NCBI GenBank assembly: GCA_903871335.1
Contig: CAIQGE010000011.1
Location: 1-34,252 of the forward strand
Reading direction: 5' to 3'
Source: an uncultured Actinomycetes bacterium
Lineage (GTDB): Bacteria > Actinomycetota > Acidimicrobiia > Acidimicrobiales > RAAP-2
DNA length: 34,252 bases
Position numbers and translations under genes: made by a program. Each line of letters opens with the position of its first letter. Position 1 is the stretch's first letter. This document shows positions 1 through 34,252 of the stretch, piece after piece. The notes below the pieces were generated by a model. It had not been told where the DNA came from. It saw only the letters and a list, made by a program, of their open reading frames with translations, and made no database searches.

Positions 1-609
1 CGCGACGCGATCGGCGAGGTGTTCGGCCTCGTCGAGATAATGCGTCGTCAGCACGATTGTCGTGCCAGCCTCCTTCAGGGACTCAATCAACGTCCAGAAC
101 TGACGACGAGCTTCGGGGTCAAAGCCGGTCGTCGGTTCGTCGAGAAACAGGATGTCCGGATGTCCGATGATGCCAAGAGCCACGTCGAGGCGACGGCGCT
201 GGCCACCGGAGAGGTGGCGCGTGCGGGTGGACGCCTTCTCGGTGAGTCCGACCGCCTCGATGAGATCATCGACCTTCCACGGACGGGGGTAGGAGTACGA
301 GAAATACTTCAGAGTCTCCGTGACCGTCAGCTCCGCGGCGTCCGTCGCCTGTTGGAGAACGATGCCGATGCGAGCCAGCCAGGCCGCAGAACGCTCCGCG
401 GGGTCCACGCCGAGGACGCGCACGCGGCCCGCGTCGCGGTGACGAAATCCCTCGAGGATCTCAACGGTGGTGGTCTTGCCCGCACCATTCGGCCCCAAGA
501 TGGCGAAACATTCGCCGGGAGCCACGGTGAAGGACACGTCGTCAACGGCCCGCATTGTTCCGTAGGAACGCGTCAGACCTTCGACTTCAATGGCGGTGGT
601 TGTGCTCAT
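1..609 (-). CDS. ABC transporter ATP-binding protein (3' end missing)
   Basis: The gene reads without a stop from an ATG at 609 down to base 1, so 203 residues of the N-terminal part are present and the end lies outside the window. It shows a complete nucleotide-binding core: Walker A GPNGAGKTTT near residues 39-48, signature LSGGQRRRLDVAL near 133-145, Walker B ILFLDEPTTGFDPEA near 154-168, and the switch histidine in TTHYLDEAEH. This layout is typical of the DrrA/CcmA-like multidrug or lipid exporter ATPases, which pair with a separate permease; a permease would be expected beyond the window edge. The substrate cannot be told. No clear Shine-Dalgarno precedes the ATG, but a GATACT box lies exactly 6 nt upstream, compatible with a leaderless transcript. 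It is divergent from the gene at 762. Confidence 0.93.
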   Translation of the reverse strand, partial: MSTTTAIEVEGLTRSYGTMRAVDDVSFTVAPGECFAILGPNGAGKTTTVEILEGFRHRDAGRVRVLGVDPAERSAAWLARIGIVLQQATDAAELTVTETLKYFSYSYPRPWKVDDLIEAVGLTEKASTRTRHLSGGQRRRLDVALGIIGHPDILFLDEPTTGFDPEARRQFWTLIESLKEAGTTIVLTTHYLDEAEHLADRVA

Positions 610-615
610 AGGTCC

Positions 616-621
616 AGTATC
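616..621 (-). promoter_or_regulatory. putative leaderless -10 box for the ABC ATPase
   Basis: On the minus strand the sequence GATACT is followed by six bases and then the ATG at 609. The same 6-nt spacing recurs at several gene starts in this window. The first base is G rather than the usual T, so support is moderate. Confidence 0.4.
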
Positions 622-710
622 AGGCTCAACCATGTCTCGTCGCTTCGGGCTTTCGGTTCAACTTTCCTCCACCGAACGGTGGATCGGCGAGTCGGGCGAA
701 GGCGATGTGC

Positions 711-716
711 TAGAAA
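711..716 (+). promoter_or_regulatory. putative extended -10 promoter
   Basis: TGC-TAGAAA (TG at 708-709) resembles an extended -10 element and lies about 45 nt before the ATG at 762, leaving room for a leader that holds the AGGGGGAG ribosome site. No convincing -35 box is seen. Confidence 0.3.
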
Positions 717-761
717 CTGGCAGTACGCGTGCCAATTGTTCACGCCGACCAAGGGGGAGTC

Positions 762-1394
762 ATGTCAACCACCAGTGAACCTCGTCTCGTGAGTGGGACT
801 CGATTGGGTCGTTACGGCGAAGTGCTCCTCGTGAAGCTCGAGGGCGAGGACGTCACCATTGACGTGTACAACTCCTACATGCTGAATGACTGTCCGCAGG
901 AATTGTGGGATTCGTTGAATGCGGAGGAGATCGCTCGCGAGCACGGCGGTGCCTTTGCCATTCTGAATGGTCCTCGCTACTGGATGATGGACGGCATCGG
1001 CAAGGTCGACAACGTGCAGCGCACGATTGCCACCTTTGGTGGCATTCAAATGACCAAAGTGGCGACCATCATTGTCGACGGTCCCCTCGACCGGATGACC
1101 TACACCGAACGAACCATCAACCGTGGTTCGATTTGGTTCTTTGACGCCGGCAGTGAGGTTTTTGAATTGGTGAGTGCCGACGGCAAGGTGTACGTGCTGC
1201 AGGCCTATTGCACGGGTGTTGACCCGACGATGAGTATCGATACTCTGCCCTCACTCGGCGAGCGCCTGTCGCTACCCGACGGTTGGACGTTTCGCCAGCG
1301 GACACTCGACGACGAGCTAAAGATCGATACGACGGGACGCTACGCCACGGTCCTGCAGGATGAGTTTGAGAATACCTACTCGCTCGTCTTCTGA
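762..1394 (+). CDS. conserved hypothetical protein, 210 aa
   Basis: I do not recognise a named family. The ATG at 762 is preferred over the upstream GTG at 729 because a strong purine-rich ribosome site (AAGGGGGAG, 751-759) sits directly before it. The protein is soluble, with no signal peptide or membrane segment, and is acidic. A notable central stretch is rich in Trp, Met and aromatic residues (NGPRYWMMDGIGKV, near residues 67-80), and the C-terminal half alternates short hydrophobic strands with turns, suggesting a beta-rich fold. Its stop overlaps the start of the metallo-beta-lactamase-fold gene by one base (TGATG), so the two are translationally coupled and probably act together. No catalytic motif can be assigned. 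The composition and coupling make it a real gene, but its function is open. Confidence 0.85.
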   Translation: MSTTSEPRLVSGTRLGRYGEVLLVKLEGEDVTIDVYNSYMLNDCPQELWDSLNAEEIAREHGGAFAILNGPRYWMMDGIGKVDNVQRTIATFGGIQMTKVATIIVDGPLDRMTYTERTINRGSIWFFDAGSEVFELVSADGKVYVLQAYCTGVDPTMSIDTLPSLGERLSLPDGWTFRQRTLDDELKIDTTGRYATVLQDEFENTYSLVF

Positions 1395-2236
1395 TGGGCG
1401 ACGACGTCACGATCACTCTTCTTGGCACGGGATCCCCACTACCTGACCCGCTCCGCGCGGGACCGGCCACCCTCGTGGCGAGCGGAACGACGCGACTCCT
1501 CGTCGACGCCGGTCGCGGTGTGATCATGCGTTTGGCCGCGGCGGGCGTGGTGCCGATCATGCTGGACGGCATCTTGCTCACCCACCTCCACAGCGATCAC
1601 ATCAATTCACTGAACGACGTGATCACGACGTTCTGGGTGATGTCGCCGACGTCACGTGAGTTGTTGATCTACGGACCAGTGGGAACCACTGCCGTCGTGG
1701 ACGGGATCCACGCCATGTTGCGCGAGGACTACGGATACCGCATGGGCCATCACGAGGACCTGAACGAAGGACCCGTCGTGCGGGTCGTCGAAGTGCAGCC
1801 TGGTGACACTTTTTCCGTGGGAACCGCGCTTATTCTCGTGGGCGGTACTGACCACCGTCCGGTGGAACCGACGGTCGGGTACCGGATCACCGACGGCGGC
1901 GTCAGTGTCGTCGTGGCCGGCGACGGCGTGCCGTGTGCATCTCTCGATGAATTGGTCGTCGGCGCTGACGCCTACGTGCAGACGGTCGTGCGCGACGACC
2001 TCGTGCGGCTCGTTCCCGTACCACGCTTTCAGGACATCCTCGATTACCACTCCACGGTCGCGCAGGCCGCCGAGACGGCTCAGCGGGCGGGTGTGCGCAC
2101 CTTGGTTCTCACGCACTACGTTCCGTCGCCCGCCCCGGGCTCCTACGACGAATGGCGCTCGCTGGCGTCAGCATTCACGGGCGACATTGTCCTCGGAGAC
2201 GACTTGACCGCCGTCACAATGACGGCGGTCAAGTAA
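1394..2236 (+). CDS. metallo-beta-lactamase-fold hydrolase (RNase Z/arylsulfatase-like)
   Basis: This 280-residue protein begins with the GTGSPLPDP strand-turn seen at the start of RNase Z-type and AtsA-like metallo-beta-lactamase-fold enzymes. It carries the metal motif THLHSDH (His64, His66, Asp68, His69), with further likely ligands in GGTDHRP, VVAGDG and LTHYVPSP. These would bind two zinc ions at the active site. The family includes tRNA 3'-processing nucleases, arylsulfatases and cyclic-nucleotide phosphodiesterases. The long exosite arm of true RNase Z is not evident, so a small-molecule ester or phosphodiester hydrolase is more likely. There is no signal peptide, so it is cytoplasmic. 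It overlaps the preceding unknown gene by one base, and its last codons form half of a strong hairpin. Confidence 0.88.
   Translation: MGDDVTITLLGTGSPLPDPLRAGPATLVASGTTRLLVDAGRGVIMRLAAAGVVPIMLDGILLTHLHSDHINSLNDVITTFWVMSPTSRELLIYGPVGTTAVVDGIHAMLREDYGYRMGHHEDLNEGPVVRVVEVQPGDTFSVGTALILVGGTDHRPVEPTVGYRITDGGVSVVVAGDGVPCASLDELVVGADAYVQTVVRDDLVRLVPVPRFQDILDYHSTVAQAAETAQRAGVRTLVLTHYVPSPAPGSYDEWRSLASAFTGDIVLGDDLTAVTMTAVK
2202..2234. terminator. 14-bp perfect hairpin, probable bidirectional terminator
   Basis: Bases 2202-2215 and 2221-2234 are perfect 14-bp inverted complements around the 5-base loop ACAAT. The second arm runs into the TAA stop of the hydrolase gene (2234-2236), so the hairpin is made by its last codons. 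The convergent ctaF gene ends at 2262, so the structure could stop transcription from both sides. There is no T-run, as is common for actinobacterial terminators. A second small inverted repeat (2238-2252) follows. Confidence 0.75.
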
Positions 2237-2261
2237 AGGTTCAGTTCGAACCAGCGGACAG

Positions 2262-2654
2262 TTAGTGCTCGCCGCTACGTCGACTTTCGGCCGTGGCACC
2301 CGTCAGGGCCCAGAAGATAAGTCCGACGCCGGGAATCAGCATCCAGATACCGAAGACCATCGCGAGCACGCTGCAGAACGCTCCCATGCCCAAGGTGAAC
2401 GGAAAGATGGACGATCCGGGGAAGGAACCAATCACACCGGCGCCTTCTTCCAAGGATCCGTCATCACGGTCTTCGGGGCGTGGAGCCATGCGGCGACTCC
2501 ACCACCAGTAATAACTACCGGGCAGGAAACCCAAGAGCATGCCAGCGAAGATCATGATGCTGCCGCCGGTCTCGTGGCTCCACGGCCAGTAGACGGCGAC
2601 CATCAGGCCGAAGAAGAGTCCGAGGAGGAGCAGGATGCGTGCTTCCAACTTCAT
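2262..2654 (-). CDS. ctaF: cytochrome c oxidase subunit IV, actinobacterial type
   Basis: This 130-residue membrane protein has four hydrophobic segments, near residues 5-21, 31-48, 82-105 and 107-122, and the motifs MAVYWPWSHETGG and PGSYYWWWSRRM typical of the small actinobacterial subunit IV of the aa3 oxidase. It stabilises the complex in the cytoplasmic membrane and carries no redox centre. The start at 2654 is chosen because its ATG shares one base with the TGA stop of ctaD (TGATG) and the protein then begins directly with the first helix; an in-frame extension to 2816 would only re-read ctaD in another frame. It is the last gene of the ctaC-ctaD-ctaF unit and ends 25 bp from the convergent hydrolase gene. 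Confidence 0.92.
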   Translation of the reverse strand: MKLEARILLLLGLFFGLMVAVYWPWSHETGGSIMIFAGMLLGFLPGSYYWWWSRRMAPRPEDRDDGSLEEGAGVIGSFPGSSIFPFTLGMGAFCSVLAMVFGIWMLIPGVGLIFWALTGATAESRRSGEH

Positions 2655-4345
2655 CAGTGATTTCCTTCCGGTGCGGCGTGACCGTGGGCCAACGCCTTCT
2701 TGTCCGGGTGGTTGTAGTCCCACGTCGGACGCTCTGAACGAATCTGGGGCAAGCGGTAGAAGTTGTGGTGAGGCGGCGGAGAAGAGGTGAACCACTCCAA
2801 GGTGCCCGCATCCCACGGGTTGTCACCGGCCGGGTATCGCTTCCACGAGTACACGATGTTCACGACGAACAACAGCGTTCCGATACCGATGAGGAATGCA
2901 CCGACGGAACTGAGGTCGTTCATGAACTTCCACTGGGGATCGTGCGGGTAGTTGGCCATGCGTCGGGGCATGCCCTTGAGTCCCAGGATGTACATCGGGA
3001 ACGTCAACAATTGTGCGCCAATGAAGGTCAACCAGAACTGCGATTTACCAATGCGCTCGTCGAGCAGGTAACCCGTCATCTTGGGACCCCAGTAGTACAG
3101 ACCACCAAGTCCGGCGAAGACCAACGCCATCACCACGGAGTGGAAGTGCGCGACTACGAAATAGGTGTCGTGGGCGAAGAAGTCCAACGGCGGGCTCGCC
3201 AGGTAGATACCGGTCAGACCACCAATGAGGAACGTGATCACGAAGCCGAGAGCCATCAACATGGCCGTGGAGAACCATATTTCTCCTTGCCACATTGTTC
3301 CAATCCAGTTGAACATCTTGATGCCGGTCGGAACCGCGATGAGCAAACTCATGATGGAGAAGAACGGCAACAGGACGGTGCCGGTGGTGAACAAGTGGTG
3401 CGCCCACACGCCGAGGCTCAAGGCCGCGATGGTGAGGGTGGCGAACACCATGCCCTTGTAACCGAAGACCGGCTTCTTCGAGAACACGGAGATGATCTCG
3501 GTGGTCATACCAAAGAAGGGCAGGGCGAGGATGTACACCTCAGGGTGTCCCCAGAACCAGAAGATGTTCTGCCACAAGACCGGTACACCACCTCCGGCGA
3601 CCTCGTAGATATGGGTACCGAAGTGGCGGTCGGCGAACAACATGATGAGTCCCGCCGTCAACACGGGGAAGGCCAGCAGGATCAGGATGCCGGTGACGAG
3701 CAAGTTCCACGTGAAAATCGGCATGCGGAAGAGGGTCATTCCCGGCGCACGCAAGTAGAAGATGGTGGCTACCAGGTTCACACCCGTGAAAATGGCCGAG
3801 AAACCGGTCAACAGCAACGCGCCAATCCACAAGTCCGCACCCGCTCCAGGCGAGTTGGCGGCGTTCGACAGCGGGGCGTATCCGACCCAGCCAAAGTTCG
3901 CAGCGCCACCAGCGGTGAAGAAGCCGAGGAGCATCGTGATGGATCCTGAGAGGTACAGCCAGTAGGACAACGCGTTGAGACGCGGGAAGGCCATGTCCGG
4001 AGCACCGATCTGGATCGGCACCACGAAGTTCGCCAGAGCTCCGAACGCGAACGGACCAGCGAACAAGTAGATCATGACGGAACCGTGCATGGTGAACAGC
4101 TCGTTGTACTGGGCGTAATTCACCAAGGTGCCGTTCGGCGACATCAACTGAATGCGGATCAATTCCGCAAAGGCTCCACCGACGACCAGCATGATCACCG
4201 AGGTGATCGTGTACGACATACCGATGATTTTGTGGTCGGTCGTGGTCAGCCACTTGAGCAGACCGCTGGGTCCGTGGTGTTCGTCGTGGCCGTGCTCGTC
4301 GTGGCTGTGGCCTTCAGCGGCGGCGTGTTCGAGAACGTCAGTCAT
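2654..4345 (-). CDS. ctaD: cytochrome c oxidase subunit I (aa3 type)
   Basis: This 563-residue haem-copper oxidase catalytic subunit reduces O2 to water and pumps protons. Ligands are visible in order: His87 (FTMHGSVM, low-spin haem a), His267 with the HPEVY motif (CuB His, Glu269 of the D-channel, cross-linked Tyr271), the His316-His317 pair (CuB), Lys343 of the K-channel, and AHFH (His400 for haem a3, His402 for haem a). The Glu in HPEVY places it in the A1 subfamily. About twelve helices are evident. The cytoplasmic N-terminus is unusually His/Glu-rich (seven His in residues 7-24). The start at 4345 shares one base with the ctaC stop (TAATG) and is preceded by CGGAG. No subunit III gene is present next to it, so ctaE must be elsewhere. 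Confidence 0.98.
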   Translation of the reverse strand: MTDVLEHAAAEGHSHDEHGHDEHHGPSGLLKWLTTTDHKIIGMSYTITSVIMLVVGGAFAELIRIQLMSPNGTLVNYAQYNELFTMHGSVMIYLFAGPFAFGALANFVVPIQIGAPDMAFPRLNALSYWLYLSGSITMLLGFFTAGGAANFGWVGYAPLSNAANSPGAGADLWIGALLLTGFSAIFTGVNLVATIFYLRAPGMTLFRMPIFTWNLLVTGILILLAFPVLTAGLIMLFADRHFGTHIYEVAGGGVPVLWQNIFWFWGHPEVYILALPFFGMTTEIISVFSKKPVFGYKGMVFATLTIAALSLGVWAHHLFTTGTVLLPFFSIMSLLIAVPTGIKMFNWIGTMWQGEIWFSTAMLMALGFVITFLIGGLTGIYLASPPLDFFAHDTYFVVAHFHSVVMALVFAGLGGLYYWGPKMTGYLLDERIGKSQFWLTFIGAQLLTFPMYILGLKGMPRRMANYPHDPQWKFMNDLSSVGAFLIGIGTLLFVVNIVYSWKRYPAGDNPWDAGTLEWFTSSPPPHHNFYRLPQIRSERPTWDYNHPDKKALAHGHAAPEGNH

Positions 4346-5226
4346 TAGTTGACTCCGTGGTTGGTAGTCGGGCGGGTCGGGATAATGGAACTCAACTGCT
4401 GCTTGGACGCCAGGGCGGCGGCTTCCGCGGCGCGGGCTCCTTCGGGTGTGTTGAACTTCGCGACCCAAGCCTTGAATTCAGACGGCGTCACGACCTTCAC
4501 GCGGAAGTACATGATTGAGTGGTACAAACCGCACAATTCGGTGCACTGTCCAAAGAATTCACCGGTGTTGATGGCGTTAAACGTCCACTGGTTGGCGATT
4601 CCCGGAATGGCGAGTCGCGAGAAGTTGAAATCGCGCAAGTAGAAGCCGTGAACAACGTCCGTGGAGTTGAGGACGAAGTGAACATTCTCTCCCGCGGGTA
4701 TCTCGAACATCGGCGCCTGCGTCGTTTGTCCCGTGATCAGGGCATTGGTGCCGGGGTAGGAGAAGCTCCAGCCCCACTGCACGGCCTGGACGTCAACCGT
4801 CACCGCCGGCTTCGGTTCGGCGGTGACCTTGTTTTCCACCACGACCGTGGCGGCGAAGAGACCAAAGACGATCAGAATCGGCACAATTGTGTAGAACCAC
4901 TCGAGCGGCAGGTGGTACTGCGTCTGCTTCGGAATGGCGTCCACGCTCTTGCGGCGGTAGCGAACCACGGCCCACAAGATCAGGAGCAGCGTTAAGCCAC
5001 CAATGATGGCCGCAGCAATGGAGAAGCCTTGCCAGAGGTGATACGTCGACCTACCCGTTTCGGTATTGGACTCGTACGCGCCAAACGACGGCACGGTACA
5101 TCCAGACAAAATAAGGGCGGCCACGGGGAGCGCGAGGAAGCCACGAACGCGCCGAGAAAGGCGCACGCGGCTCTTCGCACCCTTGGGGGGTTGGGGTGTC
5201 GAATCCACGGAGGAAACCTTAGTCAT
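4345..5226 (-). CDS. ctaC: cytochrome c oxidase subunit II (CuA lipoprotein)
   Basis: The 293-residue subunit takes electrons from cytochrome c through its CuA centre. A type II signal with lipobox LSGC places a lipid-modified Cys at 43. Two membrane helices follow (about 66-88 and 110-131), then a cupredoxin domain with all CuA ligands: His193 (DVVHGFYL) and the cluster C228-x-E230-x-C232-xxx-H236-xx-M239. Tryptophans of the electron entry patch are seen in QWGWSF. The ATG at 5226 gives a 42-residue basic leader and is preferred to further upstream starts that would add a non-conserved, Arg/Cys-rich extension. No clear ribosome site precedes it, so the start is less certain than the gene. 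It is the first gene of the oxidase block and is preceded by a 327-bp leader. Confidence 0.95.
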   Translation of the reverse strand: MTKVSSVDSTPQPPKGAKSRVRLSRRVRGFLALPVAALILSGCTVPSFGAYESNTETGRSTYHLWQGFSIAAAIIGGLTLLLILWAVVRYRRKSVDAIPKQTQYHLPLEWFYTIVPILIVFGLFAATVVVENKVTAEPKPAVTVDVQAVQWGWSFSYPGTNALITGQTTQAPMFEIPAGENVHFVLNSTDVVHGFYLRDFNFSRLAIPGIANQWTFNAINTGEFFGQCTELCGLYHSIMYFRVKVVTPSEFKAWVAKFNTPEGARAAEAAALASKQQLSSIIPTRPTTNHGVN

Positions 5227-5553
5227 TTTTTTCGAACCACAGGTTGAACAATGCCGATAGCGCTTGGGGTTTCTCCTAGTGACGTAGGACAAGGGCGAGC
5301 CGAGTGTCCGAGATGGAACCCGATCGATGCCACGCCGAATCCGCCGAAAGGATTCCATCGACCTCTCGAGGTCGGATCGTTCAAGCACCCGGGTGCGAGA
5401 GGGTACCTCTGACAAGCGGCCGTTCCGCGCGGGATTTTCTCGTGAGCGCCTCGAATATACGAAGACCGTGGCCCATTAGGCCCCATTCGTTCCCGGATGG
5501 ACCCGCGGCAACGGTCTCGCCATTGCGGGCATTACTAACGCAGTGGTCTCGGG
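5227..5553. promoter_or_regulatory. 327-bp intergenic leader upstream of ctaC
   Basis: No convincing gene lies here: the open frames have atypical, Arg/Pro/Ser-rich products and no ribosome sites. The stretch probably holds the tatA terminator and the ctaC promoter and leader. Its clear structure is a cluster of three inverted repeats at 5359-5410, listed separately. I see no recognisable riboswitch or known small RNA. Confidence 0.5.
5359..5410. repeat. three consecutive short inverted repeats upstream of ctaC
   Basis: Within 52 bp lie three perfect inverted repeats: 5359-5374 (arms CGACCTC/GAGGTCG), 5385-5396 (palindrome GCACCCGGGTGC) and 5398-5410 (arms AGAGG/CCTCT). They sit about 130-185 bp upstream of the ctaC start and about 145 bp downstream of the tatA stop. 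They could be regulator sites or stacked hairpins in a leader RNA or terminator. Confidence 0.6.
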
Positions 5554-5757
5554 TTACGCAGTGGTGTCGGGCTTGACGTCGTCGGCAGCCTTGGCTTCCG
5601 CTTCAGTCTTGCCCGTCTTGAGGCCCTTTTCGAATTCCGTCTTGGCGGATCCGAGATTGCGGGCCAACTTCGGGATGGCGGCACCACCGAAGATCACCAC
5701 GGCGATGACGATGACAACGATGAGAAGGTCAGGACCGAAAATTTCAGCGATCGACAT
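5554..5757 (-). CDS. tatA: Sec-independent protein translocase TatA
   Basis: The 67-residue product has the TatA layout: a short N-terminus, a single membrane helix (about residues 11-26), a Phe-Gly hinge (VIFGGAAIPKLARNLG), an amphipathic helix and an acidic, disordered tail. TatA oligomers form the pore that exports folded, cofactor-loaded proteins across the cytoplasmic membrane. The sequence GGAAIPKLARNLGSAKTEFEKG is the usual actinobacterial hinge and amphipathic region. A good ribosome site (AAGGAG) lies 7 nt upstream of the ATG. The tatC gene is not in the window. The nearby DoxX-Rieske fusion at 8659 contains a possible twin-arginine segment and is a candidate client. Confidence 0.93.
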   Translation of the reverse strand: MSIAEIFGPDLLIVVIVIAVVIFGGAAIPKLARNLGSAKTEFEKGLKTGKTEAEAKAADDVKPDTTA

Positions 5758-5822
5758 GTTGACTCCTTAATTCGGGAAGTACTTGATGGGAACAGTAGTG
5801 CGCGACGGCGCTCCGCGGTGGC

Positions 5823-6242
5823 TCAGCCGGCGAGGCCTACGCCCAACACCATGGCGGCCACTGACGCGAGCAGGGCAATTCCCGCCGACGCGCCTTTCAA
5901 CTTCGGACTCGTCGCCGTGGTGTGCACGTAGACAAGGCCACCGGCCAAGATGACCATCACGTACTTGATCCCCATAACGGCGGACCAGGACTGGCTACCG
6001 TCCCCGTTCTTCAGGGCGGCGACATTCCAAATACCCGTGATGATCAGGACCGCGAACGCCGGCCAGCTCAGGCGTGCGAAGGCTCGAGCGATCTTCTTGG
6101 GCGCATCGTCGCCGAAGCCACGAACGGTGGGCAGCAATCCGGCCACGACAATCTGACCACCAATCCACACCGCGGCGGCCAAGACGTGCAAGGAGATACG
6201 CAGGATGTCCAGACCCGGCGCCAGGTGTGCGGTGGCGAGCAC
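5823..6242 (-). CDS. CopD-like four-helix membrane protein
   Basis: This 139-residue integral membrane protein has four predicted helices (about 13-36, 52-70, 86-104 and 113-136) and the pattern LHVLAAAVWIGGQIVVAG, with a His in helix 1 followed by W-x-G-G, as in the CopD superfamily. Members are linked to copper handling or haem and cytochrome oxidase maturation. The start chosen is the GTG at 6242, whose first base is the last base of the echA stop (TAGTG) with AGGG just upstream; a TTG at 6257 is possible. The position between echA and the tatA-ctaCDF region fits a role near copper oxidase assembly, but that is inference. There is no other metal-binding motif. Confidence 0.8.
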   Translation of the reverse strand: MLATAHLAPGLDILRISLHVLAAAVWIGGQIVVAGLLPTVRGFGDDAPKKIARAFARLSWPAFAVLIITGIWNVAALKNGDGSQSWSAVMGIKYVMVILAGGLVYVHTTATSPKLKGASAGIALLASVAAMVLGVGLAG

Positions 6243-7006
6243 TACTTGCCCTGCCAATTCGGCTGACGCTTCTCGGCGAACGCAATGGCACCTTCCATGG
6301 CGTCGGCCGACCGGCCAATCATGCCGAAGGCTTCGTTATTAATTGGCCATGACTCGACTTCGGGCAGTTCCGCCGCTTGCTTCATGATCGACTTTGAGGT
6401 GCGCACGGCCAGAGGAGCATTCTTCGCAATTCGTTCGGCCAAGGCCAGTGCGGCCGTGAGGACGTCAGGACCCGCGACCACTTCGTTCACCAATCCGAGT
6501 TCGTACGCGCGCTGCGCGGTAATGGGTTCGGCCGTGAGGGCCAATTCGTAGGCGAGGGCCAGAGGAACTCGCTTGGGCAGACGAATAAGTCCGCCCGCAC
6601 CCGCGACGAGTCCGCGAGCGGCCTCGGGAATGCCGAACTTGGCGTGGTCAGCGGCCACCACCATGTCGCAGGCGAGCATCAATTCAAACCCACCCGCCAG
6701 AGCCGATCCGTTGACGGCGGCGATGAGTGGCTTCGGGAAGTCACGCTGGGTTAGTCCGCCGAAGCCCTTTTCGGTAATGGGGAATTCGCCGGTCGCGAAC
6801 GCCTTGAGGTCCATTCCCGCCGAGAACGCCTTGTCACCGGCACCCGTCAGCACGACGACCCACACGTCGTCGTCGGTCTCGGCGTTGTCGAGTGCGTCGC
6901 TCAACGCGAGCGCCGCGGCGCGGTTCATCGCGTTGCGCGCATCGGGACGATTGATCGTCAACAATTCAACGTGTCCACGTCGTTCAATGATGAGTTCGTC
7001 AGCCAT
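6242..7006 (-). CDS. enoyl-CoA hydratase/isomerase family protein
   Basis: The 254-residue protein has the crotonase fold. The oxyanion-hole loops are FSAGMDLKAF (residues 61-70) and the SALAGGFELM loop, and both catalytic glutamates of hydratases are present (Glu108 in GGFELML and Glu128 in GIPEAARG), so hydration of a trans-2-enoyl-CoA is plausible. The length is normal for the family. The ATG at 7006 is supported by GAGGAG five bases upstream, and longer in-frame starts add a non-conserved Arg-rich stretch. It probably acts in fatty-acid or aromatic acyl-CoA breakdown. Its stop is coupled to the CopD-like gene by a one-base overlap. Exact substrate specificity cannot be read from the sequence. 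Confidence 0.92.
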   Translation of the reverse strand: MADELIIERRGHVELLTINRPDARNAMNRAAALALSDALDNAETDDDVWVVVLTGAGDKAFSAGMDLKAFATGEFPITEKGFGGLTQRDFPKPLIAAVNGSALAGGFELMLACDMVVAADHAKFGIPEAARGLVAGAGGLIRLPKRVPLALAYELALTAEPITAQRAYELGLVNEVVAGPDVLTAALALAERIAKNAPLAVRTSKSIMKQAAELPEVESWPINNEAFGMIGRSADAMEGAIAFAEKRQPNWQGK

Positions 7007-7091
7007 GGCATCTCCTCGTGCGCTCACGTCAAGCGCTCGGCGAAAACTTAGTGGAAGTCGCCACCGTGATCGCGCGTGCGACACTGTGAGG

Positions 7092-7910
7092 GTGTCTGAG
7101 CGTCCTCTTCGCCTCGCAACGATCGACGGCTACGCGGTTGAAGGCGGGTTTGATCACGGAGACGCACCGGCGACTTGTTACTCCGCGGCTATTCAACTCG
7201 GCCACATCGAAGGCCCGAAAAGCGAGGAGAACCTCTTCACGCAGTTGGGCCCGGTCATCTCCCTCGTCCCCGAGATTGGCCTAGACGGAATTGCCCTGAC
7301 TGTCGAGTGGGCGCGCTTGGAGCCGCGAGTGGATCAGGTGAACGAGGCGGCGTACGAGACCTACGCCGAGGCGCTGCGTCACGCGCGGTCGCTCGGTCTG
7401 TTCTGTTCGGTCGTGTTAGTGGATTCCGCGTGGCCGTCGTGGCTCGGTCCCGAAGCCTGGCTGCTGCCCTGGACGTTCGAGCGGCTGACGACCCACGCTC
7501 GTCGCGTACGAGAACGTCTGGACGGTCTTGTTGACAATGTCGTGCCGTTCGCGCACGCCGAGGAACTTGTTCGAGGTGGTTTCAACGACGGTTCGCGGCC
7601 GCCGTGGCGCCGCCGCGCGACGGCAGACGGCGCGGCCGCGCGAGATCAATTGGAGCGCCTCGTTCGTCGCTGCGCTGACGATAACGTTCTCGGCCCGTTG
7701 GCCCGACGACGAATCCGCGAACTGCCGGTGACGGGACCGGCGAGTGCACTCGCGACGACGTTGGCGTCGGTGCGAGGCGTCGATGACATCCATTTGCGAT
7801 CGCTCGTGCGAGGAAGTGGTCCGACCGCATCAGCCGCCGGCATGGTGGCGTGGCGTGAGGAGCGTTGGCAGGTGGTCCTGGGTGACGACGTCCGTGAGGC
7901 TCTCGCCTAG
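7092..7910 (+). CDS. divergent, shortened GH1-like (beta-glucosidase fold) protein
   Basis: The 272-residue protein follows the N-terminal half of glycoside hydrolase family 1: an opening like A-T-x-x-Y-x-x-E-G-G, then ELGLDGIALTVEWARLEP-type helix and strand (GIALTVEWARLEP), a VNEAAYETYAEAL helix, and a WTFERLTTHARRVRERL helix leading to VVPFAHAEELV, where GH1 enzymes have the acid/base T-x-N-E-P strand. GH1 enzymes are about 450 residues long; here the second half, including the usual nucleophile motif T-E-N-G, is missing. Catalysis on a normal GH1 route is therefore doubtful. Starts at 7086 or 7092 (both GTG) are possible; neither has a separated ribosome site. It overlaps the DedA gene tail to tail by four bases. 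The GH1 relationship rests on motif order and is moderately sure. Confidence 0.7.
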   Translation: MSERPLRLATIDGYAVEGGFDHGDAPATCYSAAIQLGHIEGPKSEENLFTQLGPVISLVPEIGLDGIALTVEWARLEPRVDQVNEAAYETYAEALRHARSLGLFCSVVLVDSAWPSWLGPEAWLLPWTFERLTTHARRVRERLDGLVDNVVPFAHAEELVRGGFNDGSRPPWRRRATADGAAARDQLERLVRRCADDNVLGPLARRRIRELPVTGPASALATTLASVRGVDDIHLRSLVRGSGPTASAAGMVAWREERWQVVLGDDVREALA

Positions 7911-7913
7911 GAC
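7890..7913. terminator. weak hairpin at a convergent gene junction
   Basis: GTCC-gtg-AGGC-tctc-GCCT-a-GGAC forms an eight-pair stem with an internal loop, spanning both stop codons of the convergent genes ending at 7910 and 7907. There is no T-run. Confidence 0.4.
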
Positions 7914-8590
7914 GCGTTCGGATCGCCCGTATCAAAGTCGGGGTGTTCAGCCAACCACGCGGCCTCTTCAGCTTGCTCTTTTTTCTTGCTTCGAAAGTGT
8001 CGCCACACGAAGAACGTCACGACCAGGGCGAGCAAGATCAGTCCACCCACGGACGCGTAGTGCTCGACCTTCGCCAGTGCGCTGCCGGCGAGGTAGCCGA
8101 GCAGGGTGAAGCCAATTCCCCAGACCAATCCTCCCGCGGCGTTGGCCACAAAAAAGCGCCGGTAGTGCATCTTGCTCATTCCGGCGAGGCCCGGCATCAC
8201 GGCACGAAGGAAAGCGGTGAAGCGACCGATAAAGACGTAGCGCGGTCCTTGTTTTTGTAGGTTTTCGAGCGCCCGTTCGAGCGCGACGCGGCGGTGGCGG
8301 ATGACCGGGAATCCGAGTATCCGATGTCCGTATCGTTCTCCCACGAAGTAGCCAACGGAGTCCCCAATGATCGCCGCGACAACCACGATGCCGCACAGCA
8401 CGAAGATGTTGACGTGTCCGCGGCTGGCGACGGCGCCGCCGACGAGGACTGCGGTCTCTCCCGGGAGAATGAACCCCAAGAAGATCGCCGCCTCGCCAAA
8501 GACCAGGGCGAAAATAACGACGTAAACGAACGTCGGGCTGAGTTTTTGGATTTCGTTTAAGACCCAGGTAAGAATCGCCGCGGTTTGCAT
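7907..8590 (-). CDS. DedA family (SNARE-associated/VTT) membrane protein
   Basis: The 227-residue protein has the DedA/VTT layout. It opens with an amphipathic N-terminus, then the ALVFGEAAIFLGFILPGE re-entrant motif (conserved E and P-G-E, residues ~33-46) and GDSVGYFVGERYG. After a central basic loop comes FIGRFTAFLRAVMPGLAGMSKM, the conserved F-x-R-(x)n-R-x-x-x-x-x-x-x-G signature, followed by two C-terminal helices. DedA proteins act in the cytoplasmic membrane as proton-linked or lipid-scrambling transporters, for example of undecaprenyl phosphate in some members. The ATG at 8590 is used; a GTG lies one codon earlier. The C-terminal tail is Lys/Glu-rich and cytoplasmic. It is divergent from the DoxX-Rieske gene. 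Confidence 0.92.
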   Translation of the reverse strand: MQTAAILTWVLNEIQKLSPTFVYVVIFALVFGEAAIFLGFILPGETAVLVGGAVASRGHVNIFVLCGIVVVAAIIGDSVGYFVGERYGHRILGFPVIRHRRVALERALENLQKQGPRYVFIGRFTAFLRAVMPGLAGMSKMHYRRFFVANAAGGLVWGIGFTLLGYLAGSALAKVEHYASVGGLILLALVVTFFVWRHFRSKKKEQAEEAAWLAEHPDFDTGDPNAS

Positions 8591-8633
8591 CACTCCATTG
8601 TTGTCGCTCCCACGGGCACGTGACGCGACTACC

Positions 8634-8639
8634 TAGAGT
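8634..8639 (+). promoter_or_regulatory. putative -10 box of the DoxX-Rieske gene
   Basis: TAGAGT lies 19 nt before the ATG at 8659, followed by the ribosome site AAAGGA (8647-8652). No good -35 box is seen. Confidence 0.3.
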
Positions 8640-8658
8640 GAACGTGAAAGGACTTCTC

Positions 8659-9840
8659 ATGCCTGCACCCAAGCCCACCAGCACGCCCTTTATCGACACG
8701 GTGAGCCCGCCGCCTCGTGCGGCGTCGCTCAGCGACTGGGCCCTGCTGCCGTTACGTCTCTTCTTGGGCGTCACGTTCTTGTACGCCGGGATTCAGAAGT
8801 TTTCCAATCCACACTTTTTTGACGCAAAGGACCCGTCCTCGATTCAAGCCCAGTTCCAGGGCTCCGTGCGCGTCAGTCCCATCGGCTCGCTGCTCGCGCA
8901 CTTTTCGGGTGCCGCGCTCACGATTGGCATCATCATCGCCGTGGCCGAGATTGCCATTGGTCTCGGGACGCTCGTGGGACTCTTGAGCAGGGTCGCGGCT
9001 ATTGGCGGCGCCATTTTGAGCTTCACGCTGTTTCTCACCGTCTCGTTCCACTCGACGCCGTATTTCACGGGCGCGGACATTGTTTTCTTTTTCGCCTGGA
9101 TGCCCATGATCGTGGCCGCCCCCTCGATGCGTCTGTCGCTGGACGGGTACATCAAGCGCCGCGCGACGCGAGAGTTCGGTGCCCCCGATCCGTCGGTGGT
9201 GGCCGTCACCTTTGCGCAGGTTCAGTCCGTGTGCGGCGCGTACAAGAAGGGCGCGTGCAGCGCCCGCGGCGATGGCAAGTGTGTGCCGCACGGCTGTCCC
9301 TTTCTCGACGACGTACCCAACGTGACCGAAGAAGTGGGCGCACGAGTTGATCGTCGAACCGCATTGCTCACCGCGACGTCGGCCGGAATTGCGGCGGGTA
9401 CATCGATCCTGCTTGCGGGCGCCGCCGTCGGTGCCGGTCAAGTCGCCAAGAACAACGCCCAGGGTGGCACTACCCATTTGACCGTTGGTTCGACAACGAC
9501 GACGCCGGGAGCAACAACGACGCCGGGGACGAGTGGACTCAGTCTCGGACCGGCGTCCAGCATCAAGGTGAATTCATCGGCCACGTTCACTATCCCGAGT
9601 TCTGGCGACCCGGGACTCGTGATCCGCACCGCGGAGAACACGTTCGTCGGCTACGACGCAACGTGCACTCACGCCGGTTGTCCAGTGAATTATTCCCCCG
9701 GACAAAATCGCATCATGTGTCCGTGCCACGGCTCGCAGTTCGATGCGGCGACGGGTCAAGTTCTCCAGGGACCAGCCACGACGGGGCTGACGGTGCTGAA
9801 CATCGTCGAAGGCGCGAACGGCGACCTCTACTTGCAGTAG
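8659..9840 (+). CDS. DoxX / Cys-cluster / Tat-like / Rieske fusion protein
   Basis: One 393-residue frame joins four parts. Residues ~26-165 are a four-helix DoxX (DoxD-like) membrane domain (LRLFLGVTFLYAGIQKF). Residues 192-213 carry a cysteine cluster C-x7-C-x7-C-x4-C. Residues 230-262 look like a twin-arginine signal or internal anchor (VDRRTALLTATSAG then a hydrophobic stretch). A Thr/Pro-rich linker (about 276-293) leads to a Rieske domain with both iron-sulfur motifs: C336-T-H338 and C354-P-C-H357, plus the disulfide cysteines 341 and 356. The likely role is electron transfer between quinol or an unknown donor and an extracytoplasmic acceptor; DoxD is a thiosulfate:quinone oxidoreductase subunit in archaea. 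Start 8659 has AAAGGA at good spacing. The reaction is unknown. The Tat step would need the TatA system encoded nearby. Confidence 0.88.
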   Translation: MPAPKPTSTPFIDTVSPPPRAASLSDWALLPLRLFLGVTFLYAGIQKFSNPHFFDAKDPSSIQAQFQGSVRVSPIGSLLAHFSGAALTIGIIIAVAEIAIGLGTLVGLLSRVAAIGGAILSFTLFLTVSFHSTPYFTGADIVFFFAWMPMIVAAPSMRLSLDGYIKRRATREFGAPDPSVVAVTFAQVQSVCGAYKKGACSARGDGKCVPHGCPFLDDVPNVTEEVGARVDRRTALLTATSAGIAAGTSILLAGAAVGAGQVAKNNAQGGTTHLTVGSTTTTPGATTTPGTSGLSLGPASSIKVNSSATFTIPSSGDPGLVIRTAENTFVGYDATCTHAGCPVNYSPGQNRIMCPCHGSQFDAATGQVLQGPATTGLTVLNIVEGANGDLYLQ

Positions 9841-9843
9841 GTC
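9823..9843. terminator. hairpin at the convergent junction after the Rieske gene
   Basis: GAC-ct-CTACT-tgc-AGTAG-GTC forms an eight-pair stem that includes the last codons and stop of the DoxX-Rieske gene and reaches the stop of the convergent hydrolase (9843). A palindrome GGTCTAGACC (9840-9849) overlaps it. It could end transcripts from both sides. Confidence 0.45.
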
Positions 9844-10901
9844 TAGACCACTCGTCGCAGTGGCGGATGTTGCTCGAGGCGCCAGCGTTCGTTGAGGACA
9901 TCGTTATAGGCCATCCCCGAAGGCACATGAGTCAGCAGGTCGCACATGCCACTCGGACGCGCCAACATCCACGAATGCCCGCCGGGTACCCACTGCACGG
10001 TGGTGTTCGCGGCTCGTTCGAAAGCGGCGGCGGCCGACGACGTGACCACCCGGTCAAAACAACCCCACGCGGCGTAGATCGGCACGTCGGCTCGAGCTAC
10101 GTGGCGAACGCTTTCGGTGAGATCGAGATGCATCAGCATGGTCGCCACCGGCGCGGAATGCGCGACGGTCTTGAAATTGCTCGACAGATCGGGAATGAGT
10201 GCACGAATGGTCGTGAACATGTGTCCGATCATGAGGTCGGGCGTGTCGAGCGCGATGGCGGATGCGAGGTCGACCATGGGCGCGACATCCGGGAGGACCG
10301 TTCCGACCAAACGCGCGGGTAGGCCGTGTCGTTCTTGCCACTCGGGAGTGGCGACTCCGTCGCGATAGATAACGCCCAACACGTCACGCACGTGGCGCGA
10401 GGCGTAGTCAATAGCGACCGCTCCACCCATCGAATGTCCGAGTAACACGAATTTCTCAATGCCCAACTCTTGACGCACGATGTCGATGTGGTCGCTCAGC
10501 GCGTTAATGGAGACAGCACCCCAATCCAAGGGGGCCGAGCCACCGAATCCGGGCAGAGAAGGATTGACCACGCGCCAACCGAGGCGTTGCGCCAACCGAA
10601 GAGATTCGCGAGCGTACATGGAGCCCCCGGCGAAGTAGCCGTGGATGTTGATGGCCCAAATCGGAGGGGTGCCGGGACCGCTCGGACCATGGGCGTCGTC
10701 GTTGTCCGTCACGCGGTAGCGAAACACGCGACCGTGGAGATCCAAGTTGACAACACGCCAACCAATCTCGATGTCAGGTTCTTCGTGGCGTCTCGTCACG
10801 GTGCGAGCGACCATCTGACCCCGGCGGGTCATTTCCTTCGCAATGGACCGCGACGCCACATCGACGGCCTGACGCCAGGGGGTGAGTGCGAAAGTTTCCA
10901 T
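9843..10901 (-). CDS. alpha/beta hydrolase
   Basis: The 352-residue protein has a helical N-terminal region of about 75 residues and then an alpha/beta-hydrolase core. It has an oxyanion region INIHGYFAGGS, the nucleophile elbow GHSMGG (Ser157), a late acidic residue in WGCFDRVV and a catalytic His in PGGHSWML, so the full triad is visible. There is no signal peptide. It resembles esterase/lipase-type hydrolases of actinobacteria; no specific substrate can be named. The ATG at 10901 has no strong ribosome site, so a leaderless or weakly initiated start is possible. It is divergent from the SCO6745-family gene 72 bp away and convergent with the DoxX-Rieske gene, two bases apart. Confidence 0.88.
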   Translation of the reverse strand: METFALTPWRQAVDVASRSIAKEMTRRGQMVARTVTRRHEEPDIEIGWRVVNLDLHGRVFRYRVTDNDDAHGPSGPGTPPIWAINIHGYFAGGSMYARESLRLAQRLGWRVVNPSLPGFGGSAPLDWGAVSINALSDHIDIVRQELGIEKFVLLGHSMGGAVAIDYASRHVRDVLGVIYRDGVATPEWQERHGLPARLVGTVLPDVAPMVDLASAIALDTPDLMIGHMFTTIRALIPDLSSNFKTVAHSAPVATMLMHLDLTESVRHVARADVPIYAAWGCFDRVVTSSAAAAFERAANTTVQWVPGGHSWMLARPSGMCDLLTHVPSGMAYNDVLNERWRLEQHPPLRRVV

Positions 10902-10961
10902 AGATCGCGCGAACGCAGACCAACGTTACTGAGAGTGGCGCGTCAATTGTCGGACAGGCTC

Positions 10962-10967
10962 TAATCT
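10962..10967 (+). promoter_or_regulatory. leaderless -10 box, TAATCT
   Basis: TAATCT is followed by six bases and then the GTG at 10974, which has no ribosome site. This is the clearest example of the recurrent TANNNT-6 nt-start layout. Confidence 0.65.
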
Positions 10968-10973
10968 GCGCTG

Positions 10974-11726
10974 GTGACTACTTATCTCGTCGAAACCAAC
11001 GTCGCTGGTCCGATTCAGACCCTCGGCATGTCCTATTACTTCGATTCGAACACCGCGGAGCTCGCGGCGGGGATGGGACTGAACGTTTTTGAGTTCTACG
11101 GTCTCGGCCGCGCGGGCGTGTTGGGTGATGTCGATGCAGACACCGTGACCGAGGCTTTCTATTTCTTTCACGACAACGCCATTGACATGTTGTGGACTCG
11201 ATCACGGGAGAAGGGCGATATCGAGGTCGTCGTCCCCGCTCACCTCGAGGCGGCCTATCAGTATGCCGAGCGGACCTTCGCCGGTATCGACGACGCCACG
11301 TTACGTGCGTACGCTGACGCCGCTCGCATCGTGATCGACGCCGTGCCCGGTGGTCGCTACTCGCTGTTTGATGGCTACCGCGCGGCAGAGGTTCCCGCGT
11401 CGCCGGTGCGCGCCGCCTACCTCGCCACCATCCTTCTGCGAGAGTTGCGTGGCGGCGTGCACATTGATTCGGTGAAGGCCGTCGAGATCGCAGCGGCGCA
11501 CGCGTGCTACGCGACGAACGCCACCATCTTCAAGTTGCACGGCTACTCCGAGGATGACGCGCCGACTCCGAGTGAGGAACTCACGGAGGCCATGCAGCGC
11601 GCCGAGACCATGACGACGACGCAAATGGCCGTGTACCTCGAAGTGCTCAGCGCCGAACAGTTGAGTGCTTTTGAAGCGGGTGTGAACGCCATGGCCGCCG
11701 CGCAGGCCGCTGGCGGTGCCGCGTAG
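10974..11726 (+). CDS. SCO6745 family protein
   Basis: The 250-residue, all-helical protein has the opening typical of the actinobacterial SCO6745 family (GMSYYFDSNTAELAAGMGL, residues ~17-35), followed by a glycine-rich turn and several Ala-rich helices. The family is described as helix-turn-helix-like, but its biochemical role is not established. There is no signal or membrane segment. The GTG start is chosen because it is exactly 6 nt after a TAATCT -10 box and no ribosome site exists; the transcript is probably leaderless. Two bases separate its stop from the next gene, which in turn overlaps an FAD oxidoreductase, so the three form one transcription unit. Confidence 0.85.
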   Translation: MTTYLVETNVAGPIQTLGMSYYFDSNTAELAAGMGLNVFEFYGLGRAGVLGDVDADTVTEAFYFFHDNAIDMLWTRSREKGDIEVVVPAHLEAAYQYAERTFAGIDDATLRAYADAARIVIDAVPGGRYSLFDGYRAAEVPASPVRAAYLATILLRELRGGVHIDSVKAVEIAAAHACYATNATIFKLHGYSEDDAPTPSEELTEAMQRAETMTTTQMAVYLEVLSAEQLSAFEAGVNAMAAAQAAGGAA

Positions 11727-11728
11727 GC

Positions 11729-12241
11729 GTGCGGAGTCACGCTTCCATTCCTCCACAACTCGTTCGACACGGACGTCCGCTGTTCCTATCGACACTGGTC
11801 ATCTCGACGACGGCGTTGTCCGCGTGGACCATTTTTCTTGAGTGGAAACTGCCGAGAACCTACGTCGCCGAACATTGGCGTTTGGCGTGGGTGGGATTGG
11901 ACGCTGTACAGGTGCTCGCTCTGTTCACTCTGATCTGGGCGGCGTGGAAACGTCGCATGGTTTTCGCGTTCATCGCGGTCGCCACGGCCACGATGTTTCT
12001 CATCGACGCGTGGTTTGACGTCACAACGGCACGAAGCGGTGACTTTCGCCAATCGGTTCTGGAGGCGTTCATCGTCGAACTGCCCGCGGCACTCGTCCTG
12101 TACCGCACGGCGTGGGTCGTCATTCGCCGAGCGCAACGTTCCTGGTACGTCGCCGCATTCGGCACGACGGCGCCCAGTTTGTGGCGTCTTGAAGTTCCGA
12201 GCGTCGATCCCGTCATTGCTCCTTCGTCCGACCGTGAGTAA
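11729..12241 (+). CDS. small integral membrane protein of unknown function
   Basis: The 170-residue product has four predicted membrane helices, near residues 19-37, 51-70, 76-93 and 107-128, with Trp-rich boundaries (SAWTIFLEW, FTLIWAAW). Helix 3 ends in the conserved-looking LIDAWFDVTTA. I recognise this as a hypothetical type common in actinobacteria but can give no function. The GTG at 11729 comes two bases after the SCO6745 stop. Its own stop lies inside the first codons of the FAD oxidoreductase (GTGAGTAA), so translation of the three genes is linked. Confidence 0.8.
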   Translation: MRSHASIPPQLVRHGRPLFLSTLVISTTALSAWTIFLEWKLPRTYVAEHWRLAWVGLDAVQVLALFTLIWAAWKRRMVFAFIAVATATMFLIDAWFDVTTARSGDFRQSVLEAFIVELPAALVLYRTAWVVIRRAQRSWYVAAFGTTAPSLWRLEVPSVDPVIAPSSDRE

Positions 12242-13472
12242 CGGCGTGAATTCCTATGACGTGATCATCGTGGGCGCCGGACTGGCGGGTCTGCGGGCCG
12301 CGCAAGTTCTGCAGCGACCGGGGCTGCACGTGGGTCTGCTCGACGCGGCAGCTCAGGTGGGAGGCCGTGTCGCTACGGACGTCGTGGACGGTTTTGTCAT
12401 CGACCGCGGCTTTCAAATCATCAACACGGCCTATCCCGAACTTCGCGCCGCGGTCGACCTCGCAACATTGTCGTTGGCGCCCTTCGAGCGCGGAGTGGTC
12501 CTTCGGCACCACGGAGCGGACCACGTGGTTCGTGACCCGAGGCAAGATCCTCGAAGCATCGCGACAACGCTTCGCGCATTTCCCGGCAACGCGCAGGATC
12601 TTCTTCGCGCGGGTCGCCTGATCACCCGGGTGTCGCGACCCAGCGTCACACATCTCGAAACGGCGCCCGACGTGTCGACCATCGACGCCTTGCGGGAACT
12701 GGGGTTTACCTCGAGGGTGATCGAGGAATTGTGGCGGCCGTTCTTGTCGGGTGTTCTTCTACGTGATGACCTCGCAACGTCCTGGCGCTTCACGTCGTTA
12801 GCGTTGCGAAGTTTCGTTCGAGGGACACTGGGTGTGCCCGCTCAGGGTGTGCGTGCCCTGCCCCAATTGATGGCCTCGTCACTGGCCAATGTGGACATCC
12901 ATCTATCCACGCGTGTGCGATCGGTGAGTGCGCATGCCGTGCGGAGCGACGATGCATCATTCAGCGCCAAGGTGGTCATTGTGGCCACTGAGGCGGCGGC
13001 AGCGCGGGGCTTGATCCCGGGGATATCGGCGCCAGAGGAGAACGGGGTGACGACGTCGTGGTTTGCGACGCCTTCGCTCAACGGAACTCCGATCCTGCGT
13101 CTTGATCTGGACGGACGTCGAACGACGAACATGGTGGACATGTCGGCGGCCTCGCCTGCGTACGCACCACCAGGTTCGTCACTCATTGCCGCGAGCTACA
13201 ACGGTGCACGTCGGGTCGAGGATGAACACCGAGTTGCCGAGGACGTGGCGCGCCTCTACGGTCTCGCGACCGCGGACGTACAGCTCATTGTGAGGAACGA
13301 GATCCCACACGCGCTGCCTGATCTACGTCCACCCCTCTCGCTACGACGTGACCTTTCCATTGATGGTGTCCTTGTCGCGGGCGACTGGACGGAAACGCCG
13401 TCGATTCAAGGTGCGCTCGTGAGCGGTCGTCGCGCCGCTCGTCGCGCTCTGTCGCTAGTGGGCGAGTCGTAA
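12234..13472 (+). CDS. FAD-dependent amine oxidase / phytoene desaturase-like oxidoreductase
   Basis: The 412-residue protein begins with the dinucleotide fold DVIIVGAGLAGLRAAQVL, a ribose-binding acidic residue in GLLDAAAQVGGRV and the downstream GGR motif of the NAD(P)-binding-8/amine oxidase group. Near the C-terminus the FAD motif GVLVAGDWTETPSIQGALVS is intact. The family oxidises or desaturates amines, terpenoids or other lipophilic substrates; the precise one is unknown. The start used is the GTG at 12234, which overlaps the stop of the membrane protein gene by eight bases; a GTG at 12246 is an alternative. Its 3' end overlaps the convergent ogt gene by 18 bp. Confidence 0.88.
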   Translation: MSNGVNSYDVIIVGAGLAGLRAAQVLQRPGLHVGLLDAAAQVGGRVATDVVDGFVIDRGFQIINTAYPELRAAVDLATLSLAPFERGVVLRHHGADHVVRDPRQDPRSIATTLRAFPGNAQDLLRAGRLITRVSRPSVTHLETAPDVSTIDALRELGFTSRVIEELWRPFLSGVLLRDDLATSWRFTSLALRSFVRGTLGVPAQGVRALPQLMASSLANVDIHLSTRVRSVSAHAVRSDDASFSAKVVIVATEAAAARGLIPGISAPEENGVTTSWFATPSLNGTPILRLDLDGRRTTNMVDMSAASPAYAPPGSSLIAASYNGARRVEDEHRVAEDVARLYGLATADVQLIVRNEIPHALPDLRPPLSLRRDLSIDGVLVAGDWTETPSIQGALVSGRRAARRALSLVGES

Positions 13473-13958
13473 GGGCTCAGCGAGATCGACACCGCGGGTG
13501 TCGGCGTCTTCGAGGCGCAGCAAGAACGTCTTCACGTCGAGACCGCCGCCGTAACCACCGAGACCGTTCACGGCGATGACGCGATGGCACGGAACGAAAA
13601 TGGGCCACGGATTTCGACCATTGGCGTTCCCGACGGCCCGGTACGCGTGCGGCCGTCCGACCGCAATGGCAATTTCGGCGTACGACCTCACTTCGCCGTA
13701 GGGAATCGCGGTCAGGGCGAGCCACACGTCGTGTTGAAAAGGTGTTCCTCGCAAGTGCAAGTCCACCGAAAACGTCGTCCGCTCCTTTGCGAAGTATTCG
13801 GTGAGCTGCGTCGCCGCTTCGCTGAGAGCTCGTGGAGCGACAGACGTCGTCGGGCGCACGCGATCGTTCGGCATATGGACTTCGGTGATGCCGTCGGCGT
13901 CGCCCTCGACGACCCACGGGCCAATGGCCGAAGGAACGAGTATCCGCGCGGTGTCCAC
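13455..13958 (-). CDS. ogt: methylated-DNA--protein-cysteine S-methyltransferase
   Basis: The 167-residue suicide repair protein moves alkyl groups from O6-alkylguanine to its own cysteine. It shows the active-site motif FVPCHRVI with Cys124, the DNA-binding helix IPYGEVRSYAEIA (residues 85-97), the arginine-finger region RAVGNANGRNP and the C-terminal GLGGYGGGL loop. The length is normal for Ogt/MGMT. The GTG start at 13958 gives the expected N-terminal domain; no ribosome site precedes it, but TAAACC lies 6 nt upstream. The gene is divergent from the epoxide-hydrolase-like gene (47 bp apart) and overlaps the convergent FAD oxidoreductase by 18 bp. The symbol is by family; ada-type regulation is not seen. 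Confidence 0.95.
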   Translation of the reverse strand: MDTARILVPSAIGPWVVEGDADGITEVHMPNDRVRPTTSVAPRALSEAATQLTEYFAKERTTFSVDLHLRGTPFQHDVWLALTAIPYGEVRSYAEIAIAVGRPHAYRAVGNANGRNPWPIFVPCHRVIAVNGLGGYGGGLDVKTFLLRLEDADTRGVDLAEPLRLAH

Positions 13959-13964
13959 GCGCTC

Positions 13965-13970
13965 GGTTTA
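13965..13970 (-). promoter_or_regulatory. possible leaderless -10 box for ogt, TAAACC
   Basis: On the minus strand TAAACC is 6 nt before the GTG at 13958. The last base is C instead of the expected T, so it is a weak match at the recurrent spacing. Confidence 0.35.
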
Positions 13971-13993
13971 GCAGAGTGGCGTCGCGAACGCGC

Positions 13994-13999
13994 TACGTT
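13994..13999 (+). promoter_or_regulatory. leaderless -10 box, TACGTT
   Basis: TACGTT is followed by six bases and the ATG at 14006, with no ribosome site between. It fits the TANNNT-6 nt-start layout. Confidence 0.55.
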
Positions 14000-14005
14000 C
14001 GGGCG

Positions 14006-14839
14006 ATGGACGAGCGTGTGGTGCAACGAGGAGACGTGCGGCTGCGCGTGCGAACGTACGGTGAGGGTGAATCAGTGCTTTTGTTGCACGGGTGGCCCGA
14101 CACGGGTGACGTGTGGAGTGAGGTCGTACCGTTCTTGGTCCACGCCGGGTATCGATGCCTGGTCCCCGACTTGCGCGGGTGCGGACAGTCGTCAAAGCCC
14201 GAGGACGTCGCCGCGTACAAGATGTTCGAACTCGTCGCCGACGTGATGGCCATCATTGATGAACTGGGCGAAGGTCCCGTCGTCCTCGTGGGACACGACT
14301 GGGGGGCCAACGTGGCCTGGGTCACCGCCGCGTACGCCCCCGAGCGCGTATCGCGACTGGCGGCATTCTCGGTGGGGCACCCGACGTCGTTTCGTTCGTC
14401 AGGATTGGAACAGCAGATCAAGAGTTGGTACACCTTGCTATTTGCGCACGAAGGTCTCGGTGAGGCCTTCCTTCGACGACACGACTACGAAGCCATGCGC
14501 ACCTGGCTCGGACATCCTCGGGTGGAAGAAGTGATTACCGAACTGGAACGCGACGGCCAAATGCGAACTCACTTGCTCTGGTACCGCGCGAATATTCCAC
14601 CCGAAGCATTCGTCGCGGATCCTCCGGTGTTACCGCCGATTGCCGTACCCACGCTCGGGGTCTGGTCGACGGGCGACTTCGCTCTCAGCGAACGTCAAAT
14701 GTCGAATTCACGCGACTACTGCACCGCAGGGTTTCATTTCGAACGACTCGAAGGATTCGGGCACTGGCTGCCACTCGAGTCACCGCAGGTCGCTTCGGAT
14801 GTACTGATCAACTTCGTGCGCGCGACCGAAGAACAATGA
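14006..14839 (+). CDS. epoxide hydrolase-like alpha/beta hydrolase
   Basis: The 277-residue protein has the HGWP oxyanion motif (28-31) and the nucleophile elbow GHDWGA with Asp98 rather than Ser, which marks epoxide hydrolases and haloalkane dehalogenases. The acid is probably Asp224 (STGDFAL) and the base His253 (GFGHWLPLE). Tyr142 and Tyr193 in the cap region are candidates for the two epoxide-activating tyrosines, and HGWP favours epoxide hydrolase over dehalogenase. It would open an epoxide to a diol in the cytoplasm. The ATG at 14006 is preferred to the upstream in-frame start at 13976 because a TACGTT box lies 6 nt before it. It is a single gene ahead of the pnt operon. Confidence 0.88.
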   Translation: MDERVVQRGDVRLRVRTYGEGESVLLLHGWPDTGDVWSEVVPFLVHAGYRCLVPDLRGCGQSSKPEDVAAYKMFELVADVMAIIDELGEGPVVLVGHDWGANVAWVTAAYAPERVSRLAAFSVGHPTSFRSSGLEQQIKSWYTLLFAHEGLGEAFLRRHDYEAMRTWLGHPRVEEVITELERDGQMRTHLLWYRANIPPEAFVADPPVLPPIAVPTLGVWSTGDFALSERQMSNSRDYCTAGFHFERLEGFGHWLPLESPQVASDVLINFVRATEEQ

Positions 14840-14863
14840 GACAACGCCACCGTGAATGTCTCA
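14837..14863 (+). terminator. inverted repeat after the epoxide hydrolase-like gene
   Basis: TGAGACA (14837-14843, starting at the stop codon) is complemented by TGTCTCA (14857-14863) around a 13-base loop, followed by six G. It may be a weak terminator or an operator for pnt. Confidence 0.35.
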
Positions 14864-14882
14864 GGGGGGTTTGCGGGGCTGG

Positions 14883-14888
14883 TAGAAC
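14883..14888 (+). promoter_or_regulatory. possible leaderless -10 box for pntAA, TAGAAC
   Basis: TAGAAC is exactly 6 nt before the ATG at 14895. The final C departs from TANNNT, so the match is partial. Confidence 0.4.
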
Positions 14889-14894
14889 TAGGTA

Positions 14895-16049
14895 ATGCGA
14901 ATTGCTCTGTTCCGCGAATCCCGGGCGGGCGAGACTCGAGTGGCATTAACGCCCGAGGCCGTCAAAGCACTCGTCAACGATGGTTGGGAAGTTGTCGTTG
15001 AGCGTGGCGCCGGGGAAAAAGCCCACTTTCCAGACTCGACGTATACCGACGTGGGGGCGACCATCGCCGACGCGCCGAGTGGCGACATCAATTTGCGGGT
15101 GAACCCGCCCACACTGGACGAGGCGGCGACAGTCCCGGAGGGTTCGATACACCTGTCGTTCCTCTCCCCACTTCTCGCCAGCGATGTCGTCAAAGTGCTG
15201 GTGGATCGTCGGGTGACAATCTTGTCCTTCGACCTCTTGCCGCGAATTTCTCGAGCCCAGTACATGGACGCGTTGTCCAGTCAGGCCACGGTGAGTGGGT
15301 ACCGCGCCGCCCTGGCGGGAGCCACGTACTTTGACCGATTCTTCCCCCTGCTCACCACCGCCGCGGGAACCATTCGACCCGCTCGCGTCTTGGTCATGGG
15401 TGTCGGTGTCGCGGGTCTACAGGCGATTGCGACCGCCCGTCGTTTGGGTGCGAAGGTGCGGGCGTATGACGTTCGTTCCGCGGCGAAGGAAGAGGCGGAA
15501 TCAGCGGGCGCGACCTTCGTACAGCTCGGCGTGACCGCCGACGCCGCGGGCGGGTACGCGCGCGAACTCACTGACGAAGAGCGTCAGCAGCAGCAGGCGG
15601 CGCTCGTCAACGAAGTCGCCAACGCCGACGTGGTGATCACGACGGCGGCCGTTCCGGGCCGCAAGGCGCCGATCCTGATGACGACGGCCATGGTCGAAGC
15701 GATGGGCGAAGGTTCACTCGTCATTGACATGGCCGCCGACGGCGGTGGCAACTGCGAACTCACCAAGGCCGGTGAAGTCGTTGAGCACCACGGCGTACGC
15801 GTCGTCGGCCTCACGAATCCGCCCGCCGAGATGGGCACGCACGCGAGTTTCATGTTCGCGAACAATGTCCTCAAGCTGCTGGCCCTCTTTGGTGCGAAGG
15901 GTCAGGTCGCTCCGGACTGGAACGACGAAGTCGTCATTGGAGTGACGGTCGCCCGCGACGGCGCAGTGAATCACGCGCCGACGGCCGAGAAGTTGGGTGT
16001 GGCGCACGTCGCGATCACCCCAGAAGTGAAGGAGACCGCCAGTGAGTAA
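14895..16049 (+). CDS. pntAA: NAD(P) transhydrogenase subunit alpha, part 1 (NAD-binding domain)
   Basis: This 384-residue soluble subunit (domain I) binds NADH and passes hydride to the NADP-binding domain of PntB. It is homologous in fold to alanine dehydrogenase: the N-terminus FRESRAGETRVALTPEAV, the Rossmann motif VLVMGVGVAGLQAIATARRL, and the mobile-loop region with VEAMGEGSLVIDMAADGGGN followed by GVRVVGLTNPP are all present. The protein ends after domain I, so alpha is split and the membrane part is a separate gene, as in many actinobacteria and Rhodospirillum. The ATG is preceded by TAGAAC at 6 nt. Its stop overlaps pntAB by eight bases (GTGAGTAA) with AAGGAG inside the gene end serving pntAB. 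Confidence 0.95.
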   Translation: MRIALFRESRAGETRVALTPEAVKALVNDGWEVVVERGAGEKAHFPDSTYTDVGATIADAPSGDINLRVNPPTLDEAATVPEGSIHLSFLSPLLASDVVKVLVDRRVTILSFDLLPRISRAQYMDALSSQATVSGYRAALAGATYFDRFFPLLTTAAGTIRPARVLVMGVGVAGLQAIATARRLGAKVRAYDVRSAAKEEAESAGATFVQLGVTADAAGGYARELTDEERQQQQAALVNEVANADVVITTAAVPGRKAPILMTTAMVEAMGEGSLVIDMAADGGGNCELTKAGEVVEHHGVRVVGLTNPPAEMGTHASFMFANNVLKLLALFGAKGQVAPDWNDEVVIGVTVARDGAVNHAPTAEKLGVAHVAITPEVKETASE

Positions 16050-16365
16050 CGCGATCTTGCAGTACACCACCGTGTTCGTGCTCAGCGCGTTCGTGGGTAT
16101 CGAGATCATCGCCAAGGTGCCGAGCATTTTGCACACGCCCCTCATGAGTGGCTCCAACGCCATTCACGGGGTCATTCTCGTGGGCGCCATGATCATTCTC
16201 GGATCGGCCACGACGTCGGCCGAAGAAGTACTCGGATTCCTCGCCGTGATCCTCGCGACGTTGAACGTCGTTGGCGGTTTCGTCGTGACGGACCGCATGT
16301 TGGAGCTCTTTAAGTCGAAGAGTCCGTCGGCCCGTAAGGCCAAGACTGAGGGAGAAGGCCAGTGA
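16042..16365 (+). CDS. pntAB: NAD(P) transhydrogenase subunit alpha, part 2 (membrane)
   Basis: The 107-residue product has three predicted membrane helices, near residues 6-25, 38-56 and 62-84, and the typical stretch VFVLSAFVGIEIIAKVPSIL followed by HTPLMSGSNAIHG. It is one half of the proton-conducting domain II, pairing with the N-terminal helices of PntB to couple proton entry to reduction of NADP+. The tail is short, basic and cytoplasmic. The GTG start at 16042 has AAGGAG 9 nt upstream and lies within the end of pntAA. Its own stop overlaps the pntB start (GTGA), showing tight coupling of all three subunits. Confidence 0.95.
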   Translation: MSNAILQYTTVFVLSAFVGIEIIAKVPSILHTPLMSGSNAIHGVILVGAMIILGSATTSAEEVLGFLAVILATLNVVGGFVVTDRMLELFKSKSPSARKAKTEGEGQ

Positions 16366-17759
16366 GTCGGGGCACGCTTCTAGATCTGATTTACCTGATT
16401 GCGGCGACCACCTTCATCATTGCGCTGAAGGGTTTGGGTAGCCCGAAGCGCGCGAGGCTGGGCAACATCATCGCGGCGGGCGGTATGACCTTGGCGGTGG
16501 GTGCCACGTTCTTCCACCAGACGTCCGATGGTCACAACCTGCGACACATTCCTTTGATTCTGCTCGGCATGTTCATCGGCGCCATCGTCGCTGTTCCCGC
16601 CGCGCGTTTCATGCAGATCACCTCGATGCCACAACTCGTGGCCATCTTCAATGGTGTGGGTGGTGGAGCCGCGGCCCTCGTGTCGATCACGGAGTTCATG
16701 CATATCCACGCCGAAAAGCCCGCGACCTACGTCACGCTGGAAGTGCTGCTCGGGGTTCTTATCGGTACCGTGTCGTTCTCGGGTTCCGCGATTGCGTACG
16801 CGAAGTTGCAGGAGTTGATGACGGGTCGACCCATTACCTACCCGGGTCAGCAGATCATCAACGCGATTTTCGCCCTAGCGGCCGTCGCATTGATCGTGAT
16901 CATTCTGGTCACGTCGTCGACGATGCTGCTGTGGGTTCTGTTGGCCGTGAGTTTCGTTCTCGGCATCATTTTCGTGCTGCCCATCGGTGGCGCGGACGTG
17001 CCGGTATTGATCTCGTTGCTCAACTCGTTCACTGGCCTCGCCGTGGCGGCGTCGGGATTTACTCTCGGCAACAACTTGTTGATCGTCGCGGGTACCTTGG
17101 TCGGTGCCTCGGGTATCTTGCTCACCCGCATGATGAGTGCGGCCATGGGTCGCTCCCTGGCCAACGTGCTGTTCTCCGCCTTTGGTTCGGTGGTCACAGC
17201 CACCGGGGCCGAACGAGAAGATGGTCGTACGGTGCGTTCTGGTACGCCGGAGGACATTGGTGTCCTTCTCAGCTACTCGAGCAAGGTCGTGATCATTCCA
17301 GGCTACGGACTGGCCGTGGCGCAAGCACAGCACGTCATTCGCGAATTGGCTGACGAACTGGAGGCGAAGGGTGTGGAAGTTCTGTACGCCATTCACCCGG
17401 TGGCGGGTCGTATGCCCGGGCACATGAACGTGCTCCTCGCCGAAGCGAATATTCCGTACGAGAAATTGAAGGAAATGGACGAGGCGAATTCCGAGTTGAC
17501 GACGGCGGATGTTGCCCTCGTCGTCGGCGCCAACGACACCGTCAACCCGTCCGCCAAGACCGACCCCGGTTCCCCGATCTACGGGATGCCGATCATCAAC
17601 GCCGGTGACGCGGAGAACGTCGTCTTCTTGAAGCGTTCGATGCGACCAGGATTCGCGGGTGTGGAGAACGACCTTCTCTTTGACCCGAAGACGGTTCTCT
17701 TGTTTGGTGACGCCAAGGACACCCTCACCAAGCTGCTCGCGGCGGTCAAGAGCTCCTAA
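16362..17759 (+). CDS. pntB: NAD(P) transhydrogenase subunit beta
   Basis: The 465-residue subunit has about nine N-terminal membrane helices (residues ~4-255) and a C-terminal NADP(H)-binding domain III (about 290-465). The latter shows the characteristic IIPGYGLAVAQAQHVIREL Rossmann start, HPVAGRMPGHMNVLLAEA and VVGANDTVNPSAKTDP motifs, then the GMPIINAGDAENVVFLKRSM loop. With PntAA and PntAB it uses the proton gradient to make NADPH from NADH. The GTG start at 16362 overlaps the pntAB stop and follows GGAGAAGG. Its TAA stop shares a base with the ATG of the next gene (TAATG), an F420:NADP oxidoreductase-like protein. Confidence 0.97.
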   Translation: MSRGTLLDLIYLIAATTFIIALKGLGSPKRARLGNIIAAGGMTLAVGATFFHQTSDGHNLRHIPLILLGMFIGAIVAVPAARFMQITSMPQLVAIFNGVGGGAAALVSITEFMHIHAEKPATYVTLEVLLGVLIGTVSFSGSAIAYAKLQELMTGRPITYPGQQIINAIFALAAVALIVIILVTSSTMLLWVLLAVSFVLGIIFVLPIGGADVPVLISLLNSFTGLAVAASGFTLGNNLLIVAGTLVGASGILLTRMMSAAMGRSLANVLFSAFGSVVTATGAEREDGRTVRSGTPEDIGVLLSYSSKVVIIPGYGLAVAQAQHVIRELADELEAKGVEVLYAIHPVAGRMPGHMNVLLAEANIPYEKLKEMDEANSELTTADVALVVGANDTVNPSAKTDPGSPIYGMPIINAGDAENVVFLKRSMRPGFAGVENDLLFDPKTVLLFGDAKDTLTKLLAAVKSS

Positions 17760-18361
17760 TGACGCCGGTGGCCATTGTGGGCACCGGAGCCGTGGGCATC
17801 GCCATTGCCGCGTCCCTGCGGCGCGGTGATGTGGACGCGGTGCTCGTGTCGCGCGATCCCCGCTCGACCACGGTGTCGGACATTCCGGTGGTGTCCTTCG
17901 ACGATCTCGCTGCGGACACGGACACGTTCATCATTGCGGTGCCGGGACCGGCCGTGGAGGAACTCCTCGCGACACGCGGGAGCCGCCTCGCGGGCCACCT
18001 GCTGATCGACGCCACGAACAAAGTGGGCGCCGCGTCCTACAGCCAACTCCCGCTCTTTGAGCAGTACACCCCGACCGCCCGGGTCGCGAGAGCCTGGTGC
18101 ACCTTGGGTTGGGAGAACTTTCTGGACCCCGAGATTGACGGTGTCGCGCTCGATCTCGCGTGGTGCGGTCCGGACGGTGTGGACGGGAATCACATCACGT
18201 CGCTCATTGCCGCAACGGGCCTTCGTCCGGTGCGCGTTGGGGACCTGTCGAAGGATCACATCCTCGAATACGTGACGCGGCTCACGTTGTCGCTAATTTT
18301 CGAGACGGGGCGCAGCCGCAAACTCGGCATCAAGATCCTCGAGGGACCGAATTTCTCTTAG
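17759..18361 (+). CDS. NADP oxidoreductase, coenzyme F420-dependent-like
   Basis: The 200-residue protein has an N-terminal Rossmann motif VAIVGTGAVGIAIAASL and a second-strand end VLVSRDP whose Ser/Arg would suit NADP(H). It then follows the F420:NADP oxidoreductase pattern: DATNKVG, an RAWCTLGWENFLDP segment matching the usual N-T-x-G-W-E-N, DLAWCGPD and ATGLRPVRVGDL. Such enzymes exchange hydride between F420H2 and NADPH, or in related clades reduce other substrates. True F420 use cannot be proved here. Its ATG shares a base with the pntB stop, so it is translated with the transhydrogenase. It overlaps the aldo/keto reductase gene tail to tail by four bases. Confidence 0.8.
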   Translation: MTPVAIVGTGAVGIAIAASLRRGDVDAVLVSRDPRSTTVSDIPVVSFDDLAADTDTFIIAVPGPAVEELLATRGSRLAGHLLIDATNKVGAASYSQLPLFEQYTPTARVARAWCTLGWENFLDPEIDGVALDLAWCGPDGVDGNHITSLIAATGLRPVRVGDLSKDHILEYVTRLTLSLIFETGRSRKLGIKILEGPNFS

Positions 18362-19278
18362 GCCGTCAGTTCGTTGAGCCGCGCGATGACCTCCGGGCTC
18401 AACGGTCGTGGAGCAGCAGCGTTGGCCTCAACCTGGGCGGGTGTGGACGCGCCCGCGATGACCGACGAAACGGCCTCGTGGCTGAGCAGCCATGAAAACG
18501 CGAGTTCCAATGGCGGAACCTGAATCTCGTCGGCGTATGTGAGCAGAGCGTCTACGCGCGCTAGGAAGTCTTCGCTCAACCAGTGCGCACTGCGCTCGGG
18601 TGGCATGAGTGCGAGCCGGGTCCCTTCCGCGATGGGCTCACCCGGACGGACCTTTCCTGTCAGGAGTCCGTTGGCGAGTGGGTAGTAGGGAAGGAATCCC
18701 AGTCCGAGTGTCGCGCACTCGTCAAGAACGCCATCGTTCTCGGGTTCCCGCCACAACAGCGAGTACTGGTTTTGAATGGATACGAAGGCGGGGCCATCAC
18801 CGGCCGCTTCCTTCGCCGCGCGCAGTTGGGCGACGGACAGATTCGAACACCCGATTTCGCGAACGTATCCCGCACGGACGAGTTCGTGCAGGGCGCCGAG
18901 GGTGTCACTGATGGGCACGTTGTCGTCCGCGATGTGAAGTTGGTACAGGTCGATGTAGTCCGTGCCGAGGCGCGTCAGAGAGTCCTGGCACGCGCGACGC
19001 ACGTAGTCGGGGTGCGCGCCGAAGCGTTCGCCATCGATGGGAAGGCCGAATTTGGTCGCTACGACGACCTCACTCCTCCGTGAGCCGAGCGCTCGGCCCA
19101 GGAACTCCTCGCTCTTGGTGCCGCCGTAAATATCGGCGGTGTCAAAAAAGTTGATGCCGGCGTCGATGGCCGCGTTCACCACCGCGGCCGTTCCGTCGGG
19201 GTCCAGTCGGGCACCAAAGTTGTTGCAGCCAATTCCGACAACCGAGACCGACAGCTTTCCGAGTGAGCGATGTTCCAT
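18358..19278 (-). CDS. aldo/keto reductase
   Basis: The 306-residue TIM-barrel enzyme has the full catalytic tetrad: Asp46 and Tyr51 (FFDTADIYGG), Lys76 (VVVATKFG) and His115 (LYQLHIAD). The GCSNLSVAQL motif and the C-terminal SVIAGASTPAQVEANAAA coenzyme-binding loop of NADPH-dependent aldo/keto reductases are also present. It probably reduces an aldehyde or ketone in the cytoplasm; it resembles the YajO/AKR11-12-like group with unknown natural substrate. The ATG at 19278 is preferred because AAGGGGGG lies just upstream, while longer in-frame starts read into the divergent SRPBCC gene. A CTACACT box further upstream may be its -10. Confidence 0.92.
   Translation of the reverse strand: MEHRSLGKLSVSVVGIGCNNFGARLDPDGTAAVVNAAIDAGINFFDTADIYGGTKSEEFLGRALGSRRSEVVVATKFGLPIDGERFGAHPDYVRRACQDSLTRLGTDYIDLYQLHIADDNVPISDTLGALHELVRAGYVREIGCSNLSVAQLRAAKEAAGDGPAFVSIQNQYSLLWREPENDGVLDECATLGLGFLPYYPLANGLLTGKVRPGEPIAEGTRLALMPPERSAHWLSEDFLARVDALLTYADEIQVPPLELAFSWLLSHEAVSSVIAGASTPAQVEANAAAPRPLSPEVIARLNELTA
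18372..18404. terminator. 9-bp inverted repeat at the convergent junction
   Basis: CGTTGAGCC (18372-18380) and GGCTCAACG (18396-18404) are perfect complements around a 15-base loop, inside the last codons of the aldo/keto reductase and 11 bases past the stop of the convergent F420-related gene. It could end transcripts from the pnt operon. Confidence 0.45.
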
Positions 19279-19357
19279 GAACCCCCCTTGTGGGCCGAGC
19301 GACTTTTGTAGTGTAGGCAGAGCGACCTTGTTCGCACGAGAGAAAAGGGGAGTCGCC

Positions 19358-19744
19358 GTGGCGCACACTGTGATTGAGAAGATTGTGTCGGCGTCGCCGC
19401 AGGCTACTTGGGACGCGGTTGGTGACTTCGCGGGCCTCCAGAAGGTCATGCCCGCGATTGAGGCTTTCCGAATTGACGACAATGGCGACCGTCTACTGAC
19501 GGTGTTTGGCAGCGAGTTGCGTGAGCGTCTCGTGGCTCGCGACGACGCGACGCGGTCAATTACGTATCAAATCGTTGAGGGAATGCCCGTGACGCACCAC
19601 CTGGTCACGATCACCGTGCACGACGACCCGGCCGGCGCGCGGGTGAGCTGGTACACGGAAGCGGATCCTGACGAGATGCTCGATTTGTTCACGGCCGTGT
19701 ACACGGGTGCCCTCGACGAACTCGAGCGTTACCTCACCGCCTAG
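19358..19744 (+). CDS. SRPBCC family (polyketide cyclase/dehydrase-like) protein
   Basis: The 128-residue protein fits the START/Bet v1-like helix-grip fold: an N-terminal strand VIEKIVSASPQATWDAVGDF, a central beta-sheet with alternating charged residues, and a long C-terminal helix (LFTAVYTGALDELERYL). The family binds hydrophobic ligands and includes polyketide cyclases and lipid-transfer proteins; no catalytic residue is evident, so a specific function cannot be given. The GTG at 19358 follows a good ribosome site (AAAAGGGGAG, 19344-19352). It is divergent from the aldo/keto reductase with a 79-bp shared promoter region and is followed by a 43-bp gap to the kinase-like gene. Confidence 0.85.
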   Translation: MAHTVIEKIVSASPQATWDAVGDFAGLQKVMPAIEAFRIDDNGDRLLTVFGSELRERLVARDDATRSITYQIVEGMPVTHHLVTITVHDDPAGARVSWYTEADPDEMLDLFTAVYTGALDELERYLTA

Positions 19745-19775
19745 GGGCGTCGAGTGACGGGTCGTGCGTGACCCG

Positions 19776-19781
19776 TAGGGT
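19776..19781 (+). promoter_or_regulatory. leaderless -10 box, TAGGGT
   Basis: TAGGGT is followed by six bases and the GTG at 19788, with no separate ribosome site. It fits the recurrent layout. Confidence 0.55.
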
Positions 19782-19787
19782 GCAGAG

Positions 19788-21290
19788 GTGCTCGATTCTC
19801 AAAACGCCGGTGCGCCGCGATACCACTCGAGGCGTCTGCCGGAGCCGACGCGATTCGAACTCGCACGTCGTGGCGCCCGTCTGACACGCATTTTCGGACG
19901 ACGCGTCGGTCTATTGACCGCGCGTCAGCTCCTGCACGTCACCAAGGGCCCCCTCGACGTGACTCGTCTCGCGCTCCCGTTGCGCGTCGCCTTCGAGGAG
20001 GCGGGTGGCACGTTCGTGAAGTTCGGCCAGATCATTGCGTCCTCCCCGGGTCTCTTCGGCGAAGAACTCAGTAACGAATTTCGTTCCTGTCTCGATACCG
20101 GACCGCTTGTTCCTTTTGAAGAGATCAAGCGCGTCATTGAAGATGAGCTCGGACGAGATCTCGCGGAGATCTTTGCGACCTTCGATCCCGCGCCCATTGG
20201 TCGAGCGTCGATCGCCGTTGTTCATCGGGCCACGTTGCACGACGGTACCGCGGTGGCCGTCAAGGTCCTGCGACCCGGCATTGATCACTTGGTCGCTACT
20301 GACCTGGAATTGATGGAACCCCTTTTTGAAGTGCTCGTCCGTCAAACCGGCGCGCAGATTGCGGGCGCTACCCTGCAGCAACTCGACGGGCTTCGGATCC
20401 AGATTGGTGAAGAACTCGACTTGCGCAATGAGGCGCGTGCGCTCGCCCACTTCCGGGCTCTCACCGCCGATTCGGACCTCGACCTCATTGCCGTTCCCGT
20501 GCCGTACCCGGAGTACTCCTCACGCAGCGTGCTCACGATGGAATTCTTGGACGGTGTGCCCATTGATGATCTCGAGCGCGTTGAGGCATTAGGTATTGAT
20601 CCCGCTCCGCTCATCGATCAACTGATTCGCGGGTTCTTCATGATGACCGTGCGATGGGGCACCTTTCACGGCGACATCCACGCGGGCAATCTCCTCCTGC
20701 TGCGCGATGGTCGCGTCGGCGTCATCGATTGGGGCATTGTCGGACGCCTCGACCCGGGAACTCACCGGTTCTTCACTCGCATGTTGGCCGCCGTACTCGG
20801 TGACGAGAGCGCCTGGCGCGACGTGACGGACTACATCATCTCGAATTACGGTCCGTCCATTCGCGAAGCGATGGGCATGGACGACGAGCAGTTGGCCGCC
20901 TTCATGAGAATGATGATCGAACCGATCCTCCTTCGACCTTTTGGCGAAGTGTCCTTCGCGGAAATGATGACAATGACCCAGGTCGAGGTCGCGCGCGCGA
21001 ACGGCGTCTCCTTTCAGAACCGTTCGGCCCGAGAACTCTTCCGCCGTCTGCGTCTCCAGCGTCGCATCCACAAGATGGCTGTCGAAGGTGGCGGCCTCAT
21101 GACCGATTTCGATCGCGGGAATTTCCTCCTAGGCAAGCAGCTCATGTACTTCGAGCGCTACGGCCGTCTCTACCTCGCCGATCGGGCGATTCTCTCGGAC
21201 CGACCCTTTCTCGAAGAGCTTCTGCGCGAGTCGGCGGCCGAGGAGAACTACGATGACACCAGCATCGTCGCCCCAAAGGAGTCCCCATGA
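19788..21290 (+). CDS. ABC1/UbiB-family atypical protein kinase-like (AarF)
   Basis: The 500-residue protein carries all the UbiB-family landmarks. They are the KxGQ motif in GGTFVKFGQIIASS (Lys78-Gln81), an Ala/Gly-rich loop in PIGRASIAVVHRA, the ATP lysine Lys159 (AVAVKVLRPG), the ExD pair in GEELDLRNEA, the catalytic loop FHGDIHAGNLL (Asp296, Asn301) and the metal motif VIDWGIVG (Asp314; DWG for DFG). UbiB proteins are ATPases needed for ubiquinone or other isoprenoid-lipid work; actinobacteria with menaquinone use related members for unclear purposes. No membrane helix is obvious at the C-terminus. It starts at a GTG 6 nt after TAGGGT and overlaps the ferredoxin gene by ATGA. Confidence 0.92.
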   Translation: MLDSQNAGAPRYHSRRLPEPTRFELARRGARLTRIFGRRVGLLTARQLLHVTKGPLDVTRLALPLRVAFEEAGGTFVKFGQIIASSPGLFGEELSNEFRSCLDTGPLVPFEEIKRVIEDELGRDLAEIFATFDPAPIGRASIAVVHRATLHDGTAVAVKVLRPGIDHLVATDLELMEPLFEVLVRQTGAQIAGATLQQLDGLRIQIGEELDLRNEARALAHFRALTADSDLDLIAVPVPYPEYSSRSVLTMEFLDGVPIDDLERVEALGIDPAPLIDQLIRGFFMMTVRWGTFHGDIHAGNLLLLRDGRVGVIDWGIVGRLDPGTHRFFTRMLAAVLGDESAWRDVTDYIISNYGPSIREAMGMDDEQLAAFMRMMIEPILLRPFGEVSFAEMMTMTQVEVARANGVSFQNRSARELFRRLRLQRRIHKMAVEGGGLMTDFDRGNFLLGKQLMYFERYGRLYLADRAILSDRPFLEELLRESAAEENYDDTSIVAPKESP

Positions 21291-21478
21291 AGGTCATTGT
21301 CGATTTCGATCTCTGCGCCAGCAACGCCGTCTGCATGGGACTCGCGCCGGAAATCTTTGAAGTTCGTGACGACGGCTATCTCTACATCCTGAACGAGAAT
21401 CCCGGGCCCGAGTTGGAGCAGAAGCTACGCGAGGCCGTCAACGGCTGTCCGACCGGCGCCATCTCGATCGGCGAGTAA
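21287..21478 (+). CDS. 3Fe-4S type ferredoxin
   Basis: The 63-residue acidic protein has cysteines at 10, 16 and 54 in the pattern C-x5-C-(x)n-C-P (DLCASNAVCMGLAPEIF then NGCPTGAISI). This is the layout of single-cluster [3Fe-4S] ferredoxins that serve cytochromes P450 in actinobacteria, lacking the fourth cysteine of [4Fe-4S] forms. It is a small cytoplasmic electron carrier. No P450 gene lies in this window, so its partner is unknown. Its ATG overlaps the stop of the UbiB-like gene (ATGA), and gltX starts two bases after its TAA, placing it in a co-translated run. Confidence 0.93.
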   Translation: MKVIVDFDLCASNAVCMGLAPEIFEVRDDGYLYILNENPGPELEQKLREAVNGCPTGAISIGE

Positions 21479-21480
21479 CG

Positions 21481-22932
21481 ATGAGCGGACCTCGGGTCCG
21501 ATTCGCGCCGTCGCCCACGGGATATTTCCACGTCGGTTCGGCTCGCACGGCTCTTTTCAATTGGTTCGTGGCGCGCCAGTCACCGGACGGCGTCTTTCTA
21601 CTTCGCATCGAGGACACCGACGCCGATCGCAATCGCGAGGAGTGGGTGGACGGCATCGTCGCCGCCATGCACTGGCTCGGCTTTGATCCGGACGAAGGAC
21701 CCTTTCGGCAGACGGACAACACCGACGCTCACCGTGCGGCGGTCGAGGATCTGTTTCGTGGCGGCTATCTCTATCCGTGCGCGTGCACGTCCGACGAGGT
21801 AGCCCAACGCAAGGGCGACAACAAGACCCCCGGCTATGACGGTTACTGCCGTGATCGCGACGTGCCGCGAGGGCCGACGACCGGCCTGAGGTTCCGCACG
21901 CCACGCGAGGGTGCCACCATCGTCCACGACAAGATTCGTGGCGACGTCGTCACCGAGAACGCGGTGATCGAGGATTTTGTAGTCGCTCGTTCATCTGGTG
22001 CAGCACTGTTCGCACTCGCGAATGTCGTCGATGATCGCAACGACCGCATCACGCACGTCATTCGCGGCGAAGAGCACCTGCCCAATACGCCCAAACAGAT
22101 TCTTCTGTGGGAGGCATTGAGCACGACGACCGGCGTCACCGTACCGATTCCCGAGTACGCGCACCTGCCGATCTTGGTGAACGAACAACGCAAGAAGCTC
22201 TCGAAGCGCCGCGACCCAGTGGCGGTGGAGTCGTATCGCGACGCGGGATACCTGCCGGCCGCAATTTTGAACTACCTCTCATTGCTCGGTTGGTCACCAC
22301 GTGGAGATGAGGAAAAAGTTCCCCTGTCCGTGTGTATTGAACAGTTCCGCCTAGAGGATGTCTCGCACTCACCAGCCTTCTTCGACCTCAAGAAGATGGC
22401 CCACATGAATGGTGAGTACATTCGCGAGCTCAGCCCCGAGGATTTCCTCGCCGCGGCAGCCCCGTGGGTCACTCCCTGGACCTCGAAGTGGCAACCCACC
22501 GAGGGGGCACCCCCGTGGACACAGGAAACATTTGACTTTGCGGTATGGGAAGCGGTCGCGCCGCTGGTGCAAGAACGCGTGGCGTTGATGGGCGAGATCG
22601 TGCCGATGATCGAATTCTTCTTTGTGAGCGAAGCACCCTTCGATGAGGCGGCCTTTGACAAGACGATCCGTAATGACGACAAGGCGCGCGAGTTGCTGAG
22701 CCGATCTCTCGATGTCTTTGGCGACTGCGAGTGGACATCGTCGTCGCTGCACGCCGCGGTCGTGGCATTGGGAGAGACGCTCGAGCTGAATCTGCGAAAG
22801 GCCCAAGCTCCCGTTCGGTGCGCGGTCACGGGAAAGACGGTCGGCCCTCCCTTGTTCGAGTCCCTGGAGTTGCTCGGACGCGAACGAACGCTGCAAAGGG
22901 TGCGGGAGGCGTTGGCGAAGGCTGGCGGATGA
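21481..22932 (+). CDS. gltX: glutamyl-tRNA synthetase
   Basis: The 483-residue class I synthetase attaches glutamate to tRNA. It has the HIGH-type motif as HVGS (17-20, in SPTGYFHVGSARTALFNW), the KMSKS-type loop as KLSKR (239-243) and the glutamate-specific VRFAPSPTG start with LRIEDTDADR. A partial zinc knuckle is visible (Cys100, Cys102, Cys123). The C-terminal anticodon-binding domain covers about residues 330-483. Most actinobacteria use a non-discriminating GluRS with GatCAB to form Gln-tRNA; whether that holds here depends on a glutaminyl-tRNA synthetase being absent from the genome. It begins two bases after the ferredoxin and overlaps the next gene by ATGA. Genes for tRNA-Gln and tRNA-Glu follow downstream. 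Confidence 0.97.
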   Translation: MSGPRVRFAPSPTGYFHVGSARTALFNWFVARQSPDGVFLLRIEDTDADRNREEWVDGIVAAMHWLGFDPDEGPFRQTDNTDAHRAAVEDLFRGGYLYPCACTSDEVAQRKGDNKTPGYDGYCRDRDVPRGPTTGLRFRTPREGATIVHDKIRGDVVTENAVIEDFVVARSSGAALFALANVVDDRNDRITHVIRGEEHLPNTPKQILLWEALSTTTGVTVPIPEYAHLPILVNEQRKKLSKRRDPVAVESYRDAGYLPAAILNYLSLLGWSPRGDEEKVPLSVCIEQFRLEDVSHSPAFFDLKKMAHMNGEYIRELSPEDFLAAAAPWVTPWTSKWQPTEGAPPWTQETFDFAVWEAVAPLVQERVALMGEIVPMIEFFFVSEAPFDEAAFDKTIRNDDKARELLSRSLDVFGDCEWTSSSLHAAVVALGETLELNLRKAQAPVRCAVTGKTVGPPLFESLELLGRERTLQRVREALAKAGG

Positions 22933-23552
22933 TTTTCGGGCCGTTGAAGCTGCTGCTGCGGCTGATCGGACTCGTTCTGACATTGGCGGTGCTGTATTTC
23001 GCCGTGACCTTTGTCCAAATCTGGATGACGGGACAACAACACTCGACCAATAGTGCTGACGTGATCATGGTCTTTGGGACAACCGAGGACAACGGAACTC
23101 CCTCGGCGGAATTGACGTCTCGACTGAATGAGGCTCTCGCCCTCTATGACGCGCACCGAGCGCCATTTGTTGCGGTCACGGGTGGGAAGTTGCCCGGCGA
23201 CGTGTACACGGAAGCCGGTGTCTCCGCTACCTATCTCGAAACTCACGGTGTTCCTCGCAGCGCGATCATTCTGGGCGGTGGACATGACACGTGGCAAAAC
23301 GTGGCGTCGGTGGCGAATGCCCTCAAATCCCGCCACTTGCGCACCGTGCTGACGGTGACGGACCCTTTTCACGAATACCGAGCTATGGCGATTTCGTCGG
23401 ACCAAGGGTTCTCTCCGTCGCCCACTCCCACCACGACGTCGCCGATCACGGGTTCTGGACTCGCACTGAATTACTTCAAGGAGACGATGGAAGTCGGCGC
23501 CGCGCGCTTTGTGGGCTACGAGCGATTGAGTCGGTGGTTGCACGCGGGCTAG
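22929..23552 (+). CDS. YdcF/SanA family (DUF218) protein
   Basis: The 207-residue protein has one N-terminal membrane helix (about residues 7-29) and then a DUF218 domain, probably outside the membrane. The domain shows ADVIMVFGTTEDNGTPSAELTSRL, the FVAVTGG strand, EAGVSATYLETHGVP and a late VLTVTDPFHEYRA motif, matching the D-A-I-V-V-L-G ... T-D-x-x-H-x-x-R pattern of the family. YdcF binds S-adenosylmethionine in vitro, and the relatives SanA and ElyC affect envelope integrity and peptidoglycan precursor supply; the enzymatic reaction is unsettled. The ATG overlaps the gltX stop (ATGA), and the longer upstream frame reads gltX out of phase. A GC hairpin follows its stop. Confidence 0.88.
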   Translation: MIFGPLKLLLRLIGLVLTLAVLYFAVTFVQIWMTGQQHSTNSADVIMVFGTTEDNGTPSAELTSRLNEALALYDAHRAPFVAVTGGKLPGDVYTEAGVSATYLETHGVPRSAIILGGGHDTWQNVASVANALKSRHLRTVLTVTDPFHEYRAMAISSDQGFSPSPTPTTTSPITGSGLALNYFKETMEVGAARFVGYERLSRWLHAG

Positions 23553-23556
23553 GTGG

Positions 23557-23587
23557 TTGGCGGGCTCCCGCCCGACTCGGTTAGAAT
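23557..23587 (+). promoter_or_regulatory. putative tRNA-Gln promoter
   Basis: TTGGCG (23557-23562) and TAGAAT (23582-23587) are spaced by 19 bases and end 11 bases before the tRNA. The -35 half lies within the hairpin after the YdcF-like gene, so only one use may apply at a time. Confidence 0.45.
23559..23572 (+). terminator. GC hairpin after the YdcF-like gene
   Basis: GGCGGG-ct-CCCGCC forms a six-pair stem six bases past the stop at 23552. The loop would be tight and there is no T-run, so it is a moderate candidate. Confidence 0.4.
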
Positions 23588-23598
23588 CTCCAAGCCCT

Positions 23599-23670
23599 TC
23601 GGGGGTGGTGTAATTGGCAACACAACTGGTTCTGGTCCAGTTATTCAGGGTTCGAGTCCTTGCCCCCGAG
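23599..23670 (+). tRNA. tRNA-Gln (anticodon CTG)
   Basis: All arms fold: acceptor TCGGGGG/CCCCCGA, D-stem GTGT/ACAC around AATTGGCA, anticodon stem ACTGG/CCAGT with loop TTCTGGT giving anticodon CTG, and T-arm CAGGG-TTCGAGT-CCTTG. The discriminator is G. CCA is not encoded and must be added after transcription. It lies 46 bp after the YdcF-like gene and about 0.7 kb after gltX. Confidence 0.95.
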
Positions 23671-23713
23671 CGACGTTGGAAATACCGGTACTTTCTGGTG
23701 TTTCTAGCTTCAT

Positions 23714-23789
23714 GGTCCCATCGTCTAGTGGCCTAGGACATCACCCTCTCAAGGTGGAGGCACGGGTTCGAATCCCGTTGGGACTGCCA
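23714..23789 (+). tRNA. tRNA-Glu (anticodon CTC)
   Basis: Acceptor GGTCCCA/TGGGACT (G-U first pair), D-arm with CTAGTGGCCTAGGACA, anticodon stem TCACC/GGTGG with loop CTCTCAA giving CTC, and T-arm ACGGG-TTCGAAT-CCCGT all fold. The discriminator is G at 23786, and CCA is encoded at 23787-23789, unlike its neighbour. The 43-bp gap from tRNA-Gln shows no clear promoter, so the two are probably one transcript. Confidence 0.96.
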
Positions 23790-23875
23790 AATGACCTTGA
23801 CCCTGTAGACCAAAACTTTGGGTAAACGGGCAGCCAACCTCTGAGGTCGCCTTACGAGGAATCAGCACTCTGTCG

Positions 23876-24508
23876 TTACTGAGTTGGTGGCAGTTCGTGG
23901 AGAGATTCTTGCGCGACGCCGAAAATGAAGAACTTCTCCAAATACGCACTCGGGTCGTGTGACCAGTCATAGGCCCGGACTTCGTCGAGTGTGCGGCGAC
24001 CAAACCGAGCTCGAAAGAGTTCCCAATCCGATGTCGTCAGGGAAATGCTCTCGAGTCCCGTCGCCTTTATGGATTCTTCGAAGTATCCGAGGAGTTTGGG
24101 GCCAATCCAGGGAATGAAACCAACGGGAAGGGCCGCGGGTTCGCCGTACGCGTTGGCGATATCGGCGAGGTGTGTCACGACGTCAGCGACCGCGTGCCAC
24201 TGCCCGTGAGTCTCATCACCAGACAGCATCTCTTCAAGAATTACTGCACCCACCGACCACTCTTCTAAGAGCTGCTCGAGAGACTTTGATGCGCCGCGCT
24301 CAACTTGGGCCGCGGTCCACGGCTCGCCCGGTGCACCGGCAAAGTTGCCGGTGCGTCCATCCTCGATCACTCCCGCGAGGTGGGAACACACCTCGCGCAC
24401 CGACCACAATGGCGTCGCGGGAACTGGCGTCGACGCGTCGTGCGTGGTCGTAAGTCGAATAATTTCTTCTCGCGCGGTTCGGTAGGCCACACCCAGATCA
24501 ATAGTCAT
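23876..24508 (-). CDS. maleylpyruvate isomerase N-terminal/DinB-fold protein
   Basis: The 210-residue protein fits the actinobacterial TIGR03083/MDMPI-N type, a four-helix DinB-like fold. It has LWSVREVCSHLAGVIEDG with His43 after the first helix, the WTAAQVERGASKSLEQLLEEW segment, and a second metal pair Asp109/His113 in WHAVADVVTHLADI, corresponding to the Glu/His pair of the mycothiol-dependent isomerase. The family commonly uses mycothiol with a metal ion, but many members have unknown reactions. The ATG at 24508 has TAAGGT exactly 6 nt upstream, so the transcript is probably leaderless, and the gene may be expressed apart from the methyltransferase upstream. Confidence 0.85.
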   Translation of the reverse strand: MTIDLGVAYRTAREEIIRLTTTHDASTPVPATPLWSVREVCSHLAGVIEDGRTGNFAGAPGEPWTAAQVERGASKSLEQLLEEWSVGAVILEEMLSGDETHGQWHAVADVVTHLADIANAYGEPAALPVGFIPWIGPKLLGYFEESIKATGLESISLTTSDWELFRARFGRRTLDEVRAYDWSHDPSAYLEKFFIFGVAQESLHELPPTQ

Positions 24509-24514
24509 TCGAGA

Positions 24515-24520
24515 ACCTTA
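24515..24520 (-). promoter_or_regulatory. leaderless -10 box, TAAGGT
   Basis: On the minus strand TAAGGT is followed by six bases and the ATG at 24508, with no ribosome site. It fits the recurrent TANNNT-6 nt-start layout. Confidence 0.55.
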
Positions 24521-24584
24521 TTCTCACCGGCCGAATTGCGCGCTCGTGACGAGAATTGCGTGCCACGCCGAAATTGTTACGTCG

Positions 24585-25232
24585 CTAAACGGTCGACGAC
24601 GATCCTGACGCAGGTCGCACCAACGATCTTTCCCGGTGCAGTGGCTCGCGGGACAATTGCTGAGCTCGTGCGCGATCAACGTGAGCGGCGTCGTGCAACG
24701 GCCCGGCTTGCTTTTGTGCAACGACCATGGTGTCGCGCCAGTCCTCGCTGCCATCTCCCCACGCAACGTCGTCCGATTGAGCGACGTCCACCACACTCAA
24801 TCCGCCCCACATCGCGAGTGCCGTCAAACCTTCGGGCAGATAGCGGTAACAGTCGATGGGATACGAATGCTCTGGACCCGAACCGGGAACAATGATGCAG
24901 ACGAGCCCACCGGGGCGAACCACGCGTGCGTACTCCGTCACGACCACCCACGGGAACGCGACGTGTTCGAGGACTTGACCGCTCACGAGGACGTCCACGG
25001 AGTCGTCGGGAAAGGGGAGCGCTCCATAAGGTTCGGCGAGCACGACGTCAACGTTGGGACCTTCCTCGAGGTCACATCCGATGTACTGCCACGTGGGCGA
25101 CGTCAAGAGATGTTTGTAGGTGCCGTTGACGTCGGCGGAACCGTGGTCCACAATGACGAGCGATTCGTCGGCGCGGTGGGCAAGGAACGTCGCCACGAAC
25201 TGGGCCATGCAGGCCAGTGAACTCTTGTGCAT
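24585..25232 (-). CDS. class I SAM-dependent methyltransferase
   Basis: The 215-residue protein has a methyltransferase-11-like core: motif I is atypical (SLVIVDHGSADVNG), followed by the acidic strand end in YIGCDLEEGPNVDVV, the post-I region LPFPDDSVDVLVSGQVLEH and GGLVCIIVPGSG. It opens with MHKSSLACMAQFV, a start seen in proteins methylating sugars or antibiotic-like scaffolds. The core ends near residue 172; the last 35-40 residues are Arg/Ser-rich and unlike the rest, which could be a lineage-specific tail. The substrate is unknown. It lies 53 bp downstream of the NAD(P)-binding/DUF2867 gene on the same strand and may share its transcript. Confidence 0.82.
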   Translation of the reverse strand: MHKSSLACMAQFVATFLAHRADESLVIVDHGSADVNGTYKHLLTSPTWQYIGCDLEEGPNVDVVLAEPYGALPFPDDSVDVLVSGQVLEHVAFPWVVVTEYARVVRPGGLVCIIVPGSGPEHSYPIDCYRYLPEGLTALAMWGGLSVVDVAQSDDVAWGDGSEDWRDTMVVAQKQAGPLHDAAHVDRARAQQLSREPLHRERSLVRPASGSSSTV

Positions 25233-25285
25233 TTTGTACTAAGGCCCTTCCGTGCGTGACCATTATTCCTACGATCCGCGGATGC

Positions 25286-26722
25286 CTAACGTACTTCGGA
25301 TTCCTTGACAACGCCGCGGAGCAACCCGGGAAACACGAGGGAGTGAAACGGAAGAACCGCGTACCAGTACAGGCGCCCCCAGAGGCCGCGGGGCTTAAAA
25401 CGCGCCCGTTGGGTCAGGCGAGATCCCGCCTCGGTGGGCTCGATCGTCCACTCCAACCATGCGTCGCCCGGGAGCAACATTTCGGCGTGCAAGCGAAGAA
25501 AATTCGGGGCGGACAACTCTTCCACTCGCCAAAAGTCCACGAAGTCGCCGGTCACGAGATCCTTAGGATCTCGCCGCCCGCGTCGCAAGCCGGGGCCTCC
25601 CCACAGCACGTCAATGAATCCTCTAATGCGCCAGAGCCATTCTCCGGAGTACCACCCGTGATCACCACCGAGAGTGCACAACGTGGCGAACAGTCTCTCG
25701 GGTGACGCTGGAGAAGTGGTCACTCGTTCATCGATGAGTTCGGTCCCGCCCGCCCACGACGGGTCCGTCTCGTAGCGACGAAAGGGCTGCAAGTCGGCTC
25801 CGGTAAAGGACGTCGGGACGTCGCCGTCGCGGGTACGGCCGAGAGCGAGACGAATGGCGTCGCGCAAACTGTGTTGGGGGGCGCCGAGGTCGCGAATAGT
25901 TCGATCGTCACTTACGACCACCTCGTTCACGAGGCTGTCGACGAGAGGACGCGCCAACGACGCCGGCACGGGCGTGACGATGCCCACCCAGTGGCTGGAG
26001 AGTCGAGGAGTGAGAACGGGAACCGGGATGAGGCGTCGACGCCGCAGTCCGGCCTCCTCTGCGTACAGGGCCATCATCTCCGCGTAGGAGACAACGTCGG
26101 GTCCGCCGATTTCGTAGACGCCGGGAAAAGGATCCGGATTCTCGATGACCCGCAAGAGATAGGTCAGAACATCGGCGATCGCGATGGGCTGCGAGCGCGT
26201 GGTGACCCACTTGGGTGTCACCATCACGGGCAGAACTTCGACCAGGTATCTGAGCATCTCAAAACTTGCCGATCCCGAACCAATGATGACGGCGGCGCGA
26301 AGTTCCGTCACGGGGATCTTCCCGGCCGCGAGGGTGCGACCAACGGCGTGGCGACTGGAGAGGTGCTCACTCAATCGGGCGTCGTCGGCACCCATGCCGC
26401 CAAGGTAAATGATCCGCCCGACTCCCGCCACTTCGGCCGCGCGACGAAACTGTTCCGCGTCACGTACTTCCTTTGCGACCCAATCAGGTCCGTCCCCGAT
26501 ACCGTGCACCAAATACACCGCGACGTCGCAGTCGTCCATCGCACCGGCCGGTGTATTCCCGACTTCTCCTTCCACGATGGTCACGTCGTCGCGCCACGCG
26601 ACCCGGTCGAGTTTCCCGGGCCGCCGCACGAGGCATCGCACCTGGTGACCATCTCGCAAGAGCCGTGGGACCAGCCGGCCACCGACGTATCCCGTAGCCC
26701 CCGTCACGAAGACGCGACTCAT
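25286..26722 (-). CDS. NAD(P)H-binding (atypical SDR) domain fused to DUF2867
   Basis: The 478-residue protein has an N-terminal Rossmann domain beginning VFVTGATGYVGGRLVPRLL (GATGYVGG, residues 8-15) with CLVRRP after strand 2, which favours NADP(H), and IIYLGGMGAD in place of the catalytic Ser strand, as in the NmrA/complex-I-NDUFA9-like atypical SDRs. From about residue 310 a DUF2867/SRPBCC-like domain follows (RLFATLCTLGGDHGWY, FWRVEELSAPNFLRLHAEM, SRLTQRARFKPRGLWGRLYWY). The fusion is known in bacteria, but its substrate is not. It starts 32 bp after the heliorhodopsin stop on the same strand, so the two are probably co-transcribed. Confidence 0.9.
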   Translation of the reverse strand: MSRVFVTGATGYVGGRLVPRLLRDGHQVRCLVRRPGKLDRVAWRDDVTIVEGEVGNTPAGAMDDCDVAVYLVHGIGDGPDWVAKEVRDAEQFRRAAEVAGVGRIIYLGGMGADDARLSEHLSSRHAVGRTLAAGKIPVTELRAAVIIGSGSASFEMLRYLVEVLPVMVTPKWVTTRSQPIAIADVLTYLLRVIENPDPFPGVYEIGGPDVVSYAEMMALYAEEAGLRRRRLIPVPVLTPRLSSHWVGIVTPVPASLARPLVDSLVNEVVVSDDRTIRDLGAPQHSLRDAIRLALGRTRDGDVPTSFTGADLQPFRRYETDPSWAGGTELIDERVTTSPASPERLFATLCTLGGDHGWYSGEWLWRIRGFIDVLWGGPGLRRGRRDPKDLVTGDFVDFWRVEELSAPNFLRLHAEMLLPGDAWLEWTIEPTEAGSRLTQRARFKPRGLWGRLYWYAVLPFHSLVFPGLLRGVVKESEVR

Positions 26723-26754
26723 AGTGACGACCTGTGGCGATGCTGGAAAGTCAT

Positions 26755-27510
26755 CTAGTGCCCAATGGATGTGGCGGTGAGTGTGGAGGCGAAAATCTGC
26801 CAGGCCAAAAGTGACTTCGCCACGAAGGAGAGGACGATGTAGGTCTTCTCACCAACGAGGTAGTCGGCGAAGAGCCCAATCTTCTTGTACTGCAAGTACT
26901 GGACGAGAGCGAAACAGTTGAACGCTACGAAGAGTGACACGTAAATTCCGTAGACGAAACCGGGCGCGTGCGCGTGAGCTCCGGGACCAATCAGGTACAC
27001 GCCGATGGCCAACCAGGGAATGACCCCTGCGCCGCAACCTAACCAGAAGGGTGTGAGTCCCCCGCCGGGCGTTTCGTAACGCTCCTGCATCCAGCCGAAA
27101 CCAATCATGGACGCGTTGACGCCAATCAGCGCGAGGAGTGCGGCGACATCCGCAATACCCGTGAGTTCCGCAATCGCTACGATCATCAGCGACGACGACA
27201 CGGAGTACTCGAGCCAGCGGTACGGATTTCGCTGGCGCGCGAGATGGGATTCGTACCGTGCACGCAATGGTCCCGAAATGAGAAAGTGAGCGATCGCGGA
27301 CAACGCGAAGAATGCCGCGATAAGCCACGCCATGTGGAAACTCGTGAGCTGCACGTACTGCCGTGCGGTCGTTCCGGGGGGACCGGTCATGTAGTGCGCG
27401 GTGACCGGAACCGCAAAATTATTGGCGAGGACCAGAACGACAATTGCCGAGATGGCGTGCACACTGCCCGCCGCCAGATTGAGGCGACGAAGTCGGGAGA
27501 GTTCGGGCAT
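26755..27510 (-). CDS. heliorhodopsin
   Basis: The 251-residue seven-helix protein matches the heliorhodopsins. Lys232 in helix 7 (YIVLSFVAKSLLAWQIFAS) is the retinal Schiff-base lysine, and Glu101 in RNPYRWLEYSVSSSLMI is the helix 3 counterion. His18 and His75 are spaced 57 apart, as are the two buried histidines of the founding heliorhodopsin 48C12. The family sits in the membrane with inverted orientation, has a slow photocycle and shows no ion pumping in most members; sensory or enzyme-regulating roles are proposed. Retinal synthesis genes are not in this window. The ATG at 27510 follows AAGGA. The next gene on the strand, an NAD(P)-binding/DUF2867 protein, is 32 bp away and is a candidate partner. 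Confidence 0.95.
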   Translation of the reverse strand: MPELSRLRRLNLAAGSVHAISAIVVLVLANNFAVPVTAHYMTGPPGTTARQYVQLTSFHMAWLIAAFFALSAIAHFLISGPLRARYESHLARQRNPYRWLEYSVSSSLMIVAIAELTGIADVAALLALIGVNASMIGFGWMQERYETPGGGLTPFWLGCGAGVIPWLAIGVYLIGPGAHAHAPGFVYGIYVSLFVAFNCFALVQYLQYKKIGLFADYLVGEKTYIVLSFVAKSLLAWQIFASTLTATSIGH

Positions 27511-27630
27511 GGGGGTCCTTCATTTTGTAGAGCAGCCTCACGTCACGGTACCGGTCTTGTTCAGTGATCAAACGCGACACGCTCTTTGCGTTGACCCACC
27601 GCCCTACGCAGGTGGCGCATCGATGGCCAC

Positions 27631-28167
27631 ATGTCCGACAATCGAGACATACCAAAACCTCTCGAGTTGCCCTGCGTCGGTCAAGGAATTTGCTTCGTCC
27701 GCTTTCAACAGGGCATTTGGATTGTTTTTGACGATGGTGAGTTCGTCTACGACGCGAAGTGCTTCGCGCGAATTCATGAGTTTGATTCGCTCGTTATCTC
27801 TGTGGTCGGCGACGACGGCAAAGTGATCACGACGGTGACGAGGGAAGGCGACCCTGAAGAATTCCCCAAGATCTTGTTCCAACTCTGGACGACGTCGGTG
27901 TTCTCTCCCCACATTGGAACGGACTCTGCGCCACGGATCGAGACATTGTCGGGGGTGAGACGAGAGGTGGCGCTTCACGAGAGAATCGAAGCCTATGAAT
28001 TCAAATGCTCGGCATTCTCGATGTCTTGCCACCCCGGCAGCTTTCGAGGAGACGTCCAAGGTTTGATGTTCTCGCGCGACCATGACTTTGAGCATCGGAT
28101 CATGCGAACGATGACCTCACTGATGCGACGGAGTCGCTGGACTCGGTCGCAACAAGCGCGCTCATGA
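27631..28167 (+). CDS. hypothetical protein, 178 aa (tentative)
   Basis: No family is recognised. The frame has plausible protein composition for its first 150 residues (for example CFVRFQQGIWIVFDDGEFV and SLVISVVGDDGKVITTVTRE, alternating strands), is soluble, and holds five cysteines. The start is uncertain: the ATG at 27631 has only a weak ribosome site, although AGGTGG lies at 27610-27615. Its last 68 bases overlap the end of the convergent tetR gene, and that tail is Arg-rich, so the true end is also doubtful. A competing frame on the minus strand (27604-28095) is less convincing. The gene is divergent from the heliorhodopsin, 120 bp away. It may be a decayed or lineage-specific gene. 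Confidence 0.5.
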   Translation: MSDNRDIPKPLELPCVGQGICFVRFQQGIWIVFDDGEFVYDAKCFARIHEFDSLVISVVGDDGKVITTVTREGDPEEFPKILFQLWTTSVFSPHIGTDSAPRIETLSGVRREVALHERIEAYEFKCSAFSMSCHPGSFRGDVQGLMFSRDHDFEHRIMRTMTSLMRRSRWTRSQQARS

Positions 28168-28762
28168 TGATGTCCGTCATTGTTGCGATGTAGCTCTCAG
28201 GCTCGATGCCGCCGTCGATGTCGTCAAAGGCGGCCGAAAGGGCGTGCAAGGTAAAGGGCGCTTCAGCACCGTGGGCCACCATGAAGAAGAGCCCGCGAGT
28301 GGAGATCGGCCGAATCTGTCCACTCTGTCGCAGCCGGTCGAGGAGTCCGGAAATCTGTGCGATCTGAGGACGAACAACCGTCTGTATGACGTAGTCCGAT
28401 CTCCACGTCGACTCCGCACCTTCCTGATTCATCAGCTGACCCAGCGCCGGGAATTGCGAGGTCGCCGCGAGAAACGAGTAGATAAGGATCCGAAGTTCGT
28501 TGAGGTCATCGCGTGATGGAGGCCAACTGACTCGTTGGCGTGCTATTTCGTCGAAAAATCGCCGAAACTCGGCGTCGATTGCTGTTCGATAGAGGTTCTC
28601 TTTCGAACCAAATCGTTGACCGAGGGTGCTGTGACTCAAGCCCAGATTCACACTTAACGTCCGCAGCGAGACACCTTCGTAGCCGTGGGCGGCAAAAGCG
28701 GCGAGAGCAGACGCGAGGAGTTCGGCGTCGGAACGAAGTTTGGGACGACCTCGACTCACCAT
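28100..28762 (-). CDS. TetR family transcriptional regulator
   Basis: The 220-residue repressor has the N-terminal TetR helix-turn-helix: an AAFAAHGYEGVSLRTLSVNL helix pair then GLSHSTLGQRFGSKENLYRT (residues 41-60), followed by an all-helical ligand and dimerisation domain. The N-terminus is short and basic (VSRGRPKLRS). The ATG at 28762 follows AAAGGG. The gene is divergent from the VOC dioxygenase-SDR-monooxygenase operon across 140 bp that contain two inverted repeats and an AT-rich core, so it most likely represses that operon and itself until a substrate or product binds. The ligand is unknown. Confidence 0.92.
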   Translation of the reverse strand: MVSRGRPKLRSDAELLASALAAFAAHGYEGVSLRTLSVNLGLSHSTLGQRFGSKENLYRTAIDAEFRRFFDEIARQRVSWPPSRDDLNELRILIYSFLAATSQFPALGQLMNQEGAESTWRSDYVIQTVVRPQIAQISGLLDRLRQSGQIRPISTRGLFFMVAHGAEAPFTLHALSAAFDDIDGGIEPESYIATMTDIIMSALVATESSDSVASVRSSFA

Positions 28763-28902
28763 CAACAGCCCTTTCCTCTCATCGGCTACTCGGGTCCGTG
28801 GTGGTGCCCCCGAGTGTTGCGCTTGCGCTCACGTACCGCGCATCATAATATTAATTTGGCAGTTGCCTTATAAATTGCATTCGAACACATGGGGGAATCG
28901 TC
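28763..28902. promoter_or_regulatory. divergent promoter/operator region between tetR and the VOC operon
   Basis: The 140-bp region turns AT-rich at about 28841-28875, unlike its surroundings. It holds two inverted repeats suited to a dimeric repressor: GCGC-tt-GCGC (28819-28828, flanked by GTG and CAC) and GGCA-gt-TGCC (28858-28867). A TTATAA box (28868-28873) follows the second repeat directly, and a GGGGGA ribosome site (28891-28896) precedes the ATG at 28903. A repressor bound at 28858-28867 would block the plus-strand promoter. Confidence 0.55.
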
Positions 28903-29844
28903 ATGGCTTTAACTGACCTCTTGGATCTCCAACTCGCCGTGCCAGATCCTGATGCGTTGCAAGAGTTCTGGAATCGCCGTGGCTTACTCACGACGGGACC
29001 TGGTTGTTTGGGAACGCCAGAACGCGCGTCGCAACTGCGACTTATTGACGACGACTATCGCCACGTGAGCGAGGTGCGCGTCGCGTGCTCGGAGGAATCA
29101 GACCTGCGCTCGATCTCGATGGGCCTCGAAGCCCTGGGCCTTTCTTCCACGTCCGGTGATGGATGGCTCGAGAGTGTCGATCCCATCTTCGGTCACACGG
29201 TGCGCGTCGAGGTGGGGACCGCAGCACCATTGGCGCCAGCGACGGTACGCACGATGAATCGCCCCGGCGTGTCGGCGCGCATCGACCGCCGTTCGGAGGC
29301 TGCGCTCCGTGAGGATGTTCCCGCTCCTCGTCGCGTCGGACACGTTGTGTTTGGTTCACCCGATCCAGCCCGGAGCGTTGAGTATTACGTGAACGGGCTG
29401 GGGTTCAAAGTGTCCGACTCGTTGCCCGCCGTGCAGTCGACCTTCCTTCGCTGTTCCACCGACCACCACAGCGTGCTCATTATGCCCGCGCCGGTGCCGT
29501 GCATGAATCACTACGCCCTCGAAATGGATGACATTGACGCCATTGGTTTACGCGGTATCGAGATTGTGCAGGAACGCCCTGACGCGTCGATTTACGGAAT
29601 GGGTCGCCACGTCGTTGGCTCGAATGTCTTTTGGTACTTCCTCGATCCGGCCGGTGGCATGTTTGAGCTGTTCACCGATATGGACCAGATTCACGACGAC
29701 GAGAAGTGGGAGCGCGACGTGCGCCGGGACGACTGGGATCCGTTCACTATCGCGGCCTACGAGTCCGGCATCTCGAAGATGGATTTCTTCTTGCCGGTTG
29801 ATATTGACACGATCGCCGCCGGTCGCGAACGTGCGGGGCTCTAA
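28903..29844 (+). CDS. VOC-fold extradiol (type I) dioxygenase-like protein
   Basis: The 313-residue protein has two vicinal-oxygen-chelate modules. The first (residues 5-105) lacks metal ligands, while the second carries the facial triad His147 (RRVGHVVFGS), His203 (CMNHYALEM) and Glu255 (GGMFELFTD). This is the layout of catechol 2,3-dioxygenase and BphC-type enzymes, which use Fe(II) or Mn(II) to cleave a catechol next to its hydroxyls. His188 in STDHHSV is a candidate second-shell acid/base. A good ribosome site (GGGGGA) supports the start. It is the first gene of a three-gene unit under a divergent TetR and is directly followed by the SDR gene. The ring substrate cannot be inferred. Confidence 0.9.
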   Translation: MALTDLLDLQLAVPDPDALQEFWNRRGLLTTGPGCLGTPERASQLRLIDDDYRHVSEVRVACSEESDLRSISMGLEALGLSSTSGDGWLESVDPIFGHTVRVEVGTAAPLAPATVRTMNRPGVSARIDRRSEAALREDVPAPRRVGHVVFGSPDPARSVEYYVNGLGFKVSDSLPAVQSTFLRCSTDHHSVLIMPAPVPCMNHYALEMDDIDAIGLRGIEIVQERPDASIYGMGRHVVGSNVFWYFLDPAGGMFELFTDMDQIHDDEKWERDVRRDDWDPFTIAAYESGISKMDFFLPVDIDTIAAGRERAGL

Positions 29845-30624
29845 ATGGACCTTGGCATTAGCGGTAAATGGGCGCTCGTCAGCGGTTCGTCGCGTGGACT
29901 CGGTCGGGCGTGTGCCACATCTTTGGCGCGCGAGGGAGTGAACGTCGTCTTGTGCGCCCGTCACGGCGATGCAGGTGAACAAGTCGCCCGAGAACTTGGC
30001 GAGACTTTCGGTGTCACGGCACACTTCGTGGTGGCGGACGTCAGCACCCCTGAGGGTCGACGCATCTTTTTCGAACAACACGTGGAACCGGACATTCTCG
30101 TCACGAACGCCGCGGGGCCGTCGCCGACGGCCTTCGTCGATAACTCGCCGGACATGTGGCAAGCGGCATTCGACGCCAATTTTCACTCTGCTATCGGACT
30201 CATGCAATTAGTACTTCCGGGCATGAGGCAGCGGGGATTCGGGCGCGTGATCAATATCACCTCCGCGATGGTCACCTCGCCACATCCCTTCATGACGCTG
30301 TCGATTGCGGCTCGCACTGCACTCACCGGCGTCGCGAAAGCCGTCTCGAAAGAGGTGGTGGCGAACAACGTCACCATCAATAACATCCTTCCGGAGCGTA
30401 TCGACACCGACCGTCAACGACAAATGGCAGATCTCCAGGTGCAACTGCGGGGCATCTCGCTGGAGGAGGCCTACGCGGAAATCGCGCAGTCGATTGCCGC
30501 GGGTCGCTTGGGTCGCCCCGAGGAGGTGGGCGACGCGTGCGCTTTCCTGTGTTCCGCCCAGGCGGGATTCATTTCTGGAATGAATCTTCACGTGGACGGC
30601 GGCAGCTACGAAGGACTCATCTGA
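29845..30624 (+). CDS. SDR family protein with substituted active site
   Basis: The 259-residue short-chain dehydrogenase-like protein has the cofactor motif SGSSRGLGRA (13-22), Asp65 (VVADV), TNAAG (87-91), and the active-site Ser140 (VINITSAM). However, the Tyr and Lys expected at 153 and 157 are Ser153 and Arg157 (TLSIAARTAL). This S-x3-R replacement is seen in a known subgroup of FabG-like SDRs, so it is probably a family trait rather than damage; the chemistry of the subgroup is unclear. The C-terminal FISGMNLHVDGG motif is intact. The ATG directly follows the TAA of the dioxygenase and the stop overlaps the monooxygenase start (TGATG), so it is part of the same operon. Confidence 0.9.
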   Translation: MDLGISGKWALVSGSSRGLGRACATSLAREGVNVVLCARHGDAGEQVARELGETFGVTAHFVVADVSTPEGRRIFFEQHVEPDILVTNAAGPSPTAFVDNSPDMWQAAFDANFHSAIGLMQLVLPGMRQRGFGRVINITSAMVTSPHPFMTLSIAARTALTGVAKAVSKEVVANNVTINNILPERIDTDRQRQMADLQVQLRGISLEEAYAEIAQSIAAGRLGRPEEVGDACAFLCSAQAGFISGMNLHVDGGSYEGLI

Positions 30625-32321
30625 TGTTGCGACGCGGCGAGATGCTGACGGACGTCGACGTGCTGGTCGTCGGTGGTGGACCGGTGGGGCTGATCCAAAC
30701 ATTGCTGCTGGAACAACTCGGTGTGAAGGTGGCTGTCGTCGAACAACGACACGAGGCGCAAACGGCTCCGGCGGCGCACGTCATCAGCGCCCGTACGTTT
30801 GAAATCCTGCGGAGTCTCGGTCTCGACATGGACGCCGTGGAGGCTCTCTGTCAGCGACCTTCGGACGGAGGCTGGGTTCGTTGGGTGGAGTCTCTGCGCG
30901 GAGACGAAATCGGTCGCGTTCCCTTCGAGAGTCTCCATTTAGGCAACGAAACGCTTCGCACGTCCCCGCACCCTCTCCGAAATCTCTCTCAGCACCGTCT
31001 TGAACCGTTTTTACGTTCTCACGTGAGGGACTTGCGCGGAGGGCTCCGCTGGACCACCGCCCGCTACGAGGATGACGTCGTGGTGAGCACGCTGGTAGAC
31101 GTCACGAGCGGCGAGGATATTGAAATTCGTAGTCGGTACGTGATCGCCGCGGACGGTGCGGGTAGCGCCGTGCGCCGATTTTTGGGCGTGAAGATGATCG
31201 GACCGGAGGAAATTCAAAACTTTTTGGCCATCCACGTAGAGGCCGACCTTCGCGAGGTCGTTCGAGACCGACCAGGGACGCTCTACTGGATCACCGATCC
31301 GCAGCACGCCGGGACTTTCATCGCTCACGACCCCGCGACGACGTGGGTTTACATGCGCAATTTCGACCCGCGTTCGGAATCTCTCGCCGACTATTCTCCT
31401 GAACGCGCCGAGCTCATCTTTCGACAGGCGAGCAAGATGCCCGATGGAATTCCGCTGACCGTGCGGCACGTGACGACGTGGCGAATGTCCTTCCAGGTCG
31501 CCGAGACGTATCGAGTGGGGTCATTCTTTCTCGTCGGGGATGCAGCTCACCGTTTTCCGCCGACCGGTGGCTTGGGGCTCAATACGGGCGCACCCGACGC
31601 GCAGAATCTGGCCTGGAAATTGAAGCTCGTCCTTGACGGCGTCGCTCCCGACGATTTACTCGATACCTACGAACGTGAGCGTCACCCGGTCGCGGAGCGT
31701 AACGGGCAAACGAGTCTCGACAACGCGTTTCGATTGATGGATGTGTGGGTGGCTCTCGGAGTGAGCGACGACATCGACGAGTCTCGTCGAATGATGTCCG
31801 AGGTGTTATCAACGTCCGAGGGTCGAGAGAACGTGCGGCGCGCGATTGAAAATCAAGAGGAACACTTCGACCAACTGGGTGTGCAACTCGGAACGTCCTA
31901 CACAGTGGAGAGTGGCGGCATCGTGAGCGATGGCACGACGCCTCCTGTGCCGGCGAACGCGGTGCGTGAGTACATACCGTCGACGAGCCCTGGTGTGCGA
32001 TTGCCTCACGCGTGGTTGCAATCCCTGAACGGTCCGGTGTCGACGCTTGATCTGGTGACACCCGGAAAGTTCTTACTACTCACCAACTCCCCCGAGTGGC
32101 GAGATCTTCCCGGTGATCCGATGTGGCCACTCACCCGAGTATGTGTCGGGTCGGATGTCACCGATGACAGTGGAGCCTGGGCAGCCGTCTGTTCCATAGG
32201 AGAGCGAGGAGCGCTCGTGATTCGACCGGATCAACACGTAGCGTGGCGCACGACCAAAAGTCCCGGGAGCGCCGGTCCGCTCGCCGACGTGATGAATGCT
32301 CTGCTTCATCAAAGGTCCTAG
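30624..32321 (+). CDS. FAD-dependent aromatic hydroxylase-type monooxygenase
   Basis: The 565-residue protein is a group A flavoprotein monooxygenase of the PheA/MhpA/UbiH type. It has the FAD fold DVLVVGGGPVGLIQTLLLEQ (12-31), the mid-protein DG motif VIAADGAGSAVRRFLG that contacts both FAD and NADPH, and the GD motif FFLVGDAAHRFPPTGGLGLN. A C-terminal thioredoxin-like domain of about 100 residues follows, as in phenol hydroxylase-like members. Such enzymes hydroxylate phenolic rings to give catechols. A coupled monooxygenase plus extradiol dioxygenase suggests hydroxylation then ring cleavage. The ATG at 30624 shares a base with the SDR stop; an ATG at 30642 is possible. An intrinsic terminator lies 77 bp after the stop. 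Confidence 0.93.
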   Translation: MLRRGEMLTDVDVLVVGGGPVGLIQTLLLEQLGVKVAVVEQRHEAQTAPAAHVISARTFEILRSLGLDMDAVEALCQRPSDGGWVRWVESLRGDEIGRVPFESLHLGNETLRTSPHPLRNLSQHRLEPFLRSHVRDLRGGLRWTTARYEDDVVVSTLVDVTSGEDIEIRSRYVIAADGAGSAVRRFLGVKMIGPEEIQNFLAIHVEADLREVVRDRPGTLYWITDPQHAGTFIAHDPATTWVYMRNFDPRSESLADYSPERAELIFRQASKMPDGIPLTVRHVTTWRMSFQVAETYRVGSFFLVGDAAHRFPPTGGLGLNTGAPDAQNLAWKLKLVLDGVAPDDLLDTYERERHPVAERNGQTSLDNAFRLMDVWVALGVSDDIDESRRMMSEVLSTSEGRENVRRAIENQEEHFDQLGVQLGTSYTVESGGIVSDGTTPPVPANAVREYIPSTSPGVRLPHAWLQSLNGPVSTLDLVTPGKFLLLTNSPEWRDLPGDPMWPLTRVCVGSDVTDDSGAWAAVCSIGERGALVIRPDQHVAWRTTKSPGSAGPLADVMNALLHQRS

Positions 32322-32397
32322 TTCGTCACGGTCATCGAGAAGGAAGGATGTGGTGGTGACCTCGGGTACTCAAAGACGGCGACATTCTTGAGTTTCT

Positions 32398-32422
32398 CTC
32401 GGTGATGAGCCGAGTCATTTTT
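32398..32422 (+). terminator. intrinsic terminator of the VOC-SDR-monooxygenase operon
   Basis: CTCGG (32398-32402) pairs with CCGAG (32410-32414) and is followed by a T-rich tail with five T in a row. It is the only terminator with a clear T-run in this window. The rest of the 232-bp gap (32322-32553) shows no gene; an ACTCAA/TTGAGT repeat precedes the hairpin. Confidence 0.7.
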
Positions 32423-32553
32423 GAGATCTTCATGGTGTAAATCGTTTCGGGGTGGGGAATTACGTGGTGTTTGAATGTGAATCCTGACGATGACCTGAAC
32501 CTGACGTTCTTGATGAGGCGCAATGACTTAGCGTCACGGCGAACGGAGGTTTC

Positions 32554-33813
32554 ATGATGAAGAAATTGACAACACTCGCCCGCCTCGTAGCACCCATTGC
32601 CGTGGCAGGCGTCGTGGTGGCGACCATGACGGGGGTGAGTTCAGGAACGGCATCACCCCAGTTCGGGAGCTTGTCGAACTTTGACGTCTTCAATGACACC
32701 GGCCAAGTAACCCACGGCTTCGAAATAGAGCTCGATGGGATTTCGCCGTCGAATGTCGTCTACGAATTCGGTGCTCCGTACGAGCGATACGGCAATCCAA
32801 CAGTCACGGCCATCCCGGCGGGCACTCTGGTCACCTACGCCAGCTCGTACGACTCGTCCGCGAAGTCGTGGGCGGCGGGGACGCCGCTCGCCCCTTCACC
32901 GATCACGCCGACCATGGGTCACCAGTGCTGGACCGGTGGCTCTGCGACGTACGCGACCGCAGGGTGCGAACACTTCGGATTCAGTCTCACGGCGACGCCC
33001 ACCAACGTCGTCTACAACTGGCTCGTCGCCGATCCGTCGCACACCGGACAACTCGTTGCGGCGAGTGGTGGCGGCGTGTCAATACCCGCGCCCCAGTGGT
33101 CGGTGGCGCCGGCGCCGGCGGGTGCTGCGAATCAGCAGCCCGTTGTGCAAGCGGTCGTGAACGCGCCTCCACTCGACGGTGAACCCCAATACGGGAACGC
33201 GGTGTGGGTGAAGGTCTACATGAGCGAGTCGGTCGCCAAGGCGGACCTGGGACACCTCGTGACCGGTGACAAGCAGGTGCCGAAGACCGTGGAGACCGAT
33301 TGGGCGATCATTCAAACCGGGGCGGGAGGTTCCGTCGCGCAACAGCTCGCGGACCAAGTGCAGCTGAGCCCCAAGGACAACACGATCTTGCGGCGCTACG
33401 AGTTCTACAAGTACACCGGTGCGTACGACGCGGAGAGCCACGAAGCACTACCGGTGAGCGACTCGTCTCCCGTCAAGTCTGACATTGGGAATTTGATCGG
33501 CAACCAAATGGTGGCGCTCAATCTTCCCGGTGGCTCCAAAGCGGACACCACGGCGCCAACGGCGGTGTTGTTGACGAAGTCACCCGGCAAGACCAAGGCC
33601 ATCACTCTCACCATTTCGGTCAAGGCCACGGACCCGGACAGCAAGGTCTTCACCTACTACTGCTCGCTCGACAAGGCAATTCCGAAGCTGTGCACAACGA
33701 CCACCGTGCTTCGTGCACTGAGCGTTGCGAAACACTCTTTTACGATCTACGCCGCCGACCAAGCGAATAACGCGTCGAAGCCGGTCACGCTGAGTTGGAC
33801 AGTGACGCATTGA
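32554..33813 (+). CDS. secreted protein of unknown function with Ig-like C-terminus
   Basis: The 419-residue protein has a signal peptide (basic MMKKLTTLAR, hydrophobic 11-27, cleavage likely near SSGTAS). The first part (residues ~38-290) opens FGSLSNFDVFNDTGQVTHGF and resembles uncharacterised exported proteins of this FDVFNDTG type; it has two cysteines (125, 138) that may form a disulfide. The last part (331-419) is an Ig-like or fibronectin-like domain with YYCSLDKAIPKLC and HSFTIYAADQANNAS motifs, common in exported bacterial proteins. There is no LPXTG, membrane anchor or catalytic motif, so it is probably released or loosely surface-bound. GGAGG at 32545-32549 supports the start. It stands alone as a monocistronic gene. 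Confidence 0.85.
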   Translation: MMKKLTTLARLVAPIAVAGVVVATMTGVSSGTASPQFGSLSNFDVFNDTGQVTHGFEIELDGISPSNVVYEFGAPYERYGNPTVTAIPAGTLVTYASSYDSSAKSWAAGTPLAPSPITPTMGHQCWTGGSATYATAGCEHFGFSLTATPTNVVYNWLVADPSHTGQLVAASGGGVSIPAPQWSVAPAPAGAANQQPVVQAVVNAPPLDGEPQYGNAVWVKVYMSESVAKADLGHLVTGDKQVPKTVETDWAIIQTGAGGSVAQQLADQVQLSPKDNTILRRYEFYKYTGAYDAESHEALPVSDSSPVKSDIGNLIGNQMVALNLPGGSKADTTAPTAVLLTKSPGKTKAITLTISVKATDPDSKVFTYYCSLDKAIPKLCTTTTVLRALSVAKHSFTIYAADQANNASKPVTLSWTVTH

Positions 33814-33830
33814 GTGGTGCAGAAGGACAT

Positions 33831-33853
33831 CTCGTTTCGCGCGGAGCGCCGAG
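33831..33853 (+). terminator. hairpin after the secreted-protein gene
   Basis: CTCG-tttc-GCGC-gga-GCGC-CGAG forms an eight-pair stem with a four-base bulge, 17 bases past the stop at 33813 and 7 bases before the next -10 box. It has no T-run and could instead be an operator. Confidence 0.45.
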
Positions 33854-33860
33854 GACTTAA

Positions 33861-33866
33861 TACGCT
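33861..33866 (+). promoter_or_regulatory. leaderless -10 box, TACGCT
   Basis: TACGCT is followed by six bases and the ATG at 33873, with no ribosome site, matching the recurrent layout. TAATAC overlaps it one register upstream. Confidence 0.55.
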
Positions 33867-33872
33867 CTCGAG

Positions 33873-34252
33873 ATGACCGAACGCGAAGAACTGAGCTACG
33901 AAGGATTTGGGGTGGCGTGCCGAGAGCTCGCCCAAAGCATCGCGGACTCCGGGTATCGACCCGACATCATCTTGTCGATCGCTCGGGGCGGGTTCTTCCT
34001 CGGCGCTGGTCTCGGGTACGCGCTCGGTGTGAAGAACGCCTTCATGATGAGTGTCGAGTTCTATACCGGTGTCGACGAACGGCTACCGATGCCCGTGGTG
34101 TTGCCACCGGTACCCAATCAAGTGGATCTCTCCGGTGCGGTGGTGTTGATCGCCGACGACGTCGCGGACTCCGGCGAGACGCTCAAACTGGTGACCGATT
34201 TCTGCGCGACGTCCGTGCGCGAAGTTCGTTCCGCCGTCCTCTACGAAAAGAC
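33873..34252 (+). CDS. phosphoribosyltransferase (3' end missing)
   Basis: The first 126 residues are present and the gene runs off the window. It is a type I phosphoribosyltransferase fold: DIILSIARGGFFLGAGLGYALG is the first core strand and loop, and the PRPP-binding motif VVLIADDVADSGETLKLV (about residues 90-107) has the expected two acids followed by D-S-G-E-T. The family includes xanthine/hypoxanthine-guanine phosphoribosyltransferases, which salvage purines, and regulators such as ComF. The N-terminal pattern resembles Gpt-like or uncharacterised actinobacterial PRTases, and the base recognised cannot be judged without the C-terminus. The ATG lies exactly 6 nt after TACGCT. Confidence 0.9.
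   Translation, partial: MTEREELSYEGFGVACRELAQSIADSGYRPDIILSIARGGFFLGAGLGYALGVKNAFMMSVEFYTGVDERLPMPVVLPPVPNQVDLSGAVVLIADDVADSGETLKLVTDFCATSVREVRSAVLYEK

Follow-up and report, generated by a model that had tools for sequence, protein, structure and literature searches.

The window, by which we mean the whole stretch of 34,252 nucleotides that was analysed, contains a heliorhodopsin (HeR) gene at 26755-27510 on the reverse strand. Its 251-residue product matched PF18761 with 308 bits (cut-off 26.7) in the Pfam search and the NF038020 equivalog with 295.7 bits (cut-off 100) in the NCBIfam search. A spacer of 32 bp (26723-26754) separates it from a second reverse-strand gene (25286-26722), whose 478-residue product carries an NAD(P)-binding domain, PF13460 (65.1 bits), together with PF11066, or DUF2867 (128.7 bits, cut-off 27), according to Pfam. 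The presence of PF13460/NmrA and PF11066 in one chain identifies this protein as a fusion of the YbjT type. Its atypical-SDR Rossmann half (residues 1-299, 25826-26722) has a GATGYVG motif and an invariant Arg33 and lacks YxxxK, and its DUF2867 domain (25325-25756) was predicted to adopt a helix-grip (Bet v 1/START/SRPBCC) fold with a long C-terminal helix. A methyltransferase-like ORF (24585-25232), also on the reverse strand, begins 53 bp downstream of the fusion. These spacings are exactly those given in a preliminary description of the locus, which had also reported that the HeR retained Lys232, Glu101, His18 and His75; all four residues are in place. We take Lys232 to be the retinal lysine and Glu101 the counterion, and the roles of His18 and His75 are likewise presumed.

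The genome from which the window derives (2.23 Mb in 39 contigs, 97.5% completeness) yielded a single HeR match and a single DUF2867 match. In the preliminary description a transcription start or terminator between the two genes was to count against the proposed partnership, and a sequence scan of positions 23800-28800 detected no promoter-like or terminator-like match in the 32-bp gap. The only promoter-like match in the scanned region was on the opposite strand (25126-25154; 1.0 expected). Six terminator-like matches were found against 4.3 expected, and one of these (26827-26815, reverse strand), which falls in the final 75 bp of the coding region of HeR, is at chance level. No clear conserved block that might represent a shared promoter motif was seen among eight regions upstream of HeR, for some of which the start sites were estimated. 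The HeR and fusion genes are probably co-transcribed in the window as a bicistronic unit.

The methyltransferase-like ORF could be co-transcribed with them in the window. Its classification was weak, as Methyltransf_11 matched with 42.8 bits and only the second half of the profile was covered. Its membership of the unit was weakened: tblastn found no counterpart in the related loci searched, some of which had short flanks (that of L005 ends 0.3 kb past the fusion), and the ORF is therefore probably outside the recurring unit. The methyltransferase of the Thermus cluster discussed below showed no real similarity to it either (E 0.14), and we rejected it as a third member. On the other side of the pair, positions 28100-32321 hold genes for a TetR regulator, a glyoxalase-fold protein, an SDR and an FAD aromatic-ring hydroxylase, which look like a small aromatic-degradation cluster. 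In the related locus L003, genes for MDMPI-like, TetR and glyoxalase proteins have been kept some 3.4-5.2 kb upstream of HeR. Fifteen of the de-duplicated loci, the window included, have a classical adh_short SDR cluster no more than 5 kb from HeR (median distance 2.3 kb); SDRs of this kind are common.

An AlphaFold model of the fusion had a pLDDT of 84.8. In structure alignments the best match of its Rossmann half was to the NDUFA9 subunit 7qsm_P (Z 28.7, 2.7 Å over 292 residues), followed closely by the epimerase-like MoeE5 (6kv9, Z 27.2), while Foldseek ranked sugar epimerases first. By sequence, the closest solved relatives were KstA11 and NDUFA9-type subunits. With UDP-sugar epimerases so close behind, the fold is not diagnostic of NDUFA9. 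Across 53 aligned proteins the glycines G8 and G11 (53/53 each), G14 (52/53) and Arg33 (53/53) were conserved, whereas the segment corresponding to YxxxK, its position judged by eye, reads HxxxR, with His120 in 52 and Arg124 in all 53. From these residues we infer that the fusion binds NADP(H) without classical dehydrogenase chemistry. Its earlier designation as a redox enzyme was weakened by the replacement of YxxxK with H120xxxR124 and by a fold nearly as close to the sugar epimerases.

The DUF2867 domain modelled alone (pLDDT 85.2) aligned with 7wa9 (Z 13.4, rmsd 2.5, 131 aligned residues) and, at Z of approximately 11-12, with aromatase/cyclases and PYL receptors. The model fits a Bet v 1/START/SRPBCC helix-grip fold, a type known for hydrophobic ligands, and at the level of fold this bears out the proposed ligand-binding-like character of the domain. 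The long predicted C-terminal helix spans residues 446-477. Homologues annotated as ybjT, with about 33% identity over 99% of the length, were found in E. coli and Klebsiella records.

Recurrence of the pair in related genomes had been set as a test of the partnership, and the pair does recur. Among 395 genomes drawn from the class, 172 had HeR matches and 172 had DUF2867 matches, and 78 had listed matches for both. The two genes were no more than 10 kb apart in at least 15 of these 78, compared with 0.67 pairs expected under uniform placement in 2.7 Mb. The corresponding Poisson value is about 1e-15, which ignores kinship among the genomes, and the RecA control gave 0 of 76 within 10 kb of HeR. 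Two families were left out of the pair count because each is missing from the genome table of the opposite search: f34 (group g89) among the HeR matches and f50 among the DUF2867 matches. The figure of 15 in 78, which includes L131 (6.9 kb apart, counted as unlinked in the trees), is a lower bound, because draft contigs hide links and only listed matches were counted.

Loci recovered by HeR similarity alone gave a comparable picture. In 9 of 45 the fusion or its Rossmann half lay within a few kb, including L019, which had no PF11066 match, and L033, in which the fusion is split into two ORFs. Outside the class, 3 of 60 HeR loci were linked: L174, L193 and L139, the last having the Rossmann protein alone. 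In L139 the gene for this protein (7394-8332), which lacks DUF2867, shares the strand of HeR and lies 31 bp upstream. HeR was also present on plasmids in two distant records.

The pair occurred in several arrangements. HeR precedes the fusion by 32 bp in the window, by 31 bp in L003, L004 and L005, and by 3 bp in L123, and the two are spaced by -1 bp in L130. The reverse order was found with an overlap of 4 bp in L124 and L128 and with gaps of 37 bp in L122, 93 bp in L120, 1.1 kb in L174 and 2.9 kb in L126. On opposite strands, the fusion lies upstream of HeR in nine loci (L193, L121, L021, L019, L033, L127, L024, L032 and L045) and downstream in L118 and L119, with photolyase and acyltransferase genes between, and in L131 at 6.9 kb. 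L123 has a same-strand run of a B12 protein, HeR and the fusion, the last two being those 3 bp apart. In an unsystematic look, no HeR-DUF2867 gene fusion was met among the linked loci.

The link was scattered on both gene trees. On the HeR tree (135 sequences) the label "linked" required at least 15 changes, 10 of them forced by starred branches, and on the DUF2867 tree (63 sequences) at least 11, of which 8 were forced; each change could represent a gain or a loss of the link. The variety of gene orders speaks for HeR and the fusion having been joined repeatedly. Eleven duplicate loci were omitted from the HeR tree, including L119, which is from another genome and has an identical 120-residue stretch, and three duplicates (L119, L125 and L129) were left off the DUF2867 tree together with L033, whose ORF is short. 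Locus set D, which was partly chosen for linkage, was included in the trees and in none of the frequencies. The fusions of the window, L003, L004, L005 and L130 formed one clade on the DUF2867 tree (99*), while the corresponding HeR sequences fell within a poorly resolved group of 12 on the HeR tree (96*), together with seven unlinked ones. One or several joining events are therefore possible for the window group.

Photolyase, acyltransferase and B12-binding proteins were among the products of genes found between or beside the pair. Counting the matches listed in the 78-genome set, HeR lay within 10 kb of a photolyase in 5 of 65 genomes and of a B12 protein in 6 of 53. The DUF2867 protein gave 6 of 65 and 7 of 53, respectively, and photolyase and B12 protein were themselves linked in 9 of 44. 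Each of these five combinations had an expectation of 0.42-0.53 pairs, and the RecA controls were 0/76 for HeR, 0/76 for DUF2867, 0/63 for photolyase and 0/51 for the B12 protein. Photolyase and B12 matches were kept at 130 bits or more, and one or two strong RecA matches were used per genome. Among 40 DUF2867 loci away from HeR, a B12-protein match was present in two and a photolyase in one. The idea of an exclusive partnership of two proteins is weakened by these counts, since both genes are also linked to photolyase and B12 regulators, and by four genomes of the window's own genus (G055, G122, G126 and G205) that carry HeR and DUF2867 genes at different places on long contigs.

The linked B12 proteins are CarH-like only. 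Residues W140, E150, H151 and H188 were invariant in all eight aligned, a pattern that we take to be CarH-type, with residue roles presumed. Scores against the CarH equivalog NF052513 (54.4 bits for L129 and 57.4 for L123) were far below its cut-off of 400. Pfam detected an HTH_17 domain in the L129 protein and B12 domains only in those of L123 and L127, and the L126 protein aligned without the HTH stretch. The B12 proteins of L123 (6624-7655), L127 (8406-9599) and L126 (9383-10366), all near HeR and the fusion, have no detected HTH and possess a C-terminal extension, and in L126 an ECF sigma factor gene (8763-9347) lies beside the B12 protein gene. These HTH-less proteins may feed light signals to a sigma factor in the manner of AerR. 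The cluster covered by L129 and L032, which are on the same contig, reads acyltransferase, photolyase, HeR, B12 protein and DUF2867 protein, and a fasciclin-domain protein is encoded between HeR and the B12 protein (L129, 4385-4978).

In the window genome the photolyase gene is on another contig. An uncontrolled search of this genome with one LitR-like protein gave no match at E 1e-3, and a search with an eight-sequence CarH/LitR alignment at E 1e-10 recovered only a MetH-sized frame of 1172 residues, some match being obtained in 74 of the 78 genomes. Phytoene synthase was likewise not found there, while the control was positive in 7 of 14. A search for BCD had no match in any control genome and was thus uninformative. 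Given the completeness of the assembly, CarH/LitR and phytoene synthase are likely to be absent from the window genome. As its HeR has an intact retinal lysine and no phytoene synthase was found, the retinal would come from outside, and B12-driven repression and home-made retinal are not supported there by the sequence searches.

More distant homologues of the fusion were recovered from Thermus thermophilus HB27 and HB8 (47% and 46% identity; the former full-length, with 227 of 481 residues identical). Each has ldrP/carH no more than 5 kb and phr no more than 7 kb away, and genes for phytoene synthase, P450 and lycopene cyclase are nearby. On pTT27 of HB27 (L219) a gene at 13426-14289, directly beside ldrP/carH, is annotated as a complex I NDUFA9 subunit family protein, which would by name belong to the same fold class as the Rossmann half of the fusion. 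In T. brockianus the fusion shares a core with an FAD/NAD(P) protein, an SDR, a flavin reductase and YceI, and no carH or phr is listed within 9 kb. Neither carH nor photolyase is listed in two Kitasatospora loci and one Allomeiothermus locus, for which the gene tables are incomplete. In K. fiedleri a spore photoproduct lyase family gene was found 2.8 kb from the DUF2867 fusion homologue. In view of T. brockianus, Kitasatospora and Allomeiothermus, the link to light is a strong pattern and not a rule.

The recurrence of the pair, its varied orders and operon-like gaps, the linkage to photolyase and B12-protein genes and the predicted folds are the observations from which we argue. We suggest, as the reading that we consider somewhat probable, that a single light/UV-stress gene set comprises HeR, the YbjT-type DUF2867 protein, photolyase and CarH/LitR-like B12 photoreceptors, and that in the window the first two form a bicistronic unit, which would be transcribed from upstream of HeR. 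The set as a whole would be that seen in this actinobacterial class. Since no B12 photoreceptor was found in the window genome, expression of the pair there would be driven otherwise. With less support, the DUF2867 protein is predicted to bind NADP(H), and its second domain to accommodate a hydrophobic ligand, either a lipid or an isoprenoid. It might thereby help to cope with photo-oxidised membrane components, to which response HeR may add a direct light input. For the heliorhodopsins, a widespread family whose role is poorly understood, a neighbour that recurs in several orders and lineages along with photolyase and B12 light sensors offers a concrete hypothesis, a shared response to photo-damage, and a named protein to study. 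The YbjT/DUF2867 family, which extends from E. coli to Thermus, gains a contextual clue to its own role.

A direct partnership, in which the DUF2867 protein would dock on the cytoplasmic loops of HeR and have its activity altered by light, appears to us doubtful, though worth keeping in view. The genes overlap or nearly touch in both orders, the helix at 446-477 of the modelled fusion could lie at the membrane, and binding of HeR has been measured for three neighbour pairs, with glutamine synthetase, photolyase and an ABC transporter, according to the available text of the reports (PMC9529153, PMC9769723, PMC11109279). However, co-regulation with photolyase and B12 proteins explains the linkage equally, the genes may be far apart in the window's genus, many other neighbours of HeR exist, and an unsystematic look at the linked loci gave no sign of a HeR-DUF2867 gene fusion. 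An extended form of the direct partnership seems improbable. It would make HeR and the B12 photoreceptors alternative light inputs to one effector, such that where CarH/LitR was lost, apparently the case in the window genome, HeR would bind the DUF2867 protein and switch its NADP(H)/lipid state at the membrane; if true, the fusion would be a light-switched NADP/lipid sensor and not a dehydrogenase.

Chance or hitchhiking, which would have made the genes neighbours only via genome rearrangement and shared ancestry, is very improbable. No link was seen among the matches listed in 63 of the 78 genomes with both genes, some of the links being concealed by many-contig drafts, and the single DUF2867 clade of the five linked fusions in the window group may reflect one event. 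The excess over expectation with no linked RecA, the several gene orders, the many changes on both trees and the linked loci outside the class all argue against it. Least probable is that the fusion handles retinal or apocarotenoids, reducing, oxidising or delivering retinal for HeR: the predicted Bet v 1/START-type fold, the need for uptake where no phytoene synthase was found and the carotenoid-gene neighbours of the Thermus homologues would suit this, but the fusion lacks YxxxK, among 127 genomes of the class that gave a DUF2867 match, 49 had no HeR in the matches listed, and homologues occur in records of E. coli and Klebsiella, neither of which is, to our knowledge, known to use retinal.

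Outside the light-related loci, E. coli YbjT has the same two-domain length as the fusion and is encoded in a genome that presumably has no HeR. NDUFA9, the 39-kDa subunit of complex I, and other atypical SDRs share the fold of the Rossmann half; unlike NDUFA9, the fusion has the additional DUF2867 domain, and a link to complex I is not in evidence.

Published work already places SDR, photolyase and MerR genes next to HeR. All three are among the ten neighbour groups in the available text of PMC11109279, where the SDR and MerR groups are without other grouped genes in the operon and the main text does not contain DUF2867. The window is similar in that a neighbour of Rossmann type, annotated as an oxidoreductase, accompanies HeR, and the photolyase and MerR groups resemble the linkage reported here. 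The run of B12 protein, HeR and fusion in L123 differs from the SDR and MerR operons as given there. A HeR-photolyase operon is known from Trichococcus (PMC9769723), and PMC12008989 describes photolyase and Sigma70 genes near HeR, photolyase being its neighbour in UBA5794 actinobacteria. Both resemble the present loci in having HeR beside UV-repair genes, but the accessible portions of the two papers describe neither a DUF2867 fusion nor a B12 photoreceptor in these operons. The available part of PMC8612252 places genes for photoprotection and UV repair near Znf-HeRs and also notes redox neighbours of HeR. In the literature searched, no linkage of DUF2867 or B12 proteins to HeR and no joint mention of heliorhodopsin and CarH were found, and the matches for heliorhodopsin with LitR were all to "litre". 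The term DUF2867 turned up in a single paper, which concerns osteopontin, and heliorhodopsin is mentioned together with cobalamin in five.

CarH and LitR repress in the dark and are released when light breaks AdoB12, and a light regulator of MarR type has also been described (both in the available text of PMC6739363). A LitR-type locus contains photolyase and short-chain dehydrogenase genes, and light induction was reported by qRT-PCR for pmlR1, phrB and ufaM (PMC9758184, in part). Light induction of the DUF2867 gene itself was not found in the literature searched; a paper whose title concerns a light-inducible Thermus megaplasmid cluster is cited in PMC11417400, as seen in its available text. 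The CarH/LdrP cluster on pTT27 of T. thermophilus differs from the window in that carotenoid genes are present and no HeR is listed, yet it brings a homologue of the fusion, a photolyase and CarH together in one region, with an acyltransferase in HB8.
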